A DNA stretch of 64,000 bases, taken from NCBI GenBank assembly GCA_030835135.1, contig JAUQWO010000046.1, positions 1 through 64,000 of the forward strand, given 5' to 3'. Numbering within the stretch: the stretch's first letter is position 1; each line of letters starts with the position of its first letter. Of this stretch, positions 1 to 64,000 are shown in pieces. The translations under genes and the position numbers were made by a program. This stretch comes from Bacteroidota bacterium. Its GTDB lineage: Bacteria; Bacteroidota; Ignavibacteria; UBA10030; UBA6906. A model generated the notes under the pieces. The model ran no database searches. It had not been told where the DNA came from and was given only the letters and a program-made list of their open reading frames with translations.

Positions 1-15
1 GCACCGGCCCCACGG

Positions 16-930
16 TCACGCCAGGTCCGCGGCCAGCACGCCCGCCAGAGAGAGGACCTCAAAGGGTGCCCGCCCGCGCAACGGCGCGATGCGCGCCGGA
101 CAGGAGTCCGTGACGTAGAACCGTGAGATGGGGCCGCCTTCGAAACGCCGCCACGATTCGCCGGGAAAGATCGCGTGCGTGACGTACGCTGACACATCCG
201 TGGCACCCGCCTCGCGGATCACCCGTGCACACTCCAGCATCGTCTCCCCGCTCATCACCAGGTCGTCCACGATACAGACGCTCTTTCCCCGCGGATCCCC
301 TTCCTTTATCCTGATGATACGCCTGTCCCCCTCCCGCACTTTCACGCACACAATGGGATCGAACGCCTCCAGATCGTACGCGAAGCGTTTGCGCGAACCA
401 TCATCGGGGAACGCAACGGTCGCCGGCGCGGAACCCTCCCGACGGAGGATCCGGTCTCGGAACATCGGAAGAGCGGAATGCAGGCGCACGCGCACCGCAT
501 CACCGAAATAGTACTGCTCCTGCAGCGCATGGATATCGAGGATGGTGATGTCCGTGCGGGTCGCCGGAGGGATCGCGGAGATGATCCGCGCCATGGCCTT
601 GGACGTCACCACCTGTCCGAACGCATCGGCCCGGTCCAACATGCCCGCCGGGAAGTACGGGATGAGCACACGCAGGCACTCGATGGGATACGACGCAAGG
701 GCATACAGCAGAGCGATCTGCCGGAAGAGTTCCTCCCCATCGCCGATCGATGCGATGAACCCGACGCGGGCATTCTCCAACGCACGTGCATCATGGATGA
801 AGATGTTCGGCATACCGTCGGGGAAGGTTGCCCAATCGATCTTCCCTTCCTCCCACCCGGGAAGAAGTGACCGAACCTCCGAAGCCACAGAGACCATCTC
901 GCGTGCGTGGAACAGGATGCGCCGGTTCAT
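16..930 (-). CDS. prs: Ribose-phosphate pyrophosphokinase, plant class II-like
   Basis: Predicted to make PRPP from ribose 5-phosphate and ATP for nucleotide, His and Trp synthesis in the cytoplasm; 304 aa. Visible motifs are FPDGMPNIFI near the N-terminus, DIHALQEQYYFGD in the middle, AFPDDGSRKRF, and the PRPP loop CIVDDLVMSGETML in the C-terminal third, followed by SAYVTHAIFP and FEVLSLAG. These follow, from memory, the plant Pi-independent class II enzymes (PRS3/PRS4) more closely than the usual bacterial Prs, whose flexible-loop and PRPP motifs read differently. The start is the ATG that overlaps the stop of the upstream nucleotidase gene by 4 bp (ATGA), implying translational coupling. 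A longer open frame runs upstream but overlaps that gene and has no recognisable sequence. Confidence 0.85.
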   Translation of the reverse strand: MNRRILFHAREMVSVASEVRSLLPGWEEGKIDWATFPDGMPNIFIHDARALENARVGFIASIGDGEELFRQIALLYALASYPIECLRVLIPYFPAGMLDRADAFGQVVTSKAMARIISAIPPATRTDITILDIHALQEQYYFGDAVRVRLHSALPMFRDRILRREGSAPATVAFPDDGSRKRFAYDLEAFDPIVCVKVREGDRRIIRIKEGDPRGKSVCIVDDLVMSGETMLECARVIREAGATDVSAYVTHAIFPGESWRRFEGGPISRFYVTDSCPARIAPLRGRAPFEVLSLAGVLAADLA

Positions 931-2939
931 TGCTCCGATCCTTTCGCTGAGGTGCCCGGCCCACGTCCACGGCCCTGCCGGACCATGAGGACCAGGAGAA
1001 TGACGATCCCTGCCAGTGCGATGACCCCACCCGCTGCCCGGAGGGCAAAGCCATTGGGTGCACGGAGGATCCCGACAGGGTTCCAGGAAGGCTCCGCGGC
1101 ATACCATCCACGGAGTTCCTTGTACCGGACGGGTATCTCCGGGATCCCGGTCTCTGCCGCCGGAGGGAACGACCGCAGATACTGCACCAGCGCAAGCCAC
1201 TCTTTGAGTTCCTGCGTTCCCGGTGCACTGGCATCGGCATCGACCATGACGTCGTGCAGGTCGGTCAACGGACTCCCATCCGCTTTGCGCGGGGTCACAC
1301 GCACAACCCCGTAGCTCAGGTCGCTCAGACTCCCGATCATGACCGCCGTGTAGTGATCGACACAGACGCGGTACAGACTGTCCGGATGGATCTCACGGAC
1401 ACCTCCGTCGTCTCCGACGAGTTCGGCACGGGTCACACGGTTGAGTGGGAGCCGGTGGGGATTGAATGCAAAGCGCACCCCTTTGAACTGGAGGTGCACA
1501 TCACCCTTCACGGAGGCGAGCGTGGGGCCGACCTCCAGGATCGTCAGAAGATCCTCTCCCCTGACATAGGGCGTGACGAGGGGATACCCGGGTTCTCCGT
1601 CGGGTCCGCGTCCGAGCGACAGAACCTGAAAGGCATCATCGACGGTGATGGGTCCGGCGCCTATGGAGTGGCGTATCATCCCCAACGGCTGGATCACGAC
1701 ATCCACCGGCCGCACACCAGGCCCTTCAACGCTGCGGACCGCGTGGGCAAACGCATCGGTGATGAGATCCCCGAGACGCAACTCGCCGACGTTCGCGTAA
1801 CCATAGGCAACGGTCTCAAAGCCGAACGGCGACCGTGCGATCACCTGACGGAAGGCAAGTCCGAAGCGCCGGAGATAGACCGAATCGATCTCCGTGACGA
1901 AGCGGGCCGCACGCTCTGCGATGGCCGCGTCGTCCGGAATGGAGGCATCCAACGGCACCAGACGATACCCGCTCACCGTTGCACCGCCCGCGGACACCGA
2001 GAGATCCAGGACCCCCAGGTTGGCGCAGTTCGGTCCCGCCGAGACGATGGAGGTGGTGCCAATGCGCATCGGCGCGGTAAAGGTCCGGTGCGTGTGCCCG
2101 CTGACGATCACATCGATCCCGGGGACCTGTTCGGCGAGATGCACGTCCTCCGAGTGCGGGCGGTCCGGCGACGTGCCACTATGGGAGAGACACACAACCA
2201 GGTCGACCCGCTCCGTGTCCCGAAGGAGCGACACCAGACGTCCGGCGGTGGTAACGGCATCCTCAACGATCACACCATCGAGCGACGGGCAATCCCTGGC
2301 TGCATCCTTGCCCAGCAGCGCGAAGATCCCGATGCGCAGCCCGTTGCGTTGGAGAATGATGTGATCGGTCACGCCGTACGCCGCGAAGGCTTCACGGACC
2401 TGCTCCAGGGCGGTGGTACCGCGGGGGATGATCATGTTCGACGCGATCAGAGGGATCGTGCGGTCACCGGATGATCGGGCGGCATGCAGCGAACGCACGA
2501 CACCATCCCACCGGAAATCCAGGTCGTGATTCCCGAACGTACCCGCGTCGTACCCCAGCAGACCCAGCATCCGCAGTTCGACGGCACGGTCCATCACCAG
2601 CGTGTGAAACAACGTCCCCATGCTATAATCGCCCGCATCCACAACGATGGTGGACGACGGGCGGCGGGAACGTTCCCGGTTGATGGCGGTCGCGAGCCGG
2701 GCGAACCCTCCGGTGTCCTGCACAGCACCGTCATCGCTCACGGAGGCATGCGGGAGGATATGCGAGTGGAGATCGTGTGTGAAGAGGATGGAGACCGTCC
2801 GGGCAGACATATCATCCCCGCGCGCAGCCACACCGAGCAGGACGAACATCATGGCGATCATCGCACATGCCCGGCCGGACCCGCCGTGCGGCCGGGCGCA
2901 CCAGGGGTGGACCTCATATGTGCGCGATCGTCGGTTCAT
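927..2939 (-). CDS. UshA-type 5'-nucleotidase/metallophosphoesterase, exported
   Basis: Calcineurin-like metallophosphoesterase followed by a 5'-nucleotidase C-terminal domain; expected to hydrolyse nucleotides or related phosphoesters outside the cytoplasm. Metal-binding motifs are visible in order: THDLHSH (about residue 53), DAGDYS, FGNHDLDF, SHSG and SGHTH. The C-terminal domain covers roughly residues 360-600. A hydrophobic helix close to the C-terminus (AGIVILLVLMV) followed by basic residues suggests a membrane anchor. The N-terminus has a hydrophobic stretch at residues 27-40; an alternative ATG at 2861 would start right there. It is coupled to the PRPP synthetase gene by a 4-bp overlap, which fits a nucleotide-salvage role. 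Confidence 0.85.
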   Translation of the reverse strand: MNRRSRTYEVHPWCARPHGGSGRACAMIAMMFVLLGVAARGDDMSARTVSILFTHDLHSHILPHASVSDDGAVQDTGGFARLATAINRERSRRPSSTIVVDAGDYSMGTLFHTLVMDRAVELRMLGLLGYDAGTFGNHDLDFRWDGVVRSLHAARSSGDRTIPLIASNMIIPRGTTALEQVREAFAAYGVTDHIILQRNGLRIGIFALLGKDAARDCPSLDGVIVEDAVTTAGRLVSLLRDTERVDLVVCLSHSGTSPDRPHSEDVHLAEQVPGIDVIVSGHTHRTFTAPMRIGTTSIVSAGPNCANLGVLDLSVSAGGATVSGYRLVPLDASIPDDAAIAERAARFVTEIDSVYLRRFGLAFRQVIARSPFGFETVAYGYANVGELRLGDLITDAFAHAVRSVEGPGVRPVDVVIQPLGMIRHSIGAGPITVDDAFQVLSLGRGPDGEPGYPLVTPYVRGEDLLTILEVGPTLASVKGDVHLQFKGVRFAFNPHRLPLNRVTRAELVGDDGGVREIHPDSLYRVCVDHYTAVMIGSLSDLSYGVVRVTPRKADGSPLTDLHDVMVDADASAPGTQELKEWLALVQYLRSFPPAAETGIPEIPVRYKELRGWYAAEPSWNPVGILRAPNGFALRAAGGVIALAGIVILLVLMVRQGRGRGPGTSAKGSEQ

Positions 2940-2963
2940 GCAGGCATCCGTGCCGCCGCGCGG

Positions 2964-4814
2964 CTACGGAATGTCCTTCGGCCGGCCCGGGTCTTTCCAT
3001 TCCCAGAGCGGGGAGATGGTGGGCACGGCCGTGATCACGCCACCGAACCCGATGTAGCGGCGCGTCACCATGTTCGATTCGGTCACCTTGAGCGCGCGCA
3101 GCCGGTCCTCAAATACCCGGGTGCCGGCCTTCTGCGCGAGGTCGCCGACCGCGTCGGTCACGACCTGCATCTGGCGTTCGCCACGGAGCATCCGGCGGCC
3201 ATACGCGAGGAGCGAATCCACGGGAGGAACGCTGGCGGTGGTATCCCCGGGGATGCGGCGTTTTCCCAGGACCTCGAACACCGAGTACCCGCCCGCGAGC
3301 CGGACCGGGCCGGCCACCCGGCCGGAGTCCGTGACGAGCGCGGTGATCCCCAGTTCGGGCAGGGAGTCGACACGGAAGAATCCGGAGACACCTCCGCGCG
3401 GCGCCCAGGCACGGCGGCTCGTCTGTCCGGTCATCGCCGTGAGGGGCGTGCCACCGAGCACGCGCTCGAGCACCGTGAGCGCCGTGGTGAGACTATCGGA
3501 GAGCACCTCGCGAATATTCACCTCGTACATGCGTCCGAGGACGGCCGCATGCGCGATGAAGTATGCCACCACCTCATCGTCGCCCACCGTCACGGTATCC
3601 TGCAACGCACGTTTCATCGCGGCGGCGGTCCAGTAGTCTGCCCATACGCTGACATCATGTTGCACGACATCGGCGTTCTGCAGGCGTTGCCGGTAGGCCT
3701 CGCGGCTCATCAGCTCCGACCCCACGGCATCCTTGATCATCACATTCAATCGGTTCCGGAACAGTTCCGGGTGCAGCGCCGTGAACTGGAATTCCCTGCT
3801 TTTGAAGGCATCGATCACATCGCGCACGGAGAATGCACCGCTGGCGACACGGACGAGCGGCAGGTGGACATCGGCGCCCAGGATCCGTTCGACCGCATCG
3901 AGATCGTTCGCCCCGAAGCGGAAGCCCGTGCGTGTCGCGCGGGCAGCAGTATCCTCCAGCATCACGCCGTGGAGCGCGGCGGCGAACCGCTCGAACATCA
4001 CCGGATCGGCTTCGGCACGCTGCGGCGAAAGGATGGACCCCATGTACTTCCCCGCCCGGTCCGATTGCTTCCTCGCGCGCACGACATTCTCGACCTGATG
4101 GATGCGGTCCGGTATGGACTTCTTCTGGGCATCGGCGAACGGCCACGAGTCGAGGTAGGCCACCAGACCCCAGCCGAAGGTCTCACTGCGGAAGGGTCCC
4201 GAGAGCCGGCGCTTCGCCGACAGGGCATACACCGTATCTTCGAGCACCTGATCGATGATCCCGAACGTCACGTTCATGGAATCGACGCGATAGAGCAACT
4301 CAGGAGAGATCGTCTGCAGGAGGGAGTCCACGACGCCGGGACGGCGGACGATCTGCCGCAGGCTGCGTGCCGCATCTTGGTCTGGCGCATGGAGGAAGAG
4401 CACGCGCACTTCGCGCGGATAGCGTTTCATGCCCGCACTGAGATCGCGGTCGGAGATCTGGATGCGGCCGGTGACCTCGCGGCGGTAGAGCGCATCGCGC
4501 GCCATGAGCCGTTCGAGGGCATCGATCTGTCGCACGGTCGTGCTGTCCCTGCCAACGCCCCGCGCCGCCGCTTCCTGCGCAAGCAGGCGCTCCGCCACGA
4601 GGGAACGGAGCGCCTTCACCTTGGCGCTATCATGCTCGGCCCGCCGGTCCTTGCCCGGCCAGGGCATCAGTTCGAACCGCTCGAGAAAGTCCTTTGCCGT
4701 GATCACCGATGTGCCGACCGTGGCAAGCGTATCGGTGGGAAGGGTCCTTCCCGTCTGGGCAATTCCGTGTGCCGCCCCAAGGGCGAGCACGGTCAACAGT
4801 TGGAGGATCCGCAC
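2964..4814 (-). CDS. SurA/PpiD-like periplasmic peptidylprolyl isomerase
   Basis: 616 aa with a cleavable signal peptide at residues 1-19 (ending AHGIAQ). A long helical SurA-like N-terminal region follows (ITAKDFLERF at about 38, LVAERLLAQEA at about 75), which is typical of parvulin chaperones. A rotamase-like segment lies at roughly residues 430-520 (NIREVLSDSL..., GGVSGFFRVDSLPEL, GPVRLAGGYSVFEVLGK). Likely role: folding of outer-membrane or secreted proteins in the periplasm, fitting the many barrel proteins in this window. It lies 24 bp upstream of the nucleotidase gene and is probably co-transcribed with it. Catalytic activity cannot be judged, because the parvulin active-site residues are poorly conserved to the eye. 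Confidence 0.75.
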   Translation of the reverse strand: MRILQLLTVLALGAAHGIAQTGRTLPTDTLATVGTSVITAKDFLERFELMPWPGKDRRAEHDSAKVKALRSLVAERLLAQEAAARGVGRDSTTVRQIDALERLMARDALYRREVTGRIQISDRDLSAGMKRYPREVRVLFLHAPDQDAARSLRQIVRRPGVVDSLLQTISPELLYRVDSMNVTFGIIDQVLEDTVYALSAKRRLSGPFRSETFGWGLVAYLDSWPFADAQKKSIPDRIHQVENVVRARKQSDRAGKYMGSILSPQRAEADPVMFERFAAALHGVMLEDTAARATRTGFRFGANDLDAVERILGADVHLPLVRVASGAFSVRDVIDAFKSREFQFTALHPELFRNRLNVMIKDAVGSELMSREAYRQRLQNADVVQHDVSVWADYWTAAAMKRALQDTVTVGDDEVVAYFIAHAAVLGRMYEVNIREVLSDSLTTALTVLERVLGGTPLTAMTGQTSRRAWAPRGGVSGFFRVDSLPELGITALVTDSGRVAGPVRLAGGYSVFEVLGKRRIPGDTTASVPPVDSLLAYGRRMLRGERQMQVVTDAVGDLAQKAGTRVFEDRLRALKVTESNMVTRRYIGFGGVITAVPTISPLWEWKDPGRPKDIP

Positions 4815-4857
4815 TGCTTCAGCCTTCCCGGATGGATCAACGAACGAGAGATGTCAT

Positions 4858-4888
4858 GTAATATACGGACTCTCCGGGTCGAACTCCA
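4858..4888 (-). promoter_or_regulatory. Possible -33/-7 promoter for the PPIase operon
   Basis: Minus-strand TATATTAC (4858-4865), 44 nt before the PPIase start. It is followed by the same ATGACAT as the promoter at 57760. The -33 position, 20 nt upstream, reads TGG rather than TTG, so this is a weaker match than the others. Confidence 0.4.
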
Positions 4889-4903
4889 GCGTGCGGCCAC
4901 GGG

Positions 4904-5974
4904 TCACCGCACGCGACGGTGCATCCCCGAGCGCTCGTCGACCGAGATCTCGTACACCCGCCCGCCGCTCTTCCGCGTCGCGGTGATCATGAACCCGCTA
5001 TCGCTCACCGAGAATTGGGGATCGAAGCCTTCCGCTTCCATTTTCAGCTCTGACAGGGACCGCGCAAACGACCCGTGTGCCGTCTTGTATTCGTTCTGTG
5101 CATACCAGATCCTGCTCAGATACACGTACGCATCCCACGCGGGGTCCGCCGGGGGCACGGGCCCGCTCTTCCTGGCGAACACCAGTTCACCCCAGAATTC
5201 CGGCCGGTGCATATCCACCACCCACTGCGGAGACCACACCCAGTTGTCCTCAGGTCCCTTGCGCTTCACATATCCGGTCGGAGTGATGTCGTACTTCCAT
5301 TCGACGCGGGAGAAGTTGATCTTCCATTTGTCGCCCACGAGCGGTGCGCCGGTCACCCCGCCGCGCCGCAACGCGGTCCATGGGATCGCCAGCTCCACGC
5401 TCCACCCGCTGTCGGTATCCGACGGATCGTTGATCGTCCCGTACACATGCGTCGCCGTCCGCAGCCCATCCATGTTCCACGAGTTGTCTGCATCGCCCTT
5501 CGCCCGGTACGGCTTCGGCAGGAACAGGTCCCACACTGTATTCAGGGCGTTCATCTCGAATTCCATGTACGACAGGCAGTCGCCATCGGGGTCCATGAAC
5601 AACTCGAAGTCGTTGTCATAGAAGATCACGGTGTCGCGCTGGCGCAACGTGCCGATGACATGCGGCTCCTGGAGATAGGCCCCGATGTAGAGGCAGCGGT
5701 CATCCCACATCATGCGGGCGCGGGTCTGGAAGCGCGGCAGGGGTTTCCGGCTCCCCTCGATATCGACAAAGAAAGGTGTCCAGGGGGCCTGTTTCCATTC
5801 CTTTTCCCCGACCACGCCGTCGATCACCGGCGCGGTGCTGGCGTACTGGGCACGGTACACCATGGGTGGGGGGAGGGTGGACGAACTACCCGTCTGCGGA
5901 CCCTGACTGTAGGCAAACACCGCAAGCGATGAAAGGAGAAGGGTGACACCGGGCACAACTTTTCCGAAGCGCAT
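4904..5974 (-). CDS. Exported CBM9/DOMON-like carbohydrate-binding family protein
   Basis: 356 aa from the ATG at 5974, which directly precedes a hydrophobic signal peptide (VVPGVTLLLSSLAVFAYSQ). The mature part resembles the family 9-like carbohydrate-binding fold: APVIDGVVGEKEWKQAPW near residue 55, a typical opening of this family, followed by RARMMWDDRCLYIGAYL, DNDFELFMDPDGD, YMEFEMNALNTVWD and GWSVELAIPW. In the family this single beta-sandwich domain is often found alone in Bacteroidota; ligands are mostly unknown. A longer open frame to 6031 would run across the divergent XRE gene start and is rejected. GGAG lies about 13 nt before the chosen start. Confidence 0.75.
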   Translation of the reverse strand: MRFGKVVPGVTLLLSSLAVFAYSQGPQTGSSSTLPPPMVYRAQYASTAPVIDGVVGEKEWKQAPWTPFFVDIEGSRKPLPRFQTRARMMWDDRCLYIGAYLQEPHVIGTLRQRDTVIFYDNDFELFMDPDGDCLSYMEFEMNALNTVWDLFLPKPYRAKGDADNSWNMDGLRTATHVYGTINDPSDTDSGWSVELAIPWTALRRGGVTGAPLVGDKWKINFSRVEWKYDITPTGYVKRKGPEDNWVWSPQWVVDMHRPEFWGELVFARKSGPVPPADPAWDAYVYLSRIWYAQNEYKTAHGSFARSLSELKMEAEGFDPQFSVSDSGFMITATRKSGGRVYEISVDERSGMHRRVR

Positions 5975-6019
5975 ACGTAGAATTCTCCAGAGAGGCTTTG
6001 ATGATGATTGGGGATACGA

Positions 6020-6454
6020 GTGACACAACACGCTGACATCGCCACCGTTCTGACCCGCGTCCGTGAGGACATGAACCGCTCGGGCATCACGGTGTCTTTT
6101 CTTGCCGCCCAGCTCGGCGTGTCACGGCAGTACGCCTGGCAGGCTGTTCATTACCGCTCGCCCATTTCCATGGAGCGTGCACGTGAGATCGCCGTTGTCG
6201 TCGACCGGATCATCACCCAGCGATCCCACATCCGTTCCTTCGGGGAACAACTCCGCGCAGCCCGCATCGCTTCGGGAATGACCCTGAAGGAAGTGGCGGG
6301 ACTGATCGGCTACTCGTGGGTCGGGGTCGAGCGCTGGGAAAAAGACATCTGCCGCCCGAAACCGGGCGTCCTCTGGCACCTGTTCACGCTGTACGGGGAT
6401 TCTTCTCGTTCCATTCATCCAGGAACGCCACCGCTCGCCGCAAATGCGGAATGA
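6020..6454 (+). CDS. XRE-family DNA-binding regulator with two HTH-like segments
   Basis: About 144 aa. An N-terminal segment (VSFLAAQLGVSRQYAWQAV) looks like one helix-turn-helix, and a second, clearer XRE motif lies at about residues 76-130 (FGEQLRAARIASGMTLKEVAGLIGYSWVGVERWEK). The GTG at 6020 is preferred because GGGGA sits about 6 nt upstream; a TTG at 6008 would add four residues. The gene diverges from the CBM9-like gene with only about 45 bp between starts. Its last 71 bp overlap the 3' end of the convergent gene at 6384-6743. The target is unknown; the neighbouring CBM9-like gene and the kaiB operon are the obvious candidates by position only. Confidence 0.7.
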   Translation: MTQHADIATVLTRVREDMNRSGITVSFLAAQLGVSRQYAWQAVHYRSPISMERAREIAVVVDRIITQRSHIRSFGEQLRAARIASGMTLKEVAGLIGYSWVGVERWEKDICRPKPGVLWHLFTLYGDSSRSIHPGTPPLAANAE

Positions 6455-6743
6455 CGATCGAGCCGCCGACCACCAGCGCCACACTGAAGACCTCGAACAA
6501 CTCCGCATCCGTCACCCCTTCTTCCCTGCACCGCTGGATGTGATACGACACGCAGTCGTCACACCGCAGCACCATCGATGAGACCAGTCCGAGCATCTCT
6601 TTGGTGCGGACATCGAGGACGCCCTTCTCATACGTGAGGGTATCGACGCCAAAGAACCTCTTGATCGCACGATTGTCCTCGCCAAGGATCCGCTCGTTCA
6701 TTCTCGCCCGGAACTCATTGAAATCGTCCACCCGCCCTGCCAT
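6384..6743 (-). CDS. Carboxymuconolactone decarboxylase/AhpD-like protein
   Basis: 119 aa, the usual length for single-domain CMD/AhpD-fold proteins. The family signature is present: RTKEMLGLVSSMVLRCDDCVSYHIQRCREEGVTDAELFEV, with a CxxC pair (CDDC) and the following His, the redox-active arrangement in AhpD-like proteins. Expected role: thiol-based peroxide/alkylhydroperoxidase-like redox chemistry in the cytoplasm, although CMD homologues without a tested function are common. It follows the sensor kinase gene by 8 bp and is probably the last gene of the kaiB operon. Its 3' end overlaps the convergent XRE gene by 71 bp, so the two mRNAs would be antisense to each other there. Confidence 0.85.
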   Translation of the reverse strand: MAGRVDDFNEFRARMNERILGEDNRAIKRFFGVDTLTYEKGVLDVRTKEMLGLVSSMVLRCDDCVSYHIQRCREEGVTDAELFEVFSVALVVGGSIVIPHLRRAVAFLDEWNEKNPRTA

Positions 6744-6751
6744 ACGTTCTC

Positions 6752-9700
6752 TTATCCCTTCTGTGCGTGCACATTGTCCGTGAATGAGATCTCGAATTGT
6801 GTGCCATGGTCCCGGTGGATCCGCATCGCACCCCCGAGCTGATGCGTCAGGGTGTCCACGAGCTGCAACCCGAGCGACTCGACGGTCTCCGGATCGATAT
6901 CCTCCGCGAGCCCGATCCCGTCGTCGGCGACCGTGAGCACATAGACGGGTCCGACCGCACTGAGCTGGATCGTCACCCTCCCCTCCCGTCCGTCGGGGAA
7001 TGCATGCTTGAGCGCGTTCGAGACCAGTTCATTCACGATCAGTCCGCACGGGATCGCCGTGTCGACCGTCAGGAAGACCTCCTGCACATCCACGGCCAGG
7101 GAGACCGCGACGGGTCCGGTCTGGTACGTATGGAACAGATTCGTGGTCAACCGCTGGATGTAGTCGGCGAAATCCACGCGGGAGAAGTTATCGGACTGGT
7201 AGAGCTCCTCGTGGACGAGCGCCATCGACTTGACGCGGGTCTGGCTTTCACGGAGGACCGACTGCATTTCCGGGAGGTTCACTTTCCCGCTCTGCAGGCT
7301 CAGCAGACTCGTGATGATCTGCAGATTGTTCTTCACGCGGTGATGGATCTCCTTCAGGAGGACCTCCTTCTCCGCGAGCGATGCCTTGATCTGGTCCTCC
7401 GTCCGGCGGCGTTCGGTGATCTCCCGGGCCACCCCGACGAGCGCCACCGGTTCGCCCTGATCGTTACGGACGGTGGAGGTCCACAGTTCGACGGGGAACT
7501 CGTCGCCGTTCTTCCTCCGGTTCATGATCTCGCCGCTCCATCCCGATGCGCGCGTCCCCTGCCTGATCCTGTCCGATAATTCAGCGGGCACCGTTGCGGA
7601 GCGGATGATCATCACATCCTTGCCGAAGATCTCCTCCTCGGTGTATCCGTATGTATCCGTGAATGCCTGATTGATGTACAACACCGAATTCTTGAGGTCC
7701 GTGATGACGAAGGCATCCTTGGCGCAGTTGAGCGTGAACGCAAGCAAACGGAGCTGGCGTTCGGCCTCGACGGTCTCCTGGCGCGAACGTTCCTGCTCCG
7801 TGATATCCTCCCCGATCAGCAACATCCCCTGGACGGCCCCATTGGGTTCGATCTCGGGCGAGAATGTGAAGCGGATCATCCGCTCGCGCTCGTCCTTCCT
7901 TCTGAACGCGAACGACTCCTGAATGGTTTCCCCCGCCCCGATCACCCGCGCGACGATATCCAGCAAGCGGGATTGATCGGCTTCCCGGACCAGGAACCCC
8001 GCGAGCGCCCGGGTGCCCACCACCTCATCCGCGGGGTGGCCGAAGATCTGCGCCGCGCCGGTGTTCCAGAAGTGGATCGCGCCCTGCCGGTCCGTGCTGA
8101 TGATCCCGACGGACCGCGAGCTCTCGAGCAGCAGCCGGAGGAAGTGCACCGTGCTCTGCAGTGTTTCTTCGAGCTGCCTGCGCTCGGATACATCCCGTGT
8201 CGAGAACGCGATGCGCGTGGTCTTGCCGGTCGCATCCAGCACCGGGTGGAGCGTGTGCTCATAGTGCTTCCCGGCATGGCGGTCTTCCAGCCGGAGCGGG
8301 TTCCGCGTGTGGAGGACCGTTTCCATGGCCGAGCGGCGCGATACCGCCAGGGACGAAGGCAACATCGTGAAGAGGGAACTGCCCGCGACCGGAACGTCGG
8401 GGAGCATGCTGGCGGCCTGATTCATCGCCAGGATGGTCCCGTCCGCATCCAGCAGATACGAGGGGTCCGCCGATGCGTTCAACAATGCCAGCGACGTCTG
8501 CTCGCTCAGCCGCAATTCGAGATGATGATGCCTGGAGCGGCGGAGGAGGTACGACAACCCGAGCCCACTTACAACGAGCGCGATCGCGGTCATGGCAAGT
8601 CCGATGGGGCGCAGATAGAACGGCGTGTAGGGTGCGAAGGCGACGACCACCGGTTCGGCAGCGACGATGCCATCCTGATCCTTCACCTGCAGCGTGAATT
8701 CATGATCGCCCGGAGCAACGGCACCGAGGTCCACCTGGCGTATGGTCGACCAGCCACTCCACGGCCCGTCATCCAGGCGGAAGCGATTCTCCAATCCACC
8801 CTGGGGCTCTTCCCCCCACCAGGCATCCACCTGCCAGCGCATGGTCACCCTGTTCCCATCGAAGACCGGAGGCGCGGCCGTGACCTGCGGCGGATGCGAC
8901 CGGTCCGTTTGGTGATGCAGGATCGCGACGCCGCCACCGACGGTGCCGAAGAACGCATGCTCTCCCTCGATCAGGACGGGCCAGAGTGCGGTGTGCTCCA
9001 GGCCGGATGCGCTGCCATAGGAATTCCATATGCCCTGCGCGAAGCTTGCTGCGCCACTCCGCGTGGTCACCCACACACATCCCGCACTATCGACCTTCAC
9101 GTCCCAGACGCCGTCGCTGATCAGTCCATCGGTGCTTGTGTGATAACGGATCACACCGTTCTCCAGAACTCCCAGACCATGGGCCTGATCCCCGAACCAG
9201 ATGCGGCCATCTTTTCCCGCGGCCACCGAAAAGACCCGTTCGCTCCGGAGCCCGTCGCGGGACGACCAGGAGCGCCAGGCACCGCGTGACCATTGTGTGA
9301 GCCCATCGCCCGTTGCGAACCAGTAGCTCCCATCGGGTGCTTCACAGAAACCGTAGACATTCCGTTGCAGTGGTACCTGGTCGCCGCCCCAGACGGTGAA
9401 CACGGAACCGGCGCGCCGGAAGATGGCCGGGCCCGGTGCCTGATCGCTGCCGGCCGGCGCGCCATTCTCCAGGCCAAGAAACCAGAGGCATCGCGAGCGA
9501 TCGACAGCGATGCGGTGATACGGCCGCTCGCCGAGTCCATCCGCCGCGCCGAAGTGCCGCCAGCCCCTGTCATCGAATCGGAGGACACCCGTGAACGTGA
9601 AACCGCTGGAGACCCACACCGCGCCGTCTGCATCCTCGGCAAGACCCGTGATGACACGCAACGGATACCCCGCCGCGGAGGTGATCATCCGCGACGCCCC

Positions 9701-10795
9701 ATCCCTGGTGTGCACCTGGATACCATCGCTCGTCCCGATCCAGAGGGACCCATCACGCCGCCGGAGGATCTCCAGAACAGCGGATGCAGGATGCGAGATC
9801 ATCGGCTGGATCGACTCCCATCGGTCGCTGGTCAGGCGGCACAGGTGCAGTCCATTGCTGCTGCCAACCCAGAGGTCGCCATTGCTCCTGAAGCGGGCGA
9901 ACGAGAATCCGGTGAACGAAGGGGGTGCCGGGATGGAAACCTCACCCACCCCATCGCGGTGGATCCGCAGGACGCCGATCTCGTCCACCTGGATGATCAC
10001 GCCGTCGTTGCACGGGATCAGGTGGGGTTGTGATGGAGCGGTTTCGGCCCGGATGCGACGGGGTTCATGCTCCCCATCCCAGGTCCAGAGCCCGATGCGA
10101 TCCGCCGGCTGCACCACCCATGCTGCGCCATACCCGTCGGCATTCTCGGCAACGTGCGCGGCTTCGAACTGCCGGTTGCCGAACCCCAGGACCCGGATCC
10201 ACTCCCGGCCATTCCCCGCATAGAGTCCATGGGTTGTGCCGATCAGGACGCGTCCTGATGGCTGGGCTTCGATCTTCCTGATGGCGAACGACTCATCGGA
10301 CGTGATCGGCGAAGCGGCAACGAGCAGATCACCATCGCGCACGAACGCATGTCCGTCGCTCGTCAGCAACAGGGCACGCCCCGAAGGCAGCACCGCGCCC
10401 GAAATGAAGGGGGTGTGAGCCGTATCCTGATCAAGAGCGATCTCCGCGAACCCGCTCCTGTTGCCGGTGAACAGCCGCCGGCCCATGACCACCAGCACAC
10501 TGGTGTCGCCTTCGGCGAGCATCAGGGTGATCTGGTCTGCAGGCAGGCCGTGATCGGTCCCGACCGGATGCCAGACGTACCCGTCGTACCACGCCAGCCC
10601 CCGGGCCGTCGAGGCCCAGACAACACCGTTCTGCGTTTCGCGCACATCATACACGATGTTCGATGGGAGCCCGTTGCGCGTGGTGAATGCCGTCCAGCGC
10701 CAGGCATCCTGCACATTCTCGATCTGTGCTGAAACGAGCGAAGGAAAGGCCAGAAGTGTGCCCACCAGGAGAACCTGAAAACGATGCAGTCCCAT
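6752..10795 (-). CDS. Propeller-PAS sensor histidine kinase (HisKA_2 type)
   Basis: About 1347 aa. In order: signal peptide (LLVGTLLAFPSLVSAQ); a large periplasmic region of two-component regulator propeller repeats (GLPSNIVYDV, GSLWIGTSDGIQV, GRIWFGDQAHGLGVL) to about residue 650; a Y_Y_Y-like beta domain (RLDDGPWSGWS); one transmembrane helix (IGLAMTAIALVVSGLGL); three cytoplasmic PAS domains; a HisKA_2-type dimerisation domain with phospho-His in EIHHRVKNNLQII at about 1150; and a HATPase domain (NELVSNALKHAF, DDGIGL). No receiver domain is fused, so the output is through an unlinked regulator. The ATG at 10795 lies one base beyond the stop of the upstream paralogue. It is a tandem duplicate of the next kinase but has an extra PAS domain. 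Confidence 0.9.
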   Translation of the reverse strand: MGLHRFQVLLVGTLLAFPSLVSAQIENVQDAWRWTAFTTRNGLPSNIVYDVRETQNGVVWASTARGLAWYDGYVWHPVGTDHGLPADQITLMLAEGDTSVLVVMGRRLFTGNRSGFAEIALDQDTAHTPFISGAVLPSGRALLLTSDGHAFVRDGDLLVAASPITSDESFAIRKIEAQPSGRVLIGTTHGLYAGNGREWIRVLGFGNRQFEAAHVAENADGYGAAWVVQPADRIGLWTWDGEHEPRRIRAETAPSQPHLIPCNDGVIIQVDEIGVLRIHRDGVGEVSIPAPPSFTGFSFARFRSNGDLWVGSSNGLHLCRLTSDRWESIQPMISHPASAVLEILRRRDGSLWIGTSDGIQVHTRDGASRMITSAAGYPLRVITGLAEDADGAVWVSSGFTFTGVLRFDDRGWRHFGAADGLGERPYHRIAVDRSRCLWFLGLENGAPAGSDQAPGPAIFRRAGSVFTVWGGDQVPLQRNVYGFCEAPDGSYWFATGDGLTQWSRGAWRSWSSRDGLRSERVFSVAAGKDGRIWFGDQAHGLGVLENGVIRYHTSTDGLISDGVWDVKVDSAGCVWVTTRSGAASFAQGIWNSYGSASGLEHTALWPVLIEGEHAFFGTVGGGVAILHHQTDRSHPPQVTAAPPVFDGNRVTMRWQVDAWWGEEPQGGLENRFRLDDGPWSGWSTIRQVDLGAVAPGDHEFTLQVKDQDGIVAAEPVVVAFAPYTPFYLRPIGLAMTAIALVVSGLGLSYLLRRSRHHHLELRLSEQTSLALLNASADPSYLLDADGTILAMNQAASMLPDVPVAGSSLFTMLPSSLAVSRRSAMETVLHTRNPLRLEDRHAGKHYEHTLHPVLDATGKTTRIAFSTRDVSERRQLEETLQSTVHFLRLLLESSRSVGIISTDRQGAIHFWNTGAAQIFGHPADEVVGTRALAGFLVREADQSRLLDIVARVIGAGETIQESFAFRRKDERERMIRFTFSPEIEPNGAVQGMLLIGEDITEQERSRQETVEAERQLRLLAFTLNCAKDAFVITDLKNSVLYINQAFTDTYGYTEEEIFGKDVMIIRSATVPAELSDRIRQGTRASGWSGEIMNRRKNGDEFPVELWTSTVRNDQGEPVALVGVAREITERRRTEDQIKASLAEKEVLLKEIHHRVKNNLQIITSLLSLQSGKVNLPEMQSVLRESQTRVKSMALVHEELYQSDNFSRVDFADYIQRLTTNLFHTYQTGPVAVSLAVDVQEVFLTVDTAIPCGLIVNELVSNALKHAFPDGREGRVTIQLSAVGPVYVLTVADDGIGLAEDIDPETVESLGLQLVDTLTHQLGGAMRIHRDHGTQFEISFTDNVHAQKG

Positions 10796-10796
10796 A

Positions 10797-13700
10797 TCAA
10801 TCCTCGAGCGGCATAGTGATGGTGAACGTGGTGCCGCGGTCACGGATGAGTCCAAGGGTTCCTTCGATCTGGGCCGTCAACGTGTTCACCAGCTGCATCC
10901 CCAGCGTCGGGGTCGCCCTGTAGTCGAGATCCGGCGGGAACCCCACCCCATCATCCCTCACCATCAACACCCCCCGGTGCTCCTCCACCAACTCGAAGCC
11001 GATCTCGATCTCCCCGCCAGTCCGTTCCTTGAACGCATACTTCAACGCATTGGAAACAAGCTCATTGATCACCAGTCCGCACGGGATCGCGATGTTCACC
11101 GGCAGACAACACTGGTCGATACTATAGATGACGCGGATGTTCGGCACACTGTACGAACGGAACAGGAACGATACGAGGCTGCGCACGTACTCGCCGAAGT
11201 TGACATGCGCAAGATTCTCCGACTGATAGATCCGCTCATGGATGAGCGCCATGGAGCGTATACGGTTCTGGCTCTCGCGCAACTGCTCACGCGCATGATC
11301 GTCCGTGGTCGCCGCCGACTGCAAACTGAGAAGACTGGAGATCACCTGCAGGTTGTTCTTGACCCGATGATGGATCTCTTTGAGCAGGATCTCCTTCTCT
11401 TTGAGGGATGCGGCGATCTGCAATTCGACCTGCTTCCGCGCCGAGATATCCGTCAGCGTGCCCAGCAGGCGCTCCGGCTTCCCGTCGTCCGACATGCGCA
11501 CGATCCCGTTGCCGGACAGATCGACATAGTCGCCGTCCTTTTTCTGCATACGGAATTCAAGCTGCACCTGCGACCGGCCGGCGGTAACGGACTGAAAGGC
11601 GGTTGCCACCTTTGCGCGGTCGTCGGGATGGAGAAGCTCCTGCCATCGCTGGGGGGTGACGCTCCTGAACTCTTCGGGCGTGAAGCCCGTGACCGCCAGA
11701 ACGGCTCCCTGCCAGGAGATCGTGCCGGCACGAAGGTCAAGGTCATACACGAGCTGCCCCGTCGCCTCCGCCGTGATCCGGTACCGTTCCTCGCTCCGAA
11801 GGAGATCGTGCTCTGCGATCTTCGCATCCGTGATGTCCCTGCCGATCATCTGGTACTCGCGGATGACCCCCTGCTCATCCTTGATGGCCCCGGAGATCCA
11901 CCGCACCCATCGCTCGGACCCATCGGAGGTGATGAAGGAAACATCGTGTTCCGTTGAGGCACCAGCCGCCGTACTGCTCCACAGAGCGGCGACAGTGTCG
12001 TCCTGGACAGTCAGGGCGAACGCCGCCGTGAAGTGGAGGCCGGTCAGCCGTCCGGGCTCAGTGCGGAGCGTCCTGCACACCGCACCGTTCACGAAGGAAA
12101 GCCTACCGTCCGGCAACACACGGACGATCAGCTCCGTCTGCTGGTCCAGGACCGCCTGGAGCCGCGCATCGCGCTCGCGAAGTTCCCGTGCGTGCTGGGC
12201 CTTACGCCTGAACCACAGGAGACCGAGAAGGGACAGGAGGGCTGTGAGCACCCCAAGGGGCACGAGAAAAAGCGGACGGAGATAGAACGGCGGCGGTACG
12301 GTGAACGACAAGACCGAGCCGGCCGGGTCCACCTGCGCCAATGGCCCGCGCGCCAGCACGGTCAGAGTATGATCACCCGACGAAAGATTCCGGAGTTCCA
12401 ACGAGCGCTGCACACCCCAGGCAGACCAGCCGCCGTCGTCAAGACGGTACCGGGTCGGTATCTCCCTTTCAAACGGCGCTCCGGTCCGGCGGTACGCCTG
12501 CCATGAGAGCGTGATGAGATCGCCGCGGTCCACCGGGTACCGGAACCGGACCCGGGGAGCCGGACCCTCAAGTTGCGCGAGGTCCAGTATTGCGGCTCCC
12601 GCATTGGCCATCCCGAGATACAACATGCCGTCGTGCATGAGGAGCGGCCAGAGATTCGGATTCGGAAGGCCCTCCTGCACACCGATGGTCGCCCACTCGC
12701 CCCGATCGGAAACGGCAAGCCCCTCACGCGTGGCCACCCATAGCCGGCCCGCATGATCGACCAGAAGATCCCACACTCCCGGACTCACGAAACCCTGGTC
12801 GGCGGTCACGTACGACGGCACATCCGTCTCATCGATCGAGCCGAGCCCCTGGGTCTGATGGCCGAACCAGAGACGTCCGGTCCGGTCGAGGGCAAGCGTG
12901 AAGATCCTGTTTGTCCTGAGACCCTGTGCAGTTGTCCAATAGGTCCATCGGCCGTCCCGCAACCGGCCGATCCCCCGGGCCGTCGCGAACCAGCACGTTC
13001 CGGCAGCATCCTCGATCACGCTATAGACGCGCCCGTCCGGCAGGCCGTTGCGACGGTCCATCCTCTCGAATCGCGTGCCATCATAGATGAACGCACCGTT
13101 CTCCAGATCCGGGTGGAGCCCCGGGGAAAAGAAACTGATGGTCAGGAACCACAACCTGCCTTCGCGACCGGCCGTGATCTTGTGCACGCCATTGTCGCTC
13201 ATGCCCTGATCCGCGCCGAAGTGCCTCCAGGCCGATCCATCCCAACGGTATGCACCACCAAACGAGGAACCGCTCCCGATCCACACATGCCCGTTCCGGT
13301 CTTCGGCGATCGCCGTGACGATCCCGAGCCGTTGGCGGCCGATCGACTGGATCGTGCGGATCTTCACACGATCCCGATAGACAAGGACGCCATCCGACGT
13401 CCCCACCCAGAGCGTGCTGTCGCGCGCGAGCATCAGGGCATTGACGGTATTCACGAGACCATTCCCGTGCGCAACGAGACGCGTCCAGAGACGGGACGAC
13501 AGTCGGCACACGTACAGCCCGTTGGTCCTGCCAACCCAGAGGTCTCCCCGCGCGTCGAAATGGATCGTGGTCGCACCGATCAATTCCGTCGGCAGCGGAT
13601 CAAGGACGGTCCAGACTGCCCCGTGCCGGATCTCGATCTCCCCCGACTGATCGAGTGTCAACACGGTTCCCCGTTCATCGCAGTCGGAAACGCGCGTCGT

Positions 13701-14549
13701 ACGGCTCGGTGTCAGGGGAGTCTTCCTGACGGTGCCGTCCGGGAACCACTCGACACGGTACAACGAGCGCCCGATGCGTACGCACAACGACCCATTGCCC
13801 GCACGATCGTCACTCTGACCGATGAGCGTCACGAACTCGCCGGGGACAGGCAGCATCAGGTCCCACCGCACGCCGTTCCATCGATAGACGCCGCCCGGCG
13901 CATTAAGGATGGGGAACCCGCTGCGCGAGGGGAGAACACCGTATGTTGCTTCAGGAACCTGACGTGCCGCAGGATCATCGTATGGAGAGGGGAAGTGCTC
14001 GAGGTTCCCGTTGCGCAGCAGATACAGACAGGAGTCGGCCTGCACAAGCACCCCCCGGCCCTTCAGGGAGACCGCGCGCTGGACGCCGACATCGGACCCG
14101 TTGGCACGCAGCGGGAGACGGTGATAGCCCGTGTGGTCAACACGATACATCGTCGACCGGGAGACGAGATAGACACCAGAAGAATCCGCGGTCGCACGAG
14201 CCTCCGGTGATACCACCCGTTCTGCATCACCGGATGGGGATTGCCAGGAGGTGCCGTCATACCAGGCCAGGCCGGCCCGGGTGAGGATCCAGAGTTCTCC
14301 TGCCGGGGTCTCGATGATCTGATCGATGGTCGCCGCGGGAAGTCCCTCCTCCGCGCCGTACCATCCCCAACGCCAGGACTCGTGGAGTCCGGCCAGCGGC
14401 AGCTGCGCCAGCACGGGTGACCCTGAGAGCACGAGGAGCGTGAGGATCGCGGACGACCAACGACGCCCGGCACGCGACCACGGGGCCCGTGATCCCTGTG
14501 GGAGGACCGTCACTTTCGCGTCATGCCATTCCACAACGGCGTGCCTCAT
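10797..14549 (-). CDS. Propeller-PAS sensor histidine kinase, tandem paralogue
   Basis: 1250 aa with the same architecture as its downstream neighbour. Signal/anchor is at about 30-50 (SSAILTLLVLSGSPVLAQ), then regulator-propeller repeats (GELWILTRAGLAWYDG, GDLWVGRTNGLYVCR), a Y_Y_Y-like domain (RYRLDDGGWSAWG), a transmembrane helix (LFLVPLGVLTALLSLLGLLWF), two PAS domains (LTGLHFTAAFALTV; YRITAEATGQLVYDL with a PAC segment), a HisKA_2 dimerisation domain (EIHHRVKNNLQVISS, His near 1060) and a HATPase domain (NELVSNALKYAF, RDDGVGF). The start overlaps the kaiB stop by 4 bp (ATGA), so it is translationally coupled to kaiB. The signal it senses is unknown; family propellers often bind sugars or polysaccharide fragments. 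Confidence 0.9.
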   Translation of the reverse strand: MRHAVVEWHDAKVTVLPQGSRAPWSRAGRRWSSAILTLLVLSGSPVLAQLPLAGLHESWRWGWYGAEEGLPAATIDQIIETPAGELWILTRAGLAWYDGTSWQSPSGDAERVVSPEARATADSSGVYLVSRSTMYRVDHTGYHRLPLRANGSDVGVQRAVSLKGRGVLVQADSCLYLLRNGNLEHFPSPYDDPAARQVPEATYGVLPSRSGFPILNAPGGVYRWNGVRWDLMLPVPGEFVTLIGQSDDRAGNGSLCVRIGRSLYRVEWFPDGTVRKTPLTPSRTTRVSDCDERGTVLTLDQSGEIEIRHGAVWTVLDPLPTELIGATTIHFDARGDLWVGRTNGLYVCRLSSRLWTRLVAHGNGLVNTVNALMLARDSTLWVGTSDGVLVYRDRVKIRTIQSIGRQRLGIVTAIAEDRNGHVWIGSGSSFGGAYRWDGSAWRHFGADQGMSDNGVHKITAGREGRLWFLTISFFSPGLHPDLENGAFIYDGTRFERMDRRNGLPDGRVYSVIEDAAGTCWFATARGIGRLRDGRWTYWTTAQGLRTNRIFTLALDRTGRLWFGHQTQGLGSIDETDVPSYVTADQGFVSPGVWDLLVDHAGRLWVATREGLAVSDRGEWATIGVQEGLPNPNLWPLLMHDGMLYLGMANAGAAILDLAQLEGPAPRVRFRYPVDRGDLITLSWQAYRRTGAPFEREIPTRYRLDDGGWSAWGVQRSLELRNLSSGDHTLTVLARGPLAQVDPAGSVLSFTVPPPFYLRPLFLVPLGVLTALLSLLGLLWFRRKAQHARELRERDARLQAVLDQQTELIVRVLPDGRLSFVNGAVCRTLRTEPGRLTGLHFTAAFALTVQDDTVAALWSSTAAGASTEHDVSFITSDGSERWVRWISGAIKDEQGVIREYQMIGRDITDAKIAEHDLLRSEERYRITAEATGQLVYDLDLRAGTISWQGAVLAVTGFTPEEFRSVTPQRWQELLHPDDRAKVATAFQSVTAGRSQVQLEFRMQKKDGDYVDLSGNGIVRMSDDGKPERLLGTLTDISARKQVELQIAASLKEKEILLKEIHHRVKNNLQVISSLLSLQSAATTDDHAREQLRESQNRIRSMALIHERIYQSENLAHVNFGEYVRSLVSFLFRSYSVPNIRVIYSIDQCCLPVNIAIPCGLVINELVSNALKYAFKERTGGEIEIGFELVEEHRGVLMVRDDGVGFPPDLDYRATPTLGMQLVNTLTAQIEGTLGLIRDRGTTFTITMPLED

Positions 14550-14833
14550 GGCTTGGGGGTACGAGGGGCCACATCCAATCCGGCCAGGACCTTCTGGCGG
14601 TCGGACATGTCGCCGATGATCCGGCGCGCGGGAAGAGGGAGATCCCGTACCAGCGTCGGCGTCGCCAGGATCTTCTCATTCTCTGCGAGCTGCGGGCGCT
14701 CGAGAACGTCGATCACTTCGAGTTCATATTCCGCACCGAGGTCCTGCTCACAGATGCGGCGCACGTTACTGATGGCCGTATCGGACGCTGTGGTTCTGCC
14801 TGTGATGTACAGTCGCAGTCGATACTTGTGCAT
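14546..14833 (-). CDS. kaiB: KaiB circadian clock protein homologue
   Basis: 95 aa, the length of cyanobacterial KaiB. The match is unmistakable by eye: YRLRLYITG at the N-terminus, EYELEVIDVLERPQL in the middle, then EKILATPTLVRDLP and RRIIGDMSDRQKVLAGLD. KaiB has a fold-switching thioredoxin-like structure, and in cyanobacteria it binds KaiC and competes with the sensor kinase SasA. No kaiC or kaiA lies in the window. Instead kaiB is the first gene of an operon and its stop overlaps the start of a large sensor kinase by 4 bp. In non-cyanobacteria KaiB homologues have been linked to stress and redox responses; the exact role here is inference. Confidence 0.93.
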   Translation of the reverse strand: MHKYRLRLYITGRTTASDTAISNVRRICEQDLGAEYELEVIDVLERPQLAENEKILATPTLVRDLPLPARRIIGDMSDRQKVLAGLDVAPRTPKP

Positions 14834-15267
14834 CGTACGCGCTCCTCACCTTTCCCGAGACGACCACCATAGACCCGGAGAGCTCTGCATCAGCGACGAC
14901 GCGACCTTCACACATGGTCGCGACCAGAAGTGGTCTCACCGGGCACAGCTCCTGGAGGTGCGGCATCCTGTGGAGGGGGATGTCATCGCACGGCACACGG
15001 TCCGCATCATCCGCTTGAGCTATCGAAGCTCCGGAGGAACATCATCGGGGTGGATCCACGGCAGGATCCTGAGAGACAGTCGGCGGTCAGATGGTCCGCG
15101 AAGGGTTCCGGGAGGAGCTGGACAGCTCAAAGAACGCCTCCCCAAGGTCATGAGGAATATGGGAGGAATGGCAGCGATCGACGGCAGGCACCCGTGCCAT
15201 AGGCACAGGTGCCTGCATGCGTACCGGGGGCAAGAGTAGTGTATCAAACAGGTGTGACAAAATCAAC
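14834..15267 (+). other. Intergenic region between kaiB and ppgK
   Basis: 434 bp with no convincing gene on either strand; open frames of 75-90 codons here lack recognisable sequence. It holds a strong hairpin at 15184-15216. The kaiB operon promoter should lie here, but I found no TTG-N20-TAnnTT match, unlike many other starts in this window. Confidence 0.5.
15184..15216 (-). terminator. Hairpin downstream of the ppgK operon
   Basis: Inverted repeat with 15-bp arms (15184-15198 and 15202-15216), one mismatch and a 3-nt loop, 52 bp past the ppgK stop. There is no clear U-tract, so it may act as a weak terminator or mRNA 3'-end stabiliser, or as an operator for kaiB. Confidence 0.5.
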
Positions 15268-16023
15268 CTACGTGCGGCGGCGGGCAGCCAGGGCAGCGCC
15301 CACGATCCCCGCCTCGTTGCCCAGGGTAGCTGCCATGAGGTGCGCCCTGGTCTTGAGCGAAGGGAGAAAACGGGGAGCTTTGCGGCTCACCCCGCCTCCA
15401 AGGATGATCGCATCCGGCCAGAGGACGTTCTCCAGGGCGGCGAGGTACTCGTTGAGGCGTTTCCCCCAGGTTTTCCACGAAAGGTCCTTGACCTTTCGGA
15501 CCCGCGCAGAGGCGAACTGTTCCGCGGGCTTTCCACGCAGTTCCATCTGTCCGAATTCGGTGTTTGGCACGAGCGTACCATCCACGAACACCGCGGTCCC
15601 GATGCCCGTACCGAGCGTCGCCAGCACGACCACGCCTTTCCGGCCACGTCCTGCTCCGAACTGCATCTCGGCGAGACCTGCGGCATCGGCATCGTTCACG
15701 ACAATCACGGGACACCCGCACGCCGCACTGTACACCTCATGGGCTTTCACCCCGATCCACGCCTTGTCCAGATTGGCCAGTGCCAGCACCTTGCCGTCCT
15801 TGATCGGGCCGGGCATGCCGCAGCCAACCGGCCCCCGCCACTTGAAATGCTTGACGATCCGGGCCACCAGCCGTCCGATCTCCTTCGGCCCTGCCGTGCG
15901 CGGCGTCTTCAACCGGTACCGTTCACTGACCAGCGTTCCGGTGTTCAAGTCGACGATGGCACCTTTGACGGCACTGCCGCCGACATCGATACCCAGGATG
16001 TGATGTGCGGGGACCACGCTCAT
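15268..16023 (-). CDS. ppgK: Polyphosphate glucokinase (ROK family)
   Basis: 251 aa. Phosphorylates glucose with inorganic polyphosphate (often also ATP) to glucose 6-phosphate in the cytoplasm. ROK/actin-fold motifs: phosphate-1 loop ILGIDVGGSAVKGAIVDL at residues 9-26, WRGPVGCGMPG, ANLDKAWIG, catalytic Asp in VVNDADAAGLAE, phosphate-2 TLGTGIGTAVFVDG, PNTEFGQMEL, ENVLWPDAIILGGGVSRK and the C-terminal GNEAGIVGAALAA. The pattern follows actinobacterial PPGK rather than ATP-specific Glk. The ATG overlaps the transaldolase stop by 4 bp; last gene of the tkt-rpiB-tal-ppgK operon. Confidence 0.9.
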   Translation of the reverse strand: MSVVPAHHILGIDVGGSAVKGAIVDLNTGTLVSERYRLKTPRTAGPKEIGRLVARIVKHFKWRGPVGCGMPGPIKDGKVLALANLDKAWIGVKAHEVYSAACGCPVIVVNDADAAGLAEMQFGAGRGRKGVVVLATLGTGIGTAVFVDGTLVPNTEFGQMELRGKPAEQFASARVRKVKDLSWKTWGKRLNEYLAALENVLWPDAIILGGGVSRKAPRFLPSLKTRAHLMAATLGNEAGIVGAALAARRRT

Positions 16024-17141
16024 GATGCCTTCCGTTTGTTGTCCACAGTACGTACGAGCCCGTCGAATGACCGTTCGAATGCCGCGACGCCATCGCGTTC
16101 GAGGGACTCGAGCACATCGCTCATCACGATACCGGCTGCGTGGAGCTGTCCGACCAGCACGGCGGCATCCGTCACCCCGCTGTCGATCGCCGGGACAGCC
16201 GTCCCGTGCGACAGGATCGCGGCGTATGTCGCAGGCGGCACGGTATTTACCGTGTCCGCGCCGATGAGCGATGACACATACAACAGGTCACTGTAGGATT
16301 TGTTCTTGGTGCCGGTGCTTCCCCACAGCGGTCGCTGTACGGATGCGCCGTTCGCCTGCAAGGCGCGCCAGCGAGCGGATGCGACGATCTCCTTGAACGC
16401 CGCATAGACGAGCCGGGTGTTTGCAACGGCCGCCCGCCCGGCGAGGGCACGCAGGTGCGCCGCCTTCTCCGCCTGCGCCTGTGCAGCCAGAACCATCAGC
16501 CGTTCATCCACCAGAGTATCGATCCGGCTGACGAACACGCTCGCCACCGATGCGATCGTGCCTATGTCCTGCCCCTGCGTCACTCGCTCCTCGAGGCCCT
16601 GCATCCACGCATCCACGACCTGCCGGTAGCGCACCGCCGAGAAGATGAGGGTAACATTCACGTTGATCCCCGCCGCGATGGTCCGCGTGATCGCGGGAAG
16701 CCCTTCGACGGTCGCCGGGATCTTGATCATGACGTTGGGACGGTTCAGGCTCGTCCAGATCTCGGCGGCCTCACGGATGGTCCCCTCCGTGTCACGGGCC
16801 TTCGTTGGGTCCACTTCGATGCTGACGTAGCCGTCCTTCCCCGCCGTCCGCTGGTACACCGGCAACAGGATATCCGCCGCGCCCCTGATATCCTCCTCCA
16901 TCAGTGTGCGGATCAGGGCGGGCGTGGGGATCGACGGACGTTCCGTGACGAGCGCTGTGATCTGATCGTCGTAATCCGCGCTGCCGGAGATCGCATTCTC
17001 GAAGATCGTCGGGTTCGAGGTGACCCCGAGGAGACCCTCGTCGACCATACGCTGGAGCGTGCCGTTCCGCACCATGCTCCGGCTGATGTTGTCGTACCAG
17101 ATGCTCTGACCGGCGGCGGCAAGCTGATGGAGGATCGTCAT
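16020..17141 (-). CDS. tal: Transaldolase
   Basis: 373 aa, the long (about 370 aa) transaldolase form. Transfers dihydroxyacetone units between sedoheptulose 7-phosphate and glyceraldehyde 3-phosphate in the non-oxidative pentose phosphate pathway. Motifs: GVTSNPTIFENAI at residues 39-51, VSIEVDP, the Schiff-base lysine in NVMIKIPAT, NVNVTLIFSAVRY and the C-terminal RPLWGSTGTKNKSYSD. It lies 11 bp after rpiB and overlaps ppgK by 4 bp. In some bacteria this form is fused to phosphoglucose isomerase; here the two are separate but close. Confidence 0.95.
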   Translation of the reverse strand: MTILHQLAAAGQSIWYDNISRSMVRNGTLQRMVDEGLLGVTSNPTIFENAISGSADYDDQITALVTERPSIPTPALIRTLMEEDIRGAADILLPVYQRTAGKDGYVSIEVDPTKARDTEGTIREAAEIWTSLNRPNVMIKIPATVEGLPAITRTIAAGINVNVTLIFSAVRYRQVVDAWMQGLEERVTQGQDIGTIASVASVFVSRIDTLVDERLMVLAAQAQAEKAAHLRALAGRAAVANTRLVYAAFKEIVASARWRALQANGASVQRPLWGSTGTKNKSYSDLLYVSSLIGADTVNTVPPATYAAILSHGTAVPAIDSGVTDAAVLVGQLHAAGIVMSDVLESLERDGVAAFERSFDGLVRTVDNKRKAS

Positions 17142-17152
17142 GGGATCGGCCC

Positions 17153-17602
17153 TTATCGTTGCGCTCGTTCGATGTCGATGATCTTGTTCAACCGGCGCAC
17201 GTGGCGGTCGTCATAGGAGAACACCGCTGCGAGGAACGCGCGGACGATCTCCATGGCAAGGGCAGGCCCGATGACGCGGGAACCGATGCACAGAACATTG
17301 ACGTCATCGTGCTCCACACACTGATGCGCGGAATACGTGTCATGACAGAGACCGGCGCGGATCCCCTTGATCTTGTTCGCCGCAACACACGCACCCACAC
17401 CGCTCCCGCAGATCAGGATCCCGCGATCCGTCTCGCCGGCCACGATACTGGCACCGACCGCACGCGCGAAGTCGGGATAATCCACGGGACGCGCATCATG
17501 CGTCCCGAGATCCACGACCGTCATACCTTCTCCTTCCAGCGCTGCTGCGACGAGTTGCTTGAGCTGGAACCCTGCGTGATCCGCTGCAAGAGCGACCTTC
17601 AT
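17153..17602 (-). CDS. rpiB: Ribose-5-phosphate isomerase B
   Basis: 149 aa, normal for the RpiB/LacAB family; interconverts ribose 5-phosphate and ribulose 5-phosphate. Visible: MKVALAADHAGF at the N-terminus with the substrate-binding Asp-His pair, VDYPDFA, the catalytic Cys in ILICGSGVG, AANKIKGIRAG and VNVLCIGSRVIG. The ATG overlaps the transketolase stop by 4 bp (ATGA), so it is translated as part of the tkt operon. Confidence 0.96.
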   Translation of the reverse strand: MKVALAADHAGFQLKQLVAAALEGEGMTVVDLGTHDARPVDYPDFARAVGASIVAGETDRGILICGSGVGACVAANKIKGIRAGLCHDTYSAHQCVEHDDVNVLCIGSRVIGPALAMEIVRAFLAAVFSYDDRHVRRLNKIIDIERAQR

Positions 17603-19644
17603 GCGAGTGTTCTCCGTGCGGCCTCAACGACAGCGTCGGCCGTGATCCCGAAATGGTTGTAGGCCGCCTCATACGGCGCGGAGACCCCATACCCCTCCAT
17701 GCCAATGAAGATGCCCTTCGTGCCGAGGTACCGTTCCCACCCCATGCGTACACCGGCCTCGACGGCAACGCGCGCCGTGATGGACGGCGGTAGCACCTGA
17801 TCGCGATACGATGCCGGTTGCTGCTCGAAGAGCTCCCACGAAGGCATGCTGACAACACGCGAGGAGATCCCCGCCACGGCAAGGGTCGCATGCGCCGACA
17901 GTGCAAGCGACAGTTCCGAGCCGGTGCCGATCAGGATCACCCTCGGGGTGGCGCCTTCACACACCACATATGCACCGCGCGTGAGATTCTCCGCCGGCGC
18001 GTGCGTCGTCCGGTCGATCACCGGCAACTTCTGCCGCGTCAACGCCAGGACCACCGGCCCCGTGCGGTGCTCCAGCGCGAACTTCCAGGCGGCGAGCGTC
18101 TCGTTGGCGTCCGACGGCCGGAGCACGATCAGTCCGGGCATTGCACGGAGCGACGCAAAATGTTCCACCGCCTGGTGCGTCGGTCCATCCTCGCCGAGCC
18201 CGATGCTGTCGTGGGTGTACACGAAGATCGACGGATACCGGGACAGCGCGGCCAGGCGAACCGACGCCCGCATGTAATCCACGAAACAGAAGAAGGTCGC
18301 GCCGTAGGGCGTGATGAGGTCGCTCACCGCGATGCCGTTCAGAATGGCGCCCATCGCGTGCTCACGCACGCCGAACCGCAGATACCGGCCGGCCCTGTTC
18401 TCCCGCGAGAAATCCACTGCTCCCTTGAAGCGGGTGTTGTTGGACGGGGTCAGATCGGCGGACCCACCGATCACCATCGGCAGATGCGGCATGATCGCAT
18501 CGAGGATCTTCCCCTGCGCCTCACGCGTCGCCATCGCGGTCCCGGCTGCGAATACGGGGGCCGACGTGCGCCACAGATCCTCCCACCCCGCGGGCAACCG
18601 GCGTGCAGCGGCATCGGTGAATGCCGCGGCCAGGTCGGGGTGCGCCTGCGCATACCGGGCGAACATCGCCGACCATGCGGCATGTGCCTTCGCGCCGGCG
18701 GGAACGCATGCGCGGAACCGGGCGAGCGCGGCATCCGGGATATGGAACGACTTCTCCGGGTCCCATCCATAGCGCTGCTTGGTCAACGCCACTTCCGGCG
18801 GACCGAGCGGCGAGCCATGGGCTTCGTGTGTGTCCTGCTTGTTCGGACTCCCCCAGCCGATGTGCGAACGCATCTTGATCAGCGACGGCCGGTTCTTCTC
18901 CGCCTTCGCCGCGGTCAGCGCCTGCTCGAGCGCTCCCAGGTCGTTGCCGTCGCCTCCCACCGTCTGCACGAACCAACCGTATGCTTCGTACCGTGCCGCG
19001 ACGTCCTCCGAGAACGACAGCGACGTCGCGCCATCGATGGAGATGTGGTTGTCATCGTAGATGACGATCAGATTGTCCAGTCCGAGATGCCCGGCAAGCG
19101 AGGAGGCCTCGGACGAGACGCCCTCCTGCAGGCAGCCGTCACCGGCGATCACGTAGATGGCGTAGTCGATCACCGGGAAGCCATCGCGGTTGTAGTATGC
19201 GGCGAGATATTTTTCGGCGATCGCCATGCCGACCGCACTCGAGATTCCCTGGCCCAGCGGACCGGTGGTGAGTTCCACGCCCGGCGTATGACCGTACTCC
19301 GGGTGGCCCGGGGTCTGGCTGCCCATCTGGCGGAACTGCTTGATATCGTCGAGGGTGAGCGGATAGCCGGTGAGGTGAAGCATCGAATACAGCAGCATGC
19401 ACCCGTGGCCGGCCGAGAGTACGAACCGGTCACGGTTCACCCACTTCGGGTCCGCCGGGTCATGCTTCATGTGCTTCGTCCACAACGCATACGCCGCGGG
19501 CGCCATGCCCATGGTCATGCCCGGGTGGCCGGAGTTCGCTTTCTGGATAGCATCGATGCACAGGCAGCGAATAGTATTGATCGAAAGGTCATCCAGCTCG
19601 CTGACGCTGGCATGACGCGGTAACGGAGAGATCGTCTGGGTCAC
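17599..19644 (-). CDS. tkt: Transketolase
   Basis: 682 aa from the GTG at 19644, which has GGGAG about 8 nt upstream; an ATG at 19680 would add 12 residues with no better ribosome site. Thiamine-diphosphate enzyme of the pentose phosphate pathway. Motifs: ANSGHPGMTMGMAP at about 35, SAGHGCMLLYS, HTPGVELTTGPLGQG, the ThDP signature GDGCLQEGVSSEASSLAG with the DNHIS metal-site continuation, GWGSPNKQDTHEAHGSPLG, FGVREHAMGAILNG, and EDGPTHQAVEHFASLRA in the pyrimidine-binding domain. First gene of tkt-rpiB-tal-ppgK, preceded by a -33/-7 promoter at 19690-19719. Confidence 0.96.
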   Translation of the reverse strand: MTQTISPLPRHASVSELDDLSINTIRCLCIDAIQKANSGHPGMTMGMAPAAYALWTKHMKHDPADPKWVNRDRFVLSAGHGCMLLYSMLHLTGYPLTLDDIKQFRQMGSQTPGHPEYGHTPGVELTTGPLGQGISSAVGMAIAEKYLAAYYNRDGFPVIDYAIYVIAGDGCLQEGVSSEASSLAGHLGLDNLIVIYDDNHISIDGATSLSFSEDVAARYEAYGWFVQTVGGDGNDLGALEQALTAAKAEKNRPSLIKMRSHIGWGSPNKQDTHEAHGSPLGPPEVALTKQRYGWDPEKSFHIPDAALARFRACVPAGAKAHAAWSAMFARYAQAHPDLAAAFTDAAARRLPAGWEDLWRTSAPVFAAGTAMATREAQGKILDAIMPHLPMVIGGSADLTPSNNTRFKGAVDFSRENRAGRYLRFGVREHAMGAILNGIAVSDLITPYGATFFCFVDYMRASVRLAALSRYPSIFVYTHDSIGLGEDGPTHQAVEHFASLRAMPGLIVLRPSDANETLAAWKFALEHRTGPVVLALTRQKLPVIDRTTHAPAENLTRGAYVVCEGATPRVILIGTGSELSLALSAHATLAVAGISSRVVSMPSWELFEQQPASYRDQVLPPSITARVAVEAGVRMGWERYLGTKGIFIGMEGYGVSAPYEAAYNHFGITADAVVEAARRTLA

Positions 19645-19689
19645 TGCAAGACTCCCAAGAGGTAAGAGGGAAAAAAACACTGCATCGTA

Positions 19690-19719
19690 AAAAGATAGGA
19701 AAAATCACGTGAGATTCAA
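19690..19719 (-). promoter_or_regulatory. -33/-7 promoter of the tkt operon
   Basis: Minus-strand TTG (19717-19719), 19-nt spacer, TATCTTTT (19690-19697), 46 nt before the tkt GTG. It lies immediately after the pgi terminator, so tkt starts its own transcript. Confidence 0.6.
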
Positions 19720-19724
19720 TGCGA

Positions 19725-19752
19725 ATGCCCCGGTCAGCATCGGCCGGGGCAT
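19725..19752 (-). terminator. Terminator hairpin downstream of pgi
   Basis: Perfect 9-bp arms (19725-19733 and 19744-19752) with a 10-nt loop, 28 bp beyond the pgi stop, followed on the minus strand by a moderately T-rich stretch. Confidence 0.65.
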
Positions 19753-19779
19753 CCGGGTAAAGTTACCTTGAACCGGGGG

Positions 19780-21435
19780 TCAGGACCGTGAAGCGGCGAG
19801 ATCCCGACGGACCTCGTCAATGAGCCCGGCGGTCGATGCATCATGCGCAGCGCGGGGACCATCAGGATCGAGCTCCGGCAGAATGGCTTTTGCCAGCTGT
19901 TTTCCGAGTTCAACACCCCACTGGTCGTAAGAATTGATGCGCCAGACGATCCCCTGCACGAAGATCCGGTGTTCGTACATCGCCAGCAGGGCACCGATTG
20001 AACGCGGGGTCAGCTTCTTGAACAGGATCGTTGTCGTCGGACGATTGCCCGGGAAGACCTTGTGTGGAAGGAGGCGTTCCAGCGCATCCCCGGACAATCC
20101 TGCACGGGAGAGTTCCTCACGCGCCTCCTCCACGGTCTTGCCACGCATCAGTGCCTCGGTCTGCGCAAGAAAATTGGAGAGCAGCAGGCGGTGATGCTCG
20201 CCGATCGGGTTGTGACTCTCGAGCGGCATGAGAAAATCCGCCGGCACCATCTGCGTTCCCTGATGGATCAGTTGATAGAACGCGTGCTGCCCGTTCGTCC
20301 CCGGTTCACCCCAGATGATCGGACCCGTGGCATACGTCACCACCTGACCATCGCGGTCCACCCGCTTTCCGTTGCTCTCCATGTCCGCCTGCTGCAGATA
20401 GGCAGGCAGCCGGTGCAGATACTGGTCGTACGGCAGGATGGCATGACTCCGGGCATCGAAGAAGTTCACGTACCAGATCCCGATCATCGCCAGAACGACC
20501 GGGATATTCTTCTCCAACGGGGCGGTGCGGAAGTGCTCGTCCATCCCGTGCGCGCCATCGAGCAGCTCCTCGAATCCCTCCATCCCGATCGCCAGTGCAA
20601 TGGAGAGACCGATGGCGGACCAGAGCGAATAGCGCCCCCCGACCCAATCCCAGAACGCAAACATGTTCTTCGGATCGATCCCGAACTTCACCACTTCCTG
20701 CGTGTTCGTCGACAGTGCCACGAAGTGCAGCGAGACATCCGCCGCGTCTCCCAGACCCCGCAGGAACCAGGCCCGCGCGCTGTGCGCGTTCGCAAGTGTT
20801 TCCTGCGTGGTGAATGTCTTGGACGCGATGATGAACAGCGTCGTCGCCGGATCGAGATGCCGCAGCGCCTCGGCGCAGTGCGTGCCGTCCACATTGGACA
20901 CGAAGTGCACCTTCAGCCGTGGATGGTGATACGGGCGCAGCGCCTCCGTCACCATGACGGGCCCGAGGTCGGACCCTCCGATGCCGATGTTCACGATATC
21001 CGTCATGGGCAGACCGGTGCATCCACGCCACTGTCCATCGCGCACCGCGTTCACGAATTCCCGCATATGTCCCAGCACCGCGCGCACGTCGGGGATCACA
21101 TCGGTGCCGTCGACCGTCATCTGTGCGGGACCGCGCGCACGGAGCGCGACGTGGTACACCGCACGCCCTTCAGTGAAGTTGATCTTCTCCCCCGCGAACA
21201 TCCGGGCACGCCATCCCTCCACATCTTCCTGCCGGGCGAGCGCCAGCAACAGGCGCATGGTCTCGTCCGTGATGATGTGCTTCGAATGGTCGAACAGGAT
21301 GTCCTCGTGGCGCAACGAGAACCGGGTGAAGCGCGATGGGTCCTGCGCGAACAGCTCGCGCATGTGGACGGTCCGGATCGCCTGATGGTGCTCCGCAAGA
21401 GCGCGCCACGCGGGTGTTTGGGGAAGCGGCGTCAT
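19780..21435 (-). CDS. pgi: Glucose-6-phosphate isomerase
   Basis: 551 aa from the ATG at 21435; upstream in-frame residues to 21534 do not look like Pgi and would overlap dsbD. Interconverts glucose 6-phosphate and fructose 6-phosphate in the cytoplasm. Motifs: [18 protein letters not shown] at about 80, [23 protein letters not shown], the first Pgi signature ([13 protein letters not shown]), [34 protein letters not shown], and the second signature at the C-terminus ([18 protein letters not shown]). It receives the PpgK product; it may be co-transcribed with dsbD upstream, 58 bp away. Confidence 0.96.
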
Positions 21436-21493
21436 CGATGTCTCCGGACCGAGAGTAGTATGAATGGGCGAACAGGCTGTGCGTCCCCGTGCA

Positions 21494-23749
21494 TCACGGC
21501 GCGGACGACCGTCCCGGGGCAACAGCCCCGGCAACCGCTTCGAGCACGATCCCGGTGGTGATCACTTCGGGCAACACCACCGGCGATGTTGCATCGCCGG
21601 CGTGGAACACGACATAGAGCGGCACCCCGGACCTGCCGAACCGCGAGAGCAGACGCGTGATCTCCGGGTTGCGGTTCGTCCAGTCCGCCTTCATCGCCAC
21701 GATGCCGGACGAGCGGAACCGTTCAACGACCGCCGGATCGCGGAGCACGGTGCGCTCATTCACCTTACAGGTCAGGCACCATTCCGCGGTGAAGTCGAGG
21801 AACACCGGCTTGCCGGCACGGAGATGTCCTTCCAGGGCTGCCGTCGAGAAGGGTTCCCACGCGATCCCCTCGCCTTCCGCCTGCCGTTCCTGCTGCGCGG
21901 GTGTGCCGGCGATGGCTGCGCGGATGTCCAGGGCCGACTCAATGAAGTACAGGTAGCCACCGACGGCGATCACGGCGGAGATCAGCCAGATCAGATACAC
22001 CTGACGGCGCGAGGCGGTGAGTGTGGCGAATCGGCCGAGCAGCCACGCGGCAACCGCAATGGCAAGAAGGAATGCGCCGGTCCAGATCACGGCTTCCATG
22101 CCCAGTTGTTTGCCGAGGATGTACAGCAGCCAGAGGAGTGTTGCCATCATGAGGAAGCCCATGAACTGCTTCGCGGTCTCCATCCAGGCGCCGGGTTTCG
22201 GGAGGTATTTCAGCCATGCCGGCCGCGCCGTGAGCAACAGGTAGGGCAATGCCATGCCGAACGCCGCAAGTCCGAAGATCAGCAGGATGCCGCCGGCGGG
22301 CTGGGCGAAGGCGAAACCAAGTGCAGAGCCAAGGAACGGCGCCGTGCACGGCGTGGCAAGGATTGTCGCGAACACGCCTTCGGAGAATGAACTCAGATAC
22401 GCGCTGCCCTTCCCTTCCTGACGCGCGATCGTGGAACTGACACCGGCAACGGCTGCACCCGGAAGACGGATCTCGTAGACGCCGAAGAGGCTCAGGCCGA
22501 ACGCGAAGACCACGGCACTCATGATGACGACGAACGTCGGTTCCTGGAACTGGAATCCCCAGCCGACCTGCTGGCCGGCAAGCTTCAGCAGGATCACGAT
22601 CAGTGCGAGCACGAGGAACGACGCGAGGATGCCGGCGGAGAACGCCCACCCGAGCCGGCGTACGCGCCGCGGCTCATCACCCGCCATTTTCACCAGGCCG
22701 AAGATCTTCAACGCGATCACCGGCAACACGCACGGCATCACATTCAGGAGCATACCACCGAGGACTGAAAAGAGCGCATACACCCAGAGCGAAGGCTGAC
22801 CGCCACTCCCTGACACCGGGGTGAAATCCCTGTCGAGCAATCCCTTCACTTCTCCCGTCGATGCAGACTGCCCCTGCAACGGCACGCTGATCTCCAGGCC
22901 GTGCATGGCACCATCACCACCGCGGTACACGAGCGCGCCCTGCACCTGCTGCGGTTGCGGAACATCCGGTGTCCGGGTCACCGGCACCGTGATCACCGCA
23001 TCGGATCCATCCAGCGTGACCGTCGTCCGGCCTATCGTGATCCCTTCCACCGGATACGGGAACAGATCGGGGAGGGCCGATGCGCTGATGATGGCCGGAC
23101 TGCCATCGGTCGCGGAGACGCGGATCGTGATCGCCTTCTCTTCCACGGTCGCGCGGAAGCGCACGGGCGATGCATCACCTGCGGGCACAGGGACGCGGGC
23201 CCGATAGCGGGAGAACATGGATGCATGCATCGGAACCGGCTCCGTGTCCCTCACCGGCAGGACGAGCGTCGCACTCCCTTCACCCGGAACGCAGGTCCGC
23301 TCACATTCCAGCCAGTTCGCCTCCAGCCGGAAGGTTGCGGTCGTTCCCGGGACCAGGTCACCGGGAGGGGTGACCGGCACGAGGAGCATGACCTCGTCCG
23401 AGTACGCGAACGTGAGAAGGTCTCCCTCTTCGAGCTTCTTCTCTGGCAAGGGCCATGCGGTGGGACCGACGGTGAATCCTGCGGGAAGCGTCCAGTTCAA
23501 TTCGGTCGGCAGACCGGATTCTCCGGGATTCCGCCAGTACGTATGCCACCCTGTGTCCATGCGCAGAAGGACACCGATCGTGAACGGTGCGCCCGGGCGG
23601 ATCTCACGCACATCCGCGATGAGGCTGACACGCGTGTGGCCGCTCGGGTCGGGTGTTACAGCCTGGGTAGCTCGGGAGTCGGGACGGGGAGCAAGGAGGA
23701 GGACGAGGAGCAGGAGAACACCGCGAGAGAACCGACCTCTACTTTTCAT
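21494..23749 (-). CDS. dsbD: DsbD-like thiol:disulfide interchange protein
   Basis: About 751 aa from the ATG at 23749 (an ATG at 23767 adds six residues). It passes reducing power from cytoplasmic thioredoxin across the inner membrane. Order: signal peptide ([11 protein letters not shown]), N-terminal periplasmic DsbD-alpha-like domain ([31 protein letters not shown] with two Cys), an eight-helix membrane domain with the conserved Cys in [13 protein letters not shown] and [17 protein letters not shown], and a C-terminal thioredoxin domain with [13 protein letters not shown] near residue 645. All six expected redox cysteines are visible. The start overlaps the small membrane-protein gene upstream by 11 bp. 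Confidence 0.9.
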
Positions 23750-23903
23750 CCGGTGCGCCTTTGTCACTATCGTGGAGGAAATTCTTCTGCCAGCGTTTGC
23801 GGATCAGCAGAACGAAGTACCCGAAAACAACGATACCCACGATCAAAAGCAGGAAGAGATTCATGCTCCAGAACGAATAGGTATCCTGGTCCTGTACTAC
23901 CAT
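23739..23903 (-). CDS. Small single-helix membrane protein, unknown function
   Basis: 54 aa from the ATG at 23903, which fits the promoter at 23948-23978 (5' leader about 40 nt); an ATG at 23978 would begin inside that promoter. One transmembrane helix (LFLLLIVGIVVFGYFVLLI) is followed by a basic RKRWQK stop-transfer and an acidic tail. I do not recognise a family. It is the first gene before dsbD and overlaps it by 11 bp, so a role beside DsbD in membrane redox transfer is possible but only suggested by position. Confidence 0.6.
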   Translation of the reverse strand: MVVQDQDTYSFWSMNLFLLLIVGIVVFGYFVLLIRKRWQKNFLHDSDKGAPDEK

Positions 23904-23947
23904 GAGGGATCTTTCGCGTGTTGCAGTTGTAGCGCCGAGACAGTGTA

Positions 23948-23978
23948 TGAATATAGAGAATAGGGCAGGCGGATGCAA
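23948..23978 (-). promoter_or_regulatory. -33/-7 promoter of the small protein-dsbD operon
   Basis: Minus-strand TTG (23976-23978), exactly 20-nt spacer, TATATTCA (23948-23955), 44 nt before the ATG at 23903. Confidence 0.65.
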
Positions 23979-23983
23979 GCCGC

Positions 23984-24589
23984 TCAGCGGTGGAGCCAGT
24001 CCCGCAGCAAGCGGTCGTACTCGCCCGGCGGCAGCGCGGGGACCGTCAACGTGCCCCGGGCGATCCGCTGACGGAGGGCCTCGTAGAGGAGCACGGCGGT
24101 GGCAACGGACACATTCAGGCTTTCGATCATCCCCTGCATGGGGATCTGGACCGCGGCATCGGCAAGGCGCAGCGCCTCATCCGATACACCGCGGTGTTCA
24201 TTCCCGAGAACGAAGGCAACGGGCCCGGACAGGTCCTCCTCGAAGACCGTGCGCGATCCCGCGGTGACGCGTGTTGCCAGGATGCGATAGCCTTCCGCGC
24301 GGAGCGTCGCAAAGCACGATTCCACCGACGTGTGCCGGCGCCGGTCCACCCACTTGCTGGCACTGGAAGAGCTCTTTTTTCCGATGCGGGGGAATGTTTC
24401 GGTCGTGTAGAGCAATTCCACGCCGACCACACCCACCGCATCGCACGAGCGGAGAATGGCGCTCACGTTGTGCGGATCGTGGATATTCTCCATGACAACC
24501 GTCAACCCCGGCAGACGCCGCCCGAGGACCTCGGCGATGCGCTTCTGGCGGCGTGTGCTAGGAAGCAAGATGTTCTTCGGGTTGGACAT
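23984..24589 (-). CDS. trmH: TrmH-type tRNA/rRNA 2'-O-methyltransferase (SPOUT)
   Basis: 201 aa. SPOUT-fold SAM-dependent ribose methylase, most like tRNA Gm18 methylase TrmH: N-terminal RRQKRIAEVLGRR, then VVMENIHDPHNVSAILRSCDAVG (motif 1 with the catalytic Asn/Arg), GPVAFVLGNEHRGVS (motif 2) and IPMQGMIESLNVSVATAVLLYEA (motif 3, SAM knot). The specific nucleotide cannot be proved from sequence alone. Its first 32 bp overlap the end of the EamA gene in another frame, so it sits inside the operon started at 26024-26054. Confidence 0.88.
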   Translation of the reverse strand: MSNPKNILLPSTRRQKRIAEVLGRRLPGLTVVMENIHDPHNVSAILRSCDAVGVVGVELLYTTETFPRIGKKSSSSASKWVDRRRHTSVESCFATLRAEGYRILATRVTAGSRTVFEEDLSGPVAFVLGNEHRGVSDEALRLADAAVQIPMQGMIESLNVSVATAVLLYEALRQRIARGTLTVPALPPGEYDRLLRDWLHR

Positions 24590-25448
24590 GAAGGAGGAAG
24601 ATGGCGATGATGACGAGAAGAGCGCCTGCGGCCTGCAACGGCTGCAATACCTCGCCGAGGAAGAACGCGGCGGTCACGATGGCGACAACAGGTTCCAGGG
24701 TGCTGGTGATGATGGCACGTGACGGCACGATCCAGCGGAGCGCGCCGAAGAACAGCGAGTGCGGGATGAGCAGAGAAAAGACCGCGAGCAGGAACAGGGC
24801 GCCCCAGGTCTCCACATCCAGACCCGCGTCGACCACCTTCCACGGCGGGTTCACCAGCAGCCAGAACAGGGATGCGAAGAGGATGGAATACACCGTCATG
24901 GTCCACACCCCGTGCGTCCGCAGTACCGTGCGCGTGAAGATCGTCAGGAACGCGAACCCGATGATCGATGCGATCCCGGTCACGGCCCCGATGGACGAGA
25001 TCGTCAGAGCGGACCGGTCGTATGCCCCGACCGCCAGGAAACACCCGGCCAGAGAGAGGAGTGCCGCCCCGACCTTGATACCCGTCAGCCGCTCCTCTTT
25101 GCTCCACACGGCATACAGCATGACGAAGAGCGGCGCGGTATACTGGATCAGGATCGCGGTCGCGACCGTGCTCTCGCGGATGGTGTAGTAGTACGTGAAG
25201 TTGGTGCTTGCGACACCGATGCATCCGAGGAGCGCGAATTTCCAGAGCTCGGTCCACCGGACACGCAGCACGTTGCGCCGGAAGATCAGAAAATACAGGA
25301 GCAGCAGCATGACGGAGAACGTGACGCGGGATTGGACGACGAGGACGGGGTCCAGGCTGCGGTTCAGCAGGGCCTTCGCGCCGGTGGCGGACACGCCCCA
25401 CAGCACGGCCGCGCCGATGATCATAATGATACCACGGACCTCTTTCAT
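24558..25448 (-). CDS. EamA/DMT-family transporter
   Basis: 296 aa with ten predicted transmembrane helices in two EamA repeats: IIMIIGAAVLWGVSATGAKALL opens repeat 1 and IGAVTGIASIIGFAFLTIF opens repeat 2, with the family PLFVMLYAVW and EPVVAIVTAAFFLGEVL stretches ending each. Inner-membrane exporter or permease of small metabolites (amino acids, nucleosides or drugs in known cases); substrate unknown. It overlaps the upstream hypothetical gene by 4 bp and the trmH start by 32 bp. Confidence 0.9.
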   Translation of the reverse strand: MKEVRGIIMIIGAAVLWGVSATGAKALLNRSLDPVLVVQSRVTFSVMLLLLYFLIFRRNVLRVRWTELWKFALLGCIGVASTNFTYYYTIRESTVATAILIQYTAPLFVMLYAVWSKEERLTGIKVGAALLSLAGCFLAVGAYDRSALTISSIGAVTGIASIIGFAFLTIFTRTVLRTHGVWTMTVYSILFASLFWLLVNPPWKVVDAGLDVETWGALFLLAVFSLLIPHSLFFGALRWIVPSRAIITSTLEPVVAIVTAAFFLGEVLQPLQAAGALLVIIAIFLLHVQPEEHLAS

Positions 25449-26005
25449 GCGACGGGAGGAACCTCTCCGGCGGGCGGATCGGCCTGGTCATCGGCCTTCC
25501 GGCGGCACCATTCACTACGGTCGGCATCACCCGCCAGATCGTACAGCTGGGCCAGACGCCGGTACAGGACCTCAGGGTGCGGAACGGTGTCCACGCCGCG
25601 CCGGAGGAAATCCACCAGCGCCATCAACGGCGGGATATTGAGGTCAGGATCATAGCAGTCACACGCGTCAAGATACGGATCCACCTCCCCGGGGCGGATC
25701 GCAGAAGCCTTCATATAATAGTAGAGGGCCAACTCGTAGTTGTCGTCGGAGGACGATGTGACCTCGAAGACGCTTGCGAGCCACAGGTACACATCGTAGG
25801 CGAGATTCTCGAACTCGGCGGCAAGCTTCTCGCCAAAGAGGCGGATCTCATCCGGGGTCAGCGACTGGTTCCAGAACAGCAACCGGTAGGGTTCCACATC
25901 ATTCACCCCCTGGCGGAGCGCCGCCTGAAAGACGTCGAAGATCTCGTTGAAGTCGGTGGAGGTCGAGAACGTGTGACGTATGTCGTCTAAGGAATAGGGG
26001 CTCAT
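25445..26005 (-). CDS. Hypothetical TPR-like protein
   Basis: 186 aa, acidic, no signal peptide. I recognise no family. A helical-repeat character is suggested by YELALYYYMKASAIRPGEVDPYLDACDCY and VLYRRLAQLYDLAGDADRSEWC, which read like tetratricopeptide helices. First gene of an operon with the EamA transporter (4-bp overlap) and trmH, driven by the promoter at 26024-26054. Given the very short leader (about 14 nt) and absence of a clear Shine-Dalgarno sequence, translation may be leader-independent, as is common in Bacteroidota. Confidence 0.7.
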   Translation of the reverse strand: MSPYSLDDIRHTFSTSTDFNEIFDVFQAALRQGVNDVEPYRLLFWNQSLTPDEIRLFGEKLAAEFENLAYDVYLWLASVFEVTSSSDDNYELALYYYMKASAIRPGEVDPYLDACDCYDPDLNIPPLMALVDFLRRGVDTVPHPEVLYRRLAQLYDLAGDADRSEWCRRKADDQADPPAGEVPPVA

Positions 26006-26023
26006 GGTGGCAGGAGTCTGAGC

Positions 26024-26054
26024 GAAACTTATGAAACGCCGTCAAGAAAAGCAA
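26024..26054 (-). promoter_or_regulatory. -33/-7 promoter of the hypothetical-EamA-trmH operon
   Basis: Minus-strand TTG (26052-26054), 20-nt spacer, TAAGTTTC (26024-26031); only about 19 nt before the ATG at 26005. Confidence 0.65.
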
Positions 26055-26084
26055 CCTGCGTCCCCGCCCCTCCGGTACCGCCGA

Positions 26085-28514
26085 TCAGCGCAGCAGCACC
26101 ATGGGCTGCGTCAGAACGGCAGCACCGCACCGCAGTTGATAGAAGTACATGCCGGACGGGAAGCGCGAGGCATCGAACGGGATCTCATGCACACCTGCTG
26201 CAAGCGGGGCCTGGAAAAGTACGGCTCGCTCGCGTCCGAGAAGATCGAACACGGTGAGCGTCACGTTGTAGGGAGAGGTCCGCTCACCCCCGGTCAGGAC
26301 CTCGAAACGGATCCTCGTCTCCCCATTGAAGGGATTGGGGAAATTCTGCAGCAACCGGAGCGCTACGGGCTGCTCTCCCACCGGAACCGCAGTGGGTTGC
26401 GCACGATACAGAAGCACCCGGATGTCATCGACATAGATGCCATCGTGCTCGGCATAGGCGTCGGATTCCATGCGGAAACGGATCCGTACCGTCGACCCGG
26501 CAAGGTGGTCCAGGTTCATCACTTCCTCGACCCACTCGCGTTGCGTGCGGTCCATGCACGGAAGACCCGCAACCTGCTTCCCCCCGGTCTCCCCCGAACC
26601 CGGTCGGGTGAAGAGCCCGCCCAGCGGCACCCAGGTGGTTCCTCCGTCCGTCGAGGCCTCAACGCTTGCACAGTCGTAGGCAGGTTCAATGTTCCACCGC
26701 GCCCGGAATCGCAGCTCAGCCCCCACCCCGTTCAGCGTGACCGGCTCCTGGAGCGACAATGTGCTCGACACATTCCGGCCGTAGTTGCCCGTGGGACTGT
26801 CCGTGAAGCAGAGCCGTCCTGAATAGGACGACCGGGCTGTCGTGTCCCACATGTCCGCTCCACGCGTCGCCTCAGCGGTCCAGAGAGCGCGCGTGCTATC
26901 CGCGCCATCGGCAAGAAGAACACCCGGCAGACCCGCACGGATGGCGAGCGAATCACGGCTCCGGCCCGCCGCGGAGGAAACCTGCGTGATCAGCCACACG
27001 CGTGAGCCATCAACGACACCACTCCCCCGCCGCAGCCGGACGGTGAGCGGCGTGGCGGTCGGCGCATGCACGAACAGGTTGACGGGTGCAACGACGGCGC
27101 CGTTCGCAGCACCGAACTGCACCGTAACACCATTCGAGAGCGTCTGGACGCCGGCGTTGACGAGACGCAGGGACACCGCCATGGTGTCGCTGCTCCGTTT
27201 CTGTTCCTGGGACACCACCTCGACCCGATAGCTTTCTCCTGCGAGTCGGGCGGCCATCAGGTTCGTCATCAGGTTCTCGTCGGCGATGGGCACGATGCGT
27301 GAAGGCGCAGGCCAGAAGCCGTCATCGACCCCACCCACCTCGACCGTCATCGCAAAGACCACGGGTTTGACCACACGCTCACCGTACATCCAATCATCCG
27401 CGTCGCCGTTCGTTGCGTACCCGATCGCCTCCACGCTCGTGCCGGAGGCGTAATAGTTGTGCGAGGTCATCATCCCGGCAAGGCGGCGATAGATCACGGA
27501 ATCCGCGGGCAGGGCATCGCTCCATCCCCATGGATGGATGAGCGCATCGGCAAAGGAGTGATAATTCACGGCGAGGCTGAATCCGCGGCCGGCGCAGAGG
27601 TCGCGCAACGCCGCCGTCTCGGGTTCGGAAAATGCCGATGGCCCGCGATAGGTCTCTGCGGTCGACACGGCGCTCGATCCAATATTATCCGCCCCCCACT
27701 TGAACCCGTAGTTTCGGTTCAGATCCACGCCGTACGAGCCATCGCCGTTGTTGCGCCGGTTCTTCCGCCACATCCCCCCACCGTCCGGGGTGTTGGTCTC
27801 ATTGAAGACATACCCGTCAGGATTGACCACCGGCACGAACGTCAATTCGCGATGATCCAGGATATCCGTTACCTCGTCGTCGATGCCATACTGCTCGAGG
27901 AGATACCACATCGTATAGAGCAGGGTCATCATCCCGCCGGGTTCGCGCGCGTGGTGCAGCGCGGTGAAGAGCACCCGCGGCTCGGCTTCATCGACGTCGG
28001 GATTGCGCGAGATCCGCACGGCCCAGATCGTCCGGTTCTCGACCGTGACCCCGATCGCCTGGCGGAAACCGATGAGGGACGGATAGGCACGGCGCATGGA
28101 ATCGAGCTCTGCCTCCACTTCCGCCAGCGTCAGGTAGCCGCCCATGGAGCCGAGGTGGAAGTGATTGACACGGGACGGTGCGGATTGCACGGCAAGCGAA
28201 CGGTCACGGCGGGCACGGTCGGCATAGGTCCGACTCACATCGGCATCGAGCACGCTGACCGCCACACCGAGTCCCTCGACCCGGGAGATCTCGGCTCCGG
28301 TCAGCATCAGCATCCTGCCACCCCCGGGGAGCCGGACAGCCTCTTCTGCCGGGATCCCGACGGCACCCATCCGCGCCAGTTCCGGCGGCCCGGCATCGAC
28401 CCGGACGCGCATATGCGGTCCCTCGCCGGCGCTGAGAACGCCGGTCCCGAGCATACCCGCAAGCAGCAATGCGGATGTGCGCAGAACGCGCCGATCGAGA
28501 GCAGAGGTCGTCAT
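26085..28514 (-). CDS. Secreted M14 zinc carboxypeptidase with T9SS sorting domain
   Basis: About 809 aa from the ATG at 28514; the longer frame overlaps the upstream gene. Signal peptide (LLAGMLGTGVLSAG), propeptide-like region, then the M14 domain: YLTLAEVEAELDSMRRAYP, zinc ligands His and Glu in HHAREPG, VVNPDGYVF, MWRKNRRNN, DLNRNYGFKWG, third His in VNYHSF and catalytic Glu in MTVEVGG. A beta-rich region follows (residues about 440-720, with a concanavalin/MAM-like stretch WNIEPAYDCASVEASTDGG), ending in a T9SS sorting domain (LLQNFPNPFNGETRI ... GMYFYQL). Predicted to be exported and anchored or released by T9SS to degrade extracellular protein. Follows the PLD gene by 17 bp. Confidence 0.9.
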   Translation of the reverse strand: MTTSALDRRVLRTSALLLAGMLGTGVLSAGEGPHMRVRVDAGPPELARMGAVGIPAEEAVRLPGGGRMLMLTGAEISRVEGLGVAVSVLDADVSRTYADRARRDRSLAVQSAPSRVNHFHLGSMGGYLTLAEVEAELDSMRRAYPSLIGFRQAIGVTVENRTIWAVRISRNPDVDEAEPRVLFTALHHAREPGGMMTLLYTMWYLLEQYGIDDEVTDILDHRELTFVPVVNPDGYVFNETNTPDGGGMWRKNRRNNGDGSYGVDLNRNYGFKWGADNIGSSAVSTAETYRGPSAFSEPETAALRDLCAGRGFSLAVNYHSFADALIHPWGWSDALPADSVIYRRLAGMMTSHNYYASGTSVEAIGYATNGDADDWMYGERVVKPVVFAMTVEVGGVDDGFWPAPSRIVPIADENLMTNLMAARLAGESYRVEVVSQEQKRSSDTMAVSLRLVNAGVQTLSNGVTVQFGAANGAVVAPVNLFVHAPTATPLTVRLRRGSGVVDGSRVWLITQVSSAAGRSRDSLAIRAGLPGVLLADGADSTRALWTAEATRGADMWDTTARSSYSGRLCFTDSPTGNYGRNVSSTLSLQEPVTLNGVGAELRFRARWNIEPAYDCASVEASTDGGTTWVPLGGLFTRPGSGETGGKQVAGLPCMDRTQREWVEEVMNLDHLAGSTVRIRFRMESDAYAEHDGIYVDDIRVLLYRAQPTAVPVGEQPVALRLLQNFPNPFNGETRIRFEVLTGGERTSPYNVTLTVFDLLGRERAVLFQAPLAAGVHEIPFDASRFPSGMYFYQLRCGAAVLTQPMVLLR

Positions 28515-28531
28515 GGTGGTCAGGGCCGTCG

Positions 28532-31500
28532 CTAGCGGAGCAAGAGCATTTTCATCGTCGCCGTGGTTCCGCCCGCGCGCATCGTGCACAGATACACCCC
28601 GCTCGCCATGTGTGCAGCATCGAACTGCAGGCGGTACGTCCCGGGTGTCATCGGTCCATCCACCAGCGTCACGACCTCGCGCCCGAGGAGATCGACGACC
28701 TGTACGCGGACAGGGCGCGCCGCACCGGCATCACCGTGCACCCTGATCCCGATCGCGGTCATCCCGTTGAACGGATTGGGGTAATTCTGGATCAGGCCGG
28801 AAGTCTCCGGAACGCCGCTCTCCACCTGATCGACCCCGACGGTGATCGTCCCTGTGCCGCCGAACTGCACATACCGCGCGGCGAATTCCTGGAGATACGC
28901 CAGGGCGATGGTGTCATCCTCGACGATGAGCGTGTTCTCGTTATTCGCATTCTCCGCGGCATTCGTCCAGTTGTGCGACCCGGTGATGACCGTGGGATGA
29001 TGCAGGCGATCCCAGTTCTCGCCCCAGTCGGCCGAGAGGACAGCATACTTGTGATGGAGCAGACCGCTCCCCGACTTCAACCGGATATCCATCCCTTTCC
29101 CGGTCAGGTAGTCGACCTGTGACCCCTGATCGTCCTTGCTGTCGACCGCGCCAAGGACACGAACGCCCGCGGTCTGCCGTGCGAGCAATGCATTGGCAAT
29201 ATCTGACCGGGTGAGCGTCAGCAGGGAGAAATAGACCGAGGCCTGTGCGCTGTTCACCGCGTCGATGATGCGTGCCGTGGTATGGTCGCTCGGACTGAAG
29301 TAGCATGAGACCGCGCGTCCCCGGATGATGAACCGGTGTGGCGTGTTGTCGGTCTTGCGCGCACCGAAGCGGGAGGCGGACGCATTCGGCGACTCCGTCG
29401 CACTTCCCCACATCTCGTTGAATTCTGCCACGAACGCGCCCGCCAGCGCGGGATCCTGGATCTCGATCGCATTCTGGTAGTCCGCATTCGTCCCCGGATC
29501 GGTCGGGTTCCAGGAACCGGTCCAGACCCAGATGCTGTCCGGTGCGCCGGCACCCCGCCCGTCGATCACGACGAACTTGTTGTGCATCAGTCCAGCCCCG
29601 GCATTCACCGGATCGAACGCATCGGTGATGAGCGGCACCCCGGCGGTCGCAAGGCCGTTCAGGGCCGACGAGTTCCTGTTGTCCGCTTCACAGATCACCC
29701 GGACGCTCACCCCACGGGCGCGAGCGGCAATGAGCGCCGTGGCGATCTCCGTCCCCGGCGATCCGCTCAGACTGTAGAATGCGGCATCGATCGATGTCCG
29801 CGCGGCACCGATCCGGGCCAGGAGTCGCGCCGCAAGATTCTGGTCACCCTGGGCCGGAGGAACATAGGCAGGGAATGTGGTCGCCACGCTCTTGTTGAAA
29901 TACACCGCGATCGCTCCCGTCGCCGTCAGCGGCGATGCGGTGCTCACGAGCATGGCACCCGCGGTGCTGGTATCACCCGCGGCCACGGAATATGCCTGCA
30001 CGTGATAGATCGTTGCCGGGGTCAGACCGGTGAGCGGAACATCGTGGCCGGTGGTGGATGCGCTGTCGCTCCCGGCGATCCCGAGTTCATAGGCCGCGGT
30101 TGTGCCATACCGCACACGGGAGGTTCCGGGGTTCACGGTGCTCCAGGTGAGACGGAAGCTCTCCGGCGTCATGTCGCGTTCGACGGGAACGGTGGCAATG
30201 ACCGGCCCGGCGGAAATGACGTCTGCCGGCGTGCGGGGCATCAATTGATAGCCGCCGATGTACGGCGAGGCGCTGATGAATTGCCCGACGACGCCGACGA
30301 TGTCGCACGCTCCCAGCGGAATGGGTGTACCGACCAGGGTGGTGGTGTTGTCGATCCGCAGCTGGGCCGAATCGGCTCCGCCGGTCACGACGTAGTTCGT
30401 GTTGGCCGCCCACGCACCACTGGCACCGACATGGACGTTGTTGATCCGGACAAGACGCCCTTCGAACTCCTCGATGCCGCCTGCGCCATCATGCGCGATC
30501 TGTCCGACTGTGACCGGCACGGGTGCGACCGCATTGCCGGAGCTCAGCAGCGTATGCAGGATCGGACTCACGATCTCCGTGAGTCCGGAGAAGGGCTGCA
30601 CGAGTCCCGACACCACGACCTCGTCGCCCGGCGCCACCGCGGTGGAGAAGGACATGCCGAAGACCGCCATCCCGCCGGTGTTGTCCTGTATGTATGATGG
30701 CCCGCCGAATTCGTTCGCGACCGTCACCACGCCACGCACGGTGACGAGTCTGTTGTTGAGCAGCGGCACGCCGTTCGCATCGTTCGCTTTCACGGTGGCG
30801 ATCGGCAGGGGAACGCCATAGACATAGACCGACGGGGGCGTGCCGATGGCGTAGATGGAATCCGGATGCGTGCCCGTGTGTGCGGCGATCACAAAGGAAG
30901 CGGTGGTATCCGGCGCCACGATGTTGGCAATGGTGATGCGGGCGCTGTCGGTTCCTGCGAGACTGAGGCCACTGATGGCGATGGTATCGCCGGCGACAGC
31001 AGCGGCAGGGCTCCCGCCTCCGGTCACAGAGATGTCGCCGGAGGAATGCGACCAGCTCCAGCGTGCCGGGAGGAGGAAGCGGGCATGCGTTATCACATAC
31101 GGGTTCTCGCCGAGGACCGTCAGCGTGATGGTGTGCGTCCCCGTACCCTGGATCACGGTAGGAGCCGCACGGACGATCCCGTGACCGATCGCCCCGGCAG
31201 TCGTGGACGCATCTGTCTCCTGTCCCGCGGAGACAACCCACGGACCCGGAAAGGCCATCGACCGGGTGCCGTCATCGTTGAGGGCAACGAGGGAATCGAT
31301 GACACCTGCCGGGACAGCGAGCTTGAAACCGCCCGCAGCGTAGGTGTATCCTTCCGTGACGCCGTTGTCTTCGGTGCGATACGTGCCCACCACCGCACCG
31401 CCGGCGTACGCAAGGATCCCCTTGTTGACCGCGGCAGAGGACGTGCGGACGAGCCAGCCGCCATTCCCCGCCGGGGTCATATTGAGCGGAGTGATGGGGA

Positions 31501-31930
31501 TCGCGGATACTGTGGTGACACGAGTGCTGGTGTTCGCAACATTTACCGCCCGGACGGAAACTGAAGAGGTTATACTGGCGTTGTGCTTCGCGTATATCCA
31601 CCCCGCCCAATTCCCCCCTGCATCAACAGTCACTACTGGATGATTGGCAGCGCTGAACTGGGTTTCTTTGCTCCAGGCACTTCCGGTCCACATGTATTCG
31701 TTGTTGGTCCCCGAGTAGATCTTCAGGTAGGCCTGTCCGTTTGCGCCGGCCGTCCAGTTCTGGATCCGTACGAACACGGCGTACGGGTAGCCCGTGGTCC
31801 CTGTCCCTCCGCCGTCAGCAATGCTCGTGGGGATGGCGGCCGCGGTCAGCGACGTCTGGGAAAATGCGGGTATCTGGAAGAACAGCACAGCCACAAGAGC
31901 GAGGGTGAAGCGACAGGCGGGTTGACGCAT
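28532..31930 (-). CDS. T9SS-secreted protein with two phospholipase-D (HKD) domains
   Basis: About 1132 aa from the ATG at 31930. Signal peptide (FTLALVAVLFFQIPAFSQ), N-terminal beta domains, an OB-fold/nuclease-associated region (NRLVTVRGVVTVANEF ... YIQDNTGGMAVFG), a fibronectin-III-like domain (FRLTWSTVNPGTSRVRYG), then two PLD domains: HNKFVVIDGR with GSWNPTDPG, and HHKYAVLSADWG with GSHNWTNAAENANNENT. Ends in a T9SS sorting domain (LIQNYPNPFNGMTAIGI, GVYLCTM). The twin HKD motifs indicate a phosphodiesterase acting on phospholipid or, given the associated domain, extracellular nucleic acid. Operon with the M14 peptidase. Confidence 0.88.
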   Translation of the reverse strand: MRQPACRFTLALVAVLFFQIPAFSQTSLTAAAIPTSIADGGGTGTTGYPYAVFVRIQNWTAGANGQAYLKIYSGTNNEYMWTGSAWSKETQFSAANHPVVTVDAGGNWAGWIYAKHNASITSSVSVRAVNVANTSTRVTTVSAIPITPLNMTPAGNGGWLVRTSSAAVNKGILAYAGGAVVGTYRTEDNGVTEGYTYAAGGFKLAVPAGVIDSLVALNDDGTRSMAFPGPWVVSAGQETDASTTAGAIGHGIVRAAPTVIQGTGTHTITLTVLGENPYVITHARFLLPARWSWSHSSGDISVTGGGSPAAAVAGDTIAISGLSLAGTDSARITIANIVAPDTTASFVIAAHTGTHPDSIYAIGTPPSVYVYGVPLPIATVKANDANGVPLLNNRLVTVRGVVTVANEFGGPSYIQDNTGGMAVFGMSFSTAVAPGDEVVVSGLVQPFSGLTEIVSPILHTLLSSGNAVAPVPVTVGQIAHDGAGGIEEFEGRLVRINNVHVGASGAWAANTNYVVTGGADSAQLRIDNTTTLVGTPIPLGACDIVGVVGQFISASPYIGGYQLMPRTPADVISAGPVIATVPVERDMTPESFRLTWSTVNPGTSRVRYGTTAAYELGIAGSDSASTTGHDVPLTGLTPATIYHVQAYSVAAGDTSTAGAMLVSTASPLTATGAIAVYFNKSVATTFPAYVPPAQGDQNLAARLLARIGAARTSIDAAFYSLSGSPGTEIATALIAARARGVSVRVICEADNRNSSALNGLATAGVPLITDAFDPVNAGAGLMHNKFVVIDGRGAGAPDSIWVWTGSWNPTDPGTNADYQNAIEIQDPALAGAFVAEFNEMWGSATESPNASASRFGARKTDNTPHRFIIRGRAVSCYFSPSDHTTARIIDAVNSAQASVYFSLLTLTRSDIANALLARQTAGVRVLGAVDSKDDQGSQVDYLTGKGMDIRLKSGSGLLHHKYAVLSADWGENWDRLHHPTVITGSHNWTNAAENANNENTLIVEDDTIALAYLQEFAARYVQFGGTGTITVGVDQVESGVPETSGLIQNYPNPFNGMTAIGIRVHGDAGAARPVRVQVVDLLGREVVTLVDGPMTPGTYRLQFDAAHMASGVYLCTMRAGGTTATMKMLLLR

Positions 31931-31995
31931 GGGAAGTCCCGGTATCCGTAGTCCGATCGGCCAGATCCCCCGGGTTCTGGACATTTTCTATAATG

Positions 31996-32026
31996 TAAAG
32001 ATACCGATAGATACTTCCAGGTGCAA
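31996..32026 (-). promoter_or_regulatory. -33/-7 promoter of the PLD-M14 operon
   Basis: Minus-strand TTG (32024-32026), 20-nt spacer, TATCTTTA (31996-32003), about 66 nt before the ATG at 31930. Confidence 0.65.
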
Positions 32027-32174
32027 GGATGGCGGGGCGAGGGGGTATTTTCAGAAAATGCGCACTTCAATGACATTTTGGCAGCGAATCGGGCACAGCA
32101 CGGCGGTGGCGCGACCATGTCCGCATATTATAGAGTGGTGCGTCGGACGTCAAGATTTTTAATATTTGGTTAAC

Positions 32175-32205
32175 TTGCTTTTTCAGGATTCTCCCCTTAG
32201 ATTGG
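32175..32205 (+). promoter_or_regulatory. -33/-7 promoter of the TonB-dependent receptor
   Basis: Plus-strand TTG (32175-32177), 20-nt spacer, TAGATTGG (32198-32205). It implies a leader of about 150 nt before the ATG at 32362. Confidence 0.65.
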
Positions 32206-32361
32206 TGCCGGCTTCTCTCTCTCTACCGCTCTCTGTCGATCCCAAGTTATCACCCAAACACGTTGGCACAGAGGAATCAGTACACCCGTACATCCGTACG
32301 CACCAGGCAGCACCAGGTAACACCCAGCGGCACCCAGCAGGTTCACTAACAGGAGGAGTGG

Positions 32362-35300
32362 ATGAAAACAACTACGACCATGTGGATGGTGGTGGCAGTT
32401 CTTGTGTTGCTCATGGCCGCCCCCGCCGCGATCTTCGCGCAGGGTATCACCACCGGCGCCATCGGCGGCCGGATCGTCAGCTCGACGGGCGAGATCCTGC
32501 CCGGGGCAACGGTGACTGCCAAGCACGTTGAGAGCGGTAGCACCTGGGGCACCAGCAGCCGTGAGAACGGTCGCTTCGTGATCCCGAACGTCCGCGTCGG
32601 CGGCCCGTACACGGTCACCGTCGCCCTCGTCGGATACAAGAAGACGTCCCGCGAGAACATCTTCACGATCGTCTCCCAGACGACCGAAGTCGACTTCGTC
32701 CTGGCGGAAGCTCCGGTGGAGACCGAAGAACTGGTCATCCGCGGCACGCGTCAGCTGGAGTCCGACAAGACCGGTTCGAGCACGAACGTCGACAAGCTGA
32801 CCTTCGCCCTCCTGCCGACGATCACTGGCCGGTTCCAGGATTTCGTGCGTCTGACCCCGGAGGCCCGTGGCAGCTCCTATGGTGGCAATTCGTACCTCGG
32901 TCAGGATAGCCGCTACAACAACACCACCGTGGACGGTGCGTACTTCAACAACTCCTTCGGCCTCATGGGCCAGGTCGGTGAACGCACCGGTGTCGCCCCG
33001 ATCTCCCTGGATGCCATCGAGCAGGTCCAGGTGAACATCGCCCCGTACGACGTGCGTCAGGGCAACTTCGTCGGCGCCGCGATGAACAGCGTCACGAAGA
33101 GCGGCACGAACTCCTGGTCCGGTACGGTCGCATTCGGTACCCGGAACAACAGCTTCGTCGGGACCCAGGCCGGTATCAACACCTATAACCCCGGCACGTT
33201 CCGGTACAACAGGATCACCCTCAGCCTCGGCGGTCCGATCATCAAGGACAAGTTGTTCTTCTTCGCGAACTACGAGGGCGACAAGAACACCTCCCCGGGC
33301 ACAAGCTTCACAGCCAACCCGGGCGGCGCAACCGTGGGGGGGAACATGACCCGCGTGCTCGCCAGCGACCTGAACGCCCTGTCCACCTTCCTGAAGTCCA
33401 GCTTCGGCTACGATCCGGGCTCCTATGAAGGGTACGACTTCGAGACGCCGGGCAAGCGCTACCTCCTGAAACTCGACTACAACGTCGACGACAAGAACAA
33501 GGTCACGCTGCGCTACAACCGCCTGGATTCCGAGACCCCGGTCCTCATGTCGAACTCGAGCTCGCTCGGCTTCGGCACGCGCCGCACCAACACCAACGGT
33601 CTGAACTTCTCGGGTTCGAACTATTCCATTCTCGAGAACAGCTACTCGATCGTGGGCGAATGGAACACGATCCTCAACAACAACATGTACAACAACCTCA
33701 TCGTCGGCTACAGCTATAGCGACGAGAGTCGCGGCGATGCGGGCAAGCTCTTCCCGATGGTCGATATCCTGAACTCCGGTTCGGTCTACACGTCGTTCGG
33801 GTCCGAGCCGTTCACCCCGAACAACGAACTCCGGTACTGGAGCTGGCAGGTGCAGAACAACTTCACGTGGGACCTCGGTACGGGCCACGTGCTGACGTTC
33901 GGGTTCGCCGGTGAGAAGTACCATTCGGAGAACGTGTTCTTCCCGGGCAAGCAGAGCGTGTACGTCTACAATTCGCTGCAGGATTTCTACACGGATGCCC
34001 AGGGCTATCTGGCCAACCCGAACCGGACCGTGTCCCCGGTGACGCTCCGCACGTTCCAGGTCCGTTACAACAACATCCCGGGCCAGGAAAAGCCGATCCA
34101 GCCCCTCGATGTGTACTATGTGGGCCTGTATGCGCAGGATGAGTGGCAGGTCATGAAGGACCTCAAGCTGACCCTCGGTCTGCGTTTCGACGTCCCGAGC
34201 TTCGGCGAGACGGGGTACCTGAACGCCAATGCGGATGCGCTGACGTTCCAGGATGAGAACGGTGCGGCGATGAAGTACAGCACCGCGAAGCTGCCCGGCG
34301 CCAAGATCCTCTTTTCACCCCGCGCCGGCTTCAACTACGACGTGTTCGGCGACCGCACCACGCAGGTGCGTGGCGGTACCGGTATCTTCACCGGCCGTCC
34401 GGCCTATGTGTGGATCTCGAACCAGATCGGCAACACCGGCGTGCTGACGGGCTTCATCTCCGCCACCAACACGACCGCCTATCCGTTCAACCCGAACACG
34501 GAAGCATACAAACCGACCTCGGTCACGGGCGCACCCGCATCGTCGTATGAACTCGCGCTGACGGATCCTGACTTCAAGTTCCCGCAGCAGTGGCGCACCA
34601 ACATCGCGGTCGACCAGAAGCTGCCGTACGACATCACCGCGACGGCGGAATTCATCTACGGCCGTGAGATCAACGGCATCTACTACATCAACGCCAACCT
34701 GACCGCACCGAACGGTGCATTCGCGGGCGCCGATTCGCGTCCGCGGTGGATCGTGCCGACGGGTGGCACGGTGAACGGGACCACGCGGATCAACGCGAAC
34801 GTGTCGAACGCCACGGTCATGAAGAATCAGAACGACGGCTGGAACTATATGCTGTCGCTCTCCCTCATGCGCCAGCTGGCCGACGGCTTCTTCGGTAAGG
34901 TCGGCCTCAACTATGGCGTGTCCAAGAACACTGTGGATCCGGGCTCCATCGCATACGGTTCCTGGAGCGCCAACCAGGTGCCGGGCAACCCGAACAACGC
35001 TCCGGTGGCGTACACGCAGAATTCCCCCGGCTCCCGTCTGTTCGCGGCGCTGTCGTACCGCCTCGATTACTTCAACTTCGGTGCCACGACGGTGTCGGTG
35101 TTCTTCGACAACTACACCTTCGGGAATGGCAGCTACACGTACAGCGGCGACATGAACGGCGACGGTGTGTCGAACAACGACCTGATCTACGTCCCGCGCA
35201 ACACGTCCGAGATGAGCTTCGCGCCCATCACGGGTTCCGTGCCCTTCACGGCGGAACAGCAGGCGGCGGCCTGGGATGCCTATATCTCCCAGGATGAGTA

Positions 35301-35655
35301 CCTGAACAGCCGTCGGGGTTCATATGCCGAACGTGGCGGTGCATTCCTCCCGTGGGTGTCGCGTCTGGACCTCAGCATCATTCAGTCCGTGTACGCGGAC
35401 CTGTTCGAGAAGCGTCAGAATTTCGAGATCCGTCTCGACATCCTGAACTTCGGCAATCTGCTGAGCGACAACTGGGGCCAGTCGAAGCGGTTCGTCCATC
35501 TCCAGCCGCTGACCTATGTCAGCACGAGCACCGCCGGCGTGCCGCAGTACCGCATGCGGGTGATCAACAACCGCCTGATGGACCATACGTTCGAGACGAA
35601 CGCATTCCTGGCGGATGTGTACAGCTTCCAGCTCGGTCTGAAGTACTTCTTCTAA
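32362..35655 (+). CDS. TonB-dependent outer-membrane receptor with regulatory plug
   Basis: 1097 aa with AGGAGGAG just before the ATG. Signal peptide (VVAVLVLLMAAPAAIFAQ), a carboxypeptidase-regulatory-like beta-sandwich at about 30-115 (GGRIVSSTGEILPGATVTAK, PYTVTVALVGYKK), a plug domain, and a large barrel with repeated GLNFSGSNYS/NNFTWDLGTGH-like strands, ending in an aromatic residue (LGLKYFF). Belongs to the OmpA-related/SusC-like receptors of Bacteroidota that import large substrates with TonB; substrate unknown. Third-position C/G use is very strong and uniform, unlike several neighbours, suggesting high expression. It is followed by a strong terminator and stands alone as a transcription unit. 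Confidence 0.9.
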   Translation: MKTTTTMWMVVAVLVLLMAAPAAIFAQGITTGAIGGRIVSSTGEILPGATVTAKHVESGSTWGTSSRENGRFVIPNVRVGGPYTVTVALVGYKKTSRENIFTIVSQTTEVDFVLAEAPVETEELVIRGTRQLESDKTGSSTNVDKLTFALLPTITGRFQDFVRLTPEARGSSYGGNSYLGQDSRYNNTTVDGAYFNNSFGLMGQVGERTGVAPISLDAIEQVQVNIAPYDVRQGNFVGAAMNSVTKSGTNSWSGTVAFGTRNNSFVGTQAGINTYNPGTFRYNRITLSLGGPIIKDKLFFFANYEGDKNTSPGTSFTANPGGATVGGNMTRVLASDLNALSTFLKSSFGYDPGSYEGYDFETPGKRYLLKLDYNVDDKNKVTLRYNRLDSETPVLMSNSSSLGFGTRRTNTNGLNFSGSNYSILENSYSIVGEWNTILNNNMYNNLIVGYSYSDESRGDAGKLFPMVDILNSGSVYTSFGSEPFTPNNELRYWSWQVQNNFTWDLGTGHVLTFGFAGEKYHSENVFFPGKQSVYVYNSLQDFYTDAQGYLANPNRTVSPVTLRTFQVRYNNIPGQEKPIQPLDVYYVGLYAQDEWQVMKDLKLTLGLRFDVPSFGETGYLNANADALTFQDENGAAMKYSTAKLPGAKILFSPRAGFNYDVFGDRTTQVRGGTGIFTGRPAYVWISNQIGNTGVLTGFISATNTTAYPFNPNTEAYKPTSVTGAPASSYELALTDPDFKFPQQWRTNIAVDQKLPYDITATAEFIYGREINGIYYINANLTAPNGAFAGADSRPRWIVPTGGTVNGTTRINANVSNATVMKNQNDGWNYMLSLSLMRQLADGFFGKVGLNYGVSKNTVDPGSIAYGSWSANQVPGNPNNAPVAYTQNSPGSRLFAALSYRLDYFNFGATTVSVFFDNYTFGNGSYTYSGDMNGDGVSNNDLIYVPRNTSEMSFAPITGSVPFTAEQQAAAWDAYISQDEYLNSRRGSYAERGGAFLPWVSRLDLSIIQSVYADLFEKRQNFEIRLDILNFGNLLSDNWGQSKRFVHLQPLTYVSTSTAGVPQYRMRVINNRLMDHTFETNAFLADVYSFQLGLKYFF

Positions 35656-36027
35656 GCAGCACCTTCCCTGGTTGCCCGGAACTCGCATCAGGCCCGGATG
35701 CAGCAGCCAGTATGAACATACCGCGGGCTCAACGAACGGCGTCTGTCCCCCGGGACGGACGCCGTTCGTGTTTTTGCTGATCCTGTGTGCACGAATGCGT
35801 GGGGGCATGTGTTTCCAGCGAAAATGCTGAAGTGGCGAAACGGGAGCGCCATCCCCCACCCGCCTCGCCCCCACAGGAGTCGCGTTTCCGGCAGAAGACA
35901 TGCCCCCCCTGCCCCCGCCGGCTCATTGCAATTGTGGCGACAATTGGCGAAATTTATGGTGTTGTACCCGAACCACCGTTGTCTCTGACCCCGAACTCTT
36001 GCCCCGCACTTACCAGGAGAGGTACGC
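35656..36027 (+). other. Intergenic region between receptor and aminotransferase
   Basis: 372 bp. It holds the receptor terminator (35733-35775). A possible promoter for the aminotransferase is TTG (35932-35934), 20 nt, TATGGTGT (35955-35962), a weaker -7 than elsewhere. GGAGAGG at 36016-36022 is the aminotransferase ribosome-binding site. Nothing else recognised. Confidence 0.5.
35733..35775 (+). terminator. Rho-independent terminator after the TonB receptor
   Basis: 17-bp arms (35733-35749 and 35752-35768) with one G-U pair, a tight loop, then TGTTTTT. A strong intrinsic terminator. Confidence 0.85.
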
Positions 36028-37101
36028 ATGCATAAGAAACTGTTCATCCCGGGCCCGACCGAGGTCGCCCCGGATGTGCTCCAGAAGATGGCCACCCCCA
36101 TGATGGGGCACCGGTCCAAGGACGCCTCCACGCTGCAGCGCGAGATCAGTGACAAGATGAAGCAGGTGTTCCATACCGTGAACCCGATCCTCCTTTCCAC
36201 GTCATCGGGCTCCGGACTCATGGAAGGTTCCATCCGTTCGATGACCGCCAGGCGCGTGATGTGCTTCTCCGTCGGCGCATTCGGCAAGCGGTGGTACAAG
36301 ATGGCCCAGGCCAACGGCATCGAGGCCGACCTGGTCGAGTCCGAGTTCGGCAAACCAACCACCGCAGAGATGGTGGACAAGGCGCTGGCGACAGGCAAGT
36401 ACGATGTGTTCACCGTCACCCACAACGAGACCTCCACCGGCGTCATGAACCCCGTTGCCGAGATCGCTGAGGTCCGCAAGAAGTACCCCGATGTGATCTG
36501 GCTCGTGGACACCGTCAGCTCCATGGCCGGCGTCAAGATCCCGGTGGACGAACTGGGCATCGATGTGTGCATCACGTCCACCCAGAAGGCCCTCGCCCTG
36601 CCCCCCGGCCTGGCGATCTGCTCCGTCAGCCCGAAGGCCCTCGAACACGGCAAGCAGGTGAAGTACCGCGGCTGGTACCTGGACATCCTCGAGCTGTATA
36701 AGTATGTCGAGACCAAGGACCATCAGTATTCCGCGACGCCGTCGCTCTCCCACATGTTCGCGCTGCACTATCAGCTCGACCGCATCCTGGCGGAAGGACT
36801 CGAGAAGCGGTATGCGCGCCACAAGGAGATGGCGGAGTTCACGCGCGCGTGGGCGAAGGAGCACTTCGCACTGTTCCCGGAGGAGAAGTATGCATCGCAG
36901 ACCCTCACCACGATCACGAACACACGCAACATCTCGGTGAAGGCCCTGAACGACGCCCTGGGCAAGATGGGGATGCAGATCTCCAACGGGTACGGTGATC
37001 TGAAGGAGAAGACCTTCCGCATCGCGCACATGGGCGAATTGACCATGGCGGACATGAAGGAAGTGACCTCGGCCATCGAGAAGGTGCTGCCGACGCTGTA
37101 A
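36028..37101 (+). CDS. Class V PLP aminotransferase (alanine/serine-glyoxylate type)
   Basis: 357 aa with a good ribosome site upstream. Fold-type I PLP enzyme: N-terminal KLFIPGPTEVAPDVL and MGHRSKD, SGSGLMEGSIRS for phosphate binding, HNETSTGVMNPV, VDTVSSMAG with the PLP-binding Asp, and the Schiff-base Lys in CITSTQKALALPPGLA. Closest to alanine-glyoxylate/serine-glyoxylate/phosphoserine-type transaminases; which amino donor it uses cannot be settled. Its neighbour is a DUF1015 gene, and in Bacteroidota DUF1015 genes are often found next to serine-biosynthesis aminotransferase and dehydrogenase genes, so phosphoserine or serine metabolism is a reasonable inference. Confidence 0.85.
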   Translation: MHKKLFIPGPTEVAPDVLQKMATPMMGHRSKDASTLQREISDKMKQVFHTVNPILLSTSSGSGLMEGSIRSMTARRVMCFSVGAFGKRWYKMAQANGIEADLVESEFGKPTTAEMVDKALATGKYDVFTVTHNETSTGVMNPVAEIAEVRKKYPDVIWLVDTVSSMAGVKIPVDELGIDVCITSTQKALALPPGLAICSVSPKALEHGKQVKYRGWYLDILELYKYVETKDHQYSATPSLSHMFALHYQLDRILAEGLEKRYARHKEMAEFTRAWAKEHFALFPEEKYASQTLTTITNTRNISVKALNDALGKMGMQISNGYGDLKEKTFRIAHMGELTMADMKEVTSAIEKVLPTL

Positions 37102-37112
37102 AGATGCAAGGC

Positions 37113-37160
37113 AAAGGGAAGAAGGCAACGGGCACACCAGCACCCGTTCTTCTTCCCTTT
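37113..37160 (+). terminator. Hairpin between the aminotransferase and DUF1015 genes
   Basis: Long purine/pyrimidine inverted repeat: 37113-37132 pairs with 37143-37160 with a small bulge. It lies 12 bp after the aminotransferase stop and probably terminates or attenuates before the DUF1015 gene. Confidence 0.6.
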
Positions 37161-37260
37161 GGTGTTCTTCACACTGGCTGTGTCCATCGCTCCTGTGGAG
37201 TGTCGCTGGTGTTCCCTGTGCCCTTGTCCTTATCAACGTTCCATCACACGACCGGATCCC

Positions 37261-38502
37261 ATGTCCACCCTCCGTCCTTTCAGAGGCTTCCGCCCGCAGC
37301 CGCAGTTCGCGGCGCAGGTAGCGGCCAAACCGTATGACGTTCTCAATTCCGATGAAGCCCGCAACGAGGCCGCCGGCAATCCGCTCTCCTTCCTGCATGT
37401 CGGGAAGCCCGAGATCGATCTGCCACCGGATGTCCACCTGTACGACGAACGCGTGTATCAGAAGGGGAAGGAGAACCTGGAGAAGCTGATCCGTGACGGC
37501 GTGCTGCTCGAGGAGAAGGTGCCGGCCTTCTACATCTATGCGCAGACGATGAACGGCCACATCCAGTACGGGATCGTGGGGTGTGCGAGCGTTGCGGAGT
37601 ACCTCAACAACACGATCAAGAAGCACGAGTTGACCCGCAAGGACAAAGAGGACGACCGGACCAAGCACGTCAGGGTCACGAATGCCCATTCCGGTCCGAT
37701 CTTCCTGACCTACCGGGCCGAGCCTGCGATCGACGCGATCGTGGCACGCGTGAGCGCCGGGAAGCCGGAATATGATTTCGTGGCCCCGGATGGCATCCGT
37801 CACCAGCTCTGGGTGATCGCCGATGCGGCCACCGTGCAGGCGGTGGCCGACGCCTTCACCCGGGTCCCTGCCCTGTACGTCGCCGACGGCCATCATCGGT
37901 CGGCCGCGGCCGCCCGCGTCGGAAAAGAACTCGCCGATGCGAATCCGCAGCACCGCGGCGATGAGGAGTACAATTTCTTCCTCGCCGTGCTCTTCCCTGC
38001 ACCACAACTGCGCATCTTCGACTACAACCGGGTGGTGAAGGACCTGAACGGCAGGACGGACGAGCAGTTCCTCGCCGAGATCCGGAAGGTCTTCACCGTA
38101 TCCCCCGCCGCGGCACAGCACCGTCCGACGCGCAAGGGCGACTACGGGATGTATCTGAAGGGCCGCTGGCATGTCGTGACCGCACCGGCTTCACTCACCG
38201 CGGTGGCCGATCCGGTGGAACGGCTGGACGTCTCGATCCTGCAGAAGCATCTGCTCGCGCCGGTGCTGGGCATCGACGACCCGCGCACGAGCAAGCGCAT
38301 CGATTTCGTGGGCGGTATCCGGGGATTGGGAGAGCTGGAGAAGCGGGTGGACAGCGGGGAGATGGCGGTGGCCTTCGCGATGTTCCCGACCTCCATCGAC
38401 GAACTCCTGGCCATCGCCGATGCCGGTCAGATCATGCCGCCCAAATCGACATGGTTCGAACCGAAGTTGCGCGACGGTGTCGTCGTCCATATGGTGTCAT
38501 AA
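37261..38502 (+). CDS. DUF1015 family protein
   Basis: 413 aa from the ATG at 37261, giving the conserved family start RPFRGFRPQPQFAAQVAAKPYDVLN. Other family hallmarks: GKPEIDLPP, FYIYAQTMNGHIQYGIVG, DDRTKHVRVTNAHSGPIFLTY, the VADGHHRSAAA motif at about residue 203, EEYNFFLAVLFPAPQLRIFDYNR, and the C-terminal PPKSTWFEPKLRDGVVVHM. Cytoplasmic; activity not established to my knowledge. The conserved His/Arg and Asp motifs suggest an enzyme. Position beside a class V aminotransferase points to amino-acid (serine) metabolism. Confidence 0.88.
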   Translation: MSTLRPFRGFRPQPQFAAQVAAKPYDVLNSDEARNEAAGNPLSFLHVGKPEIDLPPDVHLYDERVYQKGKENLEKLIRDGVLLEEKVPAFYIYAQTMNGHIQYGIVGCASVAEYLNNTIKKHELTRKDKEDDRTKHVRVTNAHSGPIFLTYRAEPAIDAIVARVSAGKPEYDFVAPDGIRHQLWVIADAATVQAVADAFTRVPALYVADGHHRSAAAARVGKELADANPQHRGDEEYNFFLAVLFPAPQLRIFDYNRVVKDLNGRTDEQFLAEIRKVFTVSPAAAQHRPTRKGDYGMYLKGRWHVVTAPASLTAVADPVERLDVSILQKHLLAPVLGIDDPRTSKRIDFVGGIRGLGELEKRVDSGEMAVAFAMFPTSIDELLAIADAGQIMPPKSTWFEPKLRDGVVVHMVS

Positions 38503-38507
38503 TACAA

Positions 38508-38532
38508 CGAAGGGTGCCTCTGGCACCCTTCG
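38508..38532 (+). terminator. Bidirectional hairpin between convergent genes
   Basis: Perfect 11-bp stem (38508-38518 with 38522-38532), 3-nt loop, between the DUF1015 stop and the convergent S24 repressor stop at 38539. T-tracts are weak on both sides. Confidence 0.6.
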
Positions 38533-38538
38533 CGTTCC

Positions 38539-39189
38539 TCACAGCTCCTTGATGAGCTTGACGACCTTCCACACGAAATTCACCTCCCGCTTCTTCACCG
38601 TCACCGGATCGAAGTCGGGGTTGAACGGGATGAGGTGGATGTAGTTCCCCTCGAATTTCACCTTCTTCAGCGTGTCTTCCCCGTTCACGCGGATCACGCA
38701 GATGTCTCCGCTCCGCGCTTCCTGCTGCGGACTCACGATCACGACGTCGCCATCTTCGATCCTCGTGGCCATACTGTTCCCCTTCACCCGCAACGCGAAT
38801 GCCTGCGGGTCCTTCACATCATCAACGGTCACGTAGTCATCGGTGTAATCAGGATGGAACATCGTGGCCACCTTGCCGGCTGGCACGGAGGAGACCAGGG
38901 GCAGGTCAACGAGACGGTTCTTCCTGCGCGCTGAACCCGGAAGGTGGAACATGTTGTCCGGACGCGGGGTGGCGGGATAGACATCACCCTCCCCGGTCAG
39001 GAGCCAGCTTGCGGACACGCCCGTGGCCTTCGCCAGCCGTGTGATCGAGACCCCATCCGGCACCTGCTCGCCCTTCTCCCACCGCTGCAGCGTGCGCGCG
39101 ACCACACCGGCCTTGTCAGCCAGCGTTGCCTGGTCCATTTCCTTGTTCTCCCTCGCCTCCCGCAGCCGGTCGCCGATGGAATTCTTCAT
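38539..39189 (-). CDS. LexA/CI-like autoproteolytic repressor (XRE HTH + S24 peptidase)
   Basis: 216 aa from the ATG at 39189. N-terminal XRE helix-turn-helix at residues about 5-65 (IGDRLREARENKEMDQATLADKAGV; TLQRWEKGEQVP). C-terminal S24 LexA-like peptidase: cleavage-type Ala-Gly in LVSSVPAGKVA, nucleophile Ser in VKGNSMATRIEDGD, and general-base Lys in DTLKKVKF. Such proteins cleave themselves on RecA activation. It is divergent from the DUF72 gene, and a cluster of inverted repeats at 39210-39247 lies in its own 5' leader and on the divergent promoter, so autoregulation and repression of DUF72 are likely. The longer in-frame extension to 39291 would cover the operators and is rejected. 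Confidence 0.88.
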   Translation of the reverse strand: MKNSIGDRLREARENKEMDQATLADKAGVVARTLQRWEKGEQVPDGVSITRLAKATGVSASWLLTGEGDVYPATPRPDNMFHLPGSARRKNRLVDLPLVSSVPAGKVATMFHPDYTDDYVTVDDVKDPQAFALRVKGNSMATRIEDGDVVIVSPQQEARSGDICVIRVNGEDTLKKVKFEGNYIHLIPFNPDFDPVTVKKREVNFVWKVVKLIKEL

Positions 39190-39209
39190 GATTCGTTCCG
39201 GGACATAAT

Positions 39210-39247
39210 TGTCAACTTTCCACTTGACAGGACGACATAAATGTCGT
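39210..39247 (+). promoter_or_regulatory. Repressor operator cluster between S24 and DUF72 genes
   Basis: Two inverted repeats: TGTCAA - 8 nt - TTGACA (39210-39229), and a perfect ACGACAT-AA-ATGTCGT (39232-39247). The first contains the -33 TTG of the DUF72 promoter; the second fills the spacer up to its -7. A further partial GACAT site lies at 39202-39206. All are in the leader of the repressor mRNA. Confidence 0.75.
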
Positions 39248-39254
39248 ATGTTGC
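39224..39254 (+). promoter_or_regulatory. -33/-7 promoter of the DUF72 gene
   Basis: Plus-strand TTG (39224-39226), 20-nt spacer, TATGTTGC (39247-39254), 60 nt before the ATG at 39314. It also reads as a sigma70-like TTGACA-17-TATGTT. Fully overlapped by the operators. Confidence 0.7.
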
Positions 39255-39260
39255 TGGTGG

Positions 39261-39291
39261 TCAATATACGGAACCTCAACGCGAGTGTCAA
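39261..39291 (-). promoter_or_regulatory. -33/-7 promoter of the S24 repressor gene
   Basis: Minus-strand TTG (39289-39291), 20-nt spacer, TATATTGA (39261-39268). The transcript would run through the operator cluster before the ATG at 39189. Confidence 0.65.
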
Positions 39292-39313
39292 GACGTTTCT
39301 TTCGGAGGAAGGT

Positions 39314-40228
39314 ATGAGCCAGAATGGGATCCGGTATCATGTAGGCGTCGGCGGTTGGGAACACGACGTGCTCGACAGATGTCTCTATCCGTCCGCCGGG
39401 CTGTCGCCTGCGGCGAAGCTGGAGATCTACGCACGGTATTTCGATACGACCGAGATCCGGCCCACATTCTGGGATGACACCCTCGGTACTGACGATGCCC
39501 GCGAGTGGGCGCGCGCCGTAGAGGCGCGGAGCGATTTCCGGTTCATCGTGAAGGCACATTCCTCCCTCACGCATGGCCGGGCGATCACCGCGCCGGTGAT
39601 CCGGTCCCTCGGCGAGGTCCTCTCCACCCTGCAGCAGTCCGGCCACCTCGGGGCGGTCCTGGCACAGTTCCCGTATGCCTTCACGAATACCGGAGCGAAC
39701 CGGTTCCATCTTGAAAAACTCGCCGCAGCCCTGAAGGGTTTCCCGTTGCACATCGAGCTCCGGCATGCATCCTGGGAAGGGCCATCACTCGCCGCCTTCC
39801 TCCAGGAGATCGGTGCATCATCCGTGCACGCCGATCTCCCGCGCATCAAGCAGTTCCCGGTCACGTTCCCCCGCCCCCGTGGTGAACGGTCCTACTTCCG
39901 CCTGCACGGCCGGAACGAGAAGGGGTGGCTGCTCAACACCTACGACGTGCGCTACGACTATCTCTATAATGCGCGCGAACTCCGCGAACTGAAACGCCGC
40001 ATCGATGGTGCCCCGGCGGAATGCCGCGACGCATACGTCATGCTGAACAACACCACCAATGGCAAAGCCGTGGCCAACGCATTCGAGATGCTGAGCGCGT
40101 TGCACGACGGCTGCACGGTGCCCATGCCGGTCCAGACTCTGCAGGCATTCCCCCACCTCGCCCCGATCGCCCGACGGGAAGCGGCCACAGGATCCCTGTT
40201 CGAAGGCGCGTACCGGCACGCGGGGTGA
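39314..40228 (+). CDS. DUF72 (YecE-like) family protein
   Basis: 304 aa from the ATG at 39314, preceded by GGAGGAAGG. TIM-barrel-like DUF72 features: YHVGVGGWEHDV at the start, LEIYARYFDTTEIRPTFWD, FRFIVKAHSSLTH, LGAVLAQFPYAF, HIELRHASW, YFRLHGRNEKGW and VMLNNTTNGKAVANAFEM. The biochemical role of the family is not established to my knowledge. Its promoter is covered by inverted repeats that probably bind the divergent S24 repressor, which would make it DNA-damage-inducible. It ends before a strong bidirectional terminator. Confidence 0.85.
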   Translation: MSQNGIRYHVGVGGWEHDVLDRCLYPSAGLSPAAKLEIYARYFDTTEIRPTFWDDTLGTDDAREWARAVEARSDFRFIVKAHSSLTHGRAITAPVIRSLGEVLSTLQQSGHLGAVLAQFPYAFTNTGANRFHLEKLAAALKGFPLHIELRHASWEGPSLAAFLQEIGASSVHADLPRIKQFPVTFPRPRGERSYFRLHGRNEKGWLLNTYDVRYDYLYNARELRELKRRIDGAPAECRDAYVMLNNTTNGKAVANAFEMLSALHDGCTVPMPVQTLQAFPHLAPIARREAATGSLFEGAYRHAG

Positions 40229-40280
40229 CGCCACAAAGCAGGGGCGGGCTGCGCGCAGGACTGACACAAGGTGGAATATG

Positions 40281-40313
40281 AAAAAGCGGCTCCCGGATGG
40301 GAGCCGCTTTTTT
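40281..40313 (+). terminator. Strong bidirectional terminator
   Basis: A-tract, perfect GC-rich stem (AGCGGCTCCC / GGGAGCCGCT), 4-nt loop GGAT, T-tract. It serves both the DUF72 gene and the convergent gene ending at 40335. Confidence 0.9.
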
Positions 40314-40334
40314 GTTGTTGGGATCTTCGATCGA

Positions 40335-41543
40335 TCAGGACGTTCCCTGACCACCACCGGAACGCGGACGAAAAGGTTTTCCCGGTCCGCTCCTCCGCGG
40401 TCCCGATGGCCGCGGCTTGAACGGACGCCCCGATCCTCCCGGAGGCCCGCTCTTTCTGAAATCCGGACGATCACCCTTCGGCGGACCACTCCTGCGGAAA
40501 TCAGGCCGGTCACCTTTCGGCGGACCACTCCTGCGGAAATCAGGCCGGTCGCCTTTCGGCGGACCACTCCGCTTGAAATCAGGACGGTCGCCTCGCGGCG
40601 GGCCACTCCGCTTGAAATCGGGGCGGCCACCACCAGCAGATCCGCTCTTCCTGAAATCCGGACGGCCACCCTGTGGCGGACCACTCCTGCGGAACTCAGG
40701 ACGACCACCTTCGGACGGTCCACTCTTCCGGTACTCCGGTCGGTCGCCACGCGGCGGGCCACTCTTCCGGAATACGGGACGGGTTCCCCCTCCCGGTCCG
40801 GTGCTCTTGAAATCCGGACGACCGGCTCCCGCTGATCCTCCCTTTCGAAAATCAGGCCGGCCTTCCCGGGATGGACCACTCTTGCGGAATCCGGGGCGAC
40901 CACCCTCCGAAGAACCACCTTTGCGATACTCGGGACGGTCTCCCCGTGGCGGTCCACTCTTCCGGAACTCGGGACGACCACTGCCCGTCGGCGCCGGCTT
41001 CCGGTACACCGGACCATGGCCGTGCGACCCGCCATGATCGGACACCGGTGCACCGCCGGGGCGCAACCACTTCACGAACGAACCCTGGAATTCATATGCC
41101 TCGGCCGTTGGCGCCAGGTTCTCCGTCACCGGCGTGCGCCACATATCGCGCGCCATGGAGGGGGTGCTTTCGCCCTTCCGGAGCACGCGTTCACGGTAGG
41201 TCTTCTTCCAGAGCGTGTGCCCGAGTTCCTCGACCAGGATCGCATGCGCACCGGACCGGAATGCACTCAGGAATCCCTTCATGTACGATGTGTCCTCTTT
41301 CCCCTGCACGAGGAGCAACACCCGTGATGGAAGAAAGCTGTACGCCTGGATCTCGAAGGCGTGCGCGACAGCGGCTTCCCGGAGCATGCTCAACGCCTTC
41401 AACACCCGTTCGCGCGTCGTGAAGACGGGTTTGTCTTCGGATACTTCGAGCGTGATCGTATACCGATGACGTCCGCGATAATCGAACCGCGGACGCGGTT
41501 CCTCCCCTGCGCTGCGCAAGTGCATCACATCAGTGGTCGCCAT
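40335..41543 (-). CDS. RAYT/IS200-like transposase-derived protein with basic repeat tail
   Basis: 402 aa. Residues about 20-165 follow the Y1/REP-associated tyrosine transposase (RAYT) layout: RYTITLEVSEDKPVFTTRERV, EIQAYSFLPSRVLLLVQG, YMKGFLSAFRSGA, TLWKKTYRERVLRKGES. The metal-binding H-x-H expected in the 'MPxHVHLL' position reads PSRVLLL, so the HUH site is lost, while a Tyr remains in TYRERVL. From about residue 185 the protein is a basic, proline/glycine-rich tail of about 14 tandem 13-residue units (RPDFRRSGPPKGD consensus). It looks like a domesticated, probably non-transposing nucleic-acid-binding protein. It follows the SDR gene by 3 bp. Confidence 0.7.
   Translation of the reverse strand: MATTDVMHLRSAGEEPRPRFDYRGRHRYTITLEVSEDKPVFTTRERVLKALSMLREAAVAHAFEIQAYSFLPSRVLLLVQGKEDTSYMKGFLSAFRSGAHAILVEELGHTLWKKTYRERVLRKGESTPSMARDMWRTPVTENLAPTAEAYEFQGSFVKWLRPGGAPVSDHGGSHGHGPVYRKPAPTGSGRPEFRKSGPPRGDRPEYRKGGSSEGGRPGFRKSGPSREGRPDFRKGGSAGAGRPDFKSTGPGGGTRPVFRKSGPPRGDRPEYRKSGPSEGGRPEFRRSGPPQGGRPDFRKSGSAGGGRPDFKRSGPPRGDRPDFKRSGPPKGDRPDFRRSGPPKGDRPDFRRSGPPKGDRPDFRKSGPPGGSGRPFKPRPSGPRRSGPGKPFRPRSGGGQGTS
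40415..40990 (-). repeat. Tandem 39-bp repeats coding for a 13-residue unit
   Basis: About 14 in-frame copies of a 39-bp unit in the 3' half of the RAYT-like gene. Units nearest the 3' end (about 40460-40600) are almost identical, while 5' units diverge, suggesting recent expansion at the 3' side. Each unit encodes RP[DE][FY]R[KR]SGPP-x-G-D/G. Confidence 0.85.
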
Positions 41544-41546
41544 AGG

Positions 41547-42347
41547 TCAGAAGAGTCCCTTCAGGAGGCCGCCATCCACACTGATGGTGGCCCCGGTGAT
41601 ATAGCTCGCGCGTTCGGACCCGAGAAAGACGATCATGTTCGCCAGTTCCTCGGGTTCACCGTAACGCTGTAATGGAATATCGCGCGACTGCTTTGCGAAG
41701 AAGTCATCGAGTGAGATCCCCGCCTCCTTCGCGCGCGACGTGCCGATCTGCTCCATGCGGGCGGTCCGCATAAACCCCGGTGCGACGCTGTTCACCAGGA
41801 TGCCATCCTTCGCATACTGGGAGGCCAGCACGCGTGAGAGTCCCAGGATGCCGGGACGGATCGACGAGGAGATGATCAGATCGTTGATCGGTTGCTTCGC
41901 GGCGATCGAGGTGATGTTGACGATGCGTCCCCAGTGCCGCTTCTGCATGTGCGGAAGGACGGCGCGGATCATCCGCACCGTGCTCATCAGCGTCAGGGCC
42001 ACACCGTTCTCCCATGTCGCATCATCCAGGTCCGGGAACGTTCCCACCGGAGGCCCCCCCGCGTTGGTGACCAGGATGTCGATCCGTCCGAACACCTTCA
42101 CCGCACGTGCCACGACAGCAGTGATCTGCCGGGGTTTGGTCAGGTCCGCAACGATGGGGACCACCTGAACGACATGATCGCCGGCGGCCATCCGGATCTC
42201 CTCGGCCGCAGCCTGGAGGGCTTTCTTCTGACGTGAACAGATCACCACATGGGCCCCCTCGCGGGCGAATCCCAATGCCGCAGCTTTGCCCAACCCCTGA
42301 CTGGCAGCACACACAAGCGCAACACGACCACGAAGTCCGAGATCCAT
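41547..42347 (-). CDS. SDR-family oxidoreductase lacking the usual YxxxK
   Basis: 266 aa. Classical short-chain dehydrogenase fold: NAD(P)-binding ALVCAASQGLGKAAA, VADLT, LVTNAGGPPVG, GRIVNITSIAAKQP with the catalytic Ser, PGFMRT, and the C-terminal GATISVDGGLLKG. At the usual Tyr-xxx-Lys position the sequence reads SSSIRPGILGLSR, i.e. Ser and Arg. A group of FabG-like SDRs with S...R is known, so this is likely a natural variant rather than a sequencing error. Substrate unknown. Probably co-transcribed with the RAYT-like gene, 3 bp downstream. Confidence 0.85.
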   Translation of the reverse strand: MDLGLRGRVALVCAASQGLGKAAALGFAREGAHVVICSRQKKALQAAAEEIRMAAGDHVVQVVPIVADLTKPRQITAVVARAVKVFGRIDILVTNAGGPPVGTFPDLDDATWENGVALTLMSTVRMIRAVLPHMQKRHWGRIVNITSIAAKQPINDLIISSSIRPGILGLSRVLASQYAKDGILVNSVAPGFMRTARMEQIGTSRAKEAGISLDDFFAKQSRDIPLQRYGEPEELANMIVFLGSERASYITGATISVDGGLLKGLF

Positions 42348-42443
42348 TGAGGTCCCTTCGGGACAATGAAGAATGAAGAAGCTGTCATGAAGAGAGAAGA
42401 GTTCTTCCCTTCTCAGGTTGTCACAGAACCCTTGACCGTCGCG

Positions 42444-43028
42444 TCACTCCATCATGCGGAGCATGCCCTGGATGCCGCTGCGGATCATCATGACCGCGAT
42501 GCCACAGAGGAAGAGGGCGGCAACCTTCGCGATCGCCTTGGCGCCCGCCTCGCGGAGGACCCGCGTCATGAGCCCGGCGCGGTCGAACACTAACCAGACG
42601 ATGACCATATTGGTCAGCAGCGAGATCACGGCCCACACATACCCGTAGGAGTTCACCAGCACCAGGATCGTGGTGAGCCCGGCAGGTCCCATGATGAGCG
42701 GTATCCCGATCGGGACCACGCCCACCCGCGCCCCGGGGAGCCGCTTCAGTTCGTGCGAGAAGAGCAGGTCATTCACCGCGAGCACGAGCAGGACGATACC
42801 GCCTCCCACCCGGAAATCATGTTCCGTGATCCCGAGAAAGCCGAACAGCAGTTTCCCGGCGACGAGGAACACGAGAGAGATGCCGAATGCCGTGAGTGTC
42901 GCTTCCGCGGCGAGGGTACGCCGGGCACTGTCGCTCATGCCTTCCGTCAGCCCCACATAGAGCGGCAGAACGCCGAACACGTCAATGGCAACGAAGAGCG
43001 GGATGAATGCCTGAAAGAAGATGTCCAT
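42444..43028 (-). CDS. MarC-family (UPF0056) inner-membrane protein
   Basis: 194 aa with six predicted transmembrane helices. Family features: FIPLFVAIDVFGVLPLYVGLT at the N-terminus, RVGGGIVLLVLAVNDLL, VVPIGIPLIMGPAGLTTILVL and the final RSGIQGML. The family has no established transport substrate despite its historic 'multiple antibiotic resistance' name. It follows the 87-aa gene by 30 bp and is probably transcribed from the promoter at 43378-43408. Confidence 0.9.
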   Translation of the reverse strand: MDIFFQAFIPLFVAIDVFGVLPLYVGLTEGMSDSARRTLAAEATLTAFGISLVFLVAGKLLFGFLGITEHDFRVGGGIVLLVLAVNDLLFSHELKRLPGARVGVVPIGIPLIMGPAGLTTILVLVNSYGYVWAVISLLTNMVIVWLVFDRAGLMTRVLREAGAKAIAKVAALFLCGIAVMMIRSGIQGMLRMME

Positions 43029-43058
43029 GGTTGGTCACATGCCGCGCACCGGCGCGGT

Positions 43059-43322
43059 TCAGATCGCGATGCCCTTTGCCTGCAGCGCGTCTTTGATCCG
43101 CTGGACCGCTTCCGCTTCCGGGATCTCAAGCCGTGCCATGGTGGTCTGAACGACGATCTCCAGAGGGTCTTTCCGGTTCGTCAGCCAGTGCCAGATGTTG
43201 TACCCGAGGCGATCGCGGTCGTGCGGCTCACTCACAGGAATGCCGCTCACCACGGCATACGCTATGGATTCGAGGGAGTCCGCAGGGCCGGGTTTCACCG
43301 GGGATGGTGCTTTCGTGGTCAT
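43059..43322 (-). CDS. Small hypothetical protein
   Basis: 87 aa, soluble, no recognised family. The stretch PHDRDRLGYNIWHWLTNRKDPLEI and the helical MARLEIPEAEAVQRIKDALQAKG suggest a small folded helical protein. Support for it being real: a canonical promoter 56 nt upstream and a start-to-stop position between that promoter and marC. Confidence 0.6.
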   Translation of the reverse strand: MTTKAPSPVKPGPADSLESIAYAVVSGIPVSEPHDRDRLGYNIWHWLTNRKDPLEIVVQTTMARLEIPEAEAVQRIKDALQAKGIAI

Positions 43323-43377
43323 CGTGAAGGTCCGATCATCAGTGGATCCATGTCCGGAGAACTGGTCAAAAGCGTGA

Positions 43378-43408
43378 GCAATATACGCATTCTCCGCGGG
43401 GTTTACAA
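43378..43408 (-). promoter_or_regulatory. -33/-7 promoter of the small protein-marC unit
   Basis: Minus-strand TTG (43406-43408), 20-nt spacer, TATATTGC (43378-43385). It overlaps the stop codon of the patatin gene upstream. Confidence 0.65.
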
Positions 43409-46171
43409 TTGGTAGCCGAGCATGACATACGCCATGAAGGGCCCTTGCTGCACCGGCTGATCGGGGAGGTCGGACGTGAAATAGAACGCCTTTCCGACAC
43501 CGAAGACCGCCGGACCAACGGGTGTGGCGAACGCAAGTTCCACGCCAACCCCATGGAGCAGTGAACTGAACTTGATCTCCTCGGGTACGGCCGAGATGGT
43601 CCCGAGATCGTATCGGGCCCGGACATACGTGTCGAAGAGCAATTGGATGGGAAGTTTGTAGCGCACCTCCATGTTCATCAGCACGAGCTGACGACCGCGG
43701 CGGTCATCCTCCCGCAGGCCGAAGAACGAGTCGCGCCCACCCAGCCGGAACTGCTGCGCCAGCGGCATGGTGTTGTCCGCAAACCCCAGCGTGAAGCGGG
43801 GATGAAAGGTCAGCGATCGCCCCCAGCTGGCATAGTTCTCATACATCGCCTGCAGCGCGTTGTACCCCACCTGACTGCCGAGTCCTTCGAGCGCGAATTC
43901 ATACGACATCCGGAAGCCGATGCCCTTCGTGGGGAACGGATAGGCATCCTTGGTATCCACCAGTGTCGCTAGCCGGACGATCGCAAGACGATACCGTTCA
44001 TCGACCCCGGGGAGGTCACGGAGGTTCACGAGACGGATATTCTGCCAGAGGAATTCCGCGGTCGCGTTGCCCAGACGCTCCAACAGGCTGCCGAACGATA
44101 CCGAGAAGCCATAGCGGATATCGCGATACTCCCCGAGGAGCTCGCGGTCCCACCGGTTCGGATGCGTCTTCGGCGTGTTGCCATACGCATAGCTGTCCCA
44201 CGTGCGGTGAAACACACTCACCCCGAGCGTGAGATAGGTGTTGAACAACCTCTTCATATTGAAATCGAGCGTCGCATCGCCGTTCCGCTGGCCACCGGCA
44301 AGCTGGAACCCGAGCTGCATGCCCGTCCCCTGCCAGTTCTCATCGCGGACATCCAGCATACCCTGAAGCTGACGTTCATCATCGGCACGCAATCCGATCC
44401 GTACGAGCTGCGACGGCCGTTCCTTGATACGGATGGTGAGGACGATCTCTTTCGTGAGGGAGGTAAGCTCGAGATAAACGTACTCGAACAATGTCGTCCC
44501 CGAGAGTTGCGACAGGCCGCGCCGGGCCTTGTCCAGCTGGAAGACCTCACCGGGGACCAGCGGAAATTCCTGCATCACGAACGCATCCTGCGTTCTGACC
44601 CCGCCTTCGACGTCGATGCGCGTGATGATCCCCTCATCGAGCGTCAGCGACAATGCACCACTCGATCCGTCGAATGACACGGAGTCGATATGCGCGAGCG
44701 AGAACCCTTCCTTCCGGTAGAGCCGGGTCAGGCCCTCCAGCGCGCCGGTCGTTGCGGCATGGTTCAGGACGCGTCCGAGCAGCGGCGCAAACACACTCCG
44801 GAGGTGCGCATCCGCAAGGAGCCTGTTGCCCGTGAACGACACAGAGCGGAGCGTCGGATTCGGGACGGTCCGCACTGACAGCCGCGTCCCCGCCGGACCT
44901 CGCTGCACATCTGCCCACACGCTGTCGAAGTACCCGCTGGTATACACCTTCCCGAGGAACCCTTCGAGATCGTACACCGGCACCGGGCCAACACCGGCGG
45001 GCAGCGTCCAGTGGGCCCACACCGAATCCGGTATCGTCTGATCGCCTCGTTCAATGGTGACCGGCGCCGGCAGCACCATGCCGCCAGCCACCGCAGCCAG
45101 ACTGTCACTGCGGCGCGCATAGAGATCCAGGATCTCCCGGATCTGACGCTCCACGGTCTCATCGCCCTTGTCGATCAGTGAATCAAGTCCGTGGAAGGAC
45201 GTGGACAGGTGCCGCCCGATGTCCGGGGTGATGACGATATCGGCGTCCGCCATCTGCCGGTCATTCAGCCGCTTCATCATGATACCCATGATCTGATCGG
45301 CCGTCTGCCACGGTGCCTTCATCTCATCCACGGTGCGGAGACCGCTCGTGGAATTCACCGCGATGATGATATCGCATCCGGCGCTGCGCGCGATGTCCAC
45401 GGGGACGTTGGACACCAGGCCGCCGTCCACGAGGCGCATGCTGTCCTTCTCGATCGGACTGAACAGCAGCGGCACCGTCGCGCTGGCGCGCATGGCTTCC
45501 GCCAGAGAACCATCGCGCAGCACGACACGGTCGCCCGACACGAGATCGGTGGCAACGGCACGGAACGGGATCTTCAGGTGATCGAAATCCGGGAAGGGGT
45601 AATACAGCGCCTGCAGCATCCGCGCGCTGAGGAAATCGGTCAGTCGCTGGCCGGAGGACACCGCCGGAGGCAGGACGGGTTCCAGTCCTTCAAAACGAAT
45701 GGCGATGAAACTCCGGTCGTCAGCGAGCTTCTGATCGACAAAGAGTTGCGACCGCTGTGTCTCGTCGCCGAGACCGATCACTTCGTCCCAGTTGGTATGG
45801 ATCGCAAGGCTCTCCAGCTCCGCCACGGTATAGCCGGCGGCATACAACCCACCGATGATCGAGCCCATGCTCGTCGAGGCGATGAAATCGATAGGAATGC
45901 CATGCCGTTCGAGTGCCCGCAGGACCCCGATCTGGGCGGCACCGCGCGACCCACCCCCGCTCAGAACGAGTCCGACCTTCGGACGTTGCAGGGTCTTCTC
46001 GAGGAGCAGTCCGCGCTGGACGGTGAATGGGGGACGGAAGAGGGGGCGGAGCGTGAAGGTGGAATCGGCAGAGGACGCAACGCCGGGGAGCGCGGCAAGG
46101 AGGCAGAGCGTACAGACCATCAGCCGGCCGGCCGTGAGGAAGCGGCGGTATGCACCGATCGGATTGTGCAC
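43403..46171 (-). CDS. Patatin-like phospholipase fused to POTRA and Omp85 barrel
   Basis: 922 aa. Signal peptide (LCLLAALPGVASS), patatin domain at about 65-330 with oxyanion loop LSGGGSRGAAQIG, nucleophile Ser in FIASTSMGSIIGG and catalytic Asp in LVDGGLVSNVPVD, then POTRA-like modules (SVSFTGNRLLADAHLRSVF; LYRKEGFSLAHIDSV) and a C-terminal bacterial surface-antigen barrel (RLGGRDSFFGLREDDRRG, ending VMLGYQL). This is the architecture of type Vd/patatin outer-membrane proteins, widespread in Bacteroidota, in which the lipase is presented at the cell envelope. Catalytic residues are intact, so lipid acyl hydrolase activity is expected. It follows the NHL lipoprotein by 4 bp. Confidence 0.92.
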   Translation of the reverse strand: MHNPIGAYRRFLTAGRLMVCTLCLLAALPGVASSADSTFTLRPLFRPPFTVQRGLLLEKTLQRPKVGLVLSGGGSRGAAQIGVLRALERHGIPIDFIASTSMGSIIGGLYAAGYTVAELESLAIHTNWDEVIGLGDETQRSQLFVDQKLADDRSFIAIRFEGLEPVLPPAVSSGQRLTDFLSARMLQALYYPFPDFDHLKIPFRAVATDLVSGDRVVLRDGSLAEAMRASATVPLLFSPIEKDSMRLVDGGLVSNVPVDIARSAGCDIIIAVNSTSGLRTVDEMKAPWQTADQIMGIMMKRLNDRQMADADIVITPDIGRHLSTSFHGLDSLIDKGDETVERQIREILDLYARRSDSLAAVAGGMVLPAPVTIERGDQTIPDSVWAHWTLPAGVGPVPVYDLEGFLGKVYTSGYFDSVWADVQRGPAGTRLSVRTVPNPTLRSVSFTGNRLLADAHLRSVFAPLLGRVLNHAATTGALEGLTRLYRKEGFSLAHIDSVSFDGSSGALSLTLDEGIITRIDVEGGVRTQDAFVMQEFPLVPGEVFQLDKARRGLSQLSGTTLFEYVYLELTSLTKEIVLTIRIKERPSQLVRIGLRADDERQLQGMLDVRDENWQGTGMQLGFQLAGGQRNGDATLDFNMKRLFNTYLTLGVSVFHRTWDSYAYGNTPKTHPNRWDRELLGEYRDIRYGFSVSFGSLLERLGNATAEFLWQNIRLVNLRDLPGVDERYRLAIVRLATLVDTKDAYPFPTKGIGFRMSYEFALEGLGSQVGYNALQAMYENYASWGRSLTFHPRFTLGFADNTMPLAQQFRLGGRDSFFGLREDDRRGRQLVLMNMEVRYKLPIQLLFDTYVRARYDLGTISAVPEEIKFSSLLHGVGVELAFATPVGPAVFGVGKAFYFTSDLPDQPVQQGPFMAYVMLGYQL

Positions 46172-46175
46172 GGCG

Positions 46176-47273
46176 TTACCTCGGGACGTCCGTGCTCAAC
46201 CGGTACCGGAGGATGATCCCCTGTTCCTGGTCGAGCACATACAGGATCTTCTCGAAGAATGCGAGCGCCGATGGTCGGCGCATCAGGCCTGCCGAGCGTA
46301 CGCGCCCGAACGATTCCGCACGAAGGACCCCGCGACTCGTGAATTTGAAGATGCTGTCGGCGTTGACATCCGCAACAAACACATCCCGGCGGGAGGGGTC
46401 GATGGCGACCGCCCGCGCATGTGCGAACCGTGCAGGCTTGATGAAATCCACGGAACGGTCTTCGGCACGCGCCGGGTCGAGCCGGGGCAACCACCCCTGA
46501 AAATCGCTTGTGCTGGAATAGACCATCCAGAGGGCACCGTACGCGATGCCATCCGACGACTGGACCAGCACGAAGTCCATGCTGTTCGGGAACGCCGTGA
46601 TCGAGGTCGGGTGATTGATGTTCGCGATGCCCGTCCCCGAACCCGTCACGAATGCCGGCAGCGGGGTGATGAAGGTATCGTTCTTGTCGAACAGCAGCAC
46701 CCTCCCATCGGGATCGATGAGGCTGGAATTGTCCGAACCATCACGCGCCGCAAGATACGAATTGTCGCTCAGAACGGTGATGCCGGGGAAGCGTCGTCGT
46801 GGGTGCGCAAGTTCGCGCCAGACCGTATCGATCCGTACACGATCGAGCCGGTGTGCCGAATCCGCCGATGCGGAAACGAGGTGCAGTCGGAAAATGGCGC
46901 CCACCGTGTCGCCGTTCGCAGCGACCATCTCACCGCACACCAGAAGGTCCAGCCTGCTGTCCTGCGCCACCGCCACCGGATGCAGCATGGTCCGCTCACT
47001 CAGCACGCCACCGGCACGGTTGAGCATGACGAGCCTGTTTGCGCGGGTGTCCGCCACGTACAGCAGCTGGTCCTTGCCGAGGAGCATCCCCTCCGGACCG
47101 TTGAAGCCGCCGAACGGCGGCATGATGGCAACGTACGCGGTATCCAGCGTCCCGGCCGGTTGCTGGGGCAGTGTCGCCAGGTCCATCGGCGTATCGCAGC
47201 CGCTCAGCCCGAGGGCCACGCCCGCAACGAGGGCACAGGTACATCGCGATATGAGTAGTAGGGTCAGGCGCAT
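46176..47273 (-). CDS. Lipoprotein with NHL/beta-propeller-like repeats
   Basis: 365 aa. Lipobox LGLSGC (Cys about 26) gives a lipoprotein. The rest reads as a beta-propeller: GFNGPEGMLLGKDQLLYVADTRANRLVMLN, ARAVAIDPSRRDVFVADVNADSIFKF and RPSALAFFEKILYVLDQEQGIILRY. No catalytic motif is visible; binding or scaffold role in the envelope is inferred. The start overlaps the stop of the PorV-like gene by one base (TGATG). Confidence 0.8.
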   Translation of the reverse strand: MRLTLLLISRCTCALVAGVALGLSGCDTPMDLATLPQQPAGTLDTAYVAIMPPFGGFNGPEGMLLGKDQLLYVADTRANRLVMLNRAGGVLSERTMLHPVAVAQDSRLDLLVCGEMVAANGDTVGAIFRLHLVSASADSAHRLDRVRIDTVWRELAHPRRRFPGITVLSDNSYLAARDGSDNSSLIDPDGRVLLFDKNDTFITPLPAFVTGSGTGIANINHPTSITAFPNSMDFVLVQSSDGIAYGALWMVYSSTSDFQGWLPRLDPARAEDRSVDFIKPARFAHARAVAIDPSRRDVFVADVNADSIFKFTSRGVLRAESFGRVRSAGLMRRPSALAFFEKILYVLDQEQGIILRYRLSTDVPR

Positions 47274-48328
47274 CAGAGACTGAATGTCACAGAAAAACGG
47301 TGCACGGCACCGAGGAGGTTGAAATTGGCGTATGCATAGTCCGCGGAGACCGTGCTCACATCGGTGGCCACCCGGAAGCCGGCTCCCAGCATGAAACTCT
47401 CTTCCGAGGTCTCATCCGCGGCCAGGAGCCGCTGGCCGATCGTCCGCTTCACCCCGCCACGCAGGAAGAACGTGTTCTGCCAGGCGTACTCCACGCCGAT
47501 CCGGACGTTCTCGGCGTTGTCGTTGGGATGATTGAGCTGGATGGAGGTGGTCAGCCGATGCTCGTCCGTCATCACCGGCTCGAACGCAAACCCGAGCTTG
47601 AACACCGTCGGCAATGAGAACGATTGGAAATCCGTTACCGTTCCACCATCCGTCTGCGTTGCGGTCCCTTCCGGCTTCACGTCCGCACCGAAATTGGTGA
47701 TCACGACAGCGAACCGGGCGGTCCCGAGGCCGGTCCAGTAGTACGTGCCCAGGTCCACCATGAACGAGCGCATCTTCAGCATGTCCAGCGTCTCTTCGGC
47801 ATACCGCACCGTCGCACCGAAGCTGAACTGGTCCGTCATCGCACGTGCATACGAAAGACCGATCCCGACATCGCCAAAGGAGAAGTACCGTCCTGTCCCC
47901 AGCGGCTGGGTCTCCGTGGTGATCTCCATATCCTGCATGTGCAACGAGGTCAGCGAGAGTCCAACGGCATCGGTGGCCGTCAGATGATACACAGCACCGA
48001 GATACTCGTGGCGGATGTCCGTCACATACTCGGTGTGCGCGACAAAGACCTGGTTCTCGGTCATCTGGGCCATCCCCGCCGGGTTCCAGAACAGACTGGA
48101 GGCATCGTTGGCCACGGCCACGTAGGACTCACCCATCGCAACACCGCGCGCACCCACGCCGATCTTCAGGAACTGGAACGCCGAGATGCCCGCACGCTGC
48201 CCGCCGAGGTTCGGGACGAGCTGCGCCCGCGCCGGCGCGCACCCCAGCACGATGGCCAGGACGAGCACGCTCAGGGGTGCGACAGGCACCGTGCGGCAGG
48301 GGCGATATGTGTGCGTGTCATGCAGCAT
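47273..48328 (-). CDS. PorV/PorQ-family outer-membrane protein
   Basis: 351 aa. Signal peptide (VLVLAIVLGCAPARAQ), then the family N-terminus AGISAFQFLKIGVGARGVAMGESYVAVANDASSLFWNPAGMA and a FadL-like barrel ending FSVTFSL. PorV/PorQ proteins are T9SS parts: PorV shuttles cargo at the outer membrane and PorQ belongs to the attachment complex; many Ignavibacteria have several paralogues. Its place next to a TonB receptor, lipoproteins and T9SS cargo supports an export role. It lies 3 bp after the receptor gene. Confidence 0.85.
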   Translation of the reverse strand: MLHDTHTYRPCRTVPVAPLSVLVLAIVLGCAPARAQLVPNLGGQRAGISAFQFLKIGVGARGVAMGESYVAVANDASSLFWNPAGMAQMTENQVFVAHTEYVTDIRHEYLGAVYHLTATDAVGLSLTSLHMQDMEITTETQPLGTGRYFSFGDVGIGLSYARAMTDQFSFGATVRYAEETLDMLKMRSFMVDLGTYYWTGLGTARFAVVITNFGADVKPEGTATQTDGGTVTDFQSFSLPTVFKLGFAFEPVMTDEHRLTTSIQLNHPNDNAENVRIGVEYAWQNTFFLRGGVKRTIGQRLLAADETSEESFMLGAGFRVATDVSTVSADYAYANFNLLGAVHRFSVTFSL

Positions 48329-48331
48329 GGA

Positions 48332-51199
48332 TCAGAACCTGAACGACAGACTGCCGCGGATCGTGCGCGGACTCAAATAGCGGGCCGGGTTGTACGGGAA
48401 CGGTGACACGTTCCCCACCAGCGTCGGATACTTCGGATCGTTATAGCTCGTCGGTGTCCGGTCGCCGTATTCGTACGCCCTGCCGGTCACCGGGTTCACG
48501 ATCTGCGAATTCTTCGCGTCAAAGACATTCTGGACCTCCACGCTGGCCACGAGCTTGCCGACACCGATGTTGATCGCCTTCTCGATATTCAGGTCGATGT
48601 AGAACCAGTTCTCTCCCACGGCACCGTTGACGTTGTCGTAATCGGCGATGTACTGCGGCCGGCCGGTGGCCGCCTCCACCCCGGTATAGATCTGCGATGT
48701 GTAGCGTTTGCCGGACTGGAAGAAGATGCGGACGAACGCATTCCATTCATCCAGGATGCCCGGCGCAACGCCGAAGAGCGGCTGATCCTTCGGGACCGTG
48801 AAATTCAACGTCGCCGAGATCTGCAACGGCCGGTCCCAGATCAGATAGATCTCCCGGATGTTCTCCGGCTCGCCCTGCGACAGCCGGACGAGGTTCTCGT
48901 TGGGCGTGGAGCTCTTGCCGGTCGCGATCGAATACGACCCCGACACACCGCCACGGAACCAGGCACCGAACCGGGTCTTGTACTCGACCTCGATGCCACG
49001 GACACGCCCGTAATCGGAGTTGAGATAGGTCGAATAGTACTGCGCCCCACCGACCGTATTCACCCGCAGGACGCTCTTCTCGGTGATATAGTCGAAGATG
49101 TCCTTGTAGAACGCCGTGATCGTCAGAACATCGCTGCCCGAGAGCTGATTGCGCAGACCCAGTTCGTACGCCACGGTCGTCTCCGGATTCAGATTCGGAT
49201 TGCCGACGGGGAGCGACGAGCGGACGGAGGACTGGTTCAGCTTCGCGTACACGAACTGTGGACGCGGCAGCTTGGAGAAATGTCCATAGGAGAAGAAGAG
49301 CGTCTGGTTGTCCGAGACCGGATGCGAGATGCCGAGGCGCGGACTCACGCGAGCTTTGAAGCGCCGTCCGAACAACGAAAGCGTATTGTCCAGATACGCC
49401 TGACGCAGCGCCGGGGAGATGATGAGAGTCGATGACGTGTCCGACGCGACATCATCCACAAATGTGCCCGGGGCCCAGTAATCGAGGCGCAGACCGAAGT
49501 TCAGCAGCATGCCACTGAGGGTCACATTGTCCTGGGCATAGAACGCGCCCTGCATGGCCTGGACACTGTAGATGTCGTGATCGAACCCGAGGGGCTTCAC
49601 CCATGGCCGGTAGATATCGACCATCTGCATATCCTGGAACCGCATTTCGAAGCCGGTCTTGAACTTGTTCTTCTCGCTGAAGAAGTTCGTGAGATCGCCC
49701 TTGATCGTGTATTCGGTCAGGAAATGGTCGCGCCACGACGTGGGCGAACCGAGATCGTAGAACCCATCGCCCGGCACGACGCCTGTTGTGTCTCTCCCCT
49801 GCCGGTAATACGTGATCGGCAGCGTGACGATGTCCTGCGGTTCGAGATACTCGCTGAAGGGCTTCCCGTTCGCATCACCGCGGATATGCGCGGTGTACCG
49901 GCTCAGCTTCAGCTCATAGAACATCTGTTTGCTGAGCGTGTGCGTCAGCGACAGTGAGTGCTGGACATTGACCTGCGTGAAGGTCTGAGCGCTATCCGGG
50001 ATCATCTGAAAGAGATACTGATAGCCCGGATTGGGCTCCACATATTCGAGCGTCGCCTGGATGGCCTGCGAATTCTGGTCGATCACCACGGACTGGTTAT
50101 AGGCGTACGTCAACTTCACGGTCGCGCTCGGCTTCCAGGTGAGCTTGCTCAGCCAGGAATAGTTGTTCGAGCGTCGCGGCGCCCAGGACGAGCCCTTCCA
50201 GATCGAGGAATACAGCCCGTGCGGTGCGCGCACCATCCAGCCATTGGGACGGTAGTCCGGCCCAACGGTCTCCACCCACCGCGTGAATCCGTCGGTCAGG
50301 TTGACGTACATCGAGCCAAAGAAACTGAGGGTCCCCGGGATCTGCACACCCAGTGCCGGCAACACGTAGCTCGTCAAGGGCTCGGGTCCGCTCAACGTTG
50401 CATCGAAGATATCGGTGTTCCAGTTGGAGCGGCTGTCGTTGTTGAAGCCGAAATGGTCCGTCTTATACCCCAAGGCGCCGCTGTACCTGTCGGACCCCTC
50501 CCGCGTGGTGATGTTCACGATGCCGGAAGTTGCCTGGCCATACTCGGCATTGTACCCGCCGGTGATGACCTCGACCTCCTGGATCGACGCCGGGCTGAGC
50601 TGGAGTCCGAAGCCCGAGCCGGCCATCGGGTCCTGCACCGAGATGCCGTCGAGCAGGTAGGCGTTTTCGTGCGTGCGCCCGCCACGGATGTGGATCTCGT
50701 TGTCGGCCATGACCACGCCGGGCTGCATCGCCACCACCGCCTGCACGTTCTGCAGCGCGGCGGCCTGGATGTCCGCCTGCTGGACGTTCCGCCGGCTCGC
50801 GGTCTCTTCGATATCGAACAGTGGCTTCTCGCCGATGATCACCACGTCCTGATCGAGCGTCAGAACGGTCTCTTCCATCTTCGCGGTTACGGTCGCGGTG
50901 GCGCCTGCTTCCACTTTCACGTTCGTGAAGCGGAACATCTTGTAGCCGAGCAGCGACACTTCGACCGTGTACGCGCCGGGATTCACGCGTTCGATGCGGA
51001 CGTTCCCATCGATATCGGTCGTGCCGCCGTAGTACGTCCCCTTAACCGTCACGTTCGCACCGGGGAGTCCTTCACCGGTCTTCGCCTCCACGACCTTCCC
51101 GACGATGCGTCCGGTCGTAGGCGTCTGGGCATACACCTGCGTTGCCGCCAGGACGGCAGCACAAAGGACGATCGCGATATGTCGTGTCGTGGTGATCAT
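48332..51199 (-). CDS. TonB-dependent receptor
   Basis: 955 aa from the ATG at 51199 that directly precedes the signal peptide (HIAIVLCAAVLAATQVYAQ). Carboxypeptidase-regulatory-like domain (GRIVGKVVEAKTGEGLPGANV; GAYTVEVSLLGYKMFRF), plug with IHIRGGRTHENAYLLDGISVQDP and VITGGYNAEYGQATSGIVNI, then a barrel of about 700 residues ending TIRGSLSFRF. Imports a large substrate with TonB-ExbBD energy; substrate unknown. Co-transcribed with the PorV-like gene and probably with the lipoprotein upstream. Confidence 0.92.
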   Translation of the reverse strand: MITTTRHIAIVLCAAVLAATQVYAQTPTTGRIVGKVVEAKTGEGLPGANVTVKGTYYGGTTDIDGNVRIERVNPGAYTVEVSLLGYKMFRFTNVKVEAGATATVTAKMEETVLTLDQDVVIIGEKPLFDIEETASRRNVQQADIQAAALQNVQAVVAMQPGVVMADNEIHIRGGRTHENAYLLDGISVQDPMAGSGFGLQLSPASIQEVEVITGGYNAEYGQATSGIVNITTREGSDRYSGALGYKTDHFGFNNDSRSNWNTDIFDATLSGPEPLTSYVLPALGVQIPGTLSFFGSMYVNLTDGFTRWVETVGPDYRPNGWMVRAPHGLYSSIWKGSSWAPRRSNNYSWLSKLTWKPSATVKLTYAYNQSVVIDQNSQAIQATLEYVEPNPGYQYLFQMIPDSAQTFTQVNVQHSLSLTHTLSKQMFYELKLSRYTAHIRGDANGKPFSEYLEPQDIVTLPITYYRQGRDTTGVVPGDGFYDLGSPTSWRDHFLTEYTIKGDLTNFFSEKNKFKTGFEMRFQDMQMVDIYRPWVKPLGFDHDIYSVQAMQGAFYAQDNVTLSGMLLNFGLRLDYWAPGTFVDDVASDTSSTLIISPALRQAYLDNTLSLFGRRFKARVSPRLGISHPVSDNQTLFFSYGHFSKLPRPQFVYAKLNQSSVRSSLPVGNPNLNPETTVAYELGLRNQLSGSDVLTITAFYKDIFDYITEKSVLRVNTVGGAQYYSTYLNSDYGRVRGIEVEYKTRFGAWFRGGVSGSYSIATGKSSTPNENLVRLSQGEPENIREIYLIWDRPLQISATLNFTVPKDQPLFGVAPGILDEWNAFVRIFFQSGKRYTSQIYTGVEAATGRPQYIADYDNVNGAVGENWFYIDLNIEKAINIGVGKLVASVEVQNVFDAKNSQIVNPVTGRAYEYGDRTPTSYNDPKYPTLVGNVSPFPYNPARYLSPRTIRGSLSFRF

Positions 51200-51248
51200 G
51201 ATCGAGAACACCGGGCGCTCACATCCTCCGCCCGGTCGCACACACTAC

Positions 51249-51351
51249 CCGTTGTAGGGGCGCAGCATGACGCCCCCTGCGATGAACCATCGGACACGTT
51301 GCCTGTCCGATCCTGCACGATACCGTTGTAGGGGCGCAGCATGCTGCGCCC
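51249..51351 (+). repeat. Pair of REP-like palindromic elements
   Basis: A 21-bp direct repeat, CCGTTGTAGGGGCGCAGCATG, at 51249-51269 and 51323-51343. The first forms a GGGGCG/CGCCCC stem (51257-51276); the second forms a perfect 20-bp palindrome (51332-51351) that ends just before the stop codon of the gene at 51354. The GTAGGGGC start is typical of REP-like elements found in many bacterial genomes. Confidence 0.75.
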
Positions 51352-51353
51352 TG

Positions 51354-53123
51354 CTAGAAGATGAACCTGTTCACCCGCTGGTTCGGACTGAACTGCGACA
51401 GCGCCTTCGCGAGGAATCCGCTGAGACCCTGCGGATCGCCCAGGGTCGTATTGTTCAGCACGTGCAACGGCACACCGACAAAGATGATCGTATTCTGTCC
51501 GTCGATGACCGCGATGTTCGGCGCACCGACGTACCGTTGCGGCGACCGTGTATCGGCCTGCAGATGATACAGATACCGCGCATCCGAACGACGGTAGATG
51601 GGCCGCATGAACACCGAATGGATCGACGGCGATGCATTGAATGCCAGCTGCGGATAGATCGACGCGGGGTTCGTGCTGTCCGCGTACACGACGTAGTTCG
51701 CCGGGATACGGGAATCGCCCGCCACTGCCGGCGGCGGGACGGGACGCGTCGGCGACAGATCAACGCTGCTCACACTGTCGATCGGTGCAAAGTCCTTGAG
51801 CGCACCACGCGGATCCGTGGTGTTCAGGAACATCGTCGAGAAGATCACCCGTCCGCCGTTCTGCAGATACGGGAAGACGGACAGCTGCGCCACGCCCAGG
51901 CTCGGCAACTGATCGGTATACCAGAGAATATTGTCGTACAGCATGAACGTCTGGATCAGCGCCGGATCCACGAATTGCGGCACGAGGCGGCCATACCTTC
52001 CGGATTCCTTGTCGGTTGCCGTCAGGCCAAGGCCGATATCCAGCACATCCACCTGGGCATACTGCCCCCCCGGCACGGCGGCAAGTGACGAGAGATACGT
52101 GGTGCGAGCCGTTGCGGCGTCGAAATTCGTATAGTCATTGACCAGCAGGATCTTTGCCCGTGGCCTCCGCACGTACCAGCGGTCCGTGCCGGACGGCATC
52201 TTCAGAACCGGGCTGTACTCACCCGCCACGTCCCGCGCTTCGATATACATCACATTCTGATCATCGAGACGGAGGTTCGTGAGCTGTCCCACGAGGCGCC
52301 GCCCGAGGAAGCTGCCGCTATAGACATCCGCCGACACGGTGGCGCCGGCAGCATCGCTTCTGCTCCGTGGCACGACCAGCGTCAGGATGGTATCACGCAG
52401 CCCCACCGTCAACCACTGACCCGTGGTCGCGCCGGTGTCGTTCAACGCGATGCGGTAGGACGACAGCGTATTGTCGCCATCCGGATCAGATCCCTTGAAG
52501 CCGATGGCAACAACGGTGAACGTCGTGTCCGGAAGCCGCTGTGCGGCATTCGGATCCGACGGATTCGGCAGCAGACCGATCGCCGGCGGCGTGTTCCGGA
52601 TCGGGAAGGTCTGGACCGCCCCCACCGGGTCCGTCGCCGCGGACAGCGACGTCAAGTTCTCATCCGCGCTGTCGTACACGCCGTTGTCGTTCTTGTCCCA
52701 GTACGGAGCCGGGTTCATGCGTACGATCGCATGCTCCGGGAGCCCGCCGAAGCCGTCGTCCACGGCACGCACCACCACCGCGAACCGCCGGAAGAGCGTG
52801 TCGAGCGGGAACAGGAGCGTGGAATCATTCTTCGTCACCCACGTGTACCGGAGCGTGTCCGGCTGCGGCAGCGTGGTCACCGATCCCGTCACGATCGTGT
52901 ACGAGAACAGATACCCCCGCACCAGACCGTCCGGGGATTCGCCCCACCAGCGCAGGTGCTTCCGGCTGACACCCGTGCTCACATCTCCGTCCGGGAACAG
53001 CCACAAGTACGTCCGCGGCTGTTGTCCGGGCACCGGATCATCCGCCACATGCTCCTTGCACGACGGCAGCAGCAGCGCAAGGGCCAGGATGAGGACGACC
53101 GCTATGTGGAAACGGGTTGACAT
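51354..53123 (-). CDS. Large hypothetical lipoprotein
   Basis: 589 aa with a lipobox LLLPSC (Cys 22). Residues about 35-290 read as beta-sandwich/fibronectin-like domains with Asp-rich loops (PYWDKNDNGVYDSADENL, GSDPDGDNTLSSYRIAL). The C-terminal 240 residues (KILLVNDYTNF, FMLYDNILWYTDQLPSLG, VFPYLQNGGRVIFSTMF) resemble a class-I glutamine-amidotransferase-like Rossmann fold without an obvious catalytic triad. Cell-surface or periplasmic. It belongs to the envelope operon between the secreted protein at 53246 and the TonB receptor; exact role unknown. Confidence 0.7.
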   Translation of the reverse strand: MSTRFHIAVVLILALALLLPSCKEHVADDPVPGQQPRTYLWLFPDGDVSTGVSRKHLRWWGESPDGLVRGYLFSYTIVTGSVTTLPQPDTLRYTWVTKNDSTLLFPLDTLFRRFAVVVRAVDDGFGGLPEHAIVRMNPAPYWDKNDNGVYDSADENLTSLSAATDPVGAVQTFPIRNTPPAIGLLPNPSDPNAAQRLPDTTFTVVAIGFKGSDPDGDNTLSSYRIALNDTGATTGQWLTVGLRDTILTLVVPRSRSDAAGATVSADVYSGSFLGRRLVGQLTNLRLDDQNVMYIEARDVAGEYSPVLKMPSGTDRWYVRRPRAKILLVNDYTNFDAATARTTYLSSLAAVPGGQYAQVDVLDIGLGLTATDKESGRYGRLVPQFVDPALIQTFMLYDNILWYTDQLPSLGVAQLSVFPYLQNGGRVIFSTMFLNTTDPRGALKDFAPIDSVSSVDLSPTRPVPPPAVAGDSRIPANYVVYADSTNPASIYPQLAFNASPSIHSVFMRPIYRRSDARYLYHLQADTRSPQRYVGAPNIAVIDGQNTIIFVGVPLHVLNNTTLGDPQGLSGFLAKALSQFSPNQRVNRFIF

Positions 53124-53170
53124 GACTTCGTGGACATTCCTTCGATTCCAGTCTCACATGAAGATGGACG

Positions 53171-53232
53171 AGTGAGGAGTGAAGAAAGGAGAGATGCCGG
53201 ACTGACCGGATCACCTTCCTTCACTCTTCACT
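53171..53232 (-). repeat. Imperfect inverted repeat in intergenic region
   Basis: Arms 53171-53191 and 53212-53232 are about 75 percent complementary, built of AGTGAAGAGTGAAGG-like units, with an inner CCGG-ACTGA-CCGG hairpin (53197-53209). It lies 13 bp past the secreted-protein stop; it may be a terminator/attenuator or a small mobile repeat. Confidence 0.5.
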
Positions 53233-53245
53233 GTTCACCCTTCAC

Positions 53246-55501
53246 TTACTTCACGAGCATCATCTTCTTCACCGCACGGAACGACCCGCTCTCGATGCGG
53301 AAGAAGTACACGCCGCTCGACATCGAGGAGGCGTTGAAGTTGACCGAGTGTACACCGGCCGGCATCACGCCATTCACCAGCGTCGCCAATTCCTGTCCGA
53401 GCAGATTGAACACCCGCAGCGTGGTCTGGCCTGCGTTCGGAAGGGCGAACCGGATGGTCGTGGACGGATTGAACGGGTTCGGATAATTCTGATGCAGGAC
53501 ATACGCATCCGGGATCGCCGGTTCCACCTGCTCGTCCACGCCGGTCAGCACGACGTTCTGGAAATCGGCGTCGGTGCGCGGCACGAACTTGTACTGGTTG
53601 AAGCTGTAGTACACGATGCCGGTCAGCGAACCGATGGTGTTGCCGACCTTCAGGACGGTCTTGCCCAGCGCACTGTCCGCCGGCACGTTGGAATACGAAT
53701 ACTTGCCGCTGCGCTGCACGACCACCGCACCGGAACCGTCGTTCACGGTGAATTCGGTCGGATCCGAGAATGTCGGATTGACGTCGGTCACCGTGACGTT
53801 GTTGAACTTCACGAGCATGCCTTCATACTGCTCGGCACTGGCGGTCCCGTTACCGACGCTGAACGTGCCGGTGGTCTTCACGACCGCGGCCGGTTCCGGA
53901 TTGCTGCCCGTTGCCTTCACCACGCTGGTGATGTTGCCCAGACGGGTCACGTCGAACTGTTCCTGGACGGTACCGATCACCGTCACGCTGTCACCGTTGC
54001 GCAGTGCGGCCATCGCCTTCTGGGCGGTGGTGTCGGACGTGGTCAGCCAGATGCCGCTCCACGGCGCATTCGTGCTCTGCATGTACCAGGCGTTCGTGCT
54101 GCCGGTGGTCACCGGCGAGAGGCCGATCTTCGTGGTATCGCCGGTGATGATGCCGGAGAGGGAGACCACTGCGCCGAGATACGGCGTGCGGCCGTTCACG
54201 TACGGCGTGTACTGCACATCCTGGATCGTCAACGCCCGTACGAGCGACGTATAGAAGAAGAAACCCTTGGATGTGTCCGCGGCGATACCGCCGGCGGCCG
54301 AGGAGTTCGCAAGACGCACCGTCTGACCGAACGAGTCGGCCACGGCAACGAAATACCGCACCACGGTGTTCGTGGTCTGCTGCGGGATCGTTGCCATATA
54401 GGTGGTGTCGGATGCCTGGTAGGCCATCGTGAGCGGCGTGAACGCGCCATAGTTCGCGCTATAGTAGAGCTGCACCGTCTTCGGAAGCGAACCGTTCGTC
54501 TGCTGGAGCACGCGCACGCTGACCTTTGCGCTGGAGTCCGGCGTCACGACGACCGGGTTGCGGCGGTGCGATGCGATGAGCGGCGGCGTCGGTGCCGTCG
54601 CGAACACGATGTCGCCGGGATACATCGGGCTGATGCGGTAGCCGCGCGGCCCTTCACTGCCCGAGGCCGTCGTGATGTATCCGCGGATCGTGTCGATGCG
54701 CGTGCCGTTCCCCATGGCCGCATAGATGCGCGCCCACGCCGTATCCGCCGGATACAATGGCAGCGAGCTCGTGCCGTGGCCGAGGGTGAAATAGTGCGAC
54801 CAGTCGTAATCGGACATTTCGTTGCCGGCACCATCGACGAAGCTGAACGTGCCGCGGCTGGTGCTCACCTTGTTGTTGACGGTCACATTGTGGAACTCCA
54901 CATACATGCCTTCATACGGCTCGCCGGTGGCGAACTTCACCGTCCCGGTGGAGAACAGTCCCGTATAGAAATCCCCGATATTCTTCACGAGCGGCTTCGG
55001 CAGCGGCTTCGCGTCAAGGATCGTGATCGCGTTCCCGGCGATGGGCTGGATCTGCGTCGCACTCGTCCCGCGCGAGGTCGGGAATTCGCTGACCACGCCC
55101 ACGAATGTGATGATATCGCCGGCCTCCACATTGAGGAAGCCATCGTTCTTCAACTGGCTGGAATCCGCAAGGTTCGCACGGAGCAGCATGCCGCCCCACT
55201 GGCTGACGTTCGTGGCAGTATCATAGAGCACCATCGTATAGATGCCGGCCGTATAGGTGACCAGGCCGGGAGGAACAACGACCTGCGCCGTCACGCGCAC
55301 GGTATCCCCCATATACGGTGAGGTCTGCAGGGTCCACCGGGTCTGCGTGGAATTCGCGGCGAATCCGACGATACCATCTGCCACCGTCAGGGATTCCGCG
55401 GGCACCTGCTGGAGCTCATGGAGAGAAACCTCAGGGTACTGCGCCAGTGCGGCCGAAGCCACGACGGCGATGAACAACGCAAGGAGTAGAACGCGCTTCA
55501 T
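53246..55501 (-). CDS. T9SS-secreted protein with OB-fold-like repeats
   Basis: 751 aa from the ATG at 55501, with AGAGAGG just upstream. Signal peptide (VLLLALFIAVVASAALAQ). Two similar beta regions (EGMYVEFHNVTVNN...FSFVDGAG at about 200 and EGMLVKFNNVTVTD...FTVNDGSG at about 590) look like the DUF5689/YhcR-type OB-fold domains found in extracellular nucleases and related proteins. A middle region (VVRYFVAVADSFGQTV) is fibronectin-like. Ends in a textbook T9SS sorting domain (LHQNYPNPFNPSTTI ... GVYFFRIESG ... KKMMLVK). No catalytic motif seen. Confidence 0.82.
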   Translation of the reverse strand: MKRVLLLALFIAVVASAALAQYPEVSLHELQQVPAESLTVADGIVGFAANSTQTRWTLQTSPYMGDTVRVTAQVVVPPGLVTYTAGIYTMVLYDTATNVSQWGGMLLRANLADSSQLKNDGFLNVEAGDIITFVGVVSEFPTSRGTSATQIQPIAGNAITILDAKPLPKPLVKNIGDFYTGLFSTGTVKFATGEPYEGMYVEFHNVTVNNKVSTSRGTFSFVDGAGNEMSDYDWSHYFTLGHGTSSLPLYPADTAWARIYAAMGNGTRIDTIRGYITTASGSEGPRGYRISPMYPGDIVFATAPTPPLIASHRRNPVVVTPDSSAKVSVRVLQQTNGSLPKTVQLYYSANYGAFTPLTMAYQASDTTYMATIPQQTTNTVVRYFVAVADSFGQTVRLANSSAAGGIAADTSKGFFFYTSLVRALTIQDVQYTPYVNGRTPYLGAVVSLSGIITGDTTKIGLSPVTTGSTNAWYMQSTNAPWSGIWLTTSDTTAQKAMAALRNGDSVTVIGTVQEQFDVTRLGNITSVVKATGSNPEPAAVVKTTGTFSVGNGTASAEQYEGMLVKFNNVTVTDVNPTFSDPTEFTVNDGSGAVVVQRSGKYSYSNVPADSALGKTVLKVGNTIGSLTGIVYYSFNQYKFVPRTDADFQNVVLTGVDEQVEPAIPDAYVLHQNYPNPFNPSTTIRFALPNAGQTTLRVFNLLGQELATLVNGVMPAGVHSVNFNASSMSSGVYFFRIESGSFRAVKKMMLVK

Positions 55502-55575
55502 GTCAACCTCTCTGTAAGTGTATATAATAGAAAAAAACCCGTACCATCCGCCGGCCGCTTCGCGCGGCACGGCCC

Positions 55576-57702
55576 CTACTTGATCACCAGAAACTTCCCG
55601 GTCTGCACATCGCCGGTCTCACTGTCCTTCACGCTGAACAGGTACAATCCCGTTGCGATGGCCTGATCGAATTTCGTGATGAGATCCCACGCATGCTCGC
55701 CACCCGAGAACTGCACGGGCACGTCGCTCCCGCCATAGGTCCGGAACCACTGGATGTCGCGCCCGGTGTACGTCGCGGCGTCGTGCGGGATCTCGGCAAC
55801 AATATCACCAGCAAGCGTGTAGACACGGATCGTGCACCGTTGCGGCAGATTCATGAAATAGATCTTACGCGTCCGTTCATTCGTGCCATCCCACATGCCA
55901 CGGGCATAGTAGGGGTTCGGATAGACGCTCACCTGGCGCGTGCCATCGTTGACCGCCGCCCCGGGAACCGCGCGGACGGTCATCATCTTGCTCTCCAGCG
56001 AGCTGACGCCCGCGGCCGCATCGCCCTGATCGAACGAAGACACACCGTACACGTACTGCCAGCCGTTCAGGTGACTGACGGTCACACCGGGAGGCGGGAA
56101 CCGATACCAGTAGTGCGTCGTATCGCCCGCAAAGGTCTTCGCCTGCGGCAGCAGGATCCGACCGAACCCGGTGTTGTAGCCGATACTGTCATCGCTCCGG
56201 TCGAACTCGCCCACCATCGGAATGGTCAGGAGAAGATTCGCCTGATCCGTGAAGTCCGCGCCGGCATTCGAACGGTAGATCCTGTATCCTTCAAAATCCT
56301 GCTTCCGGGAGATCGGGTCGATCGACGACTCCGCGCTGTGCTTGTCCCAGTAGACCGCCACGTTCTGGTTCTCGATCTCCGCACGCACTATGGGCGGCTT
56401 CGGCGGTTGTGGTAAACGGTAGTGGTCAAGTACTCCGTTGCCGTTCAGGTCCTCGCCAGCATCGAGGATGTTGTTCCCATTCAGATCTTCGCCATCGTAT
56501 GCCTGCTGACAGAGCGCCGCGTTCGCGGTCAGCGACTTGCGCTGGTCCCTCGTATCCAGACGCGCAGCCGCGGTGCCGACCTTCCGCGCGCACACAATGC
56601 CGAACACCACGCGCAGGGAATCGCCCGGGCGGAGTGTGACGAACGGACCCGCGGAGAGCATCGTGGTCATGTTGTCGGGCTGGAGCCGGAGCGGGTCGAT
56701 CTTGGGCTGCGGGAGGGAACCCGACAGCCGCTCGAACCGGCTCCGTGCGCCGAGGATATTCTCGGCATCATCCTGTGGTGAGAAGTAGTCCGCATCCCCG
56801 CTCGCGCTGCTGAATCGCCACGCATTGTAGTACGTCCGGAACCGGAGATCCGCAAGCGAATCGATCCCCCGCGGGAACGGAGCGGTGCCAAGCAGCTTGA
56901 TGCCGATGTAGGAATCCGCGGCCGGTGGCGTCGGGATCCCGTCGTAGTCAAAGGTGTACCCGATGCGGGCAGTATCCAGATACCCGTTCCCGCCGTGCGT
57001 GAAATACCCCGGTGTGCCCGGACGCACGTTGTTGGTATTGCGCACCACATTGTTCGTCCAGAGCCCGACGTGCACCGAGTCGAGAGTATCGGTACCCGTA
57101 TTATAGATGGTATAGTTCAGGATGACGAAGAAGTCCGCGAAGGGAAAGTTCCAGGCGTAGCTCTCCTGGCGCACCGTCAGGCCCAGCGGGGCCGACTGGT
57201 CGGGGGCGGAGCTGTCGCGCACGACGGCATCGCTGTACATCGCAATGAAATCCTGGTGGGAGATCGCATCGGGACTGAAATACGGTGATTCGGAAAGTGT
57301 GGAGCGTTGGACGAGGTCCGTGCCGCTGAGCGACATGAACTCCATCCCCTTTCCGGTCGTCGTCGACACACGGTCGCTGGACCCCGTGCTCACATGGATC
57401 TGGCCTGTCTTCCGGGACAGCGCACCGACCCACAGGGCACCCTGATACATGTGTTCGACACGGGATCCACGGGGATATTCGCAGGATGGCTGGCTCGGCC
57501 AGTAGGAATTGCGGGAGCCGATGGTGCCAAAATTCGTGATGGTCAGGCCGATCGCACCCGCGGATGTCGCATTCCGGTCCGTATCCTCCGTTTTCTTCGC
57601 GAGTTCCTGCGCGTAAAGAGACGCTTCGCCGCTGGGGAGACGGACGATTTCCGGCAGGAGAACCACGGAGAGGAGCACTACGACACTGAACGGACGGCGC
57701 AT
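55576..57702 (-). CDS. Large secreted protein with Asp-rich calcium-type repeat and C-terminal sorting-like domain
   Basis: 708 aa from the ATG at 57702. Signal peptide (VVVLLSVVLLPEIV). No enzyme family recognised; the N-terminal 400 residues are beta-rich with repeated Tyr/Trp (YAWNFPFADFFVILNYTIYNTG). At about 445-470 there is a DLNGNNILDAGEDLNGNG segment, similar to dockerin/EF-hand calcium loops. It is followed by a fibronectin-like stretch (DFEGYRIYRSNAG). The C-terminus (VSVYPNPYYARGMWDG ... GLYLFSVKDSETGDVQTGKFLVIK) resembles a T9SS sorting domain of the variant type. First gene of the envelope block, with its own promoter at 57760-57790. Confidence 0.72.
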   Translation of the reverse strand: MRRPFSVVVLLSVVLLPEIVRLPSGEASLYAQELAKKTEDTDRNATSAGAIGLTITNFGTIGSRNSYWPSQPSCEYPRGSRVEHMYQGALWVGALSRKTGQIHVSTGSSDRVSTTTGKGMEFMSLSGTDLVQRSTLSESPYFSPDAISHQDFIAMYSDAVVRDSSAPDQSAPLGLTVRQESYAWNFPFADFFVILNYTIYNTGTDTLDSVHVGLWTNNVVRNTNNVRPGTPGYFTHGGNGYLDTARIGYTFDYDGIPTPPAADSYIGIKLLGTAPFPRGIDSLADLRFRTYYNAWRFSSASGDADYFSPQDDAENILGARSRFERLSGSLPQPKIDPLRLQPDNMTTMLSAGPFVTLRPGDSLRVVFGIVCARKVGTAAARLDTRDQRKSLTANAALCQQAYDGEDLNGNNILDAGEDLNGNGVLDHYRLPQPPKPPIVRAEIENQNVAVYWDKHSAESSIDPISRKQDFEGYRIYRSNAGADFTDQANLLLTIPMVGEFDRSDDSIGYNTGFGRILLPQAKTFAGDTTHYWYRFPPPGVTVSHLNGWQYVYGVSSFDQGDAAAGVSSLESKMMTVRAVPGAAVNDGTRQVSVYPNPYYARGMWDGTNERTRKIYFMNLPQRCTIRVYTLAGDIVAEIPHDAATYTGRDIQWFRTYGGSDVPVQFSGGEHAWDLITKFDQAIATGLYLFSVKDSETGDVQTGKFLVIK

Positions 57703-57759
57703 GAAATCAGATTCGATCAACGGTGGATCGCGGGCGCAATGGAGAAGAGCGCATGTCAT

Positions 57760-57790
57760 GTAATATATTTCTAATGCGCCGGAAAGTCAA
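57760..57790 (-). promoter_or_regulatory. -33/-7 promoter of the envelope block
   Basis: Minus-strand TTG (57788-57790), 20-nt spacer, TATATTAC (57760-57767), 57 nt before the ATG at 57702. The overlapping plus-strand TATATTTC (57764-57771) could be the -7 of the divergent BatA gene, but no matching -33 is seen. Confidence 0.65.
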
Positions 57791-57836
57791 GTTGCATTTG
57801 TGCGGGAATTTCTCCACTTTTTTGCGGCACACACCG

Positions 57837-60026
57837 ATGACGTTCCTCAATCCATTCATGCTGTTCGGGCTCCTGGCCGCCGCCATCCCGATCCTCCTGC
57901 ACCTCCTCAATCTCCGTAGGCTCAAGACCGTGGAGTTCAGTTCCCTGCGCTTTCTGCGGGAACTCCAGCGGACGCGCATGCGGAGGATCCGGTTGCGGCA
58001 GTGGATACTGCTTCTGCTGCGGACACTCCTGATCCTGTGCCTGGTGCTCGCCTTCTCGCGCCCGGCCCTGCAGGGATCCCTCGCGTCGCTGGGCGGTTCG
58101 TCTGCCCGTTCGGCGATCGTGCTGCTCATCGACGATTCGCCGTCCATGGGGCTCCGCAATGGCGGCGGCATCCTCTTCGATCAGGCGAAGGCCACCGCCC
58201 GCCGTATCATCGCGCTCGCACGTCCGGGCGATGAACTCCATGTACTGCCGCTCTCGTCAACGGCATCCGATGACCCGGGCCCCACGGCCGTCTCACCGCA
58301 GGAGGCCCTGCGCATCGTTGAGATGATGCAGCTCTCGAACAGGTTCACTCCCAACGCGGGCGCGCTCCGCCGTGCGATCCGCCAGACACGCGCCTCGTCC
58401 GCCGTGAACACTGAATTCTACCTCCTTTCCGATCTCCAGGGGACGACGTTCGCCCCCGATCCCGGCGCACAGAAGGAGCCCCCGGTCGATGCTGCGCACG
58501 TGCGGCTGTTCATCATTCCCTTCCAGCCGGACCACAGGGAGAATGCCGCGGTCATCGCCGCCACGGTCGAAAGCAGGATCCTGTCGCAGAACCGGCCCGT
58601 GAGTGTTCGGGCGATCATTCAGAATTTCGGCGATCGTCCTCTGCAGAACGCGGTCGCAAGCCTCTACATCGAAGGCACGCGTGTTGCGCAACAATCCGTC
58701 ACCGTCGCCCCGGGGGGCCGCACCGCGGTGGAACTCACCGGCGTGCCGAAACACCGCGGCATGCTCGGGTGCACCGTCCGTCTCGACGACGACGTCCTGG
58801 AGATCGACAACCGGTGGCATTTCGCCCTGGCGATCCCCGAGACCATCGCCGTGCTCGTTGCCGGCGACACCCCGGCGTCCACACGCTTTGCGACACTCGC
58901 GCTTTCGCTGGCCGGTGATTCTTCGGTGGCCGGACTCTTCCGCATCCGGCAGACCGCGGCGGAGCGACTGTTGAGTGCCGACATCGAGGGAACCGATGTG
59001 CTTCTGGTGAGTGCGGGTGGACAGTTGCAGCACGGGGCCGGCGAACGCATCGCTGCTGCCGTCCGGCTCGGCATGGGCCTCATGCTCTTCCCCGGTCCGG
59101 GCACCGATGCAGCCACGCTCTCACGGTCTCTGCTCCAGCCACTGGGGATCCCCGCCATCACGATCCCTGCGCCACGTCCGGACCAGGCCGCACCGTCAGG
59201 CTTCCTGCGCTTCGGCACGGTCGACATGTCGCATCCGGTGTTCAGTGGCATGTTCGAACACTCCGCAACGACGGCACCAGCACCGCCGGTGGAGTCGCCA
59301 CACATCACGGCTGCCGCCACGCTGACGCCGGGGCCGGCCGGCACCACCGTGATCGGCATGACCGATGGCAGGCCATTCCTTGTCGAATATCGCGCCGGCA
59401 CCGGGCGCATCATGATCTGTGCAGTCGATGCCGGGACGGCCTGGTCCGATCTTCCGGTGCGGGGGATCTTCCCGCCGCTCCTGCATCGTTCCATGGTGTA
59501 CCTCTCCACGACGTCGGCCACGGACACCGGTGCCCGCATCGGCGATCGGCTGACACTGTCGCTCCCCCGGGCATCCGGCGTTGCACGCCGCGAATTCGTG
59601 GTCATCGCGCCGGACGGCACCGAGGAACGTGTCATCCCGCAGGTCCGCGCAGGCGCGCTGGTCTTCACACCATCACCCGCGGAGATGCCGGGACTCTACG
59701 TCGTGCGTGATGCCCGGGCAGCCCGGTCCGGAACGTCGTCCGCCACGCTGCAGGCCGCCGCCGTCAACCCCCGGACGGAAGAATCCGATCTCGCGCCGGC
59801 AACGGCAGCGATGACCACATCGTGTGCTGCCTCCTGCGGCATCAACGACGACCGGTGCACCACCGTATACGATACCGGGGCATTGGAACGGACCGTAGGG
59901 GAAGCGCGCTACGGCGTCGAGTTGTGGCAGGCATTCCTGCTCATCGCGCTGGCCTGCGCTGCATTTGAAATGGTGATCGCACGAACAACACGCGCCACGG
60001 CGGAAGAAAGACCTCAGGATGCCTGA
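57837..60026 (+). CDS. BatA-domain membrane protein with vWA-like region
   Basis: 729 aa from the ATG at 57837, which begins the conserved BatA N-terminus (FLNPFMLFGLLAAAIPILLHLLNLRR), followed by a second helix (QWILLLLRTLLILCLVLAFSRPALQ). A von Willebrand A-like domain follows (AIVLLIDDSPSMGLRNGGG, with a D-x-S-x-S-like metal site reading DDSPS), then CARDB-like beta domains (VSVRAIIQNFGDRPLQNA) and a C-terminal transmembrane helix (AFLLIALACAAFEMVI). Family members in Bacteroidota are linked to aerotolerance operons, but function here is not proved. It overlaps hflX by 8 bp. Confidence 0.8.
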   Translation: MTFLNPFMLFGLLAAAIPILLHLLNLRRLKTVEFSSLRFLRELQRTRMRRIRLRQWILLLLRTLLILCLVLAFSRPALQGSLASLGGSSARSAIVLLIDDSPSMGLRNGGGILFDQAKATARRIIALARPGDELHVLPLSSTASDDPGPTAVSPQEALRIVEMMQLSNRFTPNAGALRRAIRQTRASSAVNTEFYLLSDLQGTTFAPDPGAQKEPPVDAAHVRLFIIPFQPDHRENAAVIAATVESRILSQNRPVSVRAIIQNFGDRPLQNAVASLYIEGTRVAQQSVTVAPGGRTAVELTGVPKHRGMLGCTVRLDDDVLEIDNRWHFALAIPETIAVLVAGDTPASTRFATLALSLAGDSSVAGLFRIRQTAAERLLSADIEGTDVLLVSAGGQLQHGAGERIAAAVRLGMGLMLFPGPGTDAATLSRSLLQPLGIPAITIPAPRPDQAAPSGFLRFGTVDMSHPVFSGMFEHSATTAPAPPVESPHITAAATLTPGPAGTTVIGMTDGRPFLVEYRAGTGRIMICAVDAGTAWSDLPVRGIFPPLLHRSMVYLSTTSATDTGARIGDRLTLSLPRASGVARREFVVIAPDGTEERVIPQVRAGALVFTPSPAEMPGLYVVRDARAARSGTSSATLQAAAVNPRTEESDLAPATAAMTTSCAASCGINDDRCTTVYDTGALERTVGEARYGVELWQAFLLIALACAAFEMVIARTTRATAEERPQDA

Positions 60027-61284
60027 ACTCAAACAAACCACAGAACGCGAACGCGCGCTCCTTGTCGCGCTGAACTTCCGCTCGGCGGACAGACTGCGGA
60101 CGGTCGAGTATCTCGAAGAACTCGGGTTGCTCGCGGATTCGGCCGGCGCGGACGTGCTGCAGAAGGTCGTGCAGGAGCGCCCGCATCCCGACGCCGCCTT
60201 CTTTGTCGGCAAAGGGAAGGCAGAAGAGATCGGAAAGCTCGTCGAGGACCTGCATATCGACCTCGTGGTCTTCGACGACGACCTGTCCGCGGTGCAGGTC
60301 CGCAATCTGGGCAAGGTGATCACATGCAAGATCATGGACCGGAGCGGACTGATCCTGAGCATCTTCGCCTCACGTGCGCGGACGCGGGAGGCCAAGACGC
60401 AGGTGGAACTCGCACAGCTGCAGTACATGCTCCCACGGCTGACGCGGCAGTGGACACACCTCTCGAAGCAATATGGCGGCATCGGCACCAAGGGGCCGGG
60501 CGAGACCCAGATCGAGACCGACCGCCGCGCCATCCGCACACGGATCAGCCATCTGCGGACCAAACTCAACGACATCGACCGCGAACGGGAGACGCAGCGC
60601 AAGGGGCGCGAGCAGTTCCCGCGCGTCGCACTCGTCGGCTACACCAATGCCGGAAAATCCACGCTGCTCAACTGGTTCTCCGATGCCGGCGTCCTGGCCG
60701 AGAACCGGCTGTTCGCAACCCTGGATTCCACCGTCCGCAGCGTCCGCCTCTCCCCGCTCCATACCATTCTGCTCTCGGACACCGTCGGGTTCATCCGGAA
60801 ACTCCCCCACCATCTGGTGGCGTCGTTCAAGAGCACCCTGGATGAGGTCCGTGAGGCCGACATTCTTCTGCATATCGTGGACATCAGCCACCCGCTCTTC
60901 GAAGAGCAGATGGCGGTGGTCCAGGAGACGCTGCAGGACCTCGGGGCCGGAGACAAGCGCATGATCGTCGTCTTCAACAAGATCGATGCGCTGGAGGAAC
61001 GGTCGAAGATCCCGCTCCTCACGGCGAACCATCCGGATGCGGTGTTTGTCTCCGCGACCCGGGGCATCCAGATGTCCGTGCTGCAGGAGAAGATCCTCGC
61101 CATCCTGGACTCGGAGATCCTCGAACGCACGATCACCCTCCCGACCAATGCATCGCGGCGGATCGCGCAACTGCACGAGGTCGCCCACGTGCTGGAGACG
61201 ACCTACGACGGGAATGAAGCGATCATCCGGTTCCGTATCCACCGCGTGATCGCCGAACGGCTTGGCATACTCACTTCACCATGA
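60019..61284 (+). CDS. hflX: GTPase HflX
   Basis: 421 aa. Ribosome-associated GTPase that splits stalled or hibernating ribosomes. N-terminal HflX domain with PDAAFFVGKGKAEEI at about 60 and the family glycine-rich LSKQYGGIGTKGPGETQIETDRR before the G domain. G1 is GYTNAGKST, G3 DTVGF, G4 NKID and G5 SAT. Length and motifs are standard. It overlaps the BatA gene by 8 bp, so its translation is coupled. Confidence 0.95.
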   Translation: MPELKQTTERERALLVALNFRSADRLRTVEYLEELGLLADSAGADVLQKVVQERPHPDAAFFVGKGKAEEIGKLVEDLHIDLVVFDDDLSAVQVRNLGKVITCKIMDRSGLILSIFASRARTREAKTQVELAQLQYMLPRLTRQWTHLSKQYGGIGTKGPGETQIETDRRAIRTRISHLRTKLNDIDRERETQRKGREQFPRVALVGYTNAGKSTLLNWFSDAGVLAENRLFATLDSTVRSVRLSPLHTILLSDTVGFIRKLPHHLVASFKSTLDEVREADILLHIVDISHPLFEEQMAVVQETLQDLGAGDKRMIVVFNKIDALEERSKIPLLTANHPDAVFVSATRGIQMSVLQEKILAILDSEILERTITLPTNASRRIAQLHEVAHVLETTYDGNEAIIRFRIHRVIAERLGILTSP

Positions 61285-61302
61285 ACACGAGAAAGATCAC
61301 CC

Positions 61303-62073
61303 ATGCTCACTGTTGCGATTGAAGCCGCCCGCGAGGCTGGCCGGTTCCTGAAGCTCGGTATCGGCAAGGTGCGGAACATCGAAGTGAAAGCGGGCGACGA
61401 GCGGAACCTCGTCTCCGAGATGGACAAGGGAGCGGAAGAACGCATCATCAGCATCATCCGCCGCAACTACCCCGGCCACGCCATCCTTGCGGAAGAGAGC
61501 GGCGGGAGCCTTGCTCCGGCGGAATACCGGTGGATCATCGACCCGCTGGACGGAACGACGAATTATCTGCACGGTGTGCCGATCTTTTCCGTGAGTATCG
61601 GTATCGAACGGCGGGGCGAACTCGTGGCCGGCGTCGTCTACGATCCGAACCAGGACGAGATGTTCACGGCGGAGAAGGGAGCCGGCGCGTTCCTCAATGG
61701 CAAGCGCCTGAAGGTGTCCTCTTCCTCCGTCCTGTCGGAAAGCCTGCTGGTCACCGGCTTCCCGTACAATGTCACGGAGAATCCGGACAACGCGGTCGAA
61801 CACTTCGTGCATTTCCTGATGGAGGCGCGGGGGGTGCGTCGGCTTGGATCGGCGGCGATCGATCTGTGCTATGTGGCCGCCGGACGGTTCGACGGTTTCT
61901 GGGAAGTGAGTCTGAGCCCGTGGGACATGGCCGCGGGAGCGCTGTTGGTCCAGGAGGCGGGCGGACGCATCACCGACATGCACGGCGTGCCGCTGAACAT
62001 CTATCAGAAGAGCGTCCTGGCGAGCAATGGCCCCATCCATGAGGCCATGCTCAAGGTCGTCACAGCGAAGTGA
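61303..62073 (+). CDS. suhB: Inositol monophosphatase family protein (SuhB-like)
   Basis: 256 aa. Mg-dependent phosphatase: metal-site motifs EESG (about 65-68), IIDPLDGTTNYLHG (about 80-93) and SPWDMAAGALLVQEAGGRITD near the C-terminus. Closest to inositol-1-monophosphatases/SuhB, which can also act in rRNA antitermination; fructose-1,6-bisphosphatase-like activity occurs in some members. It lies 18 bp after hflX in the same operon. Confidence 0.92.
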   Translation: MLTVAIEAAREAGRFLKLGIGKVRNIEVKAGDERNLVSEMDKGAEERIISIIRRNYPGHAILAEESGGSLAPAEYRWIIDPLDGTTNYLHGVPIFSVSIGIERRGELVAGVVYDPNQDEMFTAEKGAGAFLNGKRLKVSSSSVLSESLLVTGFPYNVTENPDNAVEHFVHFLMEARGVRRLGSAAIDLCYVAAGRFDGFWEVSLSPWDMAAGALLVQEAGGRITDMHGVPLNIYQKSVLASNGPIHEAMLKVVTAK

Positions 62074-62083
62074 CCCCCGTCCA

Positions 62084-62530
62084 TCAACCGCCCGTTTCGG
62101 CGGGCGGGAGATGGAACATGTAGTTCTGCAGGAACTCGATCTTCCCCTCCGTCTCCGCCACGACCACCTGGAGCAGGTCGCGCAGTGAGAGCATGCCGAG
62201 CAGGATCTCGCCATCCACCACCGGCAGGTGCCGGCACTTCGCGGTCTTCATCTTGCGCAGCGACGATTCCACGGTGTCGGCCGCCAGGGCGATCACGATA
62301 TTCCTCGTCATCACCGATCCGACACTCGTCTTCACCGGATCGAGCTGCCTGCTCACGACCCTGCTGATCACATCCCGTTCTGAGAAGATCCCGACCAACA
62401 GCCCTTCCTCGATCACCGCCAGCGCGCCGACATTCTCACGTGCCATGATCTCGGCAGCCGTCTGCACCGTTGCCGCCTTACCGACGGTAACGACCTTGTG
62501 TCCCTTCACCAGATCCCGCACCTGCATCAT
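62084..62530 (-). CDS. Two-CBS-domain protein
   Basis: 148 aa from the first ATG of a Met-Met pair at 62530; the in-frame extension to 62692 overlaps the phosphorylase gene antisense-free but lies on its coding sequence and is rejected. Two CBS domains: MQVRDLVKGHKVVTVG...VGIFSERDVISRVV, and SVGSVMTRNIVIAL...GMLSLRDLLQVVV. Such Bateman modules bind adenine nucleotides and act as energy sensors or regulators; no effector domain is attached. It follows the pyrimidine phosphorylase gene by 19 bp. Its 3' end is convergent with suhB. Confidence 0.9.
   Translation of the reverse strand: MMQVRDLVKGHKVVTVGKAATVQTAAEIMARENVGALAVIEEGLLVGIFSERDVISRVVSRQLDPVKTSVGSVMTRNIVIALAADTVESSLRKMKTAKCRHLPVVDGEILLGMLSLRDLLQVVVAETEGKIEFLQNYMFHLPPAETGG
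62088..62107 (+). terminator. Hairpin between convergent suhB and CBS genes
   Basis: 7-bp GC-rich arms (62088-62094 and 62101-62107) with a 6-nt loop, inside the last codons of the CBS gene. No clear T-tract; a possible bidirectional stop. Confidence 0.45.
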
Positions 62531-62549
62531 GGATGGGTCTCCTCGTTGA

Positions 62550-63889
<1,340 letters not shown>

Positions 63890-63893
<4 letters not shown>

Positions 63894-64000
63894 GATGCCT
63901 GTCGTTCGTGTGGGGTGTCATACGTCATGCGCGGCTCGCCGGTCTGCGCGATCTGCAGCACCCCGGTGATACTGTCGAGCATGTGGTCGGGCCGGAACGC
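63890..64000 (-). CDS. Partial gene upstream of pdp (C-terminal 36 codons)
   Basis: The reading frame is open from the window edge to a TGA overlapping the pdp ATG by 4 bp. The 36 visible residues include FRPDHMLDSITGVLQIAQ and TYDTPHERQAS. The family is not recognisable from this fragment. The coupled overlap is the main evidence that it is a real gene. Confidence 0.55.

Follow-up and report, generated by a model that had tools for sequence, protein, structure and literature searches.

The gene at positions 40335..41543 (minus strand) of the studied window, i.e. of the whole 64,000-nucleotide stretch analysed here, is a single ORF with an ATG start that encodes a 402-aa catalytically dead RAYT-derived protein, further referred to as dRAYT. 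We consider it probable that dRAYT is a maintained, vertically inherited, single-copy pseudo-RAYT. Both cutting motifs are lost, yet the gene is kept at the same locus under selection and its product carries a basic tail, from which we infer that the protein most likely binds structured nucleic acid and does not cut it. We rate dRAYT as a pseudoenzyme branch of RAYTs.

Family assignment and loss of catalytic residues

The NCBIfam profile NF047646 (REP_Tyr_transpos) matches residues 24–152 of dRAYT with E-value 1e-9 and 38.5 bits, which falls short of the curated cut-off of 80 bits. It also matches all 13 rows of alignment A1, and a profile comparison with the sequence of 4er8 gave E-value 5e-5; both speak for homology by sequence. 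Pfam yielded no matches for dRAYT and for one orthologue, no match was found in PHROGs, and Rfam and tRNA scans over the window were empty. The protein has one match in its own genome and hence is encoded by a single-copy gene.

Orthologues were found in 13 of the 21 genomes of the family, the genome of the window included. The 14th row of the orthologous set comes from a record labelled Bradyrhizobiaceae with the same locus. This record (L053, PQAH01000157.1, titled Bradyrhizobiaceae bacterium FeB_22) contains an Ignavibacteriota locus in full synteny and is probably a mislabelled or mis-binned MAG. Nearly all orthologues thus belong to one Ignavibacteriota family. Across 395 genomes sampled from the whole phylum, of which three belong to this family, dRAYT had no match outside the family at E-value 1e-20.

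The former HUH site (residues 72–77, 41313..41330, minus strand) reads P-S-R-V-L-L, followed by one more Leu, so that R74 and L76 stand in place of the two His. The former catalytic tyrosine, which by alignment corresponds to Y115 in the TnpA-REP of E. coli, is D133 (41145..41147, minus strand): the segment is RDMWRTPV vs RYILNNPV of intact relatives, and the RAYT tyrosine motif Y-[IV]-x-x-N-P is gone. None of the 14 orthologous rows keeps either His (the replacements are R/T/Q/K and L/T/A/V, respectively) or the Tyr (replaced by D/E/Q/T/A/S). A set of close RAYTs within the same order retains the two His as well as the Tyr in 13 of 13 rows. The catalytically dead rows form one clade with support 100/99.

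Predicted fold and candidate binding face

The structure of residues 1–161 was predicted by AlphaFold2 using the alignment of 13 orthologues (mean pLDDT 86.7, pTM 0.79). The top PDB match of the model is 4er8, the structure of TnpA-REP with a REP hairpin, at VIA Z 16.1 and Foldseek E-value 1e-7 (140 residues aligned, rmsd 3.2), followed by TnpA of IS608 and ISDra2 with Z 10.9–13.3. Based on the model and the 4er8 match, the conserved Y1-fold domain was delimited to residues 19–157 (41073..41489, minus strand).

The first-pass annotation of this DNA had described the N-terminal half as a RAYT/IS200 layout with a destroyed HUH site, and had proposed that the host retained a former transposase. 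The profile match and the 4er8 match bear out the layout, the predicted structure does have the Y1/HUH fold, and both His are indeed absent. The loss of the tyrosine had been missed. Retention by the host holds as well, given that all 14 rows lack HUH and Tyr and are syntenic, with dN/dS of 0.08–0.13 in close pairs.

TnpA-REP contacts the GTAG of the REP from beta-1, around beta-4 and from the C-terminus, and its contact positions 95, 100 and 104 are partly common to several groups (PMC8266576). The most constrained stretch of dRAYT, the beta-1 block R19–E34 (RFxYRGxHRYxITL; 41442..41489, minus strand), falls in the first of these regions. In the beta-4 block W112–K123 (WKKTYRERVLRK; 41175..41210, minus strand) E118 and R122 align with positions 100 and 104 of TnpA-REP and are invariant in the dead clade, so that two of the three shared contact positions are kept. 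The third one, Q95, is replaced, and the specificity for the ancestral REP has therefore probably been lost. Thirty positions are constrained solely in the dead clade or are constrained there to another residue; they include R19, H26, R27, Y28, K89, R96, R119 and K123, and many are basic or aromatic. As far as sequence conservation can tell, such a pattern is consistent with a binding face that outlasted the loss of cutting and became re-specialised.

C-terminal tail

The fold is followed by a region rich in R, G, P, S and K with a net charge of +38 over residues 157–402. It contains a tandem array of 14 units, each 39 bp long and encoding a RPDFRKSGPPKGD-like 13-mer (residues 190–371, 40431..40976, minus strand; TRF score 498) with the consensus RP[DE]F[RK][KR]SGPPxG[DG], which places F or Y every 13 residues, and ends with a non-repeat basic stretch (residues 372–402, 40338..40430, minus strand). 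Differences between the units are concentrated at codon position 3 (679 vs 271 and 289 at the other two), and the share of synonymous differences is the highest of the six frames in the annotated one (0.457), the next being the wobble-matched antisense frame (0.400). Both observations support translation of the tail in the annotated frame. A single-sequence prediction of the full-length protein had pLDDT 44 and gave no structure for the tail.

The 14-unit array was found only in this species, the assemblies of both congeners breaking at the locus. Elsewhere in the genome the array is absent; besides the array, the motif as DNA matched at three places, each time as a lone copy. Orthologues with complete C-termini have tails of 8–47 residues after the fold, mostly R/P-rich, which suggests that a basic tail as such is probably old. 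A different tandem repeat, of about 27 bp, occupies the last ~100 bases of one congeneric locus (L092, at the end of contig C326 of G002), after the DUF72 gene.

The earlier description of the tail as about 14 copies of a 13-residue unit proved exact (14 units of 13 aa each), and the array reads in frame, as seen from the excess at the third codon position. Its label "RGG-like" was loose: the translated tail contains no RGG triplet. The proposal as a whole, a former transposase turned nucleic-acid-binding protein with such a tail, stands with respect to the transposase origin and the loss of catalysis, and nucleic-acid binding would be plausible. The idea that the repeat tail defines the protein found no support, given that complete relatives carry short tails with no array. 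A chaperone or condensate role, suggested by composition, is speculation.

Locus and neighbouring genes

At most loci a patatin/Omp85 gene and a gene for an 87-aa protein are located upstream of dRAYT. In the window these are a patatin/POTRA/Omp85 protein (43403..46171, minus strand), which is a conserved upstream neighbour in most relatives, and an 87-aa protein whose family was not recognised (43059..43322, minus strand). Between the latter and dRAYT there are two genes on the same strand (41547–43028), for a MarC family membrane protein (42444..43028, minus strand) and for an SDR oxidoreductase (41547..42347, minus strand); these are variable modules, and relatives have both, one or none of them. 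The SDR gene ends 3 bp upstream of dRAYT, and the two probably share one transcript. On the other side dRAYT faces a DUF72 gene and an S24/LexA-like gene, with a PAS-type kinase gene intervening in some relatives. The dRAYT and DUF72 genes are convergent. Between them lies a perfect inverted repeat of 14 bp flanked by A/T (40281..40312), which looks like a bidirectional terminator; a consensus scan did not flag it. The genus g11 retains the 87-aa gene, with outer flanks that are different.

The 87-aa protein has neither Pfam nor PHROG matches, and its gene is conserved at the locus family-wide. It is present at every dRAYT locus, and the many newly invariant residues of dRAYT could form an interface; on these grounds the Y1/ferredoxin-like fold could serve as an adaptor for a protein partner such as this neighbour, with nucleic-acid binding gone. 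We regard such an adaptor as possible but unlikely, since the 87-aa gene is also found without dRAYT, the invariant residues include many basic or aromatic ones located where TnpA-REP binds nucleic acid, and the tails of most orthologues are basic.

Canonical RAYT and REPs in the same genome

A search with Pfam Y1_Tnp had indicated that there was no Y1 transposase in the genome. This was a false negative: NF047646 finds a RAYT (L143) on contig C13 of the same genome, G000, at 58959-59405 (minus strand), with intact HUH (PDHMH) and the tyrosine of Y-I-x-x-N-P. Three GTAG palindromes lie beside it. The GTAG...CTAC palindrome is GTAGGGGCGGTGCATGCACCGCCCCTAC, with the variant CAGCATGCTG; it occurs in dozens of copies in the genome, and exact 11-mer matches number 42 vs 16 for the reversed control. 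The palindromes (L123-L142) are often closely spaced in groups, several of them at contig ends. Thus the genome carries a canonical REP system apart from dRAYT.

The co-occurrence of this system with dRAYT, along with the preservation of E118 and R122, would be expected if dRAYT were an accessory factor or repressor of the REPs of its own genome that binds the GTAG palindromes in competition with the intact RAYT. Several observations make this rather improbable. Each relative searched has 0–3 copies of this REP class, and most of these relatives still have dRAYT; given that dRAYT is far more widespread than the repeats, binding them is unlikely to have been its original role. Q95 is lost. The window contains two palindrome copies, at 51252 and 51326, so that the nearest one is ~9.7 kb from dRAYT, and within 39.9–43.5 kb only the terminator-like repeat and one weak palindrome were found, so that dRAYT is not flanked by REPs. 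The loss of Q95, the missing flanking REPs, the relatives that have dRAYT and lack this REP class, and the three genomes without the gene (see below) were also counted against dRAYT as a non-cutting binder.

Inheritance and selection

The gene tree of dRAYT mirrors that of a neighbouring gene, as expected for vertical inheritance. The frame is open in every orthologue found. The dN/dS ratio, measurable solely in three close pairs, all from one genus, equals 0.124, 0.129 and 0.084, which indicates purifying selection. The gene is truly missing at the locus in three genomes (G006, G013 and G014), so that it is dispensable and can be lost. The absence of the gene from the two congeners G001 and G002 does not speak for loss: at one end of the gap their contigs stop within the 87-aa or the SDR gene, and at the other end they reach only slightly beyond DUF72.

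The absence in three genomes, as well as the disappearance of both catalytic motifs and the restriction of the array to one species, are what one would see in a decaying RAYT pseudogene with a junk tail expanded by slippage. Such decay is nevertheless very improbable in view of the open frames, the dN/dS of about 0.1 and the conserved synteny; moreover, it would not yield new invariant positions, of which there are about 30. A new enzymatic activity on the Y1 fold, e.g. a Thg1-like one, can practically be dismissed: Thg1 chains appeared in the fold search at Z 7.7–8.6, a generic level (below 9 vs 16 for TnpA-REP), and the Thg1 active site needs Asp, which the invariant columns of the dead clade lack.

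Discussion

The likely history of dRAYT, a pseudo-RAYT that binds and does not cut, would be as follows. The metal-binding HUH and the nucleophilic Tyr of a RAYT (TnpA-REP) ancestor are both gone clade-wide, and the Y1 fold, by prediction, was kept. The protein should then no longer be able to cut or join DNA, whereas the face for hairpins or single strands (the beta-1 and beta-4 regions and helix C) may have been retained and reshaped. It would bind structured nucleic acid, either a ssDNA hairpin or RNA, leaving it uncut, and would probably act as a regulator or a protective factor. The basic tail, in most relatives a short R/P-rich stretch, has grown to 14 repeats in this species and could add non-specific electrostatic affinity or multivalency.

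With TnpA-REP/RAYT (E. coli 4er8, NF047646) dRAYT shares the Y1 fold, the overall layout, single copy and vertical inheritance, as well as the conserved W112, the acidic residue at 118, R122 and P138–V139 (dRAYT numbering). It differs in having no HUH, catalytic Tyr or flanking REPs, in scoring below the NF047646 cut-off, and in possessing a basic C-terminal tail and its own set of invariant residues. The similarity to TnpA of IS200/IS605 elements (IS608, ISDra2) is in the fold (Z 10.9–13.3); unlike these elements, dRAYT is present in one copy in the same neighbourhood in relatives, without catalytic residues and IS ends. The tail resembles RGG/RG-box and other Arg-rich disordered RNA-binding tails in being low-complexity, rich in Arg, Gly, Pro and Ser, and provided with spaced aromatics, but it lacks RGG, and its unit RP[DE]F[RK][KR]SGPPxG is confined to this species.

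RAYTs have been termed the first domesticated prokaryotic transposases (PMC8266576). A literature search, which missed some key papers, found neither a conserved RAYT described as catalytically dead nor anything specific on Arg/Gly-rich bacterial tails. To our knowledge, described RAYTs keep their nuclease residues.

A separate degenerate RAYT-like clade with support 100/100 was observed in genus g49 of family f6 (L089, L103 and L104 from genomes G076, G078 and G075, respectively). In these proteins the first HUH His is replaced by Arg (R-x-H), the catalytic Tyr by His, and the NP motif is lost. This branch is independent of the dRAYT clade and belongs to another family of the same order. Two independent clades tentatively suggest, at somewhat less than even odds in our judgement, that loss of catalysis with the hairpin-binding fold kept is a repeatable route from RAYTs to host nucleic-acid-binding factors.

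In the main HuH survey, a lack of HuH or Y was taken to mean that a protein is probably non-functional, and such proteins were excluded (PMC6006769); the dRAYT clade shows that this rule can be wrong. If the route is indeed repeatable, surveys that discard sequences without HuH or Y as non-functional miss both clades. A dead clade under selection separates the binding role of RAYTs from cutting and provides a natural binding-only comparison.
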